From the IMG/VR virus record IMGVR_UViG_3300025806_000043, positions 1 to 47,769 of that record: a stretch of 47,769 nt of DNA; one strand, written 5' to 3'. Both the position numbers and the translations under genes were made by a program. Source of the stretch: a virus. The notes under the pieces are model-generated. The model did not search any database and had not been told where the DNA came from. It was given only the letters and a program-made list of their open reading frames with translations. Shown here in pieces: positions 1 to 47,769 of the stretch; position 1 is the first letter of the stretch; every line of letters begins with the position of its first letter.

Positions 1-10
1 TACCCAAAAA

Positions 11-19
11 TGTTATTAT
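11..19 (+). promoter_or_regulatory. possible extended -10 promoter element upstream of first gene
   Basis: A TGn element followed by TATTAT (14-19) lies about 38 bases before the first start codon. This resembles an extended -10 promoter. Any -35 box would fall outside the window, so this is weak. Confidence 0.2.
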
Positions 20-56
20 AGTGTAAAAAAATTTTAGCGCTGTATGGAGAACGGTC

Positions 57-1850
57 ATGGGTATCTTTGAAGACTACGCCAGAAAGAAGGACGCTGAGCG
101 TCAGGAGATGCGCCAGAGCGCCTCGGACTACTTTCTTGATAACGAAGGAACAGGTCTTACTGATGCCGCAGCCCGTGCGGTAGGCGATGCCGTATCCGGT
201 GTGCCCGGCATGTTTGATGCTGTAGGAAACTTTGTCGGTGAGACCTACGATACGGGCGGTACTAATATATCAGATGCCGCGATGGCCCTATATAACAATC
301 CTGAGTTAAGAAATAAACTATCCATAAATAGCATGGTTAGGGATACTACGGAAGCGATGGGTAGAGCCTATGAGAATGAATACCCCAACACTGTAGAGGG
401 TAGTGACGAGCGGTATGCTGACTACCTAGCTTCTTTGGGCGTATTTTCAGGCGGCGCTCTTGCAGGAACGAAGGTCTTAGGTGATGTGGTGGGGGCGGTA
501 AACAAGGGCACCCCGGGCAATCTAGAAGATATATTACAGAACGAGAGTAGGCGGGAGTTTGGACAAAACTCCGCCGCTGCAGCATTAACTGCGGCGGTAG
601 CTCCAAGTCTGCTGGGTAACTTCGCCAAGAAAGCAGCAGTAGGAACAGCAGCGGCAGGAGCAAGTCTCGGTGCATCGGTGGCGCGACTAAAAGGGCTGAG
701 TGATAAGTTTGAGAAGACTCTTGATGACACTGCATATGATGGTCGTGGTAACTTCGCTGATGATATGGAAGACTATCATCTGAATATGTATAACGCTGAA
801 CTAATGGAAGAACGTAAGGTAGCTCTTAGCGAGATAATAGAAGACTTCGGCGCAAACAACGGCGCTAACCTACCTAACTTGTCAAACGAAGACTTAATGA
901 GCCTAGATGAGCAGATGCGCTACATAGACTACGATTATCTGGGGAACAGAGTTAGTGACTCTGACATGGATATAGAGGGGAAGCCTATGATGATAGACCC
1001 TTCAAGCAATCCACAGCTTGCAGAACTCAGAGCATTAATAGCTAAAGAGAAAGATCGTAGGGGTATAGAAGGCGTTGATATAGGAAGCCTGCTTGGTCCT
1101 AGCATGAAGATGACCGGTAATGGGCAGGGGGAGTTTGACCTTACACCATCAATAGCTGAAGAACTAAAAGCACTGAATAATCGAGCGGCTTTGGGGGAAC
1201 GTAGTAAACTTGAAGAACGATTAAGGTCTGATGGAGAAAATCCTGTAGATATACGGAGAAGGCTAGAACTCTTCGATAGGCAAAAGGGGTTAAACCAAAG
1301 CACTGTGGTAAATCGGGAAGAGGCGGGATACCCACCATCCAAAATTACAGACTATAATCATAAGCCCGAGGCACCGTTTGCTGTACGACAAACAGGCGAG
1401 TCTCAAGTACAAGATATGATACAGTCAGGGGTTGTTCGTGTACCTAACGTACCGGGTGGGTCTAGGGGGAAGAAAAAGTCGTGGGAGCGGAACCCTAACC
1501 AATCCCTTGAAAACTTTTGGCCCCCGGGTGTAGACGAGTATGGCGCACCTACAGGTAAACCGTTTAATAGGTCAGTCTATTTTGGTAATTCAGCAGAAGC
1601 TGGCGCGAGCAAGTTTGCAACGCCGGGTGATTCAAACAAGAACATAACAATTATCGCAGACGGTAAGGTGTTAGAGTCCTATTCGGGTCAAAGTGAGACA
1701 ATACCTATAGATGCACTTCAACATGTCTGGCACACACGAAAAAACGGTACTGTGGTAGACATACTGCCCGATATACTAGAAGCTAACAAAACAGGTAATC
1801 CTATAAAGTTCGCTGGTGGGGGTCTGGCTACACTTTCTAGGAGAAGATAA
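57..1850 (+). CDS. Hypothetical virion-region protein with Ala-rich segment and C-terminal A-x-G-G motif
   Basis: 597 residues; function not recognised. The start is ATG preceded by GGAGAACGGTC, a good ribosome-binding site. Residues about 165-215 are rich in Ala and Gly and weakly hydrophobic, a pattern seen in phage proteins that contact membranes. The middle (about 215-420) is charged and probably helical. The last about 150 residues look like a separate compact domain (AVRQTGESQVQDMIQSGVVR, then FWPPG, VYFGNS and HVWHTRKNGTVVDIL). Its layout loosely recalls ADP-ribosyltransferase-like or toxin-type folds, but I cannot assign it. The tail holds FAGGGLA just before an SRRR end, a motif shared with three other proteins here. 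It sits directly upstream of the packaging genes, so it is probably an ejected or virion-associated protein. Confidence 0.6.
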   Translation: MGIFEDYARKKDAERQEMRQSASDYFLDNEGTGLTDAAARAVGDAVSGVPGMFDAVGNFVGETYDTGGTNISDAAMALYNNPELRNKLSINSMVRDTTEAMGRAYENEYPNTVEGSDERYADYLASLGVFSGGALAGTKVLGDVVGAVNKGTPGNLEDILQNESRREFGQNSAAAALTAAVAPSLLGNFAKKAAVGTAAAGASLGASVARLKGLSDKFEKTLDDTAYDGRGNFADDMEDYHLNMYNAELMEERKVALSEIIEDFGANNGANLPNLSNEDLMSLDEQMRYIDYDYLGNRVSDSDMDIEGKPMMIDPSSNPQLAELRALIAKEKDRRGIEGVDIGSLLGPSMKMTGNGQGEFDLTPSIAEELKALNNRAALGERSKLEERLRSDGENPVDIRRRLELFDRQKGLNQSTVVNREEAGYPPSKITDYNHKPEAPFAVRQTGESQVQDMIQSGVVRVPNVPGGSRGKKKSWERNPNQSLENFWPPGVDEYGAPTGKPFNRSVYFGNSAEAGASKFATPGDSNKNITIIADGKVLESYSGQSETIPIDALQHVWHTRKNGTVVDILPDILEANKTGNPIKFAGGGLATLSRRR

Positions 1851-1871
1851 TACGTGTTGGAGGACACCGCT

Positions 1872-2024
1872 ATGGACTTAGATAAGATTATAGACTTCCC
1901 CGTGCTGTCTGAACTGGATCGGCAGTTTCTTGAACTAGAGAAACAGCAAGAGCTGATACGCGAGCAGACAAAGCGCATAGAAGATGATAAGCTGGCTAAG
2001 TTTATAGAGGACTTATACAAGTGA
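1872..2024 (+). CDS. Small coiled-coil protein upstream of terminase
   Basis: 50 residues, beginning MDLDKIIDFPVLSELDRQFL and ending FIEDLYK. A TTGGAGGA ribosome-binding site lies eight bases before the ATG. It is almost entirely charged heptad-like helix (LELEKQQELIREQTKRIEDD). Its TGA overlaps the GTG of the next gene (GTGA), suggesting translational coupling to the putative small terminase. Function unknown; its place suggests a packaging accessory. Confidence 0.6.
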   Translation: MDLDKIIDFPVLSELDRQFLELEKQQELIREQTKRIEDDKLAKFIEDLYK

Positions 2025-2635
2025 CCATAACTGTAGAACCAGAGGTAGGTATCCCTCTGCCCGATTCAGCGACAAAGATTAAGTTGGCCGATAGAATATC
2101 TGCCGCTGCAGAAACATCCAAGCTGCTTGCATCACATGGGCTAGATATACAGGTCACGGCAGAGGACAAAGACAACGCTGCCAAGATAGCCACCGCGTTT
2201 GCTGCGGACCCTATCATGACTACGAAGAAGGCCACGCCGAAAAGAACGGCGGCGCTGACGCCTGCTACGTTGCTTTTAACTGATCGAATCCTTAAAGATT
2301 TTGGTCATTCAGTCGTTAAGAGTAGTACCCAGATAAGACACCTAGTCACAAACAAGCTAATCGAAGAGACTGAGAACCCAGACGCACGGATACGTATACG
2401 CGCACTAGAACTACTAGGTAAGGTCTCAGACGTGGGGCTGTTTGCCGAGAAAGCCGAAGTAACTGTCACTCACCAGACTACAGATGATATCAGAGATAGA
2501 CTGCGGGATAAGTTAACTAAACTCGTAGATGTTACGCCAGATGATGTAGAAGATGCCGAGATCATAGACGCCACACCTGTCGATAATACGCCCATAGACA
2601 TAGACGCCGAGCTAGGGTTAGACGATGAAGGATAA
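2021..2635 (+). CDS. terS: Putative terminase small subunit
   Basis: 204 residues from a GTG start coupled to the preceding stop codon. It lies immediately upstream of, and overlaps by 11 bases, the large terminase gene, the usual place for the DNA-recognition subunit. The central part (about 75-165) is helical and contains the run RIRALELLGKVSDVGLFAEK followed by QTTDDIRDRLRDKL. I associate this pattern with small-terminase-like proteins of marine phages. The C-terminal 35 residues are very acidic (DDVEDAEIID, then ELGLDDEG) and could contact the large subunit. The role rests on gene order and the central motif; there is no clear HTH that I can read. Confidence 0.6.
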   Translation: MTITVEPEVGIPLPDSATKIKLADRISAAAETSKLLASHGLDIQVTAEDKDNAAKIATAFAADPIMTTKKATPKRTAALTPATLLLTDRILKDFGHSVVKSSTQIRHLVTNKLIEETENPDARIRIRALELLGKVSDVGLFAEKAEVTVTHQTTDDIRDRLRDKLTKLVDVTPDDVEDAEIIDATPVDNTPIDIDAELGLDDEG

Positions 2636-4169
2636 TGTGGGCTTCTCCGAGGAAGAAGTTCAGCATATGCTGGACAATTTGGACAGCTTCTCAGACGAAG
2701 AAATAGCCGAGATAGACAAGCTAGTAGAAGAGTTAGGTATACGTAAGCGCAACAAGACCGCCTACGATGACCTGATAGAGTTCTGTAAACGGATGCAAGA
2801 TGACTACATAGTAGGGCGTCATCACCGTATTCTTGCTGATCTGCTGATGGCTATTGAGGCGGGTGATGAGGATCGTATCTGCGTCAACATACCTCCACGT
2901 CACGGCAAGTCTCAGTTAGTATCTATATTTTTCCCTGCGTGGTTCTTAGGACGTAATCCTAATAAGAAGGTTATGATGGTGTCACACACCACTGACCTAG
3001 CTGTGGACTTTGGACGTAAGGTACGTAACCTTATCTCCCTAGATGACTACAAAGAGATATTCCCTACAGTTAAGCTAGCGGTAGATAGTAAGTCTGCGGG
3101 GCGTTGGAATACGAATTTCGGTGGTGAGTATTATGCGTGTGGTGTTGGTTCTGCTCTTGCTGGTCGGGGCGCTGACCTCCTGCTCATTGACGATCCCCAC
3201 TCAGAACAAGATGTTATCAACGGCAACTTCTCCGTGTTTGAGAGAGCATACGAGTGGTATACCTTTGGTGCGCGTACTCGTCTTATGCCGGGTGGTCGAG
3301 TAGCTATCATACAGACGCGCTGGCACATGGATGACCTGACAGGTCGTGTGACTTCTGATATGGTGAAGAACGAGAAGTCAGATCAGTTTGAGATTATAGA
3401 GTTTCCCGCCATCTTAGACTCTGAAGATGATGACGGTAAGCCCATACAGAAACCGCTGTGGCCTGAGTTCTTTGACTTAGAGGCGCTGCTACGCACAAAG
3501 TCATCTATGCCCACGTTCCAGTGGAACGCACAGTATCAGCAGCAACCCACCGCAGAAGAAGCGTCTATCGTCAAACGTGAGTGGTGGCGCATATGGGCAG
3601 ACGATGATCCGCCCGACTGTGAGTACATTATAATGTCGCTTGATGCCGCAGCCGAGAAACATAACCGCGCTGACTATACATCACTCACAACATGGGGTGT
3701 GTTCTTCAACGAAGAAGAGGAGATGCACAACCTCATCCTGTTGAACGCTATAAAAGAGCGTATGGAGTTCCCAGAGCTAAAAGAGTTGGCTGTACAAGAA
3801 TATCATGATTGGGAACCTGACGCGTTTATCGTGGAGAAAAAGTCATCGGGGTCAGCCTTGTATCAAGAGATGAGACGTATGGACCTGCCTGTGCAGGAGT
3901 ACACACCGCACCGTGGGTCGGGTGATAAGATGGCACGTCTCAACTCTGTGGCTGACATAATACGGTCAGAACTGTGTTGGGTTCCGCCAAAACGCTGGGC
4001 AGAAGAGTTGGTAGAAGAAATAGCTGGGTTTCCGTTTATGTCTAACGATGACCAAGTTGACTCTACAGTTATGGCCCTGTTGCGTTTTAGGCAGGGTGGG
4101 TTCATACGACTACCTACTGATGTGTGGGATGACGAGCCTGATATACCTCAAAGAGCGGACTATTATTAA
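2625..4169 (+). CDS. terL: Terminase large subunit (packaging ATPase/nuclease)
   Basis: 514 residues, the usual size for the family. This is the motor that pumps DNA into the prohead and cuts the concatemer. The ATPase domain has a Walker A-type loop PPRHGKS (about 90-96) and a Walker B LLLIDD (about 185-190), followed by PHSEQD. The C-terminal RNase H-fold nuclease shows its first acidic residue in MSLDAAAEKHNRADYTS (Asp about 340), a FIVEKKSSG segment and the closing DDQVDS motif. The first 40 residues are an acidic helical extension. ATG 2625 overlaps the upstream gene by 11 bases, consistent with coupling. No nuclease or ATPase residue looks lost. Confidence 0.95.
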   Translation: MKDNVGFSEEEVQHMLDNLDSFSDEEIAEIDKLVEELGIRKRNKTAYDDLIEFCKRMQDDYIVGRHHRILADLLMAIEAGDEDRICVNIPPRHGKSQLVSIFFPAWFLGRNPNKKVMMVSHTTDLAVDFGRKVRNLISLDDYKEIFPTVKLAVDSKSAGRWNTNFGGEYYACGVGSALAGRGADLLLIDDPHSEQDVINGNFSVFERAYEWYTFGARTRLMPGGRVAIIQTRWHMDDLTGRVTSDMVKNEKSDQFEIIEFPAILDSEDDDGKPIQKPLWPEFFDLEALLRTKSSMPTFQWNAQYQQQPTAEEASIVKREWWRIWADDDPPDCEYIIMSLDAAAEKHNRADYTSLTTWGVFFNEEEEMHNLILLNAIKERMEFPELKELAVQEYHDWEPDAFIVEKKSSGSALYQEMRRMDLPVQEYTPHRGSGDKMARLNSVADIIRSELCWVPPKRWAEELVEEIAGFPFMSNDDQVDSTVMALLRFRQGGFIRLPTDVWDDEPDIPQRADYY

Positions 4170-4204
4170 CGTGCTAGCTTTATCACGTAGGTTTTGGTAT
4201 CACG

Positions 4205-4263
4205 CCTATAGGACGCTGGCCGCGTCCCGTGGGGGTGTTCTGGGTTTCCTCCCAACCTATAGG
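4205..4263 (+). other. Structured leader: paired CCTATAGG boxes enclosing a GGACGC/GCGTCC hairpin
   Basis: The palindrome CCTATAGG occurs at 4205-4212 and again at 4256-4263, so the two copies can pair with each other. Inside lies a perfect 6-bp stem, GGACGC (4211-4216) with GCGTCC (4222-4227), around a TGGCC loop. It partly overlaps the first box, so the two structures may compete. There is no U-tract, so it is not a standard terminator. It occupies the only sizeable gap between terminase and portal and may be a leader, attenuator or operator. Confidence 0.35.
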
Positions 4264-4274
4264 GCACCCTCACA

Positions 4275-4303
4275 TCGACAAAGATATATTTATTTGCTAG
4301 AAT
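4275..4303 (+). promoter_or_regulatory. Putative sigma70-type promoter for the portal/capsid operon
   Basis: A -35-like TCGACA (4275-4280), a 17-base AT-rich spacer and a -10-like TAGAAT (4298-4303) lie 30 bases before the portal ATG. Each box matches consensus at five of six positions. Its place in the terminase-portal gap suits a late head-gene promoter read by host RNA polymerase. A start a few bases downstream would leave a short leader. Confidence 0.5.
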
Positions 4304-4333
4304 TACAAAAGAAACACCGTAGCGAGGCCCGAC

Positions 4334-6775
4334 ATGGCGATTGAAAAGATGATGACTCCCAATGAGGTTGAGTTATTAGGCGAAGGTCCAGACTTGGAAG
4401 TAGAAGTTATGGCCGACGCTGATAGCGCAGTTGAAGTCGAGATGGATGATGGGTCTGTAGTTATAAACTTTGGAAGTCCCGGACTTGATGATGACCTTGA
4501 TGCAGCTATGGCAGATCACAATGCGAATCTAGCCGAGGGTATTGAGGACGCGATGTTGGAGAGCATGGCGTCTGAGTTAGTTGAAGACTTCGATAATGAC
4601 CGTGCGTCACGCAAAGAATGGGCTACATCATACATAAATGGCCTAGACTTGCTGGGTATGAAGATTGAGGACCGTTCACAGCCTTGGCAGGGGGCCTCTG
4701 GGGTGTATCACCCTATGCTCACCGAGGCTGTAGTACGGTTCCAAGCGCAGGCTATGAGTGAACTTATGCCTGCATCCGGTCCTGTTAAGTCAAAAATCGT
4801 CGGTAAGATGACACCTGAGAAATTTAAACAATCTCAACGTGTAGAAACAGAACTTAACTATCTTATAACGGAAGAAATGCCCGATTATCGGAACGAAATG
4901 GAGCAAATGCTGTTCAAACTTCCGTTGGCTGGCTCCGCATTTAAGAAAATTTACTATGATCCAATCTTAGAACGCCCTGTGTCTGTGTTCGTACCTGCTG
5001 AAGACTTCGTAGCGTCCTACGGTGCGTCTAACCTACGTACTTGTCCGCGCTACACACACGTTATGAAGAAAACTTACGAAGAAATTCGCGCATTGCAGGT
5101 AAATGGGTTCTACGCAGACGTGGAACTACCGGAACCAACGCGTGATATTACGGACATTGAAGAAAAATACAACGAAATGGACGGGACAGAGCCTGTTTAT
5201 AGCGATGACCCACGCCACACACTGCTAGAAATGCACGTAGATATCATACTACCCGAGCCATTTGACGATCCTGACGGTTTGGCACTTCCATTTGTGATTA
5301 CTATGGACAAATCTTCGCGTACAATCCTAGCAATACGCAGAAATTGGTACGAAGAGGACAAAAAGAGGCGGAAACGCAGCCATTTTGTACATTATCCATA
5401 CCTGCCGGGGATGGGATTTTATGGGACAGGCTTAATTCACACTATAGGTGGGCTGGCAAAGTCCGCCACGTCTATTATGCGGCAGCTTATCGACGCTGGG
5501 ACGCTATCTAACCTGCCAGCAGGGTTAAAATCGCGTGGTATGCGGATAAAAGGGGACAATACGCCTCTAATGCCCGGAGAATTTAGGGATGTTGACATTC
5601 CGGGTGGAGCGATCAAGGATTCTATTACTTTCCTACCGTACAAAGAGCCGTCACAGGTGCTGTATACCCTTTTAAACAACGTGGTTGAGGAAGGACGGCG
5701 CATTGGCTCTGTAGGGGACATGCAGGTAGGGGATATGAACGCACAGGCTCCTGTAGGCACCACATTGGCGCTTATGGAACGGTCTATGAAGGTTATGTCG
5801 GGCGTACAGGCGCGTCTACATGCAGCTATGAAGGAAGAACTACGCATCCTAGCGCGTATTGTGCATGATTATATGCCGTCTGAGTACGCATATGAGATGG
5901 ACGAGCCTGCGGACCGCACTGCAGACTTTGATGGACGCGTAGACGTAGTACCCGTGTCTGATCCTAATGCCGCTACTATGGCGCAGCGTATTATGCAGTA
6001 CCAAGCAGCCTTACAAATGTCGCAGCAGGCACCACAGTTGTATGATCTAGGCAAACTACACCGTCAAATGCTTGAGGTTCTGGGTATTCCAGATGCAGAA
6101 GACATTATAAAACTGCCTGATGATATCAAACCTGCTGATCCTGTGTCTGAGAATATGTCGATAATGAAGCAAGAGCCTGTAAAAGCGTTTTCGTATCAAG
6201 ATCACGAAGCACATATTATGACCCACATGGCGGCGCTACAAGACCCCAAGATACAGCAGATTGTAGGTCAGTCGCCGTTTGCAGGAGCCATACAAGCTGC
6301 TATGCAGTCTCACGTCACAGAACACATAGCACTACAGTACCGCAAAGAGATCGAAGCACAGCTAGGCACAGAGCTGCCTAATCAGGATGAGCCACTACCA
6401 GAGTCTGTAGAGCTTGAACTGTCTAAGGTAGTCGCACAGGCGGCAGGACAGCTACTCAAGAAGGATCAGGCCGAGGTAGCCGCTGAAGAGAACGCCAAAC
6501 AACAGGCAGACCCCCTGACGCAGCTACAGCAGCGCGAGATGGCTATTAAAGAGCAGGAACTGCAGCACAAGATGCAGATGGATCAGGCCAAGCTACAGCT
6601 TGATATGGAGAATAAACGGGCGAATGTTGGTCTTCAAGAGGGTCGTATGGAAGCTGACAATGCTAAAGCAGCGGCTGGTATACAATTAAAAGTAGCTGAG
6701 TTGCAGACAAAAGAAGATACTGAAGCTATTAAACTAGCTATGGAAGCAGCTAGAGATATAAACGATAGGGACTAA
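4334..6775 (+). CDS. Portal protein (P22-type)
   Basis: 813 residues, slightly longer than P22 gp1 (725). It would form the dodecameric ring through which DNA enters and leaves the head. The segment RSQPWQGASGVYHPMLTEAV (about 115-135) and the following RFQAQAMSELMP are characteristic of large podoviral portals, as is LPLAGSAFKKIYYDP about 70 residues later. The first 70 residues are very acidic. The last about 90 residues are Gln/Lys-rich coiled coil (QLQQREMAIKEQELQHKMQM), matching the extended C-terminal barrel helices of P22-like portals. It follows a putative promoter and sits right after the large terminase, as expected. Confidence 0.9.
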   Translation: MAIEKMMTPNEVELLGEGPDLEVEVMADADSAVEVEMDDGSVVINFGSPGLDDDLDAAMADHNANLAEGIEDAMLESMASELVEDFDNDRASRKEWATSYINGLDLLGMKIEDRSQPWQGASGVYHPMLTEAVVRFQAQAMSELMPASGPVKSKIVGKMTPEKFKQSQRVETELNYLITEEMPDYRNEMEQMLFKLPLAGSAFKKIYYDPILERPVSVFVPAEDFVASYGASNLRTCPRYTHVMKKTYEEIRALQVNGFYADVELPEPTRDITDIEEKYNEMDGTEPVYSDDPRHTLLEMHVDIILPEPFDDPDGLALPFVITMDKSSRTILAIRRNWYEEDKKRRKRSHFVHYPYLPGMGFYGTGLIHTIGGLAKSATSIMRQLIDAGTLSNLPAGLKSRGMRIKGDNTPLMPGEFRDVDIPGGAIKDSITFLPYKEPSQVLYTLLNNVVEEGRRIGSVGDMQVGDMNAQAPVGTTLALMERSMKVMSGVQARLHAAMKEELRILARIVHDYMPSEYAYEMDEPADRTADFDGRVDVVPVSDPNAATMAQRIMQYQAALQMSQQAPQLYDLGKLHRQMLEVLGIPDAEDIIKLPDDIKPADPVSENMSIMKQEPVKAFSYQDHEAHIMTHMAALQDPKIQQIVGQSPFAGAIQAAMQSHVTEHIALQYRKEIEAQLGTELPNQDEPLPESVELELSKVVAQAAGQLLKKDQAEVAAEENAKQQADPLTQLQQREMAIKEQELQHKMQMDQAKLQLDMENKRANVGLQEGRMEADNAKAAAGIQLKVAELQTKEDTEAIKLAMEAARDINDRD

Positions 6776-6778
6776 TAC

Positions 6779-6967
6779 GTGGAGCAGAGCATATTCCTAA
6801 CGGTGCTGAACCGTGTAGAGGAACAACGCAGCGCAATACGTCACCATCTAGCAGGTGGTGGCGCTACAAATGACAGGGAATACTGGAAGTTTGTAGGTGA
6901 GTACGAGGCGTTAGGCAACATAGTTACAGAAATCAAAGAAGTTGAACAACGGTATATTGATACATAG
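6779..6967 (+). CDS. Small conserved-type protein after portal
   Basis: 62 residues from a GTG start at 6779, preceded by an AGGGA element about seven bases upstream and only three bases after the portal stop. It is helical and charged (VEEQRSAIRHHLAGGGATND, then YWKFVGEYEALGNIVTEIKE). Short helical proteins of this kind often follow portal genes in marine phages. Function is not recognised; a head-assembly accessory is plausible. Confidence 0.6.
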   Translation: MEQSIFLTVLNRVEEQRSAIRHHLAGGGATNDREYWKFVGEYEALGNIVTEIKEVEQRYIDT

Positions 6968-6992
6968 AACTTTTAGTTGTATGGAAAAAATA

Positions 6993-7007
6993 CGTGGATG
7001 ATCCACG
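6993..7007 (+). other. Perfect palindromic hairpin CGTGGA-TGA-TCCACG
   Basis: A 6-bp perfect inverted repeat with a three-base loop sits in the 81-base gap before the GroES-like gene. No T-run follows, so it is not a terminator. It could be an operator-like site or an RNA element shaping translation of the co-chaperonin. Nothing else stands out in the gap except the ribosome-binding site TAGGAG just before 7049. Confidence 0.35.
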
Positions 7008-7048
7008 CTAGGGCGCTGTGAGCCTTTAATCACTGCTAGGAGACTAAA

Positions 7049-7417
7049 ATGTACGCGGCCAACAAAGTAGAAGATAGCGAACTGCAAGCTAAACTTCCCG
7101 AACCCAAAGGCTTTAAAGTCTTAATTGCAGTCCCAGAATTAGACGGAAAGACAGAAGGCGGTGTTATTATGCCTGATGCTCTTAAATCTATGGAAGAGAC
7201 TGCATCTATAATTGGGTTTGTTATAAAAACCGGACCCGAGGCTTACACAGACAAAGAACGGTTCCCCAGTGGACCTTACTGTGAGGAGGGGGATTTTGTA
7301 ATCTTCCGTTCTTACTCAGGCACTAGATTTAAGGTGATGGGTAAAGAGTTTCGTATTATCAACGATGACACTGTAGAAGCAGTGGTAGAAGACCCACGGG
7401 GGTATAGTAGAGCATGA
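7049..7417 (+). CDS. GroES-like co-chaperonin
   Basis: 122 residues, slightly longer than the usual 95-105. It would cap the host GroEL ring during folding of capsid proteins. The family pattern is visible: a core strand with GFKVLIAVPE, then the mobile-loop region KTEGGVIMPD, where GGVIM corresponds to the GroEL-binding hydrophobic tripeptide. This is followed by GFVIKTGPEAY, then GDFVIFRSYSGTRFKVMGKEF, and a C-terminal strand. No GroEL partner is seen, so it would act with the host ring, as T4 gp31 does. It sits between portal and scaffold and overlaps the scaffold gene by ATGA, placing it in the capsid-assembly operon. The ribosome-binding site TAGGAG is good. Confidence 0.85.
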   Translation: MYAANKVEDSELQAKLPEPKGFKVLIAVPELDGKTEGGVIMPDALKSMEETASIIGFVIKTGPEAYTDKERFPSGPYCEEGDFVIFRSYSGTRFKVMGKEFRIINDDTVEAVVEDPRGYSRA

Positions 7418-8346
7418 GTGGCGCAGAGCAAGCCGTAGAAGATACGGGCACCGTAGAAGTCAACATGGATTCGTCTGAAGACATTGTTGTAGAGGTTGAA
7501 GATGATACTCCTGAAGAGGACAAAGGCCGACCACGCCGAGCCAAAGGCGAAGAAGCTGATATCCCTGAAGATGATGACCTTGAAAAACATAGTGAGTCCG
7601 TACAAAAACGGATTAAAAAACTAAAGTTTGAGTTTCACGAAGAGCGTAGGCGCAAAGAAGAAGCAGAACGTGAACGCGAAGCTGCCGTGCAGTACGCACA
7701 AAATGCTAAGAGTGAAGCTGATAAGCTACGCAAAAACCTGTCTGAGGGTGAGGGCGTCCTCATTACACAGGCAAAAGCACGTAATGAGTCTGAGCTTTCG
7801 CAGGCAAAAGCAGCTTATAAACAGGCGTATGATGCGGGTGATTCTGACGCGGTTATTGAAGCGCAGTCAGCTATGGTTAAACTACAGACCGAAGCTGACC
7901 GCATTGAAAACTGGAAGCCCCGTTCTGCTGAAGCACCTAAACAACCTGCTCCTGCGCCTAGACCTCGCGCACCTGAACCTGATAAAAAGGCGCAAGAATG
8001 GGTATCCCGTAATCCTTGGTTTACTGAGGATAAGGCTATGGAGCGATATGCTATGCTTGTGCATCAGGAGCTAGTAGAAGAAGGAGTTGATTCTTCTTCC
8101 GATACATACTATAGTCGAATTGATGTTGCCATGAGGCAGCGTTATCCAGATAGGTTTGACGATGTTGAAGAGGACAGAAAACCGCAACGTCAGGCTGGCT
8201 CCGTGGTGGCCCCGAGTGGTAGAAATACTGCTACATCACGCAACACGGTTAAACTGACCTCCTCTGAGGCCGCTATCGCCAAGCGACTTGGAGTATCATT
8301 AAAAGACTACGCGGCGCAAAAACTGAAGGAACTGAACAATGGCTGA
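7414..8346 (+). CDS. Scaffolding protein
   Basis: 310 residues, coupled to the co-chaperonin by ATGA. Composition and position are typical of a scaffold: a very acidic N-terminus (EDIVVEVEDDTPEEDKG), a long central coiled coil (about 55-165, EFHEERRRKEEAEREREAAV), a Pro-rich linker (APKQPAPAPRPRAPEP) and a compact helical C-terminus that would bind the major capsid protein. The segment KKAQEWVSRNPWFTED is a motif I associate with phage scaffolds of this class. It lies upstream of the decoration and major capsid genes. I see no protease domain. Confidence 0.8.
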   Translation: MSGAEQAVEDTGTVEVNMDSSEDIVVEVEDDTPEEDKGRPRRAKGEEADIPEDDDLEKHSESVQKRIKKLKFEFHEERRRKEEAEREREAAVQYAQNAKSEADKLRKNLSEGEGVLITQAKARNESELSQAKAAYKQAYDAGDSDAVIEAQSAMVKLQTEADRIENWKPRSAEAPKQPAPAPRPRAPEPDKKAQEWVSRNPWFTEDKAMERYAMLVHQELVEEGVDSSSDTYYSRIDVAMRQRYPDRFDDVEEDRKPQRQAGSVVAPSGRNTATSRNTVKLTSSEAAIAKRLGVSLKDYAAQKLKELNNG

Positions 8347-8782
8347 TCGCAAACCCCGCTCTTTGAACACCCGTGAAACAGGTGAACGCAGAAAACCGTG
8401 GAAACGATCCTCTATGTTACCTACCCCCGAACCGCGTGACGGACTTGCGTTCCGCTGGATTCGCACATCTACCTTGGGTACAGGTGACATGACCAATGTT
8501 TCGCAAAGGTTCCGAGATGGGTACGTAGCTGTGAAAGCAGAAGACTACCCTGAATTGCAGATTATGTCCGATATTGACTCGCGCTTTAAGGACAATATTG
8601 AAGTCGGCGGGTTATTGCTTTGTGCAATACCTAAAGAATTGCAAGAAGACCGAGAATACGGTCAGTTGGAGACTGCACAACATCAGTCCGACGCCGTAGA
8701 TAGGAATTTCATGCGGGAATCCGACCCCCGTATGCCCGTAATGCCTTCCGAACGGTCTACTCGTACCTCATTTGGTAAGTAG
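8339..8782 (+). CDS. Hypothetical head-region protein
   Basis: 147 residues, overlapping the scaffold gene by eight bases. The first 30 residues are basic and Arg-rich (RKPRSLNTRETGERRKPWKR). A short compact region follows (GLAFRWIRTSTLGTGDMTNV and RDGYVAVKAEDYPEL) and the end is polar. Placed between scaffold and decoration protein, it is probably a capsid-associated or assembly protein. I do not recognise the family beyond having the feel of a marine-phage conserved protein. Confidence 0.6.
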   Translation: MADRKPRSLNTRETGERRKPWKRSSMLPTPEPRDGLAFRWIRTSTLGTGDMTNVSQRFRDGYVAVKAEDYPELQIMSDIDSRFKDNIEVGGLLLCAIPKELQEDREYGQLETAQHQSDAVDRNFMRESDPRMPVMPSERSTRTSFGK

Positions 8783-8830
8783 CCTTCTGGCGCTTGCTGT
8801 AAATAAAATCGTAATAGAGGAGAGACTTAA

Positions 8831-9424
8831 ATGGCTCTTACATCTACTCCATACGGTTTGCGCCCGATTAACGCTATTGGGGGTCGTTCCTTTGCAGGAT
8901 CAACTCGTCAGTTACCGATTACTTCTGGGTACAACACCGCTATCGCCAACGGCGACATTGTGCAGGTAGCCGCGAATGGCACCATCACAAAAGTCACTGA
9001 GGTTGGTACAAACGCCGCCGCGTTCCCTGCTGGGACTGTTGGCATCTTCCTTGGCTGTTCGTACACTGATACTGTTCGCGGGTTTACCCAGAATAATCAG
9101 TGGCCTGCAGGTCAAGTTGCTGCTGATGCTCAGGCTTATATTTGTGATGACCCTAACGCGTTGTTCCAAATCCAAGCTGATGCTGCCGTAGCGCAAACTC
9201 TGATGCACAGCAACTTTGCTATTAATCAGACTGCGCCAGACACAGCCAATGGCAATTCCAGAATCTCTCTGGATGTGGCTACCGCTAACACCACCGCTAC
9301 GATAGCTTTTAAGCTCGTAGATTTCGTTAACGCACCCGGATCAACCGTGGGTGACGCATTTACCGATGTGATTGTTAAGTTCAATCCTTCGTCACATGCG
9401 TACACCGCTGGTCTTGGCCTGTAA
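8831..9424 (+). CDS. Putative head decoration / capsid-stabilising protein
   Basis: 197 residues, just upstream of the major capsid gene with a strong AGAGGAGAG ribosome-binding site. It starts MALTSTPYGLRPINAIGG and is rich in Ala, Thr, Gly and Asn with predicted beta strands, including a GDIVQVAANGTITKV hairpin. Proteins beginning this way next to the capsid gene are usually small capsid or cement proteins. Expression should be high given the ribosome-binding site and the shared transcript with the capsid gene. Function is inferred from composition and context. Confidence 0.6.
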   Translation: MALTSTPYGLRPINAIGGRSFAGSTRQLPITSGYNTAIANGDIVQVAANGTITKVTEVGTNAAAFPAGTVGIFLGCSYTDTVRGFTQNNQWPAGQVAADAQAYICDDPNALFQIQADAAVAQTLMHSNFAINQTAPDTANGNSRISLDVATANTTATIAFKLVDFVNAPGSTVGDAFTDVIVKFNPSSHAYTAGLGL

Positions 9425-9435
9425 GGAGATAATCA

Positions 9436-10341
9436 ATGGCTATTTCTCGCGCACAGGCGCTAAAAGAGCTTCTTCCGGGCCTCAACGCCCTGTTTGGTTT
9501 AGAGTACAACAAGTACGAAAACGAGCATGAAGCCATCTACGAAACCGAGTCTTCGGAGCGTAGTTTTGAAGAGGAAGTAAAACTTTCAGGTTTTGGCGCT
9601 GCACCCGTCAAAAACGAAGGTTCTGCTATCTCGTATGATAACGCGCAGGAATCATTTACTGCCCGTTACAACCATGAAACTGTGGCTATGGGTTTCTCTA
9701 TCACTGAAGAAGCGATGGAAGATAACCTGTATGATTCACTGTCCACCCGCTATACTAAAGCACTAGCTCGCGCTATGGCTTATACCAAGCAGGTTAAGGC
9801 AGCGGATTTGCTGAACACAGGCTTCGCCACCTTTAACTCAGGTGATGGCGTCACGCTGTTCAACACTGCACACCCCACAGTATCGGGTGCTACAAACGGC
9901 AACCGTCCTGCGGTAGCTGCTGACCTGAATGAAACCTCGCTTGAGCAAGCAGTAATTGATATTGCAGCCTACGTTGATGAACGTGGTCTTCTTATCGCTG
10001 CGCGCCCACGTAAGCTCATTATCCCTACAGGTCTTATGTTTGTGGCAACACGCTTGCTGGAAACTGTAAATCGTGTGGGTACAGCCGATAATGACATTAA
10101 CGCACTTAACTCAAACGGTTCTATTCCGGGCGGTTATACGGTTAACCATTATCTGACTGATGCAGATGCGTTCTTTATCACTACTGATATTCCGAATGGC
10201 ATGAAGCATTTTGAGCGTACCGCGATGACAACATCTATGGATGGTGACTTCGATACAGGTAACGTGCGCTATAAAGCGCGTGAGCGTTATTCGTTTGGTG
10301 TCTCTGATCCGCTGGGTATCTACGGTTCTCCCGGAGCCTAA
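9436..10341 (+). CDS. Major capsid protein (HK97 fold)
   Basis: 301 residues. The protein resembles the Mu gpT-like branch of HK97-fold capsid proteins. It has an N-terminal helix (RAQALKELLPGLNALFGLEY), an E-loop region rich in Glu (YETESSERSFEEEVKLSGFG), then EEAMEDNLYDSLSTRYTKAL. The spine segment carries GVTLFNTAHPTVSG, followed by PRKLIIPTGLMFVATRLL and a C-terminal YKARERYSFGVSDPLGIYGS. It has a strong AGGAGA ribosome-binding site and is followed at once by a strong terminator, as expected for the most highly expressed virion gene. It is cleanly preceded by scaffold and decoration genes. Confidence 0.9.
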   Translation: MAISRAQALKELLPGLNALFGLEYNKYENEHEAIYETESSERSFEEEVKLSGFGAAPVKNEGSAISYDNAQESFTARYNHETVAMGFSITEEAMEDNLYDSLSTRYTKALARAMAYTKQVKAADLLNTGFATFNSGDGVTLFNTAHPTVSGATNGNRPAVAADLNETSLEQAVIDIAAYVDERGLLIAARPRKLIIPTGLMFVATRLLETVNRVGTADNDINALNSNGSIPGGYTVNHYLTDADAFFITTDIPNGMKHFERTAMTTSMDGDFDTGNVRYKARERYSFGVSDPLGIYGSPGA

Positions 10342-10362
10342 TTTAGGCACTGGTGACAGTTT

Positions 10363-10395
10363 GAGAGGGGTGACTTCGGTTGCCCCTTTCTTTTT
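10363..10395 (+). terminator. Rho-independent terminator with UUCG tetraloop after the capsid gene
   Basis: A 12-bp stem (10363-10374 with 10379-10390, allowing three G-U pairs) closes on a TTCG tetraloop with a C-G closing pair, the most stable loop type. It is followed at once by TTTTT (10391-10395). It lies 22 bases after the capsid stop codon. It would end most capsid transcripts and so set a high head to low tail expression step. Confidence 0.9.
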
Positions 10396-10429
10396 GTCTA
10401 AAGGTACTGTACTACTAACTCATCCCTGA

Positions 10430-10448
10430 CAGTCGCAGTGTGTGACTG
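10430..10448 (+). other. Hairpin upstream of the 10474 gene
   Basis: CAGTCGCA pairs with TGTGACTG (one G-U pair) around a GTG triloop. It lies 25 bases before the start codon of the next gene and is not followed by T residues. Having come after the capsid terminator, it could be a 5' leader structure of readthrough or new transcripts, or a processing site. No convincing -35/-10 pair was found in this gap. Confidence 0.35.
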
Positions 10449-10473
10449 ACATTTGCCACGACAGGAGATTATC

Positions 10474-10944
10474 ATGGCTAACACAACTTTTTCAGGCCCG
10501 ATTCGGGCAGGTAACATCCGAAACACAACTGGAACAACTGTAGGCACTAACATTGCTAACGTAGGTTACGTTGTAATGTGCCAAGACACAGTACAGACCC
10601 TTGCGGGTGGCGCACTTGCAGCGGTTGTAACAGATATTGTTATTCCTGCTAACTCCAAGATCGTTAACTGTATCATTGATCTTGTAGCTGCGGCTAACAC
10701 CACTACCAACATCAGCGTTGGCGAAGTAGGTGGTAACGCCAATACAATTATTAACGCTGTAGCATCAGGTACTACTGTTGGCATCAAGGCTTTAGGCATT
10801 GGCGGCGGTGGAACCTTGGAGTGGGGCAACATTGGAACTTCAGACAAGCGTCTAACCGTAACATCTTCTGCTGGTACTAACGCAGGTTCTGTTCGCATTA
10901 CAGTAATGTACGCACAAGCGTTTAACACCACAATACAACCTTAA
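10474..10944 (+). CDS. Small beta-rich structural protein
   Basis: 156 residues from ATG 10474, with CAGGAG eight bases upstream; an earlier in-frame TTG lacks support. It starts MANTTFSGPIRAGNIRNTTG and is built of Thr, Ala, Gly, Val and Ile strands (YVVMCQDTVQTLAGGALAAV, then VIPANSKIVNCIIDLVAAAN). It ends SVRITVMYAQAFNTTIQP. The look is of a single beta-sandwich virion subunit. Such proteins directly after the capsid gene are often decoration or minor head proteins; the exact role is unknown. Confidence 0.65.
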   Translation: MANTTFSGPIRAGNIRNTTGTTVGTNIANVGYVVMCQDTVQTLAGGALAAVVTDIVIPANSKIVNCIIDLVAAANTTTNISVGEVGGNANTIINAVASGTTVGIKALGIGGGGTLEWGNIGTSDKRLTVTSSAGTNAGSVRITVMYAQAFNTTIQP

Positions 10945-10956
10945 AGGAGTAGCTAA

Positions 10957-11241
10957 ATGGCTGGTCAAGAGGTTAGAGCTTACAATTTTGCGGCAAGCGA
11001 TACCGCTGCTCTTGTAGGCCCATCACGGGGCAGGTTGCAGGGCGTTTTAGTTAACGCTGCTGCGGCTGCGGCTTTCACCATACGTAGTGGTAGTGCTACG
11101 GGTGAGATCATACTTCAGTTAACCCTGCCTGTAGGTTGGAATGACGTATACATCCCCAATGACGGTATACTTGCTGACAATGGTTGTTTTGTCTCTGCTT
11201 TTACAGGCACTGGCAATGTAATGACCCTGCTCATAGAGTAG
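10957..11241 (+). CDS. Small beta-rich structural protein
   Basis: 94 residues with an AAAGGAG ribosome-binding site. It is compact and strand-rich (VRAYNFAASDTAALVGPSRG, then EIILQLTLPVGWNDVYIPND) and ends VMTLLIE. It sits 12 bases after a similar beta-rich gene and before three basic proteins. It is likely a virion decoration subunit; the family is not recognised. Confidence 0.6.
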   Translation: MAGQEVRAYNFAASDTAALVGPSRGRLQGVLVNAAAAAAFTIRSGSATGEIILQLTLPVGWNDVYIPNDGILADNGCFVSAFTGTGNVMTLLIE

Positions 11242-11247
11242 ATCGTT

Positions 11248-11529
11248 ATGGCTTCAAAGGGTGAGATGCCGAAGCGTAACAAAAAGAATTTCCGCTCCAC
11301 CAAGTCTGGGGCGGGGATGACAAAGGCGGGTGTCGCTGCTTACAGACGTAAAAATCCCGGATCGAAGTTAAAAACCGCTGTTACGGGCAAGGTTAAAAAA
11401 GGCAGTAAAGATGCCAAGCGGCGTAAGTCGTTCTGCGCTCGTTCTGCTGGACAGATGAAACAATTCCCCAAAGCAGCCAAAGACCCGAACTCTCGGCTGC
11501 GGCAAGCTAGAAAACGGTGGAAGTGCTAA
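11248..11529 (+). CDS. Very basic small protein (DUF6321-like)
   Basis: 93 residues, about one third Lys or Arg. The core GMTKAGVAAYRRKNPGSKLK, then VTGKVKKGSKDAKRRKSFCA, resembles the domain I know as DUF6321 from cyanophages and other aquatic phages; this is recalled, not searched. It ends RLRQARKRWKC. The stop overlaps the next ATG (TAATG). Such proteins may bind packaged DNA or act at the head vertex; function is unknown. Confidence 0.7.
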   Translation: MASKGEMPKRNKKNFRSTKSGAGMTKAGVAAYRRKNPGSKLKTAVTGKVKKGSKDAKRRKSFCARSAGQMKQFPKAAKDPNSRLRQARKRWKC

Positions 11530-11720
11530 TGTCGAAAGCCAAGCCAACAAACGCAGCCCTGTGGTCAAAAGCGAAGTCTGCGGCCAAGGCGAAGTTTAAG
11601 GTCTACCCCTCCGCTTACGCAAATGCTTGGGCTTCCAAATGGTACAAGTCCAAGGGTGGCAGTTGGTCGGGTGGCAACAATAAGGTAGCTAAACGTGGCA
11701 AAAGCACCAAAAAAGGGTAA
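11529..11720 (+). CDS. Very basic small protein
   Basis: 63 residues from ATG 11529, chosen because it overlaps the preceding stop as TAATG; an upstream GTG is less likely. It consists of an Ala/Lys helix (ALWSKAKSAAKAKFKVYPSA) and YANAWASKWYKSKGGSW, a short pattern seen in phage and giant-virus proteins. The end is Lys/Gly-rich. It is the middle member of a basic three-gene cluster; function unknown. Confidence 0.65.
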   Translation: MSKAKPTNAALWSKAKSAAKAKFKVYPSAYANAWASKWYKSKGGSWSGGNNKVAKRGKSTKKG

Positions 11721-11940
11721 AGGCGGTCTTGGCAAATGGTTCGGTGAAGAGTGGACCGATGTTAAGACGGGTAAAGCCTGCGGACGTAAATCCGCTAAAG
11801 GCAAGTCCAAACGTCCCTATCCTGCCTGTCGCCCTAAGAAAGTGGCGTCTAAGATAACTAAATCTGAGGCCACAAAGAAAACTGGGCCTAAACGTGTAAA
11901 ATGGTCTACTACTGCTAGTGGTAAGAAGAGGACTAAATAA
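11695..11940 (+). CDS. Very basic small protein (DUF5872-like)
   Basis: 81 residues from a GTG start that overlaps the previous gene by 26 bases. The core KGGLGKWFGEEWTDVKTGKA, then CGRKSAK and YPACRPKK, fits the domain I recall as DUF5872 (GLxKWFxExWVDxxxxxxCGR then YPxCxP). It has two conserved Cys. The stop overlaps the next ATG as TAATG. Structural or DNA-associated role is likely but unproven. Confidence 0.65.
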   Translation: MAKAPKKGKGGLGKWFGEEWTDVKTGKACGRKSAKGKSKRPYPACRPKKVASKITKSEATKKTGPKRVKWSTTASGKKRTK

Positions 11941-12626
11941 TGGCTACAGTCGTACCTGATCTACCTGAGTTGTTTGAAGAAGCCTTTGAACGGGCTGGCT
12001 TGCAGATGCAATCTGGGTATGACTTACGTACTATTCGTCGTAGTCTTAATATCTTAACTCTAGAGTGGCAGAACAGGGGTCTCAACCTGTTTACTATTGA
12101 CTCTGGTACTGTCGATCTGGTCGCAGGGCAGATAGATTATAGTATGCCCGTAGATACCATAGACATTATTGAGCATCAGCTACGTACTGGTACAGGTACA
12201 AATCAAATAGACACAGCTTTACAGCGCGTTAGCGTGTCTACATACGCACAGCAGACTAATAAAAACACTGTAGGACGGCCCACGCAGATATATGTGCAGC
12301 GGCTACCTACAGAAGTAAAGTTCACACTGTGGCCCACACCGGACACTACACAGGCTTACAAACTACTATACTTCCGTCTCAAGGGTATTGATGGACTTGC
12401 ATCAGGTGTGGGAGGAGAGACGAGCAACATACCCCCACGGTTTGTACCTGCACTCGTATCAGGGTTAGCGTTTCACGTAGCTATGAAGAAACCTGAAGCT
12501 GCGGCTAGGGCGGTGCCTCTTAGAGAAGAGTATGAGTATCAATTTAAGTTAGCGGCATATGAGGACCAAGAACGTGCGTCTTCTATATTTGTACCGTTCC
12601 AAACCTTTCACGGTGGTATGAGATGA
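11940..12626 (+). CDS. Neck/head-tail adaptor protein
   Basis: 228 residues, coupled to its neighbour (TAATG upstream, ATGA downstream). The opening LPELFEEAFERAGLQMQSGY, then RTIRRSLNILTLEWQNRGLN and LFTIDSGTVDLVAGQIDY, is the pattern of podoviral adaptor proteins that ring the portal base. The tail PLREEYEYQFKLAAYEDQER is a helix of the type seen in such proteins. It would assemble after packaging to link portal and tail. A second adaptor-like protein occurs at 14561-15208. Confidence 0.7.
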   Translation: MATVVPDLPELFEEAFERAGLQMQSGYDLRTIRRSLNILTLEWQNRGLNLFTIDSGTVDLVAGQIDYSMPVDTIDIIEHQLRTGTGTNQIDTALQRVSVSTYAQQTNKNTVGRPTQIYVQRLPTEVKFTLWPTPDTTQAYKLLYFRLKGIDGLASGVGGETSNIPPRFVPALVSGLAFHVAMKKPEAAARAVPLREEYEYQFKLAAYEDQERASSIFVPFQTFHGGMR

Positions 12627-13411
12627 GCTACGCGTCTGGTAAACACGCATACGGTATATGTGACCGGACAGGGTTTAGATACCCACTAGAAGACCTTGTA
12701 TACGAGTTTCAGGATGGACACCGTACTGGCTTTCGCGTTGGCAAAGATGTAGTTGATCCAGACCAACCTCAAAACTTCTTAGGGCGTATCCGCGTAGTTG
12801 ATCCACAATCACTGCTTGATCCAAGACCTGATGCTTCTCCCGGACGTGGTTTATTTGGTTGGAACCCCGTAGGACACACCCTTGTTCACTTAACAGGACA
12901 AGTAGGTAGTGTTACTTTAGACATTCCCGTACCAGAAAGTAATACTGTCACGGGCGTAGCAGCGTCTGGTTCTGTGGGTACTGTTAGTGTACTTGCGGGA
13001 GACGATATTGACGTTTCAGTTACAGGCATAACAGGTACAGGCGCTTCAGGCGCTACTACTATAACTACAAACATATTTGCGGTAACGGTAGCCAGCGGCA
13101 CTAATCCATACGGCACAGGCAATAAGTTCTACATAGATGGCGTTGTTAGTCCGACAATTAGTATTGCAGAAGGTTCTACCTTCCGGTTCGATCAGTCCGC
13201 CTCTAGTAATAGTAGTCACCCATTACGCTTTAGCACTACCGCCAATGGCACACATGGTGGTGGTTCTGAGTACACTACAGGCGTAACCACATCAGGAACG
13301 GCTGGACAAGCTGGTGCATATGTCCAGATAACTGTAGCTAACAGCGCACCAACCTTATACTATTACTGCGTAAACCACAGCGGTATGGGCGGTACGGCTA
13401 ACACACCATAG
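12623..13411 (+). CDS. Virion-region protein with C-terminal cupredoxin-like domain
   Basis: 262 residues. Residues 1-60 form the small phage domain beginning CDRTGFRYPLEDL and ending DPDQPQNF (a variant of the widespread CDxxGFK...HPQ domain). Residues about 107-150 hold two copies of the VTGVAxxGxxGxVxV repeat that also builds the 15943-17010 protein. Residues about 152-262 look like a cupredoxin beta-barrel: strand FAVTV, then KFYIDGVVSPTISIAEGSTF, His199 in SSHPLRF, and YYYCVNHSGMGG. His199, Cys249, His252 and Met255 match the type 1 copper ligands His, Cys-x2-His-x2-Met as in amicyanin. Copper binding is inferred. Similar domains occur in marine phage tail proteins. The gene is coupled by ATGA. 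Confidence 0.75.
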   Translation: MSYASGKHAYGICDRTGFRYPLEDLVYEFQDGHRTGFRVGKDVVDPDQPQNFLGRIRVVDPQSLLDPRPDASPGRGLFGWNPVGHTLVHLTGQVGSVTLDIPVPESNTVTGVAASGSVGTVSVLAGDDIDVSVTGITGTGASGATTITTNIFAVTVASGTNPYGTGNKFYIDGVVSPTISIAEGSTFRFDQSASSNSSHPLRFSTTANGTHGGGSEYTTGVTTSGTAGQAGAYVQITVANSAPTLYYYCVNHSGMGGTANTP

Positions 13412-13422
13412 GAGACTTGAAC

Positions 13423-13884
13423 ATGGCTATGAAGAAAAAAGGTGCCGCTAAGAGCGGTGTACGGAAAATGAAACCCGGAGGGCGCGTTGGCAGTAAGAAG
13501 CCTAACACTAGCGCGGCTAAGAAGAAACACACTCTGGATACGCATCAAGGTGGCAAGCGTATTCGTAGTGATAAGCAAGCTACGATGATACCTATGGACC
13601 TTTCAGGAAAAGCTAGTTCTAGTGGCTATGGCCGCTCACACAAAACCTTAGCAGAAATGTCAACTGGACCTACTCCTAACAAAAAACGGGTTGGTCGCGC
13701 TGGTGCCAGCTTAACCAAGAAGAAAGCTGGTGGTGCTGTCACTAAAAAGATGGGCGGCGGCAAGATGATGAAGAAGGGTTACGCCAAAGGCGGTAAGTTA
13801 GCGAAAATGAGTAAAGGCGGTAGGGGTACTATTGCTCGCGGTAGCGGTGCAGCGCGTCCTCAACGTTTTCGTAAAAACGGCTAA
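13423..13884 (+). CDS. Lys/Gly-rich basic protein with YAKGG motif
   Basis: 153 residues from ATG 13423 with GGAGA upstream; an in-frame TTG at 13417 is less likely. It is almost entirely low complexity: Lys, Gly, Ala, Ser and Arg, ending GAARPQRFRKNG. Motifs include VRKMKPGGRVGSKK and GYAKGGKLAKMSKGG; the latter contains the A-x-G-G motif shared with three other proteins. The extreme basicity suggests DNA or RNA binding inside the head or at the neck. The gene is coupled to the next by a one-base overlap (TAATG). Confidence 0.65.
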   Translation: MAMKKKGAAKSGVRKMKPGGRVGSKKPNTSAAKKKHTLDTHQGGKRIRSDKQATMIPMDLSGKASSSGYGRSHKTLAEMSTGPTPNKKRVGRAGASLTKKKAGGAVTKKMGGGKMMKKGYAKGGKLAKMSKGGRGTIARGSGAARPQRFRKNG

Positions 13885-14561
13885 TGCCTTATTTGCAAAG
13901 CAATATACCACACTTTAAGTGTTGGGTTCGTCGTGAGTATACGGTCAATCATGAGCGTTACCACGGCGAATTTCTACATGCTATGGTTATTGCTGTTACT
14001 ACGATGCCCAACAGATGCCTGAGTTTTCAGATTATCTTTACGGGGTGTGAAGCAGACGATACAGACGATGAGAACGTGCATGGCGGGGCTATGTGGGCTA
14101 GGATGCCCATAACTGCCTTGGTAGCTGATGAACCGTTTGAAGAGTGGCCCGAGGGTATGGCAGTTCACGAAGCCCAGCCTTGGGACTGTCCTTCTCATAC
14201 ACATGCGGTATACACGCTTGACAGAGCGTCACCTTGTCCGTGGATGGCAAAGATTGCAGGAGGGTTTTTTCCTGCTAAGTACCTGTTTACTGTGGATTAT
14301 ACCGACACAGATGTAGCAGATGATCCAGCGCAACACAAACAAGCGCATGTGCTACAGCTATTAGACGCGGGTAAGTGGACAGGTAATATAGTGGCGTTAC
14401 CTAACAACAGAGTACGGGTAACACACCCTGCGTGGTTTGAAACAGGCGAAGGCGCACCAGACTTTAAGCCATCACAACATATACATTATTCTAAATCTGA
14501 TTTAGACTACACATTAGACGTAACGCAAATATTCGATAACTTGTACAGCGAGGCCGAGTAA
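13884..14561 (+). CDS. Hypothetical neck-region protein
   Basis: 225 residues, coupled on both sides (TAATG). Rich in aromatic residues, His and Asp, with a well-ordered globular look: FKCWVRREYTVNHERYHGEF, then WARMPITALVADEPFEEWPE and QPWDCPSHTHAVYTLDR. Cys at three or more places, without a clear metal-site spacing. The family is not recognised. It lies between a basic protein and an adaptor, so it is probably a head-completion or tail protein. Confidence 0.65.
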   Translation: MPYLQSNIPHFKCWVRREYTVNHERYHGEFLHAMVIAVTTMPNRCLSFQIIFTGCEADDTDDENVHGGAMWARMPITALVADEPFEEWPEGMAVHEAQPWDCPSHTHAVYTLDRASPCPWMAKIAGGFFPAKYLFTVDYTDTDVADDPAQHKQAHVLQLLDAGKWTGNIVALPNNRVRVTHPAWFETGEGAPDFKPSQHIHYSKSDLDYTLDVTQIFDNLYSEAE

Positions 14562-15208
14562 TGAATTATACTGAGCTTACGCAAGCTATAAAAGATTATA
14601 CAGAGAACACAGAGGCAACGTTTGTTTCTTTGATCCCTACGTTTGTTCAGCAAGCGGAGCAACGTATATTTCGTACTGTTACTATACCTGAAGTTAGGTC
14701 CAACAGTACGGGTACTCTTTTTCAAGGGAACCAATACCTTGAACGTCCTGCTGATTTCTTAGCGGTATTCTCTCTAGCAATTATTGACCCTACTACAGCG
14801 GCGTACACGTACTTGTTAGAAAAAGACGTTAACTTTATGCGGGAAGCGTACCCCGTAACAGCTACAGAAGGTGTACCTAAATATTATGGTCAGTTTGATG
14901 GTGACGCTATAACAGCGGCTACAGACGGACACTTTATTATAGGTCCAACGCCTAATGCTACATATACCGTAGAGTTACATTACTACTTTGAGCCTAAGTC
15001 TATTGTTACTACAAGCACGTCTTGGCTTGGTGAGAACGCTGACACTGTACTTCTTTATGGTTCCTTGGTAGAGGCGTACACGTTTATGAAGGGCGATCCT
15101 GACGTTATGCAGTCATACAGAGAGCGATATGAGTCTGCGCTACAACAGTTGTCCGTTATTGATGCCGCCAGCAAAGGCGATAGTTATAGGGATGGGAACT
15201 TTAGATGA
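14561..15208 (+). CDS. Second neck/tail adaptor-like protein (P22 gp4-like)
   Basis: 215 residues. The start NYTELTQAIKDYTENTEATF, then LIPTFVQQAEQRIFRTVTIP, is a helical adaptor pattern seen in phage head-tail joining proteins. The next part holds YLERPADFLAVFSLAI and later VELHYYFEPKS, followed by a TVLLYGSLVEAYTFMKGDPD helix typical of the C-terminal half of this family. It overlaps the next gene as ATGA. With the 228-residue protein upstream it would make a two-layer neck; which layer each forms cannot be told from sequence. Confidence 0.7.
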   Translation: MNYTELTQAIKDYTENTEATFVSLIPTFVQQAEQRIFRTVTIPEVRSNSTGTLFQGNQYLERPADFLAVFSLAIIDPTTAAYTYLLEKDVNFMREAYPVTATEGVPKYYGQFDGDAITAATDGHFIIGPTPNATYTVELHYYFEPKSIVTTSTSWLGENADTVLLYGSLVEAYTFMKGDPDVMQSYRERYESALQQLSVIDAASKGDSYRDGNFR

Positions 15209-15492
15209 ATATGCCGTTTGAAATGTCTGTTGGTAGCGTCGGAGTCCGAACTACTAATAACCGAGGATTTACTCCAGAAGAAGTCGCGGAGCTATGCGTT
15301 GATAGGTTAATGATCGTATCAAATGATGCGCCGCCAGCAATAAAAGATCAAGCCTTGGCTCACAAGGAACGTATGAAGGCTGTAATCGCAGTCTACATGA
15401 AACAGGCTATCCAAAGTGATAGAACTACTGTATATAATGCAATCAGTGATGCTGGTCATAAAAAACTAGCCGAATATATAAGGAAAATGTAA
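15205..15492 (+). CDS. Small conserved-type helical protein
   Basis: 95 residues, coupled by ATGA. It begins MPFEMSVGSVGVRTTNNRGF, followed by TPEEVAELCVDRLMIVSNDA and a helical DQALAHKERMKAVIAVYMKQ segment. I recognise the pattern FTPEEvAE...DKivsvsd.apP.irdQA from other marine phages as a conserved small protein of unknown role near tail genes. Confidence 0.65.
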   Translation: MNMPFEMSVGSVGVRTTNNRGFTPEEVAELCVDRLMIVSNDAPPAIKDQALAHKERMKAVIAVYMKQAIQSDRTTVYNAISDAGHKKLAEYIRKM

Positions 15493-15927
15493 ATGGCATT
15501 CTCAGGAAACTTTATGTGTACCTCTTTTAAAGTAGAGCTTTTGAAGGGTGTCCACAATTTTACAGGGGCGTCTAACATATTTAAGCTGGCGATGTACAAC
15601 AACAGCGCAAGTTTCAATGCGGCTACCACTGCGTACACTTCTGGCAACGAGGTTAGTGGCACAGGCTACACTGCTAAAGGTAATGCTGTAACTACAGTTA
15701 CTCCTGTTGCGTCTGGCACAACGGCTCTTGTAGATATGAACAATGTTGTATTTACCAACGTGTCTATTTCTGGTGTTCGCGGAGCGTTGATTTTTAACGA
15801 GGTAGCTTCGGGTGATCCCACTGTATGTGTACTTGACTTCGGCTCTGACAAGGCTGCAAGTGCAGGTGACTTTACAGTAGTGATGCCAACCGCAGACGCG
15901 AGTAACGCTATTATCCGCATCGCCTAA
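15493..15927 (+). CDS. Beta-rich tail/virion structural protein
   Basis: 144 residues, immediately following the preceding stop codon. Strand-rich with repeated hydrophobic-Thr/Ser patterns: FKVELLKGVHNFTGASNIFK, then AMYNNSASFNAATTAYTSGN and VRGALIFNEVASGDPTVCVL. It looks like a single virion beta-sandwich, a class common next to fibre genes in marine phages. Role is probably tail decoration or fibre attachment. Confidence 0.65.
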   Translation: MAFSGNFMCTSFKVELLKGVHNFTGASNIFKLAMYNNSASFNAATTAYTSGNEVSGTGYTAKGNAVTTVTPVASGTTALVDMNNVVFTNVSISGVRGALIFNEVASGDPTVCVLDFGSDKAASAGDFTVVMPTADASNAIIRIA

Positions 15928-15942
15928 TTGAGGGTATAACCC

Positions 15943-17010
15943 ATGCCACTACCTTTTTCTGGCTGGGGCCGTGGCGGTTGGAGTTCTGGCTCTTGGAATA
16001 GCTTACAAGTAGGAGTATCTGTTACAGGCGTAGCGGGTACAGGGGCTGTTGGTAGCGTAAGCACTACCAGCGGTGTTACTCAACCTGTCACGGGTGTAGC
16101 GGGTACAGGGTCAGTAGGCTCTGTAACGGTTATTGGCGCTGCCAACATAGCAGCTACAGGTCTGGCAGGCACTGGGTCAGTAGGTTCTGTAACGGTTATT
16201 GGCGTTGCTAACATAGAAGCTACAGGGGTTAGCGGCACATCTGCACTTAATACTGTTGTAACTGAGTCTGATGGCAATCTTACGGTGCTTGGCCTTAACT
16301 CTATTGGGTCAGTAGGCGCAACCACTATAATATCAAACTCCGTAATCCCTGTTACTGGTCTTTCCTCTACAGGTTCTGTGGGTGCAGCCGCAACTAGAAT
16401 AGGTATCAACGCTAACATCACAAGTGGTGTGGCAGGAACTGGATCAGTAGGCTCTGTGACTGTAACGGGCCTAGCAAATCAAGCTGTTACAGGAGTTTCT
16501 GGAACTGGATCAATAGGCTCTGTAAGCGTAAACCAAGAGTTTTCTGTAACAGGGGTAGCGGGTACGGGCGCATCAGGAACCGTTAGCGTAAACCAAGGAT
16601 TTGGTGTAACGGGCTTATCGGCTACTGGGGCAATAGGCACTGTTAGCGTAAACCAAGCGTTTTCTGTAACAGGGGTAGCTGGAACAGGGGCGGTAGGCGC
16701 TACAACTATTAATTTCTCCTACTCAGCTACAGGTGTGTCTGGCACTAGCGGTGTTGGCGCTGTTACCATTGAAGGTAAAGCTAACCATACTGTTACTGGG
16801 GTAGCGGGAACAGGGTCTTCGGGTGCTTCGACTATTGATTTTGGGTACTATGTCACAGGAGTAGCAGGCACAGGCGCTGTAGGTACTGTCAGTGTAAATC
16901 AAGCCTTTGCCGTTACGGGTGTATCTGCTACAGGGGCAATAGGTGATACGTTTGTGTGGGAGAAGATTAGCCCCACAAATAACGCAAATTGGATACCCGT
17001 AGTCGCGTAA
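15943..17010 (+). CDS. Repeat-built fibrous protein (VTGVAGTG repeats)
   Basis: 355 residues. After a short aromatic/Gly head (PFSGWGRGGWSSGSWNS), nearly the whole protein is about 15 tandem units of about 19-23 residues. Each starts with a VTGVAGTGxxGxVxV block followed by a variable 5-10 residue segment (for example IGAANIA, VNQEFS). This is a regular beta-strand/turn solenoid pattern suited to a trimeric fibre or surface decoration. The last about 15 residues (WEKISPTNNANWIPVVA) break the repeat and may be a cap. Two units of the same repeat lie in the cupredoxin-bearing protein (12623-13411). The GWGRGGWSSG-type start resembles a repeat seen in other phage tail proteins. Confidence 0.75.
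   Translation: MPLPFSGWGRGGWSSGSWNSLQVGVSVTGVAGTGAVGSVSTTSGVTQPVTGVAGTGSVGSVTVIGAANIAATGLAGTGSVGSVTVIGVANIEATGVSGTSALNTVVTESDGNLTVLGLNSIGSVGATTIISNSVIPVTGLSSTGSVGAAATRIGINANITSGVAGTGSVGSVTVTGLANQAVTGVSGTGSIGSVSVNQEFSVTGVAGTGASGTVSVNQGFGVTGLSATGAIGTVSVNQAFSVTGVAGTGAVGATTINFSYSATGVSGTSGVGAVTIEGKANHTVTGVAGTGSSGASTIDFGYYVTGVAGTGAVGTVSVNQAFAVTGVSATGAIGDTFVWEKISPTNNANWIPVVA
16018..16950 (+). repeat. Tandem degenerate repeats encoding VTGVAGTGxxGxVxV units
   Basis: About 15 in-frame repeat units of about 57-66 bases (one longer, divergent unit at 16204-16360). The DNA is degenerate at third positions, so selection is on protein. Units near 16540-16690 are closest to each other at DNA level (GTTAGCGTAAACCAAG occurs repeatedly), consistent with recent unit duplication. 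Confidence 0.8.
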
Positions 17011-17021
17011 TCTGAAAAACA

Positions 17022-17050
17022 TTGCGTCTTAACGATAGGCGCGGTATAAA
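17022..17050 (+). promoter_or_regulatory. Putative sigma70-type promoter before the tail fibre gene
   Basis: TTGCGT (17022-17027), a 17-base spacer and TATAAA (17045-17050) lie 31 bases before the tail fibre ATG. The -10 matches five of six, the -35 only the TTG core. It occupies a 70-base gap, unusual in this compact genome, which supports a regulatory role. Confidence 0.4.
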
Positions 17051-17080
17051 CTAAACAACTTATCTGCTTAGGGAACTCAC

Positions 17081-19495
17081 ATGGCTAGTACATATGAAAA
17101 TGATCTTCGGCTAGAAGAGATTGGCGATGGCGAACAATCTGGCTCTTGGGGCGCTACAACCAACACAAACCTAGAATTAATTGCAGAGGCTCTTAGTTTT
17201 GGCACTGAAGCCATTACCACCAACGCTGATTCACATACTACGGCGATTGCAGATGGAGCTACTGATCCGGGGCGCTCTCTGTACTTAAAGTATACAGGAA
17301 CGCTAGACAGTACCTGCACTATTACCATTACTCCCGAAGCCGTAAGCAAAGTGTGGTACATTGAAAATGGAACAAGCGGCTCTCAGAGTATTATTATTTC
17401 TTGCGGTTCTGGGGCCAACGTAACAATTCCAACGGGTCAAACCAAGGTTGTGTATTCAGATGGCTCTGGCGCTATGGGTGAGATTGGTACTTTAGGCGTC
17501 ACTAATCTGAATGTGTCTGGTGATATTACTGTAGGGGATGACCTTACTGTGACAGACGATATGACCGTTGGTGGAACTCTTGGCGTTACTGGGGTTCTAA
17601 CAGGTACGTCATTAGATATTAGCGGCGATGTAGACATTGATGGCACAACAAACCTTGATGCCGTGGATATTGATGGCGCTGTTCAAATTGATGCAACAGT
17701 AAATGTTGGAGTTGATGACACTGGTTATGACGTTAAGTTCTTTGGAGATACTGCCAGTGCATACATGCAGTGGGATGCAAGTGCCGATGATTTAATTCTT
17801 GGTGGCGCTGCGGGTATTGTTGTTCCAGACGGAAAGCTGACGTTAGGCTCAACTGCTGTTACATCTACGGGGGCGGAACTCAACATTCTTGATGGCGTTA
17901 CATCTACCGCTACTGAATTAAACCAACTGGATGCCATTACTCGCGGCAGCATCCTGTACGGCAATGCTTCTGGAGCAACGGCTAGATTAGCCAAAGGTGG
18001 CGCGAATACAGTTCTGACTTCGGATGGCACAGATATTAGCTGGGCTGAAGCTGGCGGTGGTGGCGGTGAGCAAACATTTACTGCTACAGGCGCAATAGCC
18101 AACGGAGACATAGTTGGACTCAATGGTGATGGAACTATTAGTATAATGACAACACTAGCAGGATCATTTGCCAATATTAGTGATGACGCTTTTATGTATT
18201 CAGCGTCAGTTGCATATGACTCTACAAACAATAAAATTGTTTTGTTATATCTAGATGATGGTAATAATGACTATCCTATGGTAGCCATCGGCACTGTATC
18301 TGGTACGTCAATCAGCTTTGGAACTCCAGTGCAAGTAGCAAGCACAGATGGCGATCGCGGCAAAACTTTATGTATTTTTGATTCTAACGCAGGAAAATTT
18401 GTTGCCATTTACACTACCTCTGGCAGCGTGAAATGCAAAGTGGGTACTGTCTCAGGAACGTCTTGCTCTTTTGGCTCTGAGGCCACGGTTCAAAGTGGAA
18501 ATGCAAGTGGTGAACCTGACAATTATGACGCTTGTTATGATTCTGGTTCAGATAAAATTATTTTCTTCGGCGTAGTCGATGGAACTAGCGGATACATAAA
18601 TGTTGGCAATATTTCTGGTACAAGCATTACTTGGGGATCAAGAGTTAACGTTGGCCCCAACCTAGTTAGAGCAGTGAGAGTTACTTACGACAGTTCTGCA
18701 AATAAAGTTATTTGTACATATGTGGACGGTGCTACTTCTAATTACTACTGTTATTATAGAGTCTGCACTGTGTCAGGAACTTCCATAAGCCTTGGAACTC
18801 AAGGAACAGTTGCTAAAGCATCCTCTAGTATATACAATTACAGCTACATGGATATTGAGTATTGTTCAGCTAGAAATAGACTATTTGTTGCAGGTGAATT
18901 TCAAGACAGCGGCAATCAAGATTACATATATGTTGGAAGTTTATCTGGAACAACGCTTACGTTTGGCACTCCAATTGAAAGCCCTATATCCTTTAGTGGT
19001 GGGGGTCGCATGACTCTGGTGGATTGTCCTGATATTAATGGGGTCGTGTTGCAGTGGAATTACTACTATAGTAATAATTTTCTTAATTTAACGTGCGCCG
19101 CTGGCACAAACAATCCTCAAGCCTTTTCTCCTAAAGAAATTACACCGGGGACTACCATTTATTATTATGGTTCAAGTTTGGCATATGACACCACTACAAA
19201 CAAAGTAATATTTGCAACCGTTAATGATACGGATAATGATAATCCAACAGCCGTTGTATATGATCCACTCGTCCCTGACAGGTGGGTCGGGCTTGCCGCT
19301 GAAGCAATATCAAACGGTGCAAGCGGAAAGGTTACAGTCATTGGGGGTATAAACACAGGGCAGTCAGGTCTAACAGCAGGAGTTGAATATAAAGTATCCA
19401 ACTCATCATCCACTTTAACCACTACATCTGGAACAGTCGTGGGAGTGGCACTTTCTTCATCCTCCGTCTATTTAACAAAGGCTGAAATATTATGA
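17081..19495 (+). CDS. Tail fibre with C-terminal seven-repeat propeller-like domain
   Basis: 804 residues. Residues 1-130 are an N-terminal phage-attachment domain (TYENDLRLEEIGDGEQSGSW). Residues 135-250 are short beta repeats (GDITVGDDLTVTDDMTVGGT). Residues about 262-290 hold GAELNILDGVTSTATELNQL, a trimeric fibre motif common in tail fibres. A Gly hinge follows (about 325). Residues about 365-730 carry seven repeats of about 50 residues, each with a YDSxxNKhhhh strand and most ending GTVSGTSISFGTP-like; this fits a seven-bladed beta-propeller and is the likely receptor-binding part. A 75-residue tail closes the protein. The propeller DNA looks more AT-rich than its flanks, a sign of module exchange. 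ATGA couples it to the chaperone gene. Confidence 0.8.
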   Translation: MASTYENDLRLEEIGDGEQSGSWGATTNTNLELIAEALSFGTEAITTNADSHTTAIADGATDPGRSLYLKYTGTLDSTCTITITPEAVSKVWYIENGTSGSQSIIISCGSGANVTIPTGQTKVVYSDGSGAMGEIGTLGVTNLNVSGDITVGDDLTVTDDMTVGGTLGVTGVLTGTSLDISGDVDIDGTTNLDAVDIDGAVQIDATVNVGVDDTGYDVKFFGDTASAYMQWDASADDLILGGAAGIVVPDGKLTLGSTAVTSTGAELNILDGVTSTATELNQLDAITRGSILYGNASGATARLAKGGANTVLTSDGTDISWAEAGGGGGEQTFTATGAIANGDIVGLNGDGTISIMTTLAGSFANISDDAFMYSASVAYDSTNNKIVLLYLDDGNNDYPMVAIGTVSGTSISFGTPVQVASTDGDRGKTLCIFDSNAGKFVAIYTTSGSVKCKVGTVSGTSCSFGSEATVQSGNASGEPDNYDACYDSGSDKIIFFGVVDGTSGYINVGNISGTSITWGSRVNVGPNLVRAVRVTYDSSANKVICTYVDGATSNYYCYYRVCTVSGTSISLGTQGTVAKASSSIYNYSYMDIEYCSARNRLFVAGEFQDSGNQDYIYVGSLSGTTLTFGTPIESPISFSGGGRMTLVDCPDINGVVLQWNYYYSNNFLNLTCAAGTNNPQAFSPKEITPGTTIYYYGSSLAYDTTTNKVIFATVNDTDNDNPTAVVYDPLVPDRWVGLAAEAISNGASGKVTVIGGINTGQSGLTAGVEYKVSNSSSTLTTTSGTVVGVALSSSSVYLTKAEIL

Positions 19496-19668
19496 GTACA
19501 GCAGCAGAAGTTCGGGCAGAACGTGATAAACTATTGCAGGAATCAGATAATATGGCTCTTGCAGATCGTATAACCGAGGAATGGAGAATGTATCGGCATT
19601 TGCTAAGGATTGTCCCAGAGCAATCAGGCTTTCCAAGTGAGGTTCGTTGGCCTCGTAAGCCTATTTAG
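19492..19668 (+). CDS. Tail fibre assembly chaperone (APC-type), minimal form
   Basis: 58 residues, coupled to the fibre gene by ATGA. The sequence VRAERDKLLQESDNMALADR, then EEWRMYRHLLRIVPEQSGFP and VRWPRKP, fits the phage tail assembly chaperone family (RxxRdxLLxesD...W..YRqaLRdip.Q.gFP..v.WP.kP). The family domain is usually the C-terminal part of longer fibre-assembly proteins; here it stands alone. It would help fold or attach the fibre encoded just upstream. Confidence 0.85.
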   Translation: MSTAAEVRAERDKLLQESDNMALADRITEEWRMYRHLLRIVPEQSGFPSEVRWPRKPI

Positions 19669-19681
19669 GAGTAACAAGTGT

Positions 19682-19876
19682 ATGGATAAGCGTACAGTGG
19701 CCTCTGCACACAGCAGAATTGATGACTTAAATATTACCTTTGCATCTCTCCGCACAGAGGTGACTATACAACACAAAGAGTTGTTTACGAGGGTGAAGCG
19801 TCTGGAAGCGATTATGATCGGTGCCAGTGCGGCAATCATCTTAATGCTTATAACTGTGCTAACAAAAATGGGGTAG
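19682..19876 (+). CDS. Small single-membrane-segment protein (lysis region)
   Basis: 64 residues from ATG 19682 with AGGAG about ten bases upstream. The first 40 residues are a polar coiled-coil-like helix (RIDDLNITFASLRTEVTIQH); the end is one hydrophobic segment (IMIGASAAIILMLITVLTKM). N-in/C-out topology is plausible. It begins the lysis region before other small membrane or exported proteins. A holin partner or antiholin is possible. Confidence 0.6.
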   Translation: MDKRTVASAHSRIDDLNITFASLRTEVTIQHKELFTRVKRLEAIMIGASAAIILMLITVLTKMG

Positions 19877-19880
19877 GTAT

Positions 19881-20093
19881 GTGGTACACGTTTTTGTTCT
19901 TATACTATATATAGGCATAGGATCAGAACGTGCGGCAATAAGTACTGATTTATATTTTAAAAGATTAGATATATGTAATTGGTACGCTGAACACTTAGTT
20001 AGGCGCTTCGGGTATCCCGAAACAAGAGATTATGGTACAGCTTATTGTGTACCTAAATCAGTCAACCCTAACGAGGTAACAGTATATGATTGA
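19881..20093 (+). CDS. Small exported or membrane-anchored protein with two Cys
   Basis: 70 residues from GTG 19881, overlapping an ATG in another frame that leads to a quick stop. The start VVHVFVLILYIGIGSERA reads as a signal peptide or anchor. The rest (YFKRLDICNWYAEHLVRRFG, then YGTAYCVPK) has two Cys that could form a disulphide in the periplasm. It overlaps the next gene by eight bases. Position within the lysis region suggests an envelope role; it is not recognised as a spanin. Confidence 0.5.
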   Translation: MVHVFVLILYIGIGSERAAISTDLYFKRLDICNWYAEHLVRRFGYPETRDYGTAYCVPKSVNPNEVTVYD

Positions 20094-20565
20094 CCCTGTT
20101 ACAGCTTTTGCAGCAGCTAACGCAGCGTTTAAAGGCGTGAAGATGTTAGTCGGTGCTGGTCGTGAGATGCAGGATGTTAGCAAGCAGCTTGGGCAGTGGT
20201 ACTGCGCTGTTGCAGATATTTCCAAAGCAGAAACACAGCGTAAGAACCCAACATGGTTGGATAAGAAGACGCACGGAACCGATAACATAGAACAAGAAGC
20301 TATGGATATTGTTATCCGTAAGAAGACCTTACTTGAAAAAGAGAAAGAGATTAAGTTCATGCTGGACTACAGGTTTGGCTTGGGGACTTATGATGAGATG
20401 CTGGGTATGCGCCGTAAGATACGTGCTGAACGGGAAGAGACCGTGTATCGTGCTATGGAAGCCAAGCGTCAAATACAGAATAACATGGCTATAGGTGGGT
20501 TAAGTTTGGGTATATTGTGTATGTTAGGTGGTGGTATGTATTTAATAATGTTGGCTACCCAGTGA
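20086..20565 (+). CDS. Helical protein with C-terminal membrane segment (lysis region)
   Basis: 159 residues. N-terminal MIDPVTAFAAANAAFKGVKM is amphipathic, then a long charged helix (KKTLLEKEKEIKFMLDYRFG, then RKIRAEREETVYRAMEAKRQ). The end is a hydrophobic segment (GGLSLGILCMLGGGMYLIML). This pattern with PxTAxxxAxxA at the start is frequent in marine phages near lysis genes, role unknown. It overlaps the next gene by GTGA. Confidence 0.6.
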   Translation: MIDPVTAFAAANAAFKGVKMLVGAGREMQDVSKQLGQWYCAVADISKAETQRKNPTWLDKKTHGTDNIEQEAMDIVIRKKTLLEKEKEIKFMLDYRFGLGTYDEMLGMRRKIRAEREETVYRAMEAKRQIQNNMAIGGLSLGILCMLGGGMYLIMLATQ

Positions 20566-20828
20566 TAAATGCGTTAATACTATCAGTAACGCTTGCGGGG
20601 GTCGCTAACCCGACTCATGTGCAATGCCACTTATGGAAACGGCTTACAGCCGAAAACGGTCAAAAGGTGTGTGTATACAGATTTACTGCAGGGTATGGTG
20701 GCTTGGGGTATCACTATCCTACAAAGAGTTTTTCTGAGTGTCCCAAGGTGTTTAGTTGCCTTTATGAGAAGAAGGACAAACGCCCTAGTTTGTCAGAAAT
20801 ATTAGATGGCCTGAAAGGAGGTTTCTAA
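20562..20828 (+). CDS. Small secreted Cys-rich protein
   Basis: 88 residues from GTG 20562, chosen because it overlaps the preceding TGA (GTGA); the longer reading frame from 20517 lacks a ribosome-binding site and destroys the signal peptide. The start MINALILSVTLAGVANPTHV is a clear signal peptide with a possible cut after GVA. The mature part has four Cys (22, 37, 60, 66), enough for two disulphides, and a polar end (KRPSLSEILDGLKGGF). It is probably periplasmic. An outer-membrane spanin-like role is possible, but there is no convincing lipobox. Confidence 0.55.
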   Translation: MINALILSVTLAGVANPTHVQCHLWKRLTAENGQKVCVYRFTAGYGGLGYHYPTKSFSECPKVFSCLYEKKDKRPSLSEILDGLKGGF

Positions 20829-21028
20829 TGTCCATAACTTTTAAGACTATACTAGAATATCGTCTTATGCCGAGACTTATGATGTTTGTAATGACGGTGA
20901 TGTATATACGGGTTCTGGAGTGGGGAATGACTTTAGAAGATTTGTCTACACAGCAGTCCGCGATGATATCAATCTGTTCTGGGTCTATGACAGGCGCATT
21001 TGCCGTATGGTTAGGATCAGAGAAATGA
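20828..21028 (+). CDS. Small holin-like membrane protein
   Basis: 66 residues, coupled to the preceding gene by TAATG and to the next by ATGA. It has two hydrophobic segments (MPRLMMFVMTVMYIRVLEWG and MISICSGSMTGAFAVWLGSE). Its length and two-segment topology fit a holin or antiholin. It sits immediately before the 3TM-holin relative and the endolysin. Confidence 0.6.
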   Translation: MSITFKTILEYRLMPRLMMFVMTVMYIRVLEWGMTLEDLSTQQSAMISICSGSMTGAFAVWLGSEK

Positions 21029-21480
21029 TGGCATTATTGGGAAGTTTACTTGGCTTCGGTAGTTCGTTTTTGCCGTCTGTTCTTGATTACTTCAAGGCAA
21101 ACCAAGCGCAGAAGCATCGTATGGAAATGATGCAGCTAGAGACAGAGCTTGCTCAGAAACGTTCTGAGATGAAGCTGGTCGAGCTAGATAAAAAAGCTGA
21201 CATTGAAGAAACAAGAGGGTTGTATGAGCATGACCGATCTATTGACGCTGGAGGATTTATCAACGCTCTCAGGGGTAGTGTTCGTCCTATTGTTACTTAT
21301 GCCTTTTTCGGATTGTTCGTAGCCACGAAGGTTGTGATTATGGTTAAGGTTACGCAGGCTGGTGGTGATTGGATGCAAGCTGTTGACTTGATGTGGGATG
21401 GTGAAACGTCAGGTTTATTTAGTGCAGTGTTAGCGTTTTGGTTTGGAAATAGAGCAATCTCTAAATATGCGGGGAAGTAG
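21025..21480 (+). CDS. 3TM holin-family protein (GTA_holin_3TM-like)
   Basis: 151 residues from ATG 21025 (overlapping the previous stop as ATGA); a longer in-frame start at 20920 is less likely. It starts MMALLGSLLGFGSSFLPSVL (hydrophobic), then a charged coiled coil (RMEMMQLETELAQKRSEMKL). RGSVRPIVTYAFFGLFVATK and a third hydrophobic stretch ending SAVLAFWFGNRAISKY follow. This order fits the 3TM holin family described for gene transfer agents and marine phages. It would time lysis by making membrane holes for the endolysin encoded two bases downstream. Confidence 0.75.
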   Translation: MMALLGSLLGFGSSFLPSVLDYFKANQAQKHRMEMMQLETELAQKRSEMKLVELDKKADIEETRGLYEHDRSIDAGGFINALRGSVRPIVTYAFFGLFVATKVVIMVKVTQAGGDWMQAVDLMWDGETSGLFSAVLAFWFGNRAISKYAGK

Positions 21481-21482
21481 TT

Positions 21483-21938
21483 ATGGGCTACAAGTTAGGA
21501 AAACGAAGTCTGTCAAGGCTAGAAGGCGTAGACGAAAGTCTGGTAACTGTTGTGAAGTACGCCATAGGTGTTACTAAACAAGACTTTTCGGTAATCTGTG
21601 GACTGCGAACAATAGACGAGCAACGTGCCTTAGTAGCAAAGGGCGCATCGCAAACCATGAAGTCAAAACACATTGATGGTAACGCTGTGGACCTAATGGC
21701 CTACTGTAACGGTGGGGGTCGGTGGGAGCTTAACCTGTACGATGAGATTGCCGACGCCATGAAAGAAGGTGCAGAGGCTGCGGGTGTTAAGTTACGGTGG
21801 GGCGCTGCATGGACCATTGACGATCTAGGCGCTTACGATGGCACAGCAGAACATGCTATGTGTTCGTACATAGATACACGTAGATCACAGGCGCGTAGGC
21901 CGTTTATTGATGCACCGCACTTTGAGCTAATGCTTTAG
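21483..21938 (+). CDS. Endolysin, M15-type peptidase
   Basis: 151 residues. It fits the M15C L-alanyl-D-glutamate peptidase family: SVICGLRTIDEQRALVAKGA, then the zinc motif SKHIDGNAVDL (His63, Asp70) and the third ligand His146 in DAPHFEL. It would cut the cross-linking peptide of Gram-negative peptidoglycan. No signal peptide, so it depends on a holin. It follows the 3TM holin with a two-base gap. The residue order matches small phage endolysins of the Ply500/VanY-like type. Confidence 0.9.
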   Translation: MGYKLGKRSLSRLEGVDESLVTVVKYAIGVTKQDFSVICGLRTIDEQRALVAKGASQTMKSKHIDGNAVDLMAYCNGGGRWELNLYDEIADAMKEGAEAAGVKLRWGAAWTIDDLGAYDGTAEHAMCSYIDTRRSQARRPFIDAPHFELML

Positions 21939-21949
21939 GAGAGTTATTT

Positions 21950-23812
21950 ATGGCCTATACAAAACTGCAGTTCAAACCGGGAATTGTCCGCGATGTTACA
22001 CGATATAGTAATAATGGTGGTTGGTTTGATAGTAATCGCATTAGGTTTCGTATGGGTTTTCCTGAAACTATTGGGGGTTGGACAAAATTTAATCCTGTAG
22101 CCTTCTTGGGTTCATGTAGGTCATTATTTAACTGGACTAATCTATCAGGAGAAGACTTTATAGGCGCGGGTACTAGCTTAAAATTTTATATATTTAAGGG
22201 TAATCAGGCTTACGATATAACTCCTATTCGATCATCTAACAATGCGGTTACGTTTGCGGCTACTAATGGGTCAAGCACTATAACTGCTACGGATGCGTCA
22301 CATGGAGCAGTATTAAACGACTTTGTTACGTTTTCGGGCGCAGCATCGTTAGGAGGTCAAATAACGGCTGCAGTGCTAAACAAGGAATACCAAATAACTG
22401 AAATAGTAAGTGCCGATGTTTATAAATTTGTAGCCACAGCTACAGCTAATGGTTCTGATAGTGGTAATGGTGGTGCTAGTGCTAAGGCTGCGTATCAAAT
22501 AAACACAGGACAAGCTAACGCTACTTTTGGCGCAGGTTGGGGCGCAGGTATATGGGGGCGAGGTACGTGGAGTTCTGCAGCTAATGTAACCGTCCCTGTT
22601 GCATCGTTACGCTTGTGGTCTCAAGATAACTTTGGTGAAGACCTTATTATAAACGTGCGTAATGGAGGTATATTTTATTGGGACACTTCAGGTGGAGTAT
22701 CTAGTCGGGCAGTCGCGCTATCTACTTTGGGTGGCGCACAGGCCGCACCTACTGTGGCTGCTATTGTTTTAGTGTCTGAAAAAGACCGACACGTAATCGC
22801 ATTTGGGTGTGATCCTGAAAGTGCTTCTGGTACGCAAGACCCTTTAACAATTAGGTTTTCTAGCCAAGAATCAGCTACAGAATGGCGAACCTTAGATACT
22901 AATACTGCAGGAGAACTGCAACTAAGTTCTGGTAGCGCAATTATTGCGGCGGTGCAGACTAAACAACAAATCCTTATTTTAACAGATATATCTGCACATG
23001 CGATGCAGTATGTAGGTGATCCATTTATTTACGGTATTTCAGAAGTATCTAGAAACATATCTATAGTAGGGCAGAACGCTGCTGTGGCTATCGGAGATGC
23101 CGTATACTGGATGGGTAGAGGGCAATTTTATTTATATAATGGTAATGTTAAAGAAATACCCTGCTCAGTAAAAGAATACGTATTTACAGATTTAAACTTA
23201 CCACAACAATCTAAAGTTATGGCAGGTAGCAATACAGCTTTTTCTGAGGTGTGGTGGTTCTACCCTTCTTTAAATTCAGAAAACAATGATAAGTATGTAG
23301 TGTTTAATTACGCTGAAAATATCTGGTATTATGGCACCCTTAGCCGCACTGCATGGATAGACAATACTCACGCGGGAAATCCTATAGCTGCAGCTACAGA
23401 TGGGTATTTATACACACATGAGATTGGCACTGATGACGGCAGTACAAGCCCTGTATCTAGTATAGGGGCATTTATAGAATCTAGTCCTATAGAGTTAAGC
23501 GACGGTAATCAGTTTATGTTCGGGCGTAGATTACTACCCGACATATCATTTAGAAACTCTACAAGTGTAGGAACTGCGTCCGCAGAGATTAGCCTGTCTG
23601 CTAGAAATAGTCCGGGTGGCAGTGCTTTTGGTACTGAAGATAACACGATAGCAGGACAACCAATACCTGTAGGTACATTTACTGAAGAAGTAGACATACG
23701 CATTAGAGGCCGATCAGTAGCCTTAAAGTTAGCTTCTATAGCTAGTGTTCCCGGTGTTTCATGGCGGCTAGGTACTCCTAGAATAGATGTACGCCCGGAT
23801 GGGAGACGATAA
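21950..23812 (+). CDS. Tail nozzle / P22 gp10-like stabilisation protein
   Basis: 620 residues with a GGAGAG ribosome-binding site. The start KLQFKPGIVRDVTRYSNNGG, then WFDSNRIRFRMGFPETIGGW, is the hallmark of podoviral gp10-like tail proteins that cap the neck. The centre is beta-propeller-like (RDRxxVAxGCxP-type strand in KDRHVIAFGCDPE; later VWWFYPSLNSENNDKYVVFN). The end is a beta domain. It would form the nozzle between adaptor ring and needle or cell surface. Coupled to the next gene with a one-base overlap. Confidence 0.8.
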   Translation: MAYTKLQFKPGIVRDVTRYSNNGGWFDSNRIRFRMGFPETIGGWTKFNPVAFLGSCRSLFNWTNLSGEDFIGAGTSLKFYIFKGNQAYDITPIRSSNNAVTFAATNGSSTITATDASHGAVLNDFVTFSGAASLGGQITAAVLNKEYQITEIVSADVYKFVATATANGSDSGNGGASAKAAYQINTGQANATFGAGWGAGIWGRGTWSSAANVTVPVASLRLWSQDNFGEDLIINVRNGGIFYWDTSGGVSSRAVALSTLGGAQAAPTVAAIVLVSEKDRHVIAFGCDPESASGTQDPLTIRFSSQESATEWRTLDTNTAGELQLSSGSAIIAAVQTKQQILILTDISAHAMQYVGDPFIYGISEVSRNISIVGQNAAVAIGDAVYWMGRGQFYLYNGNVKEIPCSVKEYVFTDLNLPQQSKVMAGSNTAFSEVWWFYPSLNSENNDKYVVFNYAENIWYYGTLSRTAWIDNTHAGNPIAAATDGYLYTHEIGTDDGSTSPVSSIGAFIESSPIELSDGNQFMFGRRLLPDISFRNSTSVGTASAEISLSARNSPGGSAFGTEDNTIAGQPIPVGTFTEEVDIRIRGRSVALKLASIASVPGVSWRLGTPRIDVRPDGRR

Positions 23813-24063
23813 TGACTACTGATGTACCCATTCCATTCTTTGCCGATGCGCCTGTAGAATATGATGCAGGATACTTTGCACAGATGACGCGTAGCTTTGC
23901 GTTGTATGCACAACAGGTGAGTAATCCCGGCCCTGTGCGGGGTACAACTCTAGTGATGACTAATCTCCCTGTGTTTGCTAATAACACAGCAGCGGTATCT
24001 GGCGGACTAGCCGTTAACAGTGTCTACAAGACTTCTGGCGGTGAACTGAGGATAGTAGTATGA
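23812..24063 (+). CDS. Small conserved-type tail protein
   Basis: 83 residues, coupled to the nozzle gene (TAATG). Pattern PxFxxAPVEYDAGYFAQMTRSF, then NPGPVRGTTLVMTNLP and a closing VNSVYKTSGGELRIVV, is a well-known small marine-phage protein next to nozzle genes. Function unknown; it may form part of the tail tip. Confidence 0.7.
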   Translation: MTTDVPIPFFADAPVEYDAGYFAQMTRSFALYAQQVSNPGPVRGTTLVMTNLPVFANNTAAVSGGLAVNSVYKTSGGELRIVV

Positions 24064-24076
24064 AGGATATTTTCTA

Positions 24077-25594
24077 ATGGGTTTTTGGTCTGATTCATTC
24101 GGCGGCGGCAACAGCTTCTCTGAAAGCGTAGCAAACGTAACTACTCCGAGAGACAACTACGAGTATATTGGGGGTGATCTGTATGAAAAAGGTTCTAGTA
24201 GCCCCTATGCGGGTGATAACACTGCAACAAACTATGGAACATTAGGGCAAGCGGATAATCGTTATACGGGAGCGGCGTACAATGAAAAGACAAATGCTAA
24301 TCCTAACTTTCAAAATGTTACAAGTGGCGGCAGTGCTCGTAGCAATAATGCAGCGTTGTATGAAGCGCCTGTAGTACCTCAAGGTAGTGGTAGACCTACT
24401 ACAATGCAGAGAATTATTCCCGGACTTGCACTAGGCGCGGCTGGGTTTGGGCCTCTTGCAATGGGCGCTGCTATGTATAGAGGATTAGGCTCTAATCAAT
24501 ATAATGTACCCCAAATTGACAATACACAAGGCAATGATCCAAAACTTGTTAGTGGTAGAGCAGGGGCGTCAGGGTATGAGTTAAAAAAACGCGTACCCGA
24601 TAGTTTTACTACCGAACAAATAAAGAAACAGCTTGAGAATGATCGTAGGGGTATAAAAACAGAAAACCGTATAGAGGGATCGTTTTATAAAAAAGACAAA
24701 GAAGGTAATGTAGACGATAGTAAATTATTTAAGTTAAATAGATTTGGTAGTAGTTATGAAGTCGATGGTTACGGGCATCCAAACTACGGTAACTCTAAAC
24801 AAACTCGTTTAGATATGGAAGCAGGGAGTGATGGCAGTGGTGGTATTGCTATGGTACGCCGCCCTGTTGTAGGTACACAGGCTACTGCGCCTACTAGCAC
24901 CATGCCTGCTATGAGCGATATGTCCCGTGAGGCTGCGGCTGGGGCAAACATGCCGATCCCTAACTCTAACTATGATCCTAATGACCCTACATCTATGAAG
25001 TACATTATCAACCCTACATACGATCAAATTGTTGCGTATAAAAGAGGATTGCCCGGATACACCCCCGTAGAGCCAGACTCAAATATGAGTGCTGAGATGA
25101 TCCAAGCTATTAAAAACGGAACTCTAGGTAAAGTGCTTGGGTACGCAGAGGGTGGTGAAGTAGAGTCGGCGTTAGGCGGTAATGAGAAAGACCTAATTAA
25201 CGATGCCGAAAAAGCCATACGTGGTGAGTTAGACGAGACTAGGGCCTCTATCATCCTTGCTCAATACGTGCAGCAGTACGGAGAAGATGCGCTAAGAGAC
25301 TTGGTAGATAGTGTGCGTAGTGGTGAGGCCGATGAAACCCGTGAACGGTTTGCTCGTGGTAAAAATGGTATGGTGCGTGGCAACGGTGACGGGTCAGGTA
25401 CAGATGACAAAGTAACCGCGCAGCTTAAAGATGGCGATGCTACACAAGATGTACTGCTTGCTGATGGTGAGTTTGTACTACGCAAAGACGCAACTGAAGC
25501 AATAGAAAAAATGTACGGTGGTGGTGTGCTTGATAAAGTAAACGATGCTGGCCCTAACGCCGCCGCAGCTCTTAAAAAGTATCTTACCGGATGA
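24077..25594 (+). CDS. Virion-associated protein with YAEGG motif
   Basis: 505 residues, AAGGAT ribosome-binding site. The N-terminal 120 residues are Gly/Asn/Ser-rich and disordered-looking. A hydrophobic Gly/Ala segment follows (GLALGAAGFGPLAMGAAMYR, about 116-135). The middle is charged. Residues about 353-365 hold YAEGGEVESALGG, the shared A-x-G-G motif. The last 90 residues form a repeat found in other phage tail proteins (GDATQDVLLADGEFVLRKDA). It overlaps the next gene as ATGA. Probably an ejection or tail protein. Confidence 0.65.
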   Translation: MGFWSDSFGGGNSFSESVANVTTPRDNYEYIGGDLYEKGSSSPYAGDNTATNYGTLGQADNRYTGAAYNEKTNANPNFQNVTSGGSARSNNAALYEAPVVPQGSGRPTTMQRIIPGLALGAAGFGPLAMGAAMYRGLGSNQYNVPQIDNTQGNDPKLVSGRAGASGYELKKRVPDSFTTEQIKKQLENDRRGIKTENRIEGSFYKKDKEGNVDDSKLFKLNRFGSSYEVDGYGHPNYGNSKQTRLDMEAGSDGSGGIAMVRRPVVGTQATAPTSTMPAMSDMSREAAAGANMPIPNSNYDPNDPTSMKYIINPTYDQIVAYKRGLPGYTPVEPDSNMSAEMIQAIKNGTLGKVLGYAEGGEVESALGGNEKDLINDAEKAIRGELDETRASIILAQYVQQYGEDALRDLVDSVRSGEADETRERFARGKNGMVRGNGDGSGTDDKVTAQLKDGDATQDVLLADGEFVLRKDATEAIEKMYGGGVLDKVNDAGPNAAAALKKYLTG

Positions 25595-26040
25595 AAGACG
25601 TAATTGTAGAAAGCGCCCCTGTCATAACACCTGTACCTGTTGAGTACCTAGATACGGTGTGGCCTCAAATTGAGGAGTTTATGGCTCGTGCGGTGCGGAC
25701 TACAAACGACAAGTTTACTACACAAAGCATATATGACGATGTGAAACGTGGCTTTTATACGTTATGGATTATTGTTAAAGATGATGTTATCGTAACAGCA
25801 CTTACAACTCGTATATTGGAATACCCTAACAAACGTGGGTTAGCAGTCGATTGGGTTGGCGGTGGTAACATGGTAGAGGTATTAGCTTTGTCTCAGTCTA
25901 CACTACGTAAATGTGCAGAAGATAATAACTGTGACCATATAGAAGGTTACGGACGTAAGGCATGGGGGCGATGCCTAAAGAAGTATGGCTGGAAGCCAGA
26001 ATACATTGCTTACAAAATGGAGTTATCCGATGGGCGGTAG
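25591..26040 (+). CDS. GNAT-fold-like protein (T7 gp13-like position)
   Basis: 149 residues. The layout (PVPVEYLDTVWPQIEEFMAR, then LWIIVKDDVIVTALTTRILE, then CDHIEGYGRKAWGRCLKKYG) recalls acetyltransferase-fold phage proteins encoded beside internal virion genes, such as T7 gp13. The typical acetyl-CoA loop Q/RxxGxG/A is not evident, so enzymatic activity is doubtful; the fold may have a virion-assembly role. Coupled upstream by ATGA and overlapping the next gene by 11 bases. Confidence 0.6.
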   Translation: MKDVIVESAPVITPVPVEYLDTVWPQIEEFMARAVRTTNDKFTTQSIYDDVKRGFYTLWIIVKDDVIVTALTTRILEYPNKRGLAVDWVGGGNMVEVLALSQSTLRKCAEDNNCDHIEGYGRKAWGRCLKKYGWKPEYIAYKMELSDGR

Positions 26041-27091
26041 TACAACATACAACAGCACAACTACTCAAGCGGGTTCTTCTGTTGCGGACTTACCCGCATG
26101 GGCTAAACCTTACTTTGAACGTAACCTAGCTAAAGCCGAAGCTGAATACGGTAAAGATTACGAAGCCTACACGGGTGATCGGCTTGCGGGTCAAAGCCAA
26201 GATACGCTTGATGCCATATCGGGTACGCGTGATCTTGCTAATCGAGAAGTGGGAATAACAGGTCTTTCTGGCGCACAAGATTATATGACAGACGGCATGA
26301 CTACGGCTGAGGGGCTAGCGGATTATACTCCTAATACGTTTAGTGAATATGACTATAATGATGCTGCTAAATTTACGGGCGCTAATGTAGGGCAGTATAT
26401 GAACCCCTACACACAGAATGTTGTAGATCGGCAAAAAGCCGAAGCCATGCGTGACTTTCAACGAACTCAAGGCGCTAGAAATGCACAAGCAGTACAAGCA
26501 GGTGCATTTGGTGGATCACGCGGCGCGGTACGTAACTTTCTAGCTGAAGATGCTATGATGAACCGCATGGGGATGTTGCAGGATGCAGGGTTACGTGATG
26601 CCTACAAAGATGCGACCAATCAGTTTACTGCCTCTCGTAAAGCAGACATGGATGTTGATAAATCTCGTGCCGCAGAGCTTGCACGGTTTGAGAAGTCTAC
26701 AGAGGATGCGGATCAGTTTGCAGCCAAGCAAGGGCTTAACGCTTTACAGACAGGTGCAGGACTTGCCAAAGATTCGGTAGCCTTGGGTGAGTTAGGTCGC
26801 CAGACTGATATTCAAAACTTACAGTTACTAGAAGGTATTGGCGCTGCCGAAGAGGGCAGAAACCAACAACAGCTTGACCTAGACTACAATGAGTTCTTAG
26901 CCAAAAAAGGCTACACTGCAGAACAGATCGGTAACATGACAGGTATTCTATCAGGTATGCCGATTGCTGCTACGGGCACGAATACGTATCAGGGTACATC
27001 TACACAACCTGTGCGAGAGCCGGGAACGCTACAACAGCTAGCGGGTGCAGGGCTTACGGGACTATCTCTCTATAAAGCCTACGGGGGTTAA
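26030..27091 (+). CDS. Internal virion / ejection-type protein
   Basis: 353 residues from ATG 26030; an earlier in-frame ATG at 25985 lies deep in the preceding gene. After a Ser/Thr start the protein is mostly helical: AWAKPYFERNLAKAEAEYGK, then NPYTQNVVDRQKAEAMRDFQ and GAFGGSRGAVRNFLAEDAM. The GGSR-helix motif is common in marine-phage internal proteins. The end is Ala/Gly-rich and weakly hydrophobic (LQQLAGAGLTGLSLYKAYGG), possibly membrane-contacting. It lies directly before two giant internal proteins, like T7 gp14 in the gp14-15-16 set. Confidence 0.65.
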   Translation: MGGSTTYNSTTTQAGSSVADLPAWAKPYFERNLAKAEAEYGKDYEAYTGDRLAGQSQDTLDAISGTRDLANREVGITGLSGAQDYMTDGMTTAEGLADYTPNTFSEYDYNDAAKFTGANVGQYMNPYTQNVVDRQKAEAMRDFQRTQGARNAQAVQAGAFGGSRGAVRNFLAEDAMMNRMGMLQDAGLRDAYKDATNQFTASRKADMDVDKSRAAELARFEKSTEDADQFAAKQGLNALQTGAGLAKDSVALGELGRQTDIQNLQLLEGIGAAEEGRNQQQLDLDYNEFLAKKGYTAEQIGNMTGILSGMPIAATGTNTYQGTSTQPVREPGTLQQLAGAGLTGLSLYKAYGG

Positions 27092-27093
27092 TT

Positions 27094-30000
27094 ATGCAGA
27101 ACCTGTTAGAAATACAAAACGCACTTCGTAGCGCACCAGATCAACAGCTAATGGCTCTTATGCAAGGGGCTAACCCTACAGTACCACAATGGGCTGTTGC
27201 TTCTGAGCTAAACAATCGCAAAGAAATGCGTGATGAGCAAACACGGCAACAGGGGTTAGGTCAGCCCACAGTGTTGCAACAACTAACAGGTACGGCTCCA
27301 GCCCCTACACCACAGACTAATGTGGCAGGTATGCCTCAAGGTGTTGCTAGTGGCATGGCACAGTCTATGGCCCCCAAGACTGACGTAGCACAAAACACAG
27401 GCGTAGCCTCTATAGCTAAGGCCGCTGCACCCGTAGCTACTATGGCTAGTGGCGGTATTTTAAAAATGGGTCTTGGCGGAGACCTAGATGCACAGTTTAT
27501 TCTTACTGATATACCTGAGTTAGGTATACGTGTAGGACAATTTATAAAAGTTTCAGCCGAAACGTTAGAAAAGCTAAATAATACTTTACCTAAAGTAATG
27601 GCTAAACATGGAGATAAGGTTGCATCAGTACAGTCTTATGTGGACGATGGATATAGAGGACTTGCTAGTAATGCTCGTGAAGGCGATGCGTTAATCCCTA
27701 CTAGGGTTAAAAAGTATATTAAAAACACTAGCCCTGTACCTGAAGTTGCTACGTCTGTAGAAGTGCCTACAACACCCGAAAACTACGGTGTGTCTGCAGG
27801 TTTACCTCCCGCTGGCGGCGCTATGTACTCATCTCCCACAGGGGGTCAGGGTGGTAATACAGACTCATCTCTTTTAGGTTTACCTACCGATGAATTTAGC
27901 GAAGTCCCTTTATCTGCTATACCTAGGCCCAAAGGCTTGGCTACACTTGGTGCTGCTGGTGATGCTGATATGCTTGATGAAACTGTAGGTGTCCAGACTG
28001 CTCCTCTAACACCATCATCACCCGGCATTGCTGCAGGTACTCCGTTTGATACTACAAAATATACGCCACGGCTTCCTGAAAAGATTGTTAAAACCACTAA
28101 AACTGATCCCATGCAGATGACAGAGACTGAGATTAGAAATGCGTCTCAGGGGTTAATACCTTATGATATGTCAATGGCAGCAGATGGCGCGCAAGACCCT
28201 AAACCTATTACTATTGACTCTGCAGTAAAACCATCTGAAGAAGTTACAAACGCGCAACTAGAAGTATTTGCAACAGATCGTGTAAACCCCTTTGCGTTTA
28301 ACAAGGCTCCAGAAACTAAAAAACCTGAAGTGTTTGATCCACTTAAAGGTCTGTTTATGTATCAAGCACTTGCTGATGATGCCCCAACAGATGATGAAAG
28401 TTATGATGCAAAAACAATTATAAAACGCATAAATGAGTTAAAAACACCAGAAGAAAAAGCTGCAACGCTTACAATGTTAAATAACCGATTTATAGATGCA
28501 GAGCAAAAAGTTGAAAGTTTAGAAAAAAGACTTCAGCGCGCGCGTATAGCAAAACGAAGTGGCACTGGAGACTATAATTATGATGTAGAGGCAGGCGTAG
28601 GTCGCTTTGGGGCAGGTGAACTTACAGACACATTAAAGAAAGAACTTATAGCGGCAAAAGATGATTTTAACTTACTATATAAAAATATTGGTCGTATAGT
28701 ACCTGCAAGTGGCTTTGGTGGTGATTTTGCTGCAGAAAGGTATTTTGGAAAAGATACAGTTAGCGCATTAAACAAACTAAAAGCCGATGATCTGCAAGCT
28801 GAAGCCGTTGCCGACGTTGCTAAAGTTACTGCTAATGAAAATTACCCTGTAAGTCCTGTTGAAGTGCGTAAACGGTTACGCGCAATGGAAGAAAAAGACG
28901 CTGATGCTGATGAAAGATTTGATCTCGCAGAAGCAAGACTAGACGCGGAAAGAGCCGCAGGATTGACTGCAGGAAAGAATGCTTTTGTAGCCCCTAGTAG
29001 TGCGGACCCAACATCAAATGCTGCGCTAACTGCAAAACTCGTAGAACAGATGGAGGAAAAAGATGCCCCCGTCGTTAGTGATGATACAAAACTTGACTCT
29101 TATCTTAATGCAGCAGGGCAACAAGGTAGAGCTATAGGGGCTGCTGCTAACTATACACCTAAACTTAACCTTCCATCTTACGAAGCACAGCTTGATGGCG
29201 AATTTGATAAACGTGTAATAGAAATGCGTGAATTAGCTGATGGGATAGCTAACGGTGAGTACACAGGTAATGGCTTAAAAATAGCGCAAGATAGAATTAA
29301 ATACTTAAATAGTGTTATGGAGGCTACGGGCGGCGCAGAAACTCTTTTTGAATATTTAAATGATGGCGCAAAAAAAGTAGTGCAAAAAATTATTGCCCCT
29401 GCTGCAGTTGACATGACTGATTTTATTCTTGGTGGCGGCGCACAAGTCGCCTTGCCTGAAGCATTAGGTGGCGGTGTTGCTAACACTGCTGCTACTCAAG
29501 ATTATTTGGATATACTGCAAAGAGAAACAGACGGTAAACCCAATATACCTACTAAGCCTTCGGTACTTGAGTCTAAGTCTATTTTAGATGCTATGATTAC
29601 TAACGACGCGCAAACTAAAGCTGGGTCTGCCGCTAACGTAGATAATAGTTTAGGCGCACTTATAACAGATGGAAAAGCACAAATAAAAGCTGTTCCGGGT
29701 CCGCTACTTACTCCTGAACTTAACAATAAACTTGCAGCAGAACTAGCAACCACATTGGAGAATAGAACAGAAGAAATATCTGGAGAGGGCGCTTTAATAA
29801 ATAAAATGTGGGGGGAATCTGAAGTTCAACCCAATACAACTGTAGAAAGTCAAATTGTAAACGCAAAAGGTCTTACGGCTGCAGAGCAATTAGATGCGGA
29901 CAGAGCTGCAGGATTGACTGCAGGAGAAAATGCTTTTGTAGCTAGTACAAAACAAGATGCAGGGGGGAGTGGGAAAGGCAAGTCTACAGGCATAGCTACC

Positions 30001-30588
30001 ATCAATCCTATGGCTAACCGTGCTAGTGACTCCCCATCGTCCTACGAGCAGAAGCTGTTGGATATTTTAGCAGAGCGTGAGAAGTCGGCAGACCAAGATA
30101 AGTGGCTGGGTCTAGCTGAGATGGGTATGCGGCTTATGGCTAGCAGTAATCCTAACCTGCTTAGTGCTATAGGTGAGTCAGGTCTGGGTGCCTTTGGGTC
30201 TTATATGGGTAAACAAAAAGCACAGGATGCTGAAGAACTTAATATTCTTGGCAAACTGGCTGATATGGATATGGCGAAGCAGACGTTACAAGCTCGTAAA
30301 GATATTGCGCGCATGGCGGCAAATGCTAAATCGCAAAAACCGTTAATGACTTTTGGGCAAATAAATACTCGACTTCAAAAAGACGTTGATACTGCTGCAG
30401 AAACTTACGAAAAATTTACTAATTTAAACGGGGAACTTTTACCCGGTGTAAATAAAACTGAGGCAATGCAAGCAAGAGAAGACTTACAACGAGCGCAAAC
30501 AGCTTTAGTTGAACATCTTGCACCCGCAGGTATAGTTCCGACATTGCCGTATCAAAATATAAACAATCCAGTAATTGATGTTAGGTAA
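27094..30588 (+). CDS. Large internal virion protein, 1164 residues
   Basis: The N-terminus (ALRSAPDQQLMALMQGANPT) and the C-terminal helical part (SYEQKLLDILAEREKSADQD, then LGLAEMGMRLMASSNPNLLS) are of marine-phage internal-protein type. Between them lies a long polar, Ala/Asp/Pro-rich region with helical stretches. Residues 117-123 hold MASGGIL (shared A-x-G-G motif). Two direct repeats RLDAERAAGLTAGKNAFVAP and QLDADRAAGLTAGENAFVAS lie about 950 bases apart (28932 and 29882). The centre is visibly more AT-rich than the two ends, suggesting insertion or replacement of the middle. It probably lines the portal or is ejected with the DNA. No enzyme motif was found. Confidence 0.65.
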   Translation: MQNLLEIQNALRSAPDQQLMALMQGANPTVPQWAVASELNNRKEMRDEQTRQQGLGQPTVLQQLTGTAPAPTPQTNVAGMPQGVASGMAQSMAPKTDVAQNTGVASIAKAAAPVATMASGGILKMGLGGDLDAQFILTDIPELGIRVGQFIKVSAETLEKLNNTLPKVMAKHGDKVASVQSYVDDGYRGLASNAREGDALIPTRVKKYIKNTSPVPEVATSVEVPTTPENYGVSAGLPPAGGAMYSSPTGGQGGNTDSSLLGLPTDEFSEVPLSAIPRPKGLATLGAAGDADMLDETVGVQTAPLTPSSPGIAAGTPFDTTKYTPRLPEKIVKTTKTDPMQMTETEIRNASQGLIPYDMSMAADGAQDPKPITIDSAVKPSEEVTNAQLEVFATDRVNPFAFNKAPETKKPEVFDPLKGLFMYQALADDAPTDDESYDAKTIIKRINELKTPEEKAATLTMLNNRFIDAEQKVESLEKRLQRARIAKRSGTGDYNYDVEAGVGRFGAGELTDTLKKELIAAKDDFNLLYKNIGRIVPASGFGGDFAAERYFGKDTVSALNKLKADDLQAEAVADVAKVTANENYPVSPVEVRKRLRAMEEKDADADERFDLAEARLDAERAAGLTAGKNAFVAPSSADPTSNAALTAKLVEQMEEKDAPVVSDDTKLDSYLNAAGQQGRAIGAAANYTPKLNLPSYEAQLDGEFDKRVIEMRELADGIANGEYTGNGLKIAQDRIKYLNSVMEATGGAETLFEYLNDGAKKVVQKIIAPAAVDMTDFILGGGAQVALPEALGGGVANTAATQDYLDILQRETDGKPNIPTKPSVLESKSILDAMITNDAQTKAGSAANVDNSLGALITDGKAQIKAVPGPLLTPELNNKLAAELATTLENRTEEISGEGALINKMWGESEVQPNTTVESQIVNAKGLTAAEQLDADRAAGLTAGENAFVASTKQDAGGSGKGKSTGIATINPMANRASDSPSSYEQKLLDILAEREKSADQDKWLGLAEMGMRLMASSNPNLLSAIGESGLGAFGSYMGKQKAQDAEELNILGKLADMDMAKQTLQARKDIARMAANAKSQKPLMTFGQINTRLQKDVDTAAETYEKFTNLNGELLPGVNKTEAMQAREDLQRAQTALVEHLAPAGIVPTLPYQNINNPVIDVR
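28932..28996 (+). repeat. Direct repeat, copy 1 (AERAAGLTAGKNAFVA)
   Basis: A segment of about 60 bases within the 1164-residue gene. It shares the identical core GCAGGATTGACTGCAGGA and most flanking bases with 29882-29945. It codes for an Ala-rich helix-turn segment. The two copies could bound a region gained or lost by recombination. Confidence 0.7.
29882..29945 (+). repeat. Direct repeat, copy 2 (ADRAAGLTAGENAFVA)
   Basis: Second copy of the direct repeat, in the same reading frame about 950 bases downstream of copy 1. It lies close to the point where the base composition returns from AT-rich to the average of the flanking genes. Confidence 0.7.
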
Positions 30589-30600
30589 GGATAGTAACCT

Positions 30601-33600
30601 ATGGGCATGATGCAAGTCAGGGGCGACTACAGCGGTAAAACATATGATGTGCAGTTTGCTGGAGACGAGCCAACGCCTGAAGAGATTGCTAATGCTACAG
30701 GTCAAATTCAAGCCTTAGAACGTGCTTTTGAAACTAAATTTGAAAGTGTTTACGGAGATCAGGCAGTAGATGATGGTACTGCATTTGGTCGTGGGTTTGA
30801 ATCTGGCTTAACACAAGCGCGCAGTGCATTAGGTACTACTGTTAGAGATTTTGGTGATGTAGTAGGGTCTGACTTTATTAGTGATCTTGGCGCTGGTCAA
30901 GAAGCAGCAGCACGTAGAACGCAGCTCTCTCGTGCAGGTACAACTACACCGTTTAGAACTTTTGATGAAGCCCGAGAAGGAGGCATTGCAGATACACTAT
31001 CTTATTTGGGTGAGATTGCTGGACAATCTGGACCTCAAATGGGCGCAGGTTTAGCTGCTACTGGAATAGGTACTTTAGCAGGTGGTCCTCTTGTAGGAAC
31101 TGCTGCAGGTATTGGAGTTATGACCCCGTTTTTCTATGGCAGCGGTTTACAACGTGCTGAAGAACAAGTTGCAAAAGGTGAATTAGACGCTGTTAACAGA
31201 ACTAATACCTTAACAGCGGCTGTAGGATCGGCTACATTAAATACTATTGCAGATAGACTGTTACTTACCGGATTATTAAAACCCGGAAAAAATATATTTA
31301 CTAGAGCAGTGTCAGGCGGGGTACAGGGTACTGTATCAGAAGTGCCGACTGAAATTGGTCAACAAATATTAGAACGTTGGCAAGCAGGTATGCCTTTAGA
31401 TGATGCAGAGGCAATAGCAGAATATCGTGAAGTAGGTATTGCCGCAGGTCTGCTTGGCGGTACAATCGGCAGTGGGATAAACATAGTAAGGCCATCATTA
31501 GATAAAGGCACTGATACTAAATTAAAACCTCCTGTAGATGACGCATCTTCAGATGTAGGCAGTGATGTAGATTCAGTCAAATTACCATCACCTAAAAAAC
31601 CTACGGGAATTGGAACTTACAGTGCAGCAGGGTTAAAGGGCTTTGAAGCAACACAAACTCCACTTGGAGGATTAGCTGGACTAACTGGACGTTTGCCTCC
31701 CGCTGTAGAAAACGCTGCAGATCGAGTATCAGCTTCAGATGTAGATGGGGATAATGTAGACGCATTTATAGCGGGGCTTGGTGGTAGTCAAACATTACAA
31801 GACACTACCGCAGAAGCTGCGCCTATGACAGAACCTGAAAAAGCTAAAACTGTACCCACAGTAAAACCTAAATTAGATGACGCTGCTTTACTTGAAGATG
31901 CTAGAAGATCAGTAACTGAACGCAAGGTAGCTTCAGTTAGTGCATTACAACGTGATTTAAAAATTTCTGGGGCACGAGCAGCAAAATTAATTAGTCTTCT
32001 TGCTGCTGAAACAAACCCTATAGTTGGCCCTGCCGATAAAAAAGGCAGACGTAAATACATACCTATAACTGTAGAAAGTACACCTGATAGTGCGCCAATA
32101 GTTCCAGACACTATAACTCCTACAACAGAACTAGATGGTAGCACAGGCGTTAAACCTAAATCTGAAGCTGAAACTGTTACAAAACCTGAAGTTAAACCTG
32201 TTACAGAATCCGAAGTTAAACCTGTTACAGAATCCGAAGTTGAACCTGTTACAGAATCCGAACAGGGCGCACAACTGCCTGTTGGGACCAAAAATTTAAG
32301 AGATGAAAGTGGAGAGTTTGTAGGTGACGCTACGGATCAAGCATTTCCCGATGCAGGTGCAACGGGTAGTGAGTTCGTGCAAAGTTACGATAAGGCTCTT
32401 AACCCTGTAGCTGGACCAAAAATATCAGACACAAGTGGGTTAAACTACACAGCAGAAAAAGCCCCCGTTAAAGTTAGGACAGAAGTACTAGAGGCCATAA
32501 GTGAACTGCCACCAGCACAGCAAAAGGCCATGCTGACCCGCGAAATAGAAGCAGCGGAAGCAGAATCGCTACAAGGCAACCTATTACTCAACAAGATAGG
32601 TGAACTGTTCCTCAAAGGAGGGGCAACAAAAGACACTAAACAAGGTAAAGCGGCTAGAAGTATCCTACTACAGCAAGGCGCAATATCGGACGTAAACCAG
32701 CAACCTGATATAACCGATTTAGAAGACAAAAAACGCATATTGAACTTGTTAGAGATGACAGATGACGCGGCTAAGAAGATGAAAGACCCGAATGCCTTTG
32801 CTGCGCGAGCATTCTTTAAAAACTTTCTACGTCCTGTAGACGCGATAGAAGAAGCGGCAGTCGTGTCGGTGCTGTATGCTCCTGCGTCCTCACCTAAAAA
32901 CCCTAAGATACAGAAACGAACCTCAAAGGTTACAAAGTTTCCCGAAGGCACATCCGCTATGGCGTCCGCACTAAACCCCGAAGATGGCTTTGTGTACGGA
33001 GATACCATATTTGAAGAAGCCGCAGAAGTATCAGACGCCGCGTATGAATTTTACAGTAACGAGACGCAAGAAAAAGCACTGCAGGCGTTACAGTGGATGG
33101 AAAGCAATATGTCGGATGACGTGAACAACTTTGCGTCTGATGTAATAGCCGAACAACTAGATATGGCGGTCCACACCCTCACCCCTGCGGAACGAGATGC
33201 TCAGATACAGTTACGTAGGGAGAGAAAGAGTGAACTCCAAAAAGGTCGCAGGGACGAGGATAAACGTCTAAGAGAAATGTCGGCGGCAGAAGAAGCGCAG
33301 CAACGTTTTGAAAACTCACCAGAGGGACAGGACGCTGCTGTATTAGCCGAAGCTAGAGCGGTAGCATATGCACGGCAACGCGCAGAACGTATTGAACGTA
33401 TGCGTAGCGAAGGCGGTTACGACAGAGCGCAGGAAGCAGATAAAAAAGCGCGTATGAAAGCGTTGGCTGCTGACTATACAAACTACATAAGAAAGAAGAA
33501 CAAAGCCGCAGCCGCTGCATCACAAGGACAGCCTAACCAACTCGATCAGGATCAAGCAAACTTAGCCGAAATCAAGTTAAATTCGACAGAAGAAGCGTAC

Positions 33601-36600
33601 CTAAAGGATGCGCCCTTACTAGCGGACGCTGATTTACTATCAGAAGCTAATGTCGCAGAAGTATCAGCCGATATTCTTTTAGATGAAAATATTAGCCAAG
33701 AGAGTATGGGGCTGGGATTGTCACAGTCAGAACTTAACGCTCAGTTTGAAAGAAGATCGGAAACCCTTAGTCGTGATGATGACTACGATAGTAGGTACTT
33801 ACTGGCTAGTGAGTTGTATGCACAGAGTGTACCACTACCCCCAAGTATACGTAACACATTAGCCGCAGGAGATTTATCCGGTGCGTTAATAGCTATCGCA
33901 AACATTAGTCCATCGAAGGCTCTACGTTCCGTAGCAAATAAATTAGCGGGTTATACAGGTGATACAAAGATACAACTGGTATCTGGTGGACTTAAAGACC
34001 CGCAGGGTAACGTTGCTGCAGGTGTGTTTTACCCTGCTACCAACACTATCGCTATAGATAGTAATTTAGGCATGAACGCTCACACCATACTGCATGAGGT
34101 ACTACATGCAGGAACTGCCGCACAATTAGCTAGGAAAAATCTACCAGAAGTACGGCAGCTCACACGTATATACGAAGCTGTTAAAGCTCAAATGCCCGAA
34201 GGTAGTGACTATGCGACACGAAGCATAGATGAATTTATCGCAGAAGCGTTTAGTAACCCCGACTTTCAAGTTAAGTTAGCGGGTATACCTATGTCAGGTT
34301 TAAAATTTCCTACAGCTTGGCAAAATTTTAAAGAAGCGGTACGCCGTGTGTTCCGCAACTTAATGGGCAGGGCACCCGAGTCAGTGTTTGACCGAACTGA
34401 TCTGCTACTAGATTATATCTTAGCACCGCAATTAAGCACCCGTGCCGCTCCCGCTATGTATCTTACAGCTAGTACACCCGAGGGGGCAGTAGACGCCACT
34501 AAAGAGGCTACAGACGCCGTGAAACCTACTACACGCGAAGAGCTAAGAGACATGCAGGACCGCGCTAAAAACTCAGCGCCATACACAGGCGCTAAAAGTT
34601 TCTTTTACGGCGTCTCCCCGTTAAATATTCTTGCCGACACGTTGAAGCGCAACCACGACAATGATGCGGGAATGCGTCTAAACAAGGTGATTAACAAGCA
34701 AAGTTCTAAATTGCGTGATAAGACGATCAAATTAGATTACATCGTAAATCAAATTAAAGACTTTCGTAGGGCAGCGAGTGCGGAACAATACAACGCACTA
34801 CAACAGCTAGTACCTACATCCACGCTTAATAGAATAGACCCATCAGTTAAGCGTAATATCTACACTTCTTATGGCGTTGTAACTACTGATCCGGTATCGT
34901 TAGAAAAGGAACGCACAAATCATTCCACGTTAGAGAGACGTGAAAACTATATTAAAGAGTTTACGGCTAAACATCCTGATTTTAAGATAACCAAGATCGC
35001 CCCGTTAAGTAAAGATAAGTTGGCAGTCTATGATGCGTTGGCAGAAGACTACAAAAATATAGGTGAAGATGGGCAGCGCGTATACCGCACCATGCGTAAC
35101 TATTTCCAAGAGACATATGACGAAATCGCACCTGCTCTAAGGGATCGTATAAATAGTATAAGTGACGATGCAGCGGTACGTAAGACCGCGTTTGATAAGT
35201 TGTCTGAACTACTACTCAAGGACAGCGGTATAATCACGCCATACTTCCCACTTATGCGTAAGGGTAGTTATCGTTTATCTTACACAGCTATCGACCCGCA
35301 AGATCAAGACCCTGATGCCAAGCCACAGGTAGATCGTTTTGTGGAATATTTTCCCACTAAAATTGCAATGATGGAAGCAAAACAGAAGGTCAAAGATTAT
35401 AATGCAGCTATGCTTAAACGACCAGATGTTATAGCAGCAAATTTAGATACAATCTTTGACGAGAAGACGGGGCAAAGCAGACCAAACCCCATGCTGTCTG
35501 CAGAAAGTTTAGAACCTGAAGCTACAAAGCTAACCCCAAACAGCGATTATGGCAAAGCACCTTCGTCGGGGTTCGTGTTTAATGTGTTGAGTGTCTTACA
35601 GGCTGCAGGTGTGCAGAAGATGGAAGGTGGCAAAGGTAGTAAGGTCATCAGCGATATTCTTGACCTATCATTAGATGCTCTGCCTGAACGCTCGTTTATG
35701 CAAGGGTTCCGAACACGTAAGGGCGTCCGTGGTTTCTTGGGTGACATTACACCTACAGGTTACTCTCTCGCTAACTTCGATCTTATAGATATGATGGAGA
35801 CTAAGGGCCGTGACCTTAATCGTCAGGTTGTTCAACTACAATCTAGTGCCGAAATTCAAGGTGTGATGGGTGACATTGTTAAACTTACCACAGACCCAGA
35901 GACCGCTGAAATAGGTGATCGACTACAAAAGATCGCAGAATTTGGACAGCGACCCAACGTATCACGCTGGTCGCAGATAGCTACAAACCTTGGATTTAAC
36001 TGGACTATGGGGTTAAACTTCTCGTCTGCGGCCTTGACCTTCTTCGATGTAGGTATGTCGGTGATGCCGTTACTGTCGGGTAAATATGGCGCGGGTAAAA
36101 CTACCCGAGCATTTGGTGATGCGGTTAAGGCAATAGCTGCTGCACCTCGCGCTAAAACTCTAACTGTAGACGATGAGAATGGTGACAAAGTTAAAGAGCA
36201 GTATGATCTAGGGGCTTTCGGATTATCATTAGGTAATTTAGATTTTAGTGATCCTGCATCTGTGCCAGAAGGATTACGTGATTTAGATGTGTTGGTTAGA
36301 TATGCAACTGAACAAGCGCAAATGGGTCAATCACTAACGCAAGAAACCTTAGAATTAGATATGTATACAGGAGATACAGGTTCAGATAGGGTATCCCGTA
36401 TTGGTAAGAAGATAATTGACACTTCACAGAAGTGGGGTGGGGCTATGTTTCATCACTCGGAACGCTACGGACGTGAAGTATCACTGGTCGCCGCCTATAA
36501 ACTAGAAATAGATAAACTAAGTAATGGTGGTAAAAAAGCATTAACCGATGCGGACAAACAAGCTGCGGCTGAGGCGGCAGTAGATTTTGTAGAGTTTACT

Positions 36601-37647
36601 CTCGGAGGTACTGCATCGGCAGGACGCCCCGTATACGCACAGGGTCCAATAGGTAACATCCTATTCTTGTTTAAACGATTTGCGATTAGTAAATACTACA
36701 TGATGCTTCGCATGCTTAATGATGCCACTAAAGTATTACCACGAGATCAGTATGATACTGAAGAAGCATACCAAGATGCGGTAGATGGTCGTAGGATAGC
36801 CCGCGCACAAGGGGCTAACTTTCTTATAACTACAGGACTTATCGCAGGTGCATCAGGAATGCCGTTGTTTGGAGAACTCGGCATTATGTACGACTTGTTA
36901 TTTAGAGATGAAGATGAAGATAACTGGGATGTTATGACTAAAAAGTGGATGGGTGATCCTGTGTATGGCGGGCTTGTTGACATGACAGGTCTTGAAATCG
37001 GTGATCGCATCGCACTTAACAATATGCTGTACCGTCCACCTCTTATAGACAAAGACCAGAACCCGCTGTTTACTTTGGCAGAACAGTTAGGTGGTCCTGT
37101 CATCGGTATAACAAGTCAGGTTAGCAGAGGCGCAAGCCTTATTGCAGAGGGTAATGTCTGGCGTGGTATTGAAGCTGCATCTCCTGCGGCGGTACGCAAT
37201 GTTATGAAAACTGGACGTTACGCTACCGAAGGCAATTTAACCCTGCGTGGCGATGAAATAACAGCGACAAGTCCGTACACATTAGCAGGGCAGTTGTTGG
37301 GGTTTGCAAGCCACGCTCATATTGAGCAACTTAATATGAACCGTAACGAGCGGCAAAAATACTCTTCTATGCAGGATCGCAAAAGGAAAATACTGCGTAA
37401 GGCTAATAAAGCGCGCAGAGAAGGAGACGTTGAAGGGTTACGTAGGGCATATGAAGAAGCAAATGAACACAATAGTAGGCTTCCATCTGATGCTAGAAAG
37501 CTAGTAATAACTTCGGACTCATTTAAAAATTCTTATAAAAACTTCCAACGCGTATCCGAAGAGATGGTAGGTGGGATGCAGTACTCACCTAGTATGCGTA
37601 GAAGTGCTGGTGAATATGATGGTGGGTTGTCCTCTCCTGTAAGTTAA
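30601..37647 (+). CDS. Giant internal virion protein with membrane-like segments, FtsK-gamma-like winged helix and HExxH peptidase motif
   Basis: 2348 residues. Residues about 140-300 hold several Gly/Ala-rich hydrophobic segments (GAGLAATGIGTLAGGPLVGT; GIAAGLLGGTIGSGINIV), like proteins that cross the cell membrane during ejection. Residues about 430-490 match an FtsK gamma-type winged helix (SVTERKVASVSALQRDLKIS, then GPADKKGRRKY). A Glu/Pro/Val linker contains three 8-residue repeats (EVKPVTES). Residues about 1150-1220 look like a zinc metallopeptidase: HTILHEVLHAG (His1165, Glu1166, His1169) and SIDEFIAEAF (possible third ligand Glu1211 or Glu1215). The last 250 residues carry a domain I know from large marine-phage proteins (QVSRGASLIAEGNVWRGIE). 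The composition shifts near 32450. It ends the plus-strand operon. Confidence 0.75.
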   Translation: MGMMQVRGDYSGKTYDVQFAGDEPTPEEIANATGQIQALERAFETKFESVYGDQAVDDGTAFGRGFESGLTQARSALGTTVRDFGDVVGSDFISDLGAGQEAAARRTQLSRAGTTTPFRTFDEAREGGIADTLSYLGEIAGQSGPQMGAGLAATGIGTLAGGPLVGTAAGIGVMTPFFYGSGLQRAEEQVAKGELDAVNRTNTLTAAVGSATLNTIADRLLLTGLLKPGKNIFTRAVSGGVQGTVSEVPTEIGQQILERWQAGMPLDDAEAIAEYREVGIAAGLLGGTIGSGINIVRPSLDKGTDTKLKPPVDDASSDVGSDVDSVKLPSPKKPTGIGTYSAAGLKGFEATQTPLGGLAGLTGRLPPAVENAADRVSASDVDGDNVDAFIAGLGGSQTLQDTTAEAAPMTEPEKAKTVPTVKPKLDDAALLEDARRSVTERKVASVSALQRDLKISGARAAKLISLLAAETNPIVGPADKKGRRKYIPITVESTPDSAPIVPDTITPTTELDGSTGVKPKSEAETVTKPEVKPVTESEVKPVTESEVEPVTESEQGAQLPVGTKNLRDESGEFVGDATDQAFPDAGATGSEFVQSYDKALNPVAGPKISDTSGLNYTAEKAPVKVRTEVLEAISELPPAQQKAMLTREIEAAEAESLQGNLLLNKIGELFLKGGATKDTKQGKAARSILLQQGAISDVNQQPDITDLEDKKRILNLLEMTDDAAKKMKDPNAFAARAFFKNFLRPVDAIEEAAVVSVLYAPASSPKNPKIQKRTSKVTKFPEGTSAMASALNPEDGFVYGDTIFEEAAEVSDAAYEFYSNETQEKALQALQWMESNMSDDVNNFASDVIAEQLDMAVHTLTPAERDAQIQLRRERKSELQKGRRDEDKRLREMSAAEEAQQRFENSPEGQDAAVLAEARAVAYARQRAERIERMRSEGGYDRAQEADKKARMKALAADYTNYIRKKNKAAAAASQGQPNQLDQDQANLAEIKLNSTEEAYLKDAPLLADADLLSEANVAEVSADILLDENISQESMGLGLSQSELNAQFERRSETLSRDDDYDSRYLLASELYAQSVPLPPSIRNTLAAGDLSGALIAIANISPSKALRSVANKLAGYTGDTKIQLVSGGLKDPQGNVAAGVFYPATNTIAIDSNLGMNAHTILHEVLHAGTAAQLARKNLPEVRQLTRIYEAVKAQMPEGSDYATRSIDEFIAEAFSNPDFQVKLAGIPMSGLKFPTAWQNFKEAVRRVFRNLMGRAPESVFDRTDLLLDYILAPQLSTRAAPAMYLTASTPEGAVDATKEATDAVKPTTREELRDMQDRAKNSAPYTGAKSFFYGVSPLNILADTLKRNHDNDAGMRLNKVINKQSSKLRDKTIKLDYIVNQIKDFRRAASAEQYNALQQLVPTSTLNRIDPSVKRNIYTSYGVVTTDPVSLEKERTNHSTLERRENYIKEFTAKHPDFKITKIAPLSKDKLAVYDALAEDYKNIGEDGQRVYRTMRNYFQETYDEIAPALRDRINSISDDAAVRKTAFDKLSELLLKDSGIITPYFPLMRKGSYRLSYTAIDPQDQDPDAKPQVDRFVEYFPTKIAMMEAKQKVKDYNAAMLKRPDVIAANLDTIFDEKTGQSRPNPMLSAESLEPEATKLTPNSDYGKAPSSGFVFNVLSVLQAAGVQKMEGGKGSKVISDILDLSLDALPERSFMQGFRTRKGVRGFLGDITPTGYSLANFDLIDMMETKGRDLNRQVVQLQSSAEIQGVMGDIVKLTTDPETAEIGDRLQKIAEFGQRPNVSRWSQIATNLGFNWTMGLNFSSAALTFFDVGMSVMPLLSGKYGAGKTTRAFGDAVKAIAAAPRAKTLTVDDENGDKVKEQYDLGAFGLSLGNLDFSDPASVPEGLRDLDVLVRYATEQAQMGQSLTQETLELDMYTGDTGSDRVSRIGKKIIDTSQKWGGAMFHHSERYGREVSLVAAYKLEIDKLSNGGKKALTDADKQAAAEAAVDFVEFTLGGTASAGRPVYAQGPIGNILFLFKRFAISKYYMMLRMLNDATKVLPRDQYDTEEAYQDAVDGRRIARAQGANFLITTGLIAGASGMPLFGELGIMYDLLFRDEDEDNWDVMTKKWMGDPVYGGLVDMTGLEIGDRIALNNMLYRPPLIDKDQNPLFTLAEQLGGPVIGITSQVSRGASLIAEGNVWRGIEAASPAAVRNVMKTGRYATEGNLTLRGDEITATSPYTLAGQLLGFASHAHIEQLNMNRNERQKYSSMQDRKRKILRKANKARREGDVEGLRRAYEEANEHNSRLPSDARKLVITSDSFKNSYKNFQRVSEEMVGGMQYSPSMRRSAGEYDGGLSSPVS
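32188..32259 (+). repeat. Three tandem 24-bp repeats encoding EVKPVTES
   Basis: Three units of 24 bases at 32188-32211, 32212-32235 and 32236-32259. The third differs at one residue (Lys to Glu). They encode a flexible Pro/Glu linker between the winged-helix region and the rest of the giant protein. The near identity at DNA level points to recent duplication and likely copy-number variation between relatives. Confidence 0.9.
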
Positions 37648-37673
37648 AAAAGCCCCTGCAATTAAGCAGGGGC
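37646..37673 (-). terminator. Convergent terminator of the minus-strand operon
   Basis: A perfect 8-bp stem, GCCCCTGC (37652-37659) with GCAGGGGC (37666-37673), around AATTAA. On the minus strand it is followed by six T residues (complement of 37646-37651), so it ends transcription of the replication operon. On the plus strand no T-run follows. It could still weakly stop the plus-strand transcript, whose last stop codon ends at 37647. The stretch 37674-37731 shows nothing else. Confidence 0.85.
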
Positions 37674-37731
37674 AGTTCAAGGGAGAACAGGCAACACGCA
37701 GTGGAAATGGATATTGCCTAACTGCCCTATA

Positions 37732-37959
37732 TCATGCGGTACGCCATATACGTAACCCCAATATTTTGTTTTCTACACGAACTTCGTGTTTAACCTCCCA
37801 TTGTCGCAGCGATGCAACGGTGGACACCTGATCTTTAGTCTTCTCAGTATCCACACAGGGTATAAACACAGACCCGCTAACCGTAAGTTCGTCCCAGTTT
37901 ACAATTACTCTAATCCCGTCAGGATTAAGGTCTTCAATCTTCATCACCTTCTGATCCAT
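37732..37959 (-). CDS. Small conserved-type protein at the end of the replication operon
   Basis: 75 residues from ATG 37959, with GGAG six bases upstream; earlier in-frame ATG 37971 and later 37944 are alternatives. It overlaps the primase-helicase gene end by 26 bases. The sequence has IRVIVNWDELTVSGSVFIPC, then EKTKDQVSTVASLRQWEVKH and IENKILGLRIWRTA-like closing strands (VENKILGLRIWRT). The pattern SVFIPCxxT.k...qV resembles a small domain common in marine phages; function unknown, perhaps DNA-related by position. Confidence 0.6.
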   Translation of the reverse strand: MDQKVMKIEDLNPDGIRVIVNWDELTVSGSVFIPCVDTEKTKDQVSTVASLRQWEVKHEVRVENKILGLRIWRTA

Positions 37960-40744
37960 CAGGAACTCCATCAATAGAAAAATCTACACATATAACTCTT
38001 GCAGAGGGTAGGTTCATATGTGTGCCTTTACTTAGGCGTATACGTGTTTTGGTGGCTTTCATCTTCTCGGTTAAATCTCTAATTAACTGTTCATAGTTTA
38101 TCTGTTGATCTATACACCAAGTCTTCAGCGGCTTCGGTAATAGATAGACTTTCTTAATATCAGTCTCGTACCTAGCGACGAACTTGCCTCGGGGTGTAAC
38201 TTCGGGCAGTGCCAACATATCTAGTGGATTGCCATCTATACCACCACGAGCATCATCTGTACTTTTGATCCAGAGTATGTTGCTCCAATGTTCGGATATA
38301 TAGTTGTTCAACGTCTCAGTTACAGAGGAACCCATATCGGCAACGTAGGCTCTACGCTCCCGCAACCTATTCACCGCAAACGTAAATACAGGCTTTACCT
38401 CAAAAGGCAGTACCCCTGCCTTCCTACCTATCATAAGCGCAGATATAATAGCCGTAACAGCGGCAGACCAAAATCGGTTCTCAGGACCAAGTTCGGCCTT
38501 TTCATCTACACGCGATTGCACATGCTTTATAGTACGTTCACACTCCACACGATTGTTTATGACCCACTGCACAAACCGTACTCCTGCATGACCGTAGTTG
38601 CCTTTTAAAGCGGGCCACAGTTTATCAGTTTCCGCTTTGCTAGCAGAACCAAAGAACTTCGCTTCTGTCCTAAACTCTAGTATACGCTGGGCTTCAGCTT
38701 TGGGAAAACCTTTAACCCTACTAATCATTTCTATAAAGCTAGTGTTACCTGTACTGATAGCCAGTAGGCTCCACGGTTTGCCCCTGTGTCGCTCAGTGTT
38801 ACCACCTTGAGACAGACGATTACGTTGTGTCCCACCCGTTAATTGGTAGGCCAGATCAGACAACTTACCCCCTTTGGTATTAGTAAGTTCGTCCATCATA
38901 AGGGGTAGGTTGTGGTATATTTCCCCACGGTGCATCTTAGAATTGTAGGTATCAACCTCTTTCAACAACAGTTGCTCGGGATTGCCCCATGCCGATAACC
39001 CTGCCATCAACATAGTAGTTTTACCAACACCTGTGTCTCCGTACATATGTAACCCTGCAGAGCCGATCCCTGTAAGGGGCATAAGTATTGAAGCGTAGGC
39101 CGCAGCGATTGTGAATTGGTGTAACTCAAACCCCTCCCGATTGTAGAAGTCTATCGCATCAAGGTAGCCTTGCTCAGTACCCTTGGGGGTAAAGTAATCC
39201 ATCATACTTGCAGTCTGTGTGGATGGTGGGTTGTAGTCTTCATCATTACCATAGATTACACGATCCCCCAGTATGAACGCGGTCATACTGTCATCAGTCC
39301 ACCCAAATTGCTTATGGGCTTCATCCTCTGCTTGAGTAGCTTGTAGCTCTTCGATCCATGCCATTATATACACCTGTATCTTATCTAACTTTGCGCCATA
39401 CGCAGCCACACCCTGCGTAGACATAGCTTTCCTAAATTCATCCCGCGATGTGATGCTAGACATTGGCATCGTCCATTCACGCACACCGTCTCGGGGCATG
39501 TGCAGCCTAAACACAAGTGCTTGGCCTATCTCTGTGTCCCATATACGGCGCATGATATAGATATCGTTGTGGTAGATGCACTCTTCTTCTATCTCACCGT
39601 CACTGTTACTGGTACGTTTATACACGCCGCCTTTAGCACCACGAAAGTAAGGCTTCGGGTATGTCGGTATATTGTAGATTTTAGGCGCACTGGCGGGACG
39701 CTTTGCGCTAGGTGCAACAACTTCGTTGTCAGCCTCGTCCGCTTCTTTAAATTGTTTGCCTAAAACTATGGGGGATTTTATCTTACCCCATAAAGCACAC
39801 TCCATACACACATCAGGTCTAAGACCGTTAAATGTACGACAAGTGTACGGCCCCTTAACCAAAGACATTTTCTGATGGGTTTCACCAGAGTTATAGTCAG
39901 GGTGGCCCCTAGACATTACCTGTGCAGCCCTGTCTCCGTCTTCGCAGAATTTAGCGATAGACAGTCCCGCTCTCCATAACGGTTCGGTCACATTGGCCTG
40001 ATCTGTCAGTATATGCGCGAGTTGAGCGCATCCCTTACCTATTTGTATCTTCTTTACAATACGACCAAAGCTATTCTCAGCATTGACCGCTATAAACCCC
40101 GACACAACATTGCCGCCAACAGAGGCTGTATTTACAGGGGTAACGCCTCCCAGTAAACCTACGAAGTCAGCCAGCTCGATACTTGGTTCCGCACTTATCA
40201 AAGCCACTGGAGATGGCGGTGTGTCCTTGAAGTTACGTGTGTCAGGCATACGTAGGATACGCGCTGCGTCAGCCGTAACTGCAGGATCGGCCTTGAGACC
40301 ATTCTCCTCACAAAACTCTTTAAACCGTTCTGCCACAGGAACCCAATCATCCACAGGTACTGGTGCAGACAAAACCCAGTAAGCGTGTATTCCGCGCCCC
40401 GAGTTGACCTTAGTAGGTTCGGGCATGCTAGTCTTAGTGCAAAACGCCTGTAACGCCGATAGCGCATCCTGCTGAGACGGGTATTCTTTGCTAGGGCCAC
40501 AATCCAAGTCTACGAAAAAGGATTGTAGATGTAGTGCGTTATCGGCCCTACGATTAGTGTTGTTTACGAATGTGCTTAACGCAAAATAAACATCGTGGTC
40601 TTTAGCATCAAAGGCATCTACCGCTGCATGCAGTTCATCAATAGTGCCATAGAAGTTCTGCGTTCTACGTTCACCGTTGGTTGCAAATAAACAGTAATGT
40701 CCTTCACTACTTAAAACACTTTTTAGAAATTCTAGTCGTTCCAC
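37934..40744 (-). CDS. Primase-helicase fusion (archaeo-eukaryotic primase plus DUF927-like helicase)
   Basis: 936 residues from GTG 40744 with GGAGG eight bases upstream. The N-terminal AEP primase shows DxD in FFVDLDCG (Asp79, Asp81), the Ser-x-His-like loop NSGRGIHAYW (115-120) and the third acidic region PAVTADAARILRMPDTR (about 155-170). Cys239, 302, 313 and 316 (TCRTFNGLRPDVCMEC) could bind zinc, as in primase accessory domains. The C-terminal part is a DUF927-type ATPase: Walker A GDTGVGKTT (about 569-577) and Walker B LPLMMDE. It would start and unwind DNA ahead of the phage polymerase. The end is acidic (PDGSEGDED). Confidence 0.85.
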   Translation of the reverse strand: MERLEFLKSVLSSEGHYCLFATNGERRTQNFYGTIDELHAAVDAFDAKDHDVYFALSTFVNNTNRRADNALHLQSFFVDLDCGPSKEYPSQQDALSALQAFCTKTSMPEPTKVNSGRGIHAYWVLSAPVPVDDWVPVAERFKEFCEENGLKADPAVTADAARILRMPDTRNFKDTPPSPVALISAEPSIELADFVGLLGGVTPVNTASVGGNVVSGFIAVNAENSFGRIVKKIQIGKGCAQLAHILTDQANVTEPLWRAGLSIAKFCEDGDRAAQVMSRGHPDYNSGETHQKMSLVKGPYTCRTFNGLRPDVCMECALWGKIKSPIVLGKQFKEADEADNEVVAPSAKRPASAPKIYNIPTYPKPYFRGAKGGVYKRTSNSDGEIEEECIYHNDIYIMRRIWDTEIGQALVFRLHMPRDGVREWTMPMSSITSRDEFRKAMSTQGVAAYGAKLDKIQVYIMAWIEELQATQAEDEAHKQFGWTDDSMTAFILGDRVIYGNDEDYNPPSTQTASMMDYFTPKGTEQGYLDAIDFYNREGFELHQFTIAAAYASILMPLTGIGSAGLHMYGDTGVGKTTMLMAGLSAWGNPEQLLLKEVDTYNSKMHRGEIYHNLPLMMDELTNTKGGKLSDLAYQLTGGTQRNRLSQGGNTERHRGKPWSLLAISTGNTSFIEMISRVKGFPKAEAQRILEFRTEAKFFGSASKAETDKLWPALKGNYGHAGVRFVQWVINNRVECERTIKHVQSRVDEKAELGPENRFWSAAVTAIISALMIGRKAGVLPFEVKPVFTFAVNRLRERRAYVADMGSSVTETLNNYISEHWSNILWIKSTDDARGGIDGNPLDMLALPEVTPRGKFVARYETDIKKVYLLPKPLKTWCIDQQINYEQLIRDLTEKMKATKTRIRLSKGTHMNLPSARVICVDFSIDGVPDGSEGDED

Positions 40745-40764
40745 TGCTAGTCCTCCGAGTATTA

Positions 40765-40796
40765 ACGGTGCGGCACCCTATACGATACCGCACCGT
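40765..40796 (-). other. 9-bp hairpin between ssDNA-binding and primase-helicase genes
   Basis: ACGGTGCGG (40765-40773) pairs perfectly with CCGCACCGT (40788-40796) across a 14-base loop. On the minus-strand transcript it lies between the SSB stop codon and the primase ribosome-binding site and has no U-tract. It may be an attenuator or processing/stability element that keeps SSB mRNA more abundant than the primase mRNA. Confidence 0.5.
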
Positions 40797-40804
40797 GTAG
40801 GGTA

Positions 40805-41530
40805 TCAGTCTAACTCACCCCACTCACTTACAAGACTGTCCAGCTTGGCTTCTTCGACAACAGGGGGCTTCTTATTGGCCCGTACCTTGGGTGTCTCGTC
40901 TTGAAACGCGTCATCAACAACTGCAGGGGCAGCGGGTGTTTCATCAACCTCAAACCCCGAAATCATGGTAGGGGCTTCTTCAACACTGAAGCCTTCTTCC
41001 GAACCAAACGGGGAGTAGTCTTCACGCTCTGCCAATTTTAGTACCTGCACAGCACGTAAACGCAAAGACACACCGTGGTCCCGCATACTATACGGGACGC
41101 AGGAAACCTGTACGTTGACCGTACTGCCCGTAGTCAACTCAAAGTCTTTGGGTAACGGTTTGTTCTTAGAGTCAACCTGCACAGGCGGCTTGGTTACATC
41201 AGCACCGTAAGCCCCTTTAAGTACGGCTTTGGCGATGTAGTTGCCGTCCTCGTCCTTCTTAAAGACTTCGGATGCCTTACCCAACTTTTGGGGCCAACTC
41301 TTTTCAGATGCTGCCCGTGCATTGTAGGCCGTAGCCATAACAGTATACAGGTCTTTTGCCTGTGCAGCATCCATCACAAACTGCAACTCGTACTTTGCGC
41401 CATCTGCAGTAGGATCACAGGGTACAGACTTACCACGCTCACCTGCGGATTGGTCAAACCGATATGTCCCATTTAAACGGGGGTATCTCGCAACAACTTT
41501 GCGGATAATGTGGCTTTCAACTTTTGCCAT
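40805..41530 (-). CDS. Single-stranded DNA-binding protein (DUF2815/T7 gp2.5-like)
   Basis: 241 residues, with AAAGGAG upstream of its ATG. The N-terminal two thirds read as an OB-fold domain: VVARYPRLNGTYRFDQSAGE, then AKYELQFVMDAAQAKDLYTV and a C-terminal strand VNVQVSCVPYSMRDHGVSLR. The end is acidic (EEAPTMISGFEVDETP, then KLDSLVSEWGELD), the kind of tail by which phage SSBs contact polymerase and helicase. It would coat template strands during replication. It lies between the primase-helicase and a Cys-containing partner gene. Confidence 0.8.
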   Translation of the reverse strand: MAKVESHIIRKVVARYPRLNGTYRFDQSAGERGKSVPCDPTADGAKYELQFVMDAAQAKDLYTVMATAYNARAASEKSWPQKLGKASEVFKKDEDGNYIAKAVLKGAYGADVTKPPVQVDSKNKPLPKDFELTTGSTVNVQVSCVPYSMRDHGVSLRLRAVQVLKLAEREDYSPFGSEEGFSVEEAPTMISGFEVDETPAAPAVVDDAFQDETPKVRANKKPPVVEEAKLDSLVSEWGELD

Positions 41531-42218
41531 TTGGTAGTTCTCCTTTAGAGTTTTTATAGTCGAACCCGTCTTCTGTTGAGAACGGGGAAGTATTTACAGC
41601 CGCGAAACGGGCTATAGCTTGCAATGTCGCGGGGTCGTTCTTTAACTCTGCAACACTGCGTAGTTCACTAGGCACCAAGGACCGTAAAGGCTTGAAGCAT
41701 AGGCGGGGATATACGTAGGAATTATCTGGGTATACGGTAGTCACCACAGATGAAGTCTTTGTTCCCCTACCACCCAGAAACTTAGCGTATTCCTGTAGCG
41801 GCTTATTATTATTCTTACCCTTACCGAAGATAGCCGTGGCGGGTAACTGTAGTTGATACACCGTATCGAACTCTCCATCAAGCACTACTGCTACCCTCTG
41901 CACAAATCTACAAGCCCTGCTATACCCCGAACCCGAACCTTTTATGTTCTGAGTGCAGTCCATACACCTAGTGGCTTGCTTATCTTCGCTAGGAACTAAC
42001 TCGTCAGGTGCCTGTGTTGTAGAAGACCAACACGTAGGTAGCGTGGTATGTGCAGGGTCATAGTCGTTCTTGTAGTACAAACGAGATATGTTGGCAGCAT
42101 TGACTACCACTACATCTATTTCACTTGCCACCACTTCCCGTTCTCCGTCCCCTACACGCACAAACATACCGTCCTGATAACTAAGCCGCCTAAACTCAAC
42201 CATCGTTAGGAGTGTCAT
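41517..42218 (-). CDS. Conserved-type replication-region protein with Cys cluster
   Basis: 233 residues; start ATG 42218 overlaps the HTH gene by 23 bases (an internal ATG at 42203 is possible). Four Cys lie at PTCWSS, RCMDCTQN and SRACRF, spaced as a possible zinc or Fe-S site, followed by VQRVAVVLDGEFDTVYQLQL and PATAIFGKG. Proteins of this pattern are common beside the SSB gene in marine and T7-like phages; the function is unknown. It overlaps the SSB gene by 14 bases. Confidence 0.65.
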   Translation of the reverse strand: MTLLTMVEFRRLSYQDGMFVRVGDGEREVVASEIDVVVVNAANISRLYYKNDYDPAHTTLPTCWSSTTQAPDELVPSEDKQATRCMDCTQNIKGSGSGYSRACRFVQRVAVVLDGEFDTVYQLQLPATAIFGKGKNNNKPLQEYAKFLGGRGTKTSSVVTTVYPDNSYVYPRLCFKPLRSLVPSELRSVAELKNDPATLQAIARFAAVNTSPFSTEDGFDYKNSKGELPNGKS

Positions 42219-42393
42219 CCTCTCCCAAAGCGGACAGAGCCTTATCTACTTCGTCCAACTTAAACCGTTGGGTGTTTTCGATTTTGACATATGTATGCTC
42301 AGGTATATAACCTTCCCGAACCCAATGCCGCACGGTGGATATAGATACAGAAAAGTGTTCTGCCACATCCGATATGTTCACATACTTCTTCAT
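42196..42393 (-). CDS. MerR/excisionase-type HTH protein
   Basis: 65 residues, coupled by ATGA to the upstream gene. MKKYVNISDVAEHFSVSIST, then VRHWVREGYIPEHTYVKIEN is a MerR/excisionase-type winged helix-turn-helix (HTH_17-like), followed by NTQRFKLDEVDKAL and an acidic end. It could be a regulator of the replication operon or a recombination directionality factor; no integrase is seen, so regulator is more likely. Confidence 0.75.
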   Translation of the reverse strand: MKKYVNISDVAEHFSVSISTVRHWVREGYIPEHTYVKIENTQRFKLDEVDKALSALGEDDTPNDG

Positions 42394-42779
42394 TTCTTCC
42401 TCACAGTTAGGATGTACTCGGCATCCACATTAAGACCCATAGGTACAAGGTCAGGGTTCTCTTCCAAGAACTGCTTCATGTGAGTTTGGTTAAGACGCTT
42501 TTCAAACAACTCGGGAACCTCATGCTCTAACACGAACTTGTGCATGCTCTCCCAATCGCTCGTCCAGTAACGCTGTTTAACGCTACGATAAAACAAACCC
42601 GCTGCAGTTCTAACGCTGTCAATATTACTTTCGGCACAGTAATCCAACAACGCTTGCTTAACAGTGTTCTGTTGCTCAACGAGAGCACTGTCTTCTTCTT
42701 TAAACTTAGCGGATATCTCGGCGCGCTTATCGCGTATCCTTGTATATACTCGCGTCAGTTTTTCCACGTCCACTGTCAT
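42390..42779 (-). CDS. Small helical protein, unknown function
   Basis: 129 residues with CGGAGGA upstream. The N-terminal half is a coiled coil (RVYTRIRDKRAEISAKFKEE, then QNTVKQALLDYCAESN), followed by VRTAAGLFYRSVKQRYWTSD and a C-terminal KFVLEHEVPELFEKRLNQTH helix. The pattern of a coiled coil followed by a small domain recalls phage Gp157/Gam-like nuclease-modulating proteins, which is a guess. A promoter-like sequence lies just upstream. Confidence 0.6.
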   Translation of the reverse strand: MTVDVEKLTRVYTRIRDKRAEISAKFKEEDSALVEQQNTVKQALLDYCAESNIDSVRTAAGLFYRSVKQRYWTSDWESMHKFVLEHEVPELFEKRLNQTHMKQFLEENPDLVPMGLNVDAEYILTVRKK

Positions 42780-42806
42780 AAGTCCTCCGTTTATATCTAT
42801 ACTTGT

Positions 42807-42835
42807 TATCTAATAGTATTAATTAGGATCGTCAA
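42807..42835 (-). promoter_or_regulatory. Putative promoter before the 42779 gene
   Basis: On the minus strand, TTGACG (complement of 42830-42835; five of six matches to -35) is followed by a 17-base AT-rich spacer and TAGATA (42807-42812; a weak -10). It lies over the end of the SNF2 gene, 27 bases before the next start codon, in one of the few gaps of this operon. This would allow the SSB-primase part to be transcribed separately. Confidence 0.35.
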
Positions 42836-44363
42836 GTATTTCATGATATAAATTTACCATTTCTGCATGGGCGTCTATGCGACCTGCAAGCATACGGTAC
42901 ATACGCTTTTCAACGTAAGAGCCTTGTAGCGATATAACAGTACACTTGTGTTTCTGCCCTGCTCTATGAACCCTAGCGTTGGCTTGCGCGTAGGTTTCCA
43001 ATGATGAAGTCGGCCCCCACCACACTACAGTATTAGCGGCGGTAAGTGTTACACCGTGCGCGGCTGCTTGTGGTTGGATAACTAACACCTGTGGATCAGT
43101 GTCCTCTTGAAACCGCTTAAATATCTCGGTGCGTTTATGTGCAGGTACATCACCCCTGATTACCTCAGACGTTATCTTGTCGGCTCGTAACTTATCGGTA
43201 AGTATATCTATCGTGTGCTTGAACGGGACAAATATCAGAACCTTCTGACTGCTCTCGTCTATGACCTCACGTAGCACTTTATATCTGTCTGATATATCGA
43301 ACTCTACGGTTTCTCTTTCATCAGTGTAAACCGCACCTGCAGATATCTGTAATAACTTGCTCATGTTTACGGCAGCGTTGATAGCGGTTACTTCTTCACC
43401 CGCCACTTCCATAATCATACGCTTCTTCAAAAGATTGTAGTAGTGTTTCTGTTGCCCACTTAACGGTACAACCCTGTCCACGTACACCATGTCTGGCAAG
43501 TCCAGACACTCTTCTTTGGAGTAACGTATCGCAGGTTGCAGCACTGCATGTACGATCTTAGGTGCAGTTGGCTTGGGTTCAAACTTGAAGTGGCTCTTGC
43601 GATCCATCACCATATCTTTGAACGAACCGAAGAACTTGGGTACGCCCTGCGGGTTAACCAACTTAGCTAATCCGTATGCGTCCAAGGGCGACTGTGCGGC
43701 AGGTGTGCCTGTCATCATCCACAACCATGTGTCATCACATAGTAGCTTCTTCAACGTCTTCCACCGCTTCGCCTGTGCGTTCTTATAGTGGGTAGCTTCA
43801 TCAATTATGATAAGGTCAAAGCCGCCATTCTTGATTTGCTCGGATACAATATCTACACCATCGTAGTTGATTATAACGAACTCTGCGCCCTGCTCTATTA
43901 TAGCTGCGCGTTTCTTCTTAGGTCCGTGTGCTACATCCACAGTGCGGTGCATCGCAAAGGTAAATAGGTCGTTACGCCACGCGCTATCCATAATAGACAG
44001 GGGGCATATAACTAAAGCGCGTCTAATCTTACCGACCTTCATAAGGTAGTCTGCGGCCCAGATTGCACTAGCTGTCTTGCCTGTACCCTGCTCATTAAAG
44101 CAGAAACCTTTACGGTTCATAGTTAGAAACGCTGCGGTCTTCTTCTGATGGTCAAACGGTATGTGCCGCCCTGTCCAAGCATAGCGTCCTTCTATCGGGG
44201 ATGGTGCGGGTATCCGCAAGGTACGCAGTTTGTGCGCTTCATCAATACCCCAATTAACAACCACTGCATCAGTACCCACGGCTTCGCTCTTAGGTATAAT
44301 ACTCGTGACTTGTTTGGGGTCCGCTAGTGACACTAGCAGAGCCTTGTTCTTTATTACTTGCAT
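42819..44363 (-). CDS. SNF2/SF2-family helicase
   Basis: 514 residues with GGAGAA upstream. Motif I EQGTGKT (91-97), motif II DEAT (188-191), motif III MTGTP (about 217-221) and motif VI QANARVHRAGQ (about 470) are all present, with a C-terminal RecA-like domain ending QGSYVEKRMYRML. The first about 65 residues are a specific N-terminal domain. It is a DNA-dependent ATPase of the type many podoviruses and marine phages carry for replication or recombination. No conserved helicase residue is missing. Confidence 0.9.
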   Translation of the reverse strand: MQVIKNKALLVSLADPKQVTSIIPKSEAVGTDAVVVNWGIDEAHKLRTLRIPAPSPIEGRYAWTGRHIPFDHQKKTAAFLTMNRKGFCFNEQGTGKTASAIWAADYLMKVGKIRRALVICPLSIMDSAWRNDLFTFAMHRTVDVAHGPKKKRAAIIEQGAEFVIINYDGVDIVSEQIKNGGFDLIIIDEATHYKNAQAKRWKTLKKLLCDDTWLWMMTGTPAAQSPLDAYGLAKLVNPQGVPKFFGSFKDMVMDRKSHFKFEPKPTAPKIVHAVLQPAIRYSKEECLDLPDMVYVDRVVPLSGQQKHYYNLLKKRMIMEVAGEEVTAINAAVNMSKLLQISAGAVYTDERETVEFDISDRYKVLREVIDESSQKVLIFVPFKHTIDILTDKLRADKITSEVIRGDVPAHKRTEIFKRFQEDTDPQVLVIQPQAAAHGVTLTAANTVVWWGPTSSLETYAQANARVHRAGQKHKCTVISLQGSYVEKRMYRMLAGRIDAHAEMVNLYHEILDDPN

Positions 44364-44385
44364 ACTGTTCTCCGTGTAGCTGATG

Positions 44386-44688
44386 CTATCTTTTGTTTTT
44401 AGTTCTTCTGTTGCGGCCCTTACTTAACGAACCACCGTGCGACCTGTTACGCTTACGGCTTTGCACCGAAACGCCATCCTTATTCTTACCGCCCTTACTC
44501 AACGCCTTCTTATGAGAAATATCCTTGCCCTCACGTTTGTCGGCCCTGCCATCCTTGTTGGCATCCTTACCTGTCTTATCCATCTTGCGCCGTGCGCGTT
44601 GACGCTCCATACGTGCTTCATGTTCACCACGCGCTTTTTGCAGTTGGTATTCACGTTTGTACGGGCGGGGGGTGTTCTTATAAACCAT
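44386..44688 (-). CDS. Small very basic protein with HNH-like and EF-hand-like segments
   Basis: 100 residues, about 45 percent Lys or Arg. Residues 55-67 (KDISHKKALSKGG) and the later QSRKRNRSHG resemble the HxxPLSxGG...NR part of small phage HNH-like proteins, but zinc Cys and the full motif are missing. Residues 42-53 (DANKDGRADKRE) fit an EF-hand loop pattern at positions 1, 3, 5, 9 and 12; position 8 (Ala) is weak. It sits between the Cas4-like and SNF2 genes. DNA binding is likely; cleavage is doubtful. Confidence 0.6.
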   Translation of the reverse strand: MVYKNTPRPYKREYQLQKARGEHEARMERQRARRKMDKTGKDANKDGRADKREGKDISHKKALSKGGKNKDGVSVQSRKRNRSHGGSLSKGRNRRTKNKR

Positions 44689-44689
44689 G

Positions 44690-45364
44690 TCAGTTCTTTC
44701 CGTTATGGGCGCACTCTAACACAGGACAGTGTTGCCTACACAAACCGCTAGGTCGTGGGTTCCACACATCAGTATCGGCGGCTGCTTGCATATTAGCATA
44801 AGCACCGCGCCATTTCACCCATAAATCAGGAACTTGCTCTACTGTATACTCAGCCTTAATTAACACTTTGGGTACTACAAACATCAGTGCTGCTTTTATA
44901 GTACGAACTTGTGGGTAGTGTTGAAATATAGACACCGCCATCAACTCAAGCTGTCCTTTGTCTGCGTACTTCGCGTTCTTACCCGTCTTGTAGTCTACGA
45001 TAAATGCGGTTTCCTTTTCCTCGTTCACGATAGCCAAGTCTACGATACCACGAAACCAAACATCTTTCGCTCCGAACTTGCACGGCTGCATGTCCTCGGT
45101 TAGGCCAAGCCGCTGCTCCGCAATTTTCGTACCCTCGATAGCGTTAAGAGAATCCAGAGCGCCCTGCATGTAGCTATACTTCGCAGGTAGTGGTTCACCT
45201 TTACCTATGTAGTTCTCGCATGCAGTATGAAAGTGTGTGCCGTACAGCATGGCCTGACTTACCTTGGTCGGATACTGCTTTAGTATCTTCTCATAGTAGA
45301 ACTGCTTCGGACATTGCTGAAAACTTTTGATCTTACTAAACGACCAAGGCGCAACATCAGTCAT
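44690..45364 (-). CDS. Cas4/RecB-like PD-(D/E)xK nuclease with Fe-S cysteines
   Basis: 224 residues, coupled to the GIY-YIG gene by ATGA. The nuclease motifs appear in order: GTHFHTACE (His44/46), RGIVDL (Asp109), IVDYKTGK (Asp124, Lys126) and QLEL (Gln138). One N-terminal Cys18 (FQQCPKQF) and three C-terminal Cys (209, 213, 218 in CRQHCPVLEC) reproduce the four-Cys Fe-S cluster layout of Cas4 and AddB nucleases. It would resect DNA ends during replication or recombination, or degrade host DNA. All ligands appear intact. No CRISPR context is present. Confidence 0.9.
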   Translation of the reverse strand: MTDVAPWSFSKIKSFQQCPKQFYYEKILKQYPTKVSQAMLYGTHFHTACENYIGKGEPLPAKYSYMQGALDSLNAIEGTKIAEQRLGLTEDMQPCKFGAKDVWFRGIVDLAIVNEEKETAFIVDYKTGKNAKYADKGQLELMAVSIFQHYPQVRTIKAALMFVVPKVLIKAEYTVEQVPDLWVKWRGAYANMQAAADTDVWNPRPSGLCRQHCPVLECAHNGKN

Positions 45365-46098
45365 ATAGAAATTCCTTTTGTGTATTTCTCGCGGGAACCC
45401 AAACTTACTAGCTGTTCAAAACTAAAGGGGGCCGTTAAATTGCCCCACGTTGCCCTACCTTGAAGAGTAGGGGCTAATGCGTGAATATATAAACTTTCTA
45501 AAACATCTAGCTGGTCGCGCTTGCAAGGGATATATGTATACGCGTCAAACTTTTTATGGCCTTCAGTCTTGTGGGTATGCACCCGCCCATACACATTCAC
45601 AGATTGGCCTACATACACAACTTTATCGTTGGCGATAAGAAAATAGACACCGCAAGAACTATCATAAGGCTTACTCTCGGACACTAACTCGTCCTCTATC
45701 AGCATATCTCGCATAGTTAGATTGCTACTAAGTTCATCGAAAGTAGCTATATGCTTTAACCTATCACGTTTAAGTTCTAACTCACTTATTTCCTGTTTTA
45801 GTTTGCCTAATTTTAACTTGCTTTGCTCTACGTTAAACACCAACTCGTCTGTACTATTACGCGTTATAGCTAAACCCTCGCCCCTCGCTCTAGCGACTAC
45901 ATCTAACGGACGATATCTGGGGGCCGATAATTTATCAGGTTTGATAGACGGTATAGGTCTATTAGTACGTAGCAAGCATTTGCTCACATAACTAGCTGCT
46001 AAGATACCATCTACTTTAAAGTATTTGTTTAGCTGTGTGGTTGATAGATATTGTCTAAACACAGTCGCAGGTATAAAATCTGGCCTTCCCCTAGTCAT
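45361..46098 (-). CDS. GIY-YIG nuclease
   Basis: 245 residues, start overlapping the polymerase stop (TAATG). The nuclease domain (about 148-215) has CGVYFLI (Gly150-Val-Tyr152), VVYVGQS (Tyr162-Val-Gly164), catalytic Arg172 in YGRVHTHK, and Glu201 in LESLYIHALAP. The first about 145 residues are a separate region with a coiled coil (QSKLKLGKLKQEISELELKR), perhaps for DNA or partner binding. Location right after the polymerase suggests a homing or exclusion endonuclease, or a replication nuclease. It is intact. Confidence 0.85.
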   Translation of the reverse strand: MTRGRPDFIPATVFRQYLSTTQLNKYFKVDGILAASYVSKCLLRTNRPIPSIKPDKLSAPRYRPLDVVARARGEGLAITRNSTDELVFNVEQSKLKLGKLKQEISELELKRDRLKHIATFDELSSNLTMRDMLIEDELVSESKPYDSSCGVYFLIANDKVVYVGQSVNVYGRVHTHKTEGHKKFDAYTYIPCKRDQLDVLESLYIHALAPTLQGRATWGNLTAPFSFEQLVSLGSREKYTKGISI

Positions 46099-47769
46099 TA
46101 TTCGGTATCCCCATACGATTTGCCAACACCGCTTTCACACTCAAGCGGTAGTCCTGCTGCCCAACTGGGTACATGACGCATGCACTGCTCTACGTGTGCC
46201 CTTGCTTGTACCACATCCTCATCGGGGCAACATATAGCTATGCTGTCATGCACAGTCATAACAGACTTATACTTCTGATTTATTAGTAGCATTTGTTCGC
46301 CAATGATACAACGTGCCAATGCCTGACATACGTTTTCAACCACCTTACCACCGTATATATTCTTACGCCCACGGCGCGTTTTGTATGAGTATTCGGGCCA
46401 AACATCTTCGGGTTCTACTCCTTCGGGCGCAGGGTCTAACTGCAAGTCTTCGTAAAACATGCGTAACCCCGATGGCAGGATTACTGCGCTCTGTGGTATA
46501 TCTATACGCAGCACATTTTCACGACCCACGCGAACCGCATGACCGTCTACAAGCTGCTTCAACATATACTGGGCTTCATCCCACAGCGTAGGTATCTTCC
46601 AATATGTATCACGGTATATATCTATGACACGCCTAGCTTCCGTTAGATCAACCTCGACGCCCATACCTGCAAGCTGAGTTTTAAACTTCTTAGCCCCCAT
46701 GCCGTAACCTGCGCCAAGGATTGTAGTTTTACCCACAAACCGCTGTGCGCCAGTAACGTCTGCCTCGGCTACTTTGTATATAGCCGCCGCCATTTTCACA
46801 TAAACATCTTCGCCATCAGAAAACGCCTGAGTTAATTCGTCTGCCTCGGCTAACCAAGCTAACACCCGCGCCTCAATCTGAGACGCATCGCACTCAACTA
46901 TAGTATGACCCTGTGGGGGTATTATGCTTTTCTTTAGCTTCTTGCCGTTAGCCCCACGGCTCGGCAGGTTCTGCAGGTTGATCTTATCATCACCGCCCCA
47001 TCGCCCAGTGTGTGCCGCATAATATCTAATGGGGACCGGAAGAGTACCACGTTTAGATATATCTATAAACCGCTGTGTGCGTGTTTCCTCTAGGGTACTT
47101 TTAGTGCCCAGCCTAGCTGCTATCAGCGTTTGCACACGCTCGTCCTCATGTTCTTGCAACTCTTGAAACTCTTTGTCAGACTTGGCAAACGCGAATGTTT
47201 CTTTCTCTGTCGTGGGGCTGATCTTCATAGGTGGCGTAACCCCTAACCCAGACAGCAACTCCGCGAACTTGGCATTACTCATTAAGTCTTTTCTGTCAGT
47301 GATGTTGGCGTCAACCATCAACTTGTCTTTGCGATCCCGCACATCCTCTAGGTGCATCTCAAGCATGCCCATATCCAACTCTAAGCTAGGCTCTGTAAAC
47401 ATGCGTAGCGTTGCGTCTATGATATCTAACTCTTGTTCAGGGAACTTGGCTTTCATCTGCTGAAAAATAGCGTAAGTCAGGTCCACATCCTTCTTACAGT
47501 ACCCTGCGTAGGCGGTCAGTTCTTCCTCGGTAAAATCGGCTAGGCGTTTATCCTTCGCCATAATAACTTCGGTGCCTTTTTCCCCGACACCGTAACGCTC
47601 CGCTACATTTTTTAGAGACACGCTTTGCTCTGTACCGTGCAACGCTCTCGCCATACACAATGTGTCGAGTAAGAATTTAGGTTTGATATTATAACGCCAG
47701 CTCAGGATGGCTCCGTCAAACATCATGTTGTGAGCCAGCACATGCGTGTTGCCCCAATCAACAGATGCC
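46098..47769 (-). CDS. polA: DNA polymerase, family A with 3'-5' exonuclease (N-terminus beyond window edge)
   Basis: The open frame continues past 47769, so the 5' end and the first exonuclease motif are missing. What is visible covers 547 residues counted from GTG 47741: Exo II HNMMFD, Exo III YCKKD (Tyr81, Asp85), then the polymerase motifs A (VECDASQIEAR, Asp285), B (RFVGKTTILGAGYG, Arg334, Lys338) and C (TVHDSIAI, Asp499). Leu342 lies at the position equivalent to E. coli Phe762, and Ser500 replaces the usual Glu of HDE. The sequence looks functional. It would be the replicative polymerase and heads the minus-strand operon visible here. Confidence 0.93.
   Translation of the reverse strand, partial: ASVDWGNTHVLAHNMMFDGAILSWRYNIKPKFLLDTLCMARALHGTEQSVSLKNVAERYGVGEKGTEVIMAKDKRLADFTEEELTAYAGYCKKDVDLTYAIFQQMKAKFPEQELDIIDATLRMFTEPSLELDMGMLEMHLEDVRDRKDKLMVDANITDRKDLMSNAKFAELLSGLGVTPPMKISPTTEKETFAFAKSDKEFQELQEHEDERVQTLIAARLGTKSTLEETRTQRFIDISKRGTLPVPIRYYAAHTGRWGGDDKINLQNLPSRGANGKKLKKSIIPPQGHTIVECDASQIEARVLAWLAEADELTQAFSDGEDVYVKMAAAIYKVAEADVTGAQRFVGKTTILGAGYGMGAKKFKTQLAGMGVEVDLTEARRVIDIYRDTYWKIPTLWDEAQYMLKQLVDGHAVRVGRENVLRIDIPQSAVILPSGLRMFYEDLQLDPAPEGVEPEDVWPEYSYKTRRGRKNIYGGKVVENVCQALARCIIGEQMLLINQKYKSVMTVHDSIAICCPDEDVVQARAHVEQCMRHVPSWAAGLPLECESGVGKSYGDTE

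Follow-up and report, generated by a model that had tools for sequence, protein, structure and literature searches.

A cupredoxin-like domain with a candidate type 1 copper site in probable virion proteins of marine phages

GENE LAYOUT AND NEIGHBORS OF A PROBABLE VIRION PROTEIN

The window, a 47.8-kb viral contig, encodes on its plus strand a 262-amino-acid probable virion protein (positions 12623 to 13411) that consists of an N-terminal module, a linker of VTG repeats, and a C-terminal cupredoxin-like domain, a fold known from plant plastocyanin. The ATG at 12623 overlaps the stop codon of the upstream gene (an ATGA overlap), which lies at 11940 to 12626 on the same strand and, by homology, encodes a counterpart of the "portal-adaptor protein" of Pag-Yong1, a freshwater Planktothrix phage. 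The N-terminal module (residues 1 to 85; 12623 to 12877, plus strand) is conserved, belongs to PHROG_28581, and has homologs in related phages. A low-complexity linker of the VTG(I/V)xGTGxxG type can be read in the sequence at about residues 106 to 150 (12938 to 13072, plus strand), and the same type of repeat recurs as VTGVAGTGSVGxVSV in a 355-amino-acid open reading frame at 15943 to 17010. The cupredoxin-like domain occupies residues 152 to 262 (13076 to 13408, plus strand).

The original prediction assigned the four ligands of a type 1 copper protein to this open reading frame, and translation and codon coordinates place every one of them as claimed: His199, the predicted N-terminal histidine ligand, at 13217 to 13219; Cys249 at 13367 to 13369; His252 at 13376 to 13378; and Met255, the predicted axial ligand, at 13385 to 13387, all on the plus strand. 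When the domain was shuffled, the pattern H-x30-70-C-x2-H-x2-M arose in 17 of 200,000 trials. Met255 is the single methionine of the domain, and because Cys249 is its single cysteine, an intradomain disulfide is impossible.

Capsid, adaptor, and virion-protein genes surround the open reading frame. The window's terminase is 45 to 46% identical to those of the marine phage 023Pt_psg01 and the pelagiphages HTVC023P and HTVC027P, and its capsid protein is 63 to 72% identical to those of the same three phages and Pag-Yong1. Within this structural module, the gene sits between the head-tail adaptor homolog and other virion proteins, and its product is probably a structural protein displayed on the particle.

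The N-terminal module also opens the gene that follows the adaptor homolog in Pag-Yong1, HTVC023P, HTVC027P, and 023Pt_psg01. In Pag-Yong1, however, the slot holds this module alone (91 amino acids), and in HTVC023P and HTVC027P, the module carries unrelated extensions; the cupredoxin-like domain is missing from all three. In 023Pt_psg01, the domain is instead fused to the N terminus of the adaptor protein, the product of the neighboring gene. Because related phages either lack the domain in this slot or carry it on an adjacent gene, the domain is a movable add-on, an accessory module gained and lost between structural genes, and this conclusion has strong computational support.

Also in this neighborhood, the stretch at 13884 to 14561 matches PHROG_3704, which is labeled ferredoxin, and has no Pfam match, while its relative in HTVC023P is annotated as PurM. 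Both labels look doubtful.

FOLD AND PROFILE EVIDENCE

Searches of Pfam, NCBIfam, and PDB sequences with the window protein returned no significant relative, and no Pfam cupredoxin model matched it. Cellular homologs of the domain score 16.7 to 19.4 bits against Pfam PF00127, for which the cutoff is 21.2. Since both the window protein and these homologs fall below this cutoff, we place the domain in the wider cupredoxin superfamily and not in PF00127 itself.

In profile comparison, the sequence relationship emerges at a modest probability. An hhalign comparison of a 48-sequence alignment with a profile built from 29 cupredoxins of other genomes gave a score of 29.6 (P = 9.6e-5; probability, 58%), and all four ligands aligned in register with the cupredoxin ligands. 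Control scores reached at most 13.4 for 30 column-shuffled profiles, 17.7 for a reversed profile, and at most 16.3 for Ig-like families. The cellular subset alone gave a probability of 83% (P = 9.7e-6), while the phage subset alone gave a weaker relationship (probability, 22%; P = 0.001).

A confident model of the window domain, built with a 44-sequence alignment, has a mean pLDDT of 91.7 and eight strands. In domain numbering, where H48, C98, H101, and M104 correspond to His199, Cys249, His252, and Met255, His48 lies right before strand 4, Cys98 ends strand 7, and His101 and Met104 fall in the loop between strands 7 and 8; this order of strands and ligands is that of cupredoxins. Foldseek searches of the PDB with this model returned rusticyanin, CueO, and McoA (probability, 0.96 to 0.98; E, about 0.014 to 0.04; TM, about 0.5), with antibodies intermixed. 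A SAR92 homolog, chosen for a loop shorter than that of the window domain, was modeled at a pLDDT of 86 and matched rusticyanin, plastocyanin, pseudoazurin, nitrite reductase, and amicyanin almost exclusively, with 31 matches at an E value of <1e-3 and cupredoxins at an E value of 1.3e-4 (probability, 1.00). A Greek key sandwich of seven to eight strands is supported by the model and by the fold search with the SAR92 homolog, the window model's own matches being ambiguous. The cupredoxin barrel that had been read from the strand pattern is supported by the eight-strand model in cupredoxin order and by the near-exclusive cupredoxin matches of this bacterial homolog.

The antibodies among the fold matches of the window model, together with one relative in BFVD that is named an Ig-domain protein, would fit an ordinary Ig-like beta-sandwich decoration, in which the histidines, cysteine, and methionine coordinate a different metal, such as Zn, or make up a nonmetal structural cluster. 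Yet the Ig-like control families Big_2 and Big_9 reach hhalign probabilities of at most 1.5%, versus 58 to 83% for cupredoxins, and the homolog fold search returns cupredoxins. Moreover, H...C-x2-H-x2-M with Gln as the sole axial substitute is a type 1 signature. An Ig-like domain was rejected on the control profiles, and we regard this reading as a whole as unlikely.

The window model also matches, in BFVD, proteins of S-TIM5, P-SSM2, and other cyanophages, as well as beta-sandwich proteins of Pithovirus and Marseillevirus. The giant-virus entries (A0A481Z6J5, A0A481Z7Q7, and A0A481YVH3) are stand-alone "beta-sandwich proteins" of 124 to 169 amino acids that match by fold.

CONSERVATION OF THE FOUR LIGANDS

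Across 48 diverse sequences, with identities to the window domain as low as 25%, no columns are invariant except H48, C98, H101, and M104. The invariance of His199, Cys249, His252, and Met255 thus holds in this alignment, and the four ligands are present in all 143 of 143 copies of a first set. Cys249, His252, and Met255 reproduce the amicyanin spacing C-x2-H-x2-M, as the original prediction had it.

A larger set, extended to divergent baseplate repeats of cyanophages, held 346 distinct copies without a gap at any of the four ligand columns; 42 further copies that did have such a gap were set aside. All four ligands are kept in 297 of these copies (287 HCHM and 10 HCHQ, the latter being distinct cyanophage baseplate copies), such that Gln is the sole substitute for the axial Met wherever the site is kept. 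Among the remainder, 46 copies keep none of the ligands, 3 keep one, and 0 keep two or three. Because no copy retains two or three ligands, the four residues behave as one site. Most ligand-less copies are orthologs of one another, a single repeat in a baseplate protein of cyanomyoviruses, and the number of loss events is therefore small; the loss is nonetheless concerted. Loci found by peptide pattern could be biased toward the motif, but profile-only matches and tblastn matches in phages, which are free of that bias, agree.

This concerted conservation rules out a chance resemblance. Both it and membership in the family have strong computational support, and His, Cys, His, and Met or Gln occupy the canonical order and topological positions of the superfamily. 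Sequence, fold, and conservation lend good support to an amicyanin-like type 1 site, whose chemistry is predicted from them. Two further features are conserved. Pro almost always follows the first His, at a position where plastocyanin and azurin carry Asn, and so the site may be atypical. A glycine-rich loop, THGGGSEYTTGV, is strongly conserved too.

Could the metal be purely structural? Copper might cross-link the sandwich so that it survives in seawater, with binding left to the loops or to the rest of the protein. All-or-none retention of the ligands fits such a stabilizing role, and baseplate proteins of cyanomyoviruses retain repeats that have no ligands. The persistence of these repeats, however, implies that the fold can survive without the site, such that the metal is not strictly required for it, and the conserved THGGGSEYTTGV loop hints at more than stability. 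We hold a purely structural role to be possible, if on the improbable side.

DISTRIBUTION OF THE DOMAIN FAMILY

PHROGs tie the window protein to tail fiber families, and 225 phage records have the domain by tblastn at a threshold of 1e-5, while at least 356 of 50,697 have it at 1e-3. Nearly all of the phage carriers infect marine picoplankton, namely, Synechococcus, Prochlorococcus, Pelagibacter, or Methylophilales. Phages of these hosts carry the family in abundance, at their attachment organelles. A scan of IMG/VR added at least 598 relatives, and plasmids yielded no match to the domain. Phage carriers are annotated as tail fiber, gp9 baseplate connector, gp7, long tail fiber proximal subunit, or virion structural protein, the last of these labels being that of the homologs in S-TIM5, Syn1, and S-SCSM1. 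In some phages, the domain is encoded by the second gene downstream of the portal gene.

The domain also occurs in marine cellular genomes, including those of SAR86 bacteria and Marine Group II archaea, where it forms the C terminus of lipoproteins and surface proteins. Cellular lipoproteins carry it in 17 of 40 SAR86-family genomes, often as short proteins with a lipobox and a Gly/Ser linker, and the Marine Group II carriers are proteins with collagen repeats. The domain is further found on a cadherin-repeat subtilase and on a PEBP protein. Some loci in single-cell and metagenome assemblies look like phage genes; on inspection, the SAR11 protein of locus L195 starts like a T7-type tail fiber.

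At two SAR86 loci (L109, 5386 to 8376, and L110, 5331 to 8258), a conserved protein of 976 to 997 amino acids follows the gene for the cupredoxin-like lipoprotein. The two versions are 35% identical and have no Pfam match, and the SAR86 gene neighbors examined gave no hint of function.

A protein of this kind had been expected to be unusual in a phage. In the open-access literature, we found no prior description of a cupredoxin, blue, or type 1 copper protein in phages. The window protein is not a one-off but one member of a family widespread in marine phages. Currently, that family is annotated merely as tail fiber, Ig-like, or hypothetical.

RELATIONSHIP TO KNOWN SYSTEMS AND POSSIBLE ROLES

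The closest comparison is with the plastocyanin/azurin family (PF00127), especially amicyanin and pseudoazurin. The phage domain shares with it the predicted eight-strand sandwich, the placement of the ligands, which align in the profile comparison, the C-x2-H-x2-M spacing of amicyanin, and an M-x-G motif at the axial ligand. Unlike members of that family, it has an HP motif at the first ligand and the extra THGGGSEYTTGV loop, and it resides on structural proteins without a signal peptide or redox partner. The axial Gln of the ten cyanophage baseplate copies, with the other three ligands kept, recalls stellacyanin-type phytocyanins, but the setting is a phage, the C-x2-H-x2-Q loop is shorter, and the window copy has Met. 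In its use, the domain resembles the Ig-like accessory domains of phages, which are likewise small beta sandwiches attached to structural proteins of various kinds and come and go between closely related phages; it differs in its fold family and in its conserved predicted metal site.

Type 1 sites are classic electron transfer centers, and the ligand set, including the Gln variant, would fit a redox-active virion protein acting on host electron transport. However, no partner protein is apparent (methylamine dehydrogenase, the partner of amicyanin, was not seen among the window proteins scanned in general annotation), and the domain is fused to fibers, baseplates, and collagen-like and peptidase proteins that provide no redox context. 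Electron transfer would also leave the promiscuous use of a surface module unexplained. We found no evidence for the mimicry of electron transport at the host surface that had been suggested earlier, and electron transfer, possible but unsupported, strikes us as highly improbable.

We favor the reading that residues 152 to 262 form a divergent cupredoxin with a constrained type 1 copper site, a movable C-terminal module at the head-tail connector position with a role in adhesion to the host surface or in stabilization, and we consider this probable. The family is best read as a cupredoxin subfamily that has gone unrecognized and that gives marine phage particles an exposed, metal-loaded surface module. 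Copper binding, ligand geometry, incorporation into the virion, and function are inferences. The apo-domain would be made in the host cytoplasm, and copper would be picked up from seawater or lysate following release; free copper in the cytoplasm is held extremely low, and for this reason loading is likely to occur after lysis. The bound metal would then lock the small beta sandwich, and the domain, shown on the particle, could act as an accessory module for host-surface binding or stabilization, serving marine phages as Ig-like domains serve other phages. Of the direct jobs it could have, the likeliest is to attach the particle to the host envelope, possibly with help from the metal; electron transfer is less likely.

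Alternatively, a copper-loaded particle might be bait, its metal helping to engage a metal uptake receptor of the host. The presence of the domain on tail fibers and baseplates of phages with metal-limited ocean hosts is consistent with this idea, but type 1 sites bury their copper instead of presenting it as a chelate would. Nor was a receptor link found, the conserved neighbor of the SAR86 lipoprotein genes having no Pfam match. The idea is the copper counterpart of the iron "Ferrojan/Trojan Horse" hypothesis, which has already been proposed for tail fibers of marine phages (PMC11705849, PMC12753301); in its copper version, it is speculative and very unlikely. In T4 gp37 and in tail fibers of marine phages, HxH motifs hold octahedral iron at the tip of a trimeric fiber (PMC11705849). 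These iron-binding motifs resemble the present case in that a metal is proposed on a phage fiber with a bearing on attachment to ocean hosts, and they differ from it in that here a folded domain with copper-type ligands is predicted to hold one metal.

Hundreds of ocean phages have the domain on their tail fibers and baseplates, and its four copper ligands are kept, so marine phage particles may carry copper. If the sites do hold copper, then phages carry a metal contested by ocean biology, and copper could affect infection. A broader proposal, which we offer tentatively and think rather unlikely, is that true type 1 copper centers sit on the particles of many marine phages, and perhaps of giant viruses, where, loaded from seawater after lysis, they control host attachment and turn virions into an ocean reservoir of strongly bound copper. 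With the ligands lost all or none, ligand-less copies provide natural metal-free controls.

Finally, some members of the family have uncommon arrangements. Two tandem secreted single-domain relatives (L214/L215) in a 5.7-Mb genome (G200) are the most distant stand-alone members among those found; their sequences have diverged, and all four ligands are kept. On a cyanophage contig (L282), a 996-amino-acid open reading frame starting at 3332 appears to have one cupredoxin-like domain (HCHQ ligands) inserted in a loop of another, whose first half spans residues 377 to 441 and whose second half, with CHM, spans residues 576 to 602. A third copy in the same protein is without any ligand, and similar domain-in-domain arrangements seem to occur at L304, L291, and other loci.

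Follow-up and report, generated by a model that had tools for sequence, protein, structure and literature searches.

Positions 15,943 to 17,010 of the IMG/VR virus record IMGVR_UViG_3300025806_000043 hold a gene that is built mainly of one short repeated block, and the same block occurs in a second protein of this virus, which ends in a cupredoxin domain. The locus raises the question of what such a row of repeats does for the virus and why two genes carry its unit. Here we analyse the whole stretch of 47,769 nucleotides (positions 1 to 47,769 of the record, hereafter the window) together with related loci from viral contigs, designated by L numbers. The reading that we favour, to which we assign a probability of about 0.6, is that the 355-aa product of the gene is a component of a neck or tail appendage of the virion, with a row of units of variable number serving as spacer between tryptophan-rich caps.

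Organisation of the array gene

The gene and its parts are as follows.

15943..17010 (+): 355-aa unit-array protein (VTG protein), the main subject; open reading frame with ATG start and 48 viral relatives
15943..16020 (+): N-terminal cap, residues 1-26; W8, W13 and W18 invariant in 29/29 aligned proteins
16021..16971 (+): 15 units of 20-23 aa each, unit 15 continuing into the C-terminal cap
16219..16350 (+): degenerate landmark units 4-5, among the best-conserved columns between relatives
16486..16665 (+): units 8-10, missing (with units 2-3) from 10-unit relatives; unit 8 sequence in place of unit 10 in L017
16951..17007 (+): C-terminal cap, FVWEKISPTNNANWIPVVA; W339 and W350 invariant in 29/29; several W repeats in other family members

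The units start at residues 27, 49, 71, 93, 115, 137, 160, 182, 202, 222, 242, 262, 284, 304 and 324, with lengths of 22-23 aa in units 1-7 and 12 and of 20 aa in units 8-11, 13 and 14. Repeat detection with a unit HMM returned 15 domains (i-E <= 3e-7 each), by which the roughly 15 VTGVAGTG units of the initial annotation became exactly 15, of 20-23 aa; because the profile was built from those very units, this result is a register check only. The consensus of 414 unit hits reads V-T-G-V-[SA]-G-T-G-[AS]-V-G-[SAT]-V-[TS]-V, followed by 5-8 variable residues, and across these hits conservation reaches 100% (rounded) at glycine 3 and 91% at glycine 11. The AlphaFold model of the VTG protein (alignment of the window and 28 of the 48 relatives) was unusable, with a mean pLDDT of 46 and a pTM of 0.35. 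The period of 20-23 aa would fit a beta-solenoid, of which the low-confidence model (pLDDT 46) is no guide, and "solenoid" and "fibre" are terms that we infer rather than observe.

The VTG protein had no match at E <= 1 in Pfam, PHROG, NCBIfam or the PDB sequences, and was not placed in any described tail-fibre family. For the array part of 10 other family members tested, no convincing family was found. The Pfam family 'CTD' (Spt5) matched the C-terminal SQTPxW repeats of L141 and L143 above its cut-off (E 7e-7 and 8e-7), which was taken as simple-repeat similarity, and homology was rejected. A tblastn search of phage genomes with the array protein gave no match, but was run with the low-complexity filter on and therefore carries little weight; array relatives in phage records were located by gene position. 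Megablast of window positions 1-25000 against phage genomes gave no match either. Unit strings such as VTGVAGTG were absent from the literature searched, and no article was found there that joins a cupredoxin with a phage tail fiber, or that describes the VTG family in its title or the start of its abstract; preprints and most subscription journals lay outside the scope of both searches.

A unit common to two proteins

The second protein with the unit lies upstream of the array gene.

12623..13411 (+): 262-aa protein with N-terminal domain (phrog_28581), two VTG units and cupredoxin domain
12947..13078 (+): the two VTG units, linker of the 262-aa protein, residues 109-152
13070..13408 (+): cupredoxin domain, residues 150-262; H199, C249, H252 and M255 invariant in 42/42

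The initial annotation had claimed that the unit is present twice in this protein and that the two genes have one modular unit in common, a claim staked on profile similarity between the units of both proteins. That similarity was found. A two-unit profile of the array matched the 262-aa protein with E 1.2e-7 and 25.1 bits (209 window frames), against a maximum of -4.3 bits in 1000 composition-keeping copies with a shuffled linker, and it located two full units at residues 109-132 and 133-152, preceded by a weak partial one. Among the 209 stop-to-stop window frames of >=60 aa, no third protein rose above noise (next E 0.45). A simple unit-counting pattern gives 3 units in the 262-aa protein, the partial one included, and 14 in the array, where profile and eye give two full units and 15, respectively. 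Mere low-complexity convergence of G/V/T-rich sequence would agree with the simple composition and with the weak score of a single-unit profile (E 0.013, 9.1 bits; best of 1000 shuffles 7.1), but it is made very improbable by the wide gap between the two-unit profile and its shuffles, by the remaining frames of the set of 209, which do not score, and by relatives of the second protein, which carry 0-3 whole units at the same place.

The proposal that the units of one gene were seeded from the other found no support, the longest DNA match between linker and array being 12 nt, a length equalled in 104 of 300 synonymous recodings. It had also been proposed that the repeats mediate contact between the two proteins, and their location in one structural cassette, together with the significant unit common to both, would suit a mutual binding in the tail by interlocking strands. 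Contact between the unit-bearing proteins is, however, unnecessary, because either occurs without units while the other has them, and we regard such binding as quite improbable. An array accompanies an N-domain protein without unit in L020, L029, L033, L039, L044 and L121; the N-domain gene is present in 63 of 81 pattern-scan clusters (among the matches listed) and is unit-free in 50 of these 63. The reverse case is Roseobacter phage CRP-901, whose gp53 (hypothetical) has the N-terminal domain of the 12623-13411 protein (phrog_28581, E 9.6e-17), about eight VTGVAGTG-like units and a terminal WG motif; unlike the 12623-13411 protein, it is without a cupredoxin, and the genome is without a separate array gene. 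The array can thus sit on either protein.

The cupredoxin label of the initial annotation proved right, given both the structure match and the conserved residues. Residues 150-262 were modelled confidently and superimposed on residues 24-131 of 2dv6, a nitrite reductase (Z 9.3, rmsd 2.5, 97 residues); the fold matches listed comprise nitrite reductase, rusticyanin, laccases and other copper oxidases. H199, C249, H252 and M255 are presumably the His, Cys, His and Met ligands of a type 1 copper site, and we take their C-x2-H-x2-M spacing to resemble that of amicyanin. On a likely virion protein, this domain suggests that copper may be carried on marine phage particles. Matches to the protein occur in 121 phage records; the best ones listed fall on the cupredoxin domain and come mostly from cyanophages.

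Domains change beside the linker. The first 126 sequences contain 104 frames that encode the N-terminal domain; in 75 of these the cupredoxin is also present, with 0-3 whole units in between. The loci L062, L064-L069 and L073, some of which look like one virus, are 45-50% identical to the window in the N-terminal domain and 90-96% in the cupredoxin. In L020, L030, L035, L094 and L125 the N-domain gene has a short tail instead, and a separate cupredoxin-like gene comes next, while in L039, L048, L114 and L117 the gene stops after the N-terminal domain. The separate gene (L094:3316-3966, likewise in the other four) encodes 217 aa, with a GSSANDGNGDTLRSGATKINANFTEIY-like start and its own C-terminal cupredoxin-like domain (HPLKIRV...YQCTNHSGMVG). 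From these comparisons the linker appears to be a domain-swapping seam, where the VTG units would link the N-terminal domain with an exchangeable cupredoxin domain. The linker is modelled with a pLDDT under 50, so that a flexible linker fits as well as a rigid spacer.

Unit number, copying and exchange

The scan of viral contigs yielded 48 relatives of the array protein, 10 of which were truncated at contig ends and set aside. In the window and the 38 complete relatives, 15 units are found in 17 proteins, 16 in 11, 10 in nine, 17 in one and 11 in one; since proteins of 386 aa come out as either 15 or 16, the HMM count has an error of about one. The comparison of unit number between relatives, named in the initial annotation as a check, thereby showed a range of 10-17 with changes by whole units: gaps in the alignment are whole units, the frame is kept, and the 10-unit form is without units 2-3 and 8-10. 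Such a change can be recent, because the 10-unit loci L051 and L038 (two loci on one contig) have flanks that are 89-99% identical to the window in DNA (capsid 99%, p95 99%, adaptor 95%, phrog_644 89%).

Within the window, the top tandem-repeat row of the DNA spans 16501-16698 (period 60, 71% matches), and the spot singled out in the initial annotation for especially similar DNA units (16540-16690) was well chosen. The current expansion that had been read from it did not hold for the window. Units 8-11 match their counterparts at the same positions in L003, L006 and L017 at 95-100% identity (unit 10 of L017, 83%), whereas among themselves the cores of units 8-11 are 62-74% identical, and by this comparison the window's own units appear to be old. 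The longest exact repeat in the array gene, of 21 nt with starts at 16539 and 16659, is only mildly unusual because 26 of 1000 synonymous recodings match its length.

Copying is seen in relatives. L011 has an exact repeat of 60 nt, reached in 0 of 1000 recodings, and its repeated blocks lie 60 nt, or one unit, apart. In L017, unit 8 was copied over unit 10, leaving an exact repeat of 49 nt (0/1000 recodings): 10 of the 28 differences between L017 and the window lie in unit 10, all 10 are equal to unit 8, and the outgroups keep the window base at these positions (L003 at 9/10, L006 at 10/10). Across the 11 genes of the recoding test, L028 (34 nt) and L038 (27 nt) also went beyond all 1000 recodings, less clear results were obtained for L010 (5/1000), L020 (2), L023 (11), L003 (30) and L006 (32), and L013 was unremarkable (209 of 1000 synonymous recodings). 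Homologous recombination within and between genes would gain, lose or overwrite whole units and swap end domains with the frame intact; the likeness of all units to one another would make such whole-unit shifts possible.

Genomes also seem to trade array alleles, as dS between the window and L017 is 0.06 in the array, against 0.51 in the adjoining phrog_644 gene and 0.19 in the gene of the 12623 protein. This exchange, and the replacement of unit 13 in L006 and L010 (52% identity, versus 97-98% for unit 14), would be expected if the array were a host-range determinant, in which unit loops and unit number set the receptor and unit recombination generates diversity. We consider this unlikely, since omega values of 0.20-0.26 indicate purifying selection on the array, and since it is the next protein, of 804 aa, whose body is exchanged wholesale between close relatives, as would rather be expected of a receptor-binding protein.

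Genomic context and comparison with known systems

The window encodes a terminase, portal, capsid, two SU10-type adaptors and an endolysin, with a replication block on the opposite strand. The VTG gene sits in a tail/neck cassette, behind the adaptor, p95 and phrog_644 genes, with the following neighbours.

11940..12626 (+): second SU10-adaptor-like protein; PF24175, 46 bits (cut-off 27 bits)
14561..15208 (+): SU10-type adaptor protein; PF24175, 88 bits (cut-off 27 bits)
15493..15927 (+): phrog_644 protein, next gene upstream of the array family
17081..19495 (+): 804-aa tail-fibre-like protein; N-terminus (phrog_31104) kept in relatives, remainder exchanged

In the 804-aa protein, the first 150 residues are kept (78-88% DNA identity in close relatives) and the rest is replaced. 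Other genes of the window were recorded alongside. Positions 13417-13884 encode a very basic K/G-rich protein, which ranges from 64 to 182 aa in relatives by way of GGxMKKKGMAKGGAVAKK-type repeats, and 13884-14561 a 225-aa protein of phrog_3704 (labelled ferredoxin, E 2.3e-29) that is missing here in some relatives, e.g. L114. A GroES-like co-chaperonin gene lies at 7049-7417 (phrog_3188, E 1.2e-12), and a 24-bp tandem repeat of 4.4 copies (90% matches) at 32158-32262, within an ORF of 2348 aa. Portal relatives listed, of 28-44% identity, infect SAR11, Roseobacter, Caulobacter and others.

A DNA pattern of two consecutive units matched at least 120 viral contig stretches, with 115 new loci among the matches listed, and 104 of these 115 had >=600 b before the array gene and entered the upstream survey. 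Among these listed loci, a phrog_644 homologue was present on the same strand in 94/104 and ended <=60 b from the array gene in 73/104 (54/81 clusters at 90%); in the remaining 31 it was more than 60 b away (20), overlapped by 88 b (1) or was not found (10). After 10 of 76 frames had been set aside as cut, a simple pattern found the C-terminal motif in 46 of the 66 complete array frames and the N-terminal motif in 41, with both in 26 and neither in 5; the plan common to many array proteins is a W-rich cap, units and C-terminal W repeats. The VTG array family is common in marine viral contigs and is usually found at one set position of the structural cassette. On the minus strand of L210 (1536-6866), an array of about 50 units lies in a protein of 1777 aa. 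In bacterial genomes, the two-unit pattern occurred on 4 contigs, all from MAGs (L248-L251, labelled Rhodobacteraceae, Oceanicoccus, Euryarchaeota and Porticoccaceae), which are possibly phage contigs binned along; the start of the L249 protein, MADVIVPIGGWGRSGWGEGPW, resembles viral array proteins.

An array protein that is no part of the virion, e.g. a secreted one or one on the surface of the infected cell, is hardly credible in view of this fixed place behind the adaptor, p95 and phrog_644 genes and of the use of the same unit as linker in a protein with PHROG tail-fibre matches. Our preferred reading remains the spacer of a neck or tail appendage, with which the purifying selection on the array and the SU10-type adaptors in the cassette agree. 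In such an appendage, the W-rich N-terminal cap would anchor the 355-aa protein to the particle, the row of 20-23-aa units would be the spacer, its length set by their number, and the short W-rich C-terminal cap would bind the component that follows, for which the tail fibre of the adjacent downstream gene is a candidate. Length-variable repeat arms of phage tails are of a known kind. A broader proposal, which we advance tentatively as possible, though doubtful, is that the 20-23-aa block is an interchangeable part common to marine phages, present on at least two virion proteins as a length-tunable arm and recombination seam, and that it shuffles arm length and tip domain (cupredoxin, tail-fibre dock) between lineages; the W-rich caps might then fasten the arm to the virion and, with their tryptophans, receive a trimeric fibre in the manner of the SU10 nozzle loop. 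A family name, together with the grammar of its units (cap, units, tail), would allow the hypothetical genes of HTVC027P, CRP-345 and DSL-LC04 to be annotated, and unit copying in relatives may offer direct access to the way in which attachment structures are readjusted in phages that infect abundant ocean bacteria.

Among the closest counterparts is the hypothetical protein WJZ48131.1 (376 aa) of the metagenome-assembled phage DSL-LC04, which has the same slot right behind a phrog_644 homologue and resembles the VTG protein in its WG motifs, VTGV units and C-terminal W repeats, but differs from it by additional WG modules within the array. The hypothetical proteins gp68 of Pelagibacter phage HTVC027P and gp55 of Roseobacter phage CRP-345 also occupy the slot behind the phrog_644 homologue and hold related repeats (TANLGSVT-like and SVSATGSIGTVSP), a kinship judged by position and by eye; unlike those of the VTG protein, their units are too diverged for the strict pattern, and the WG motifs of gp68 are scattered at several places. 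HTVC023P has no array-like gene behind its phrog_644 homologue. Tandem repeats in a phage protein are also known from the BACON domain, an Ig-like domain far bigger than the 20-23-aa VTG unit.

In SU10, gp11 forms the adaptor and gp12 and gp13 the long tail fibre, and the trimeric short fibre is held by a dock loop that contains three tryptophans (PMC9509320). The window resembles SU10 in that its cassette holds SU10-type adaptors, and SU10 itself has fibre proteins whose numbers adjoin that of its adaptor (PMC9509320). The array protein is likened to the SU10 fibres by gene context, and no sequence relation between the two emerged in the searches described above. As tandem repeats in a phage protein, the VTG units are comparable to the BACON-domain repeats of crAss-like phages, which have been described as a hotspot of evolution (PMC6949934).
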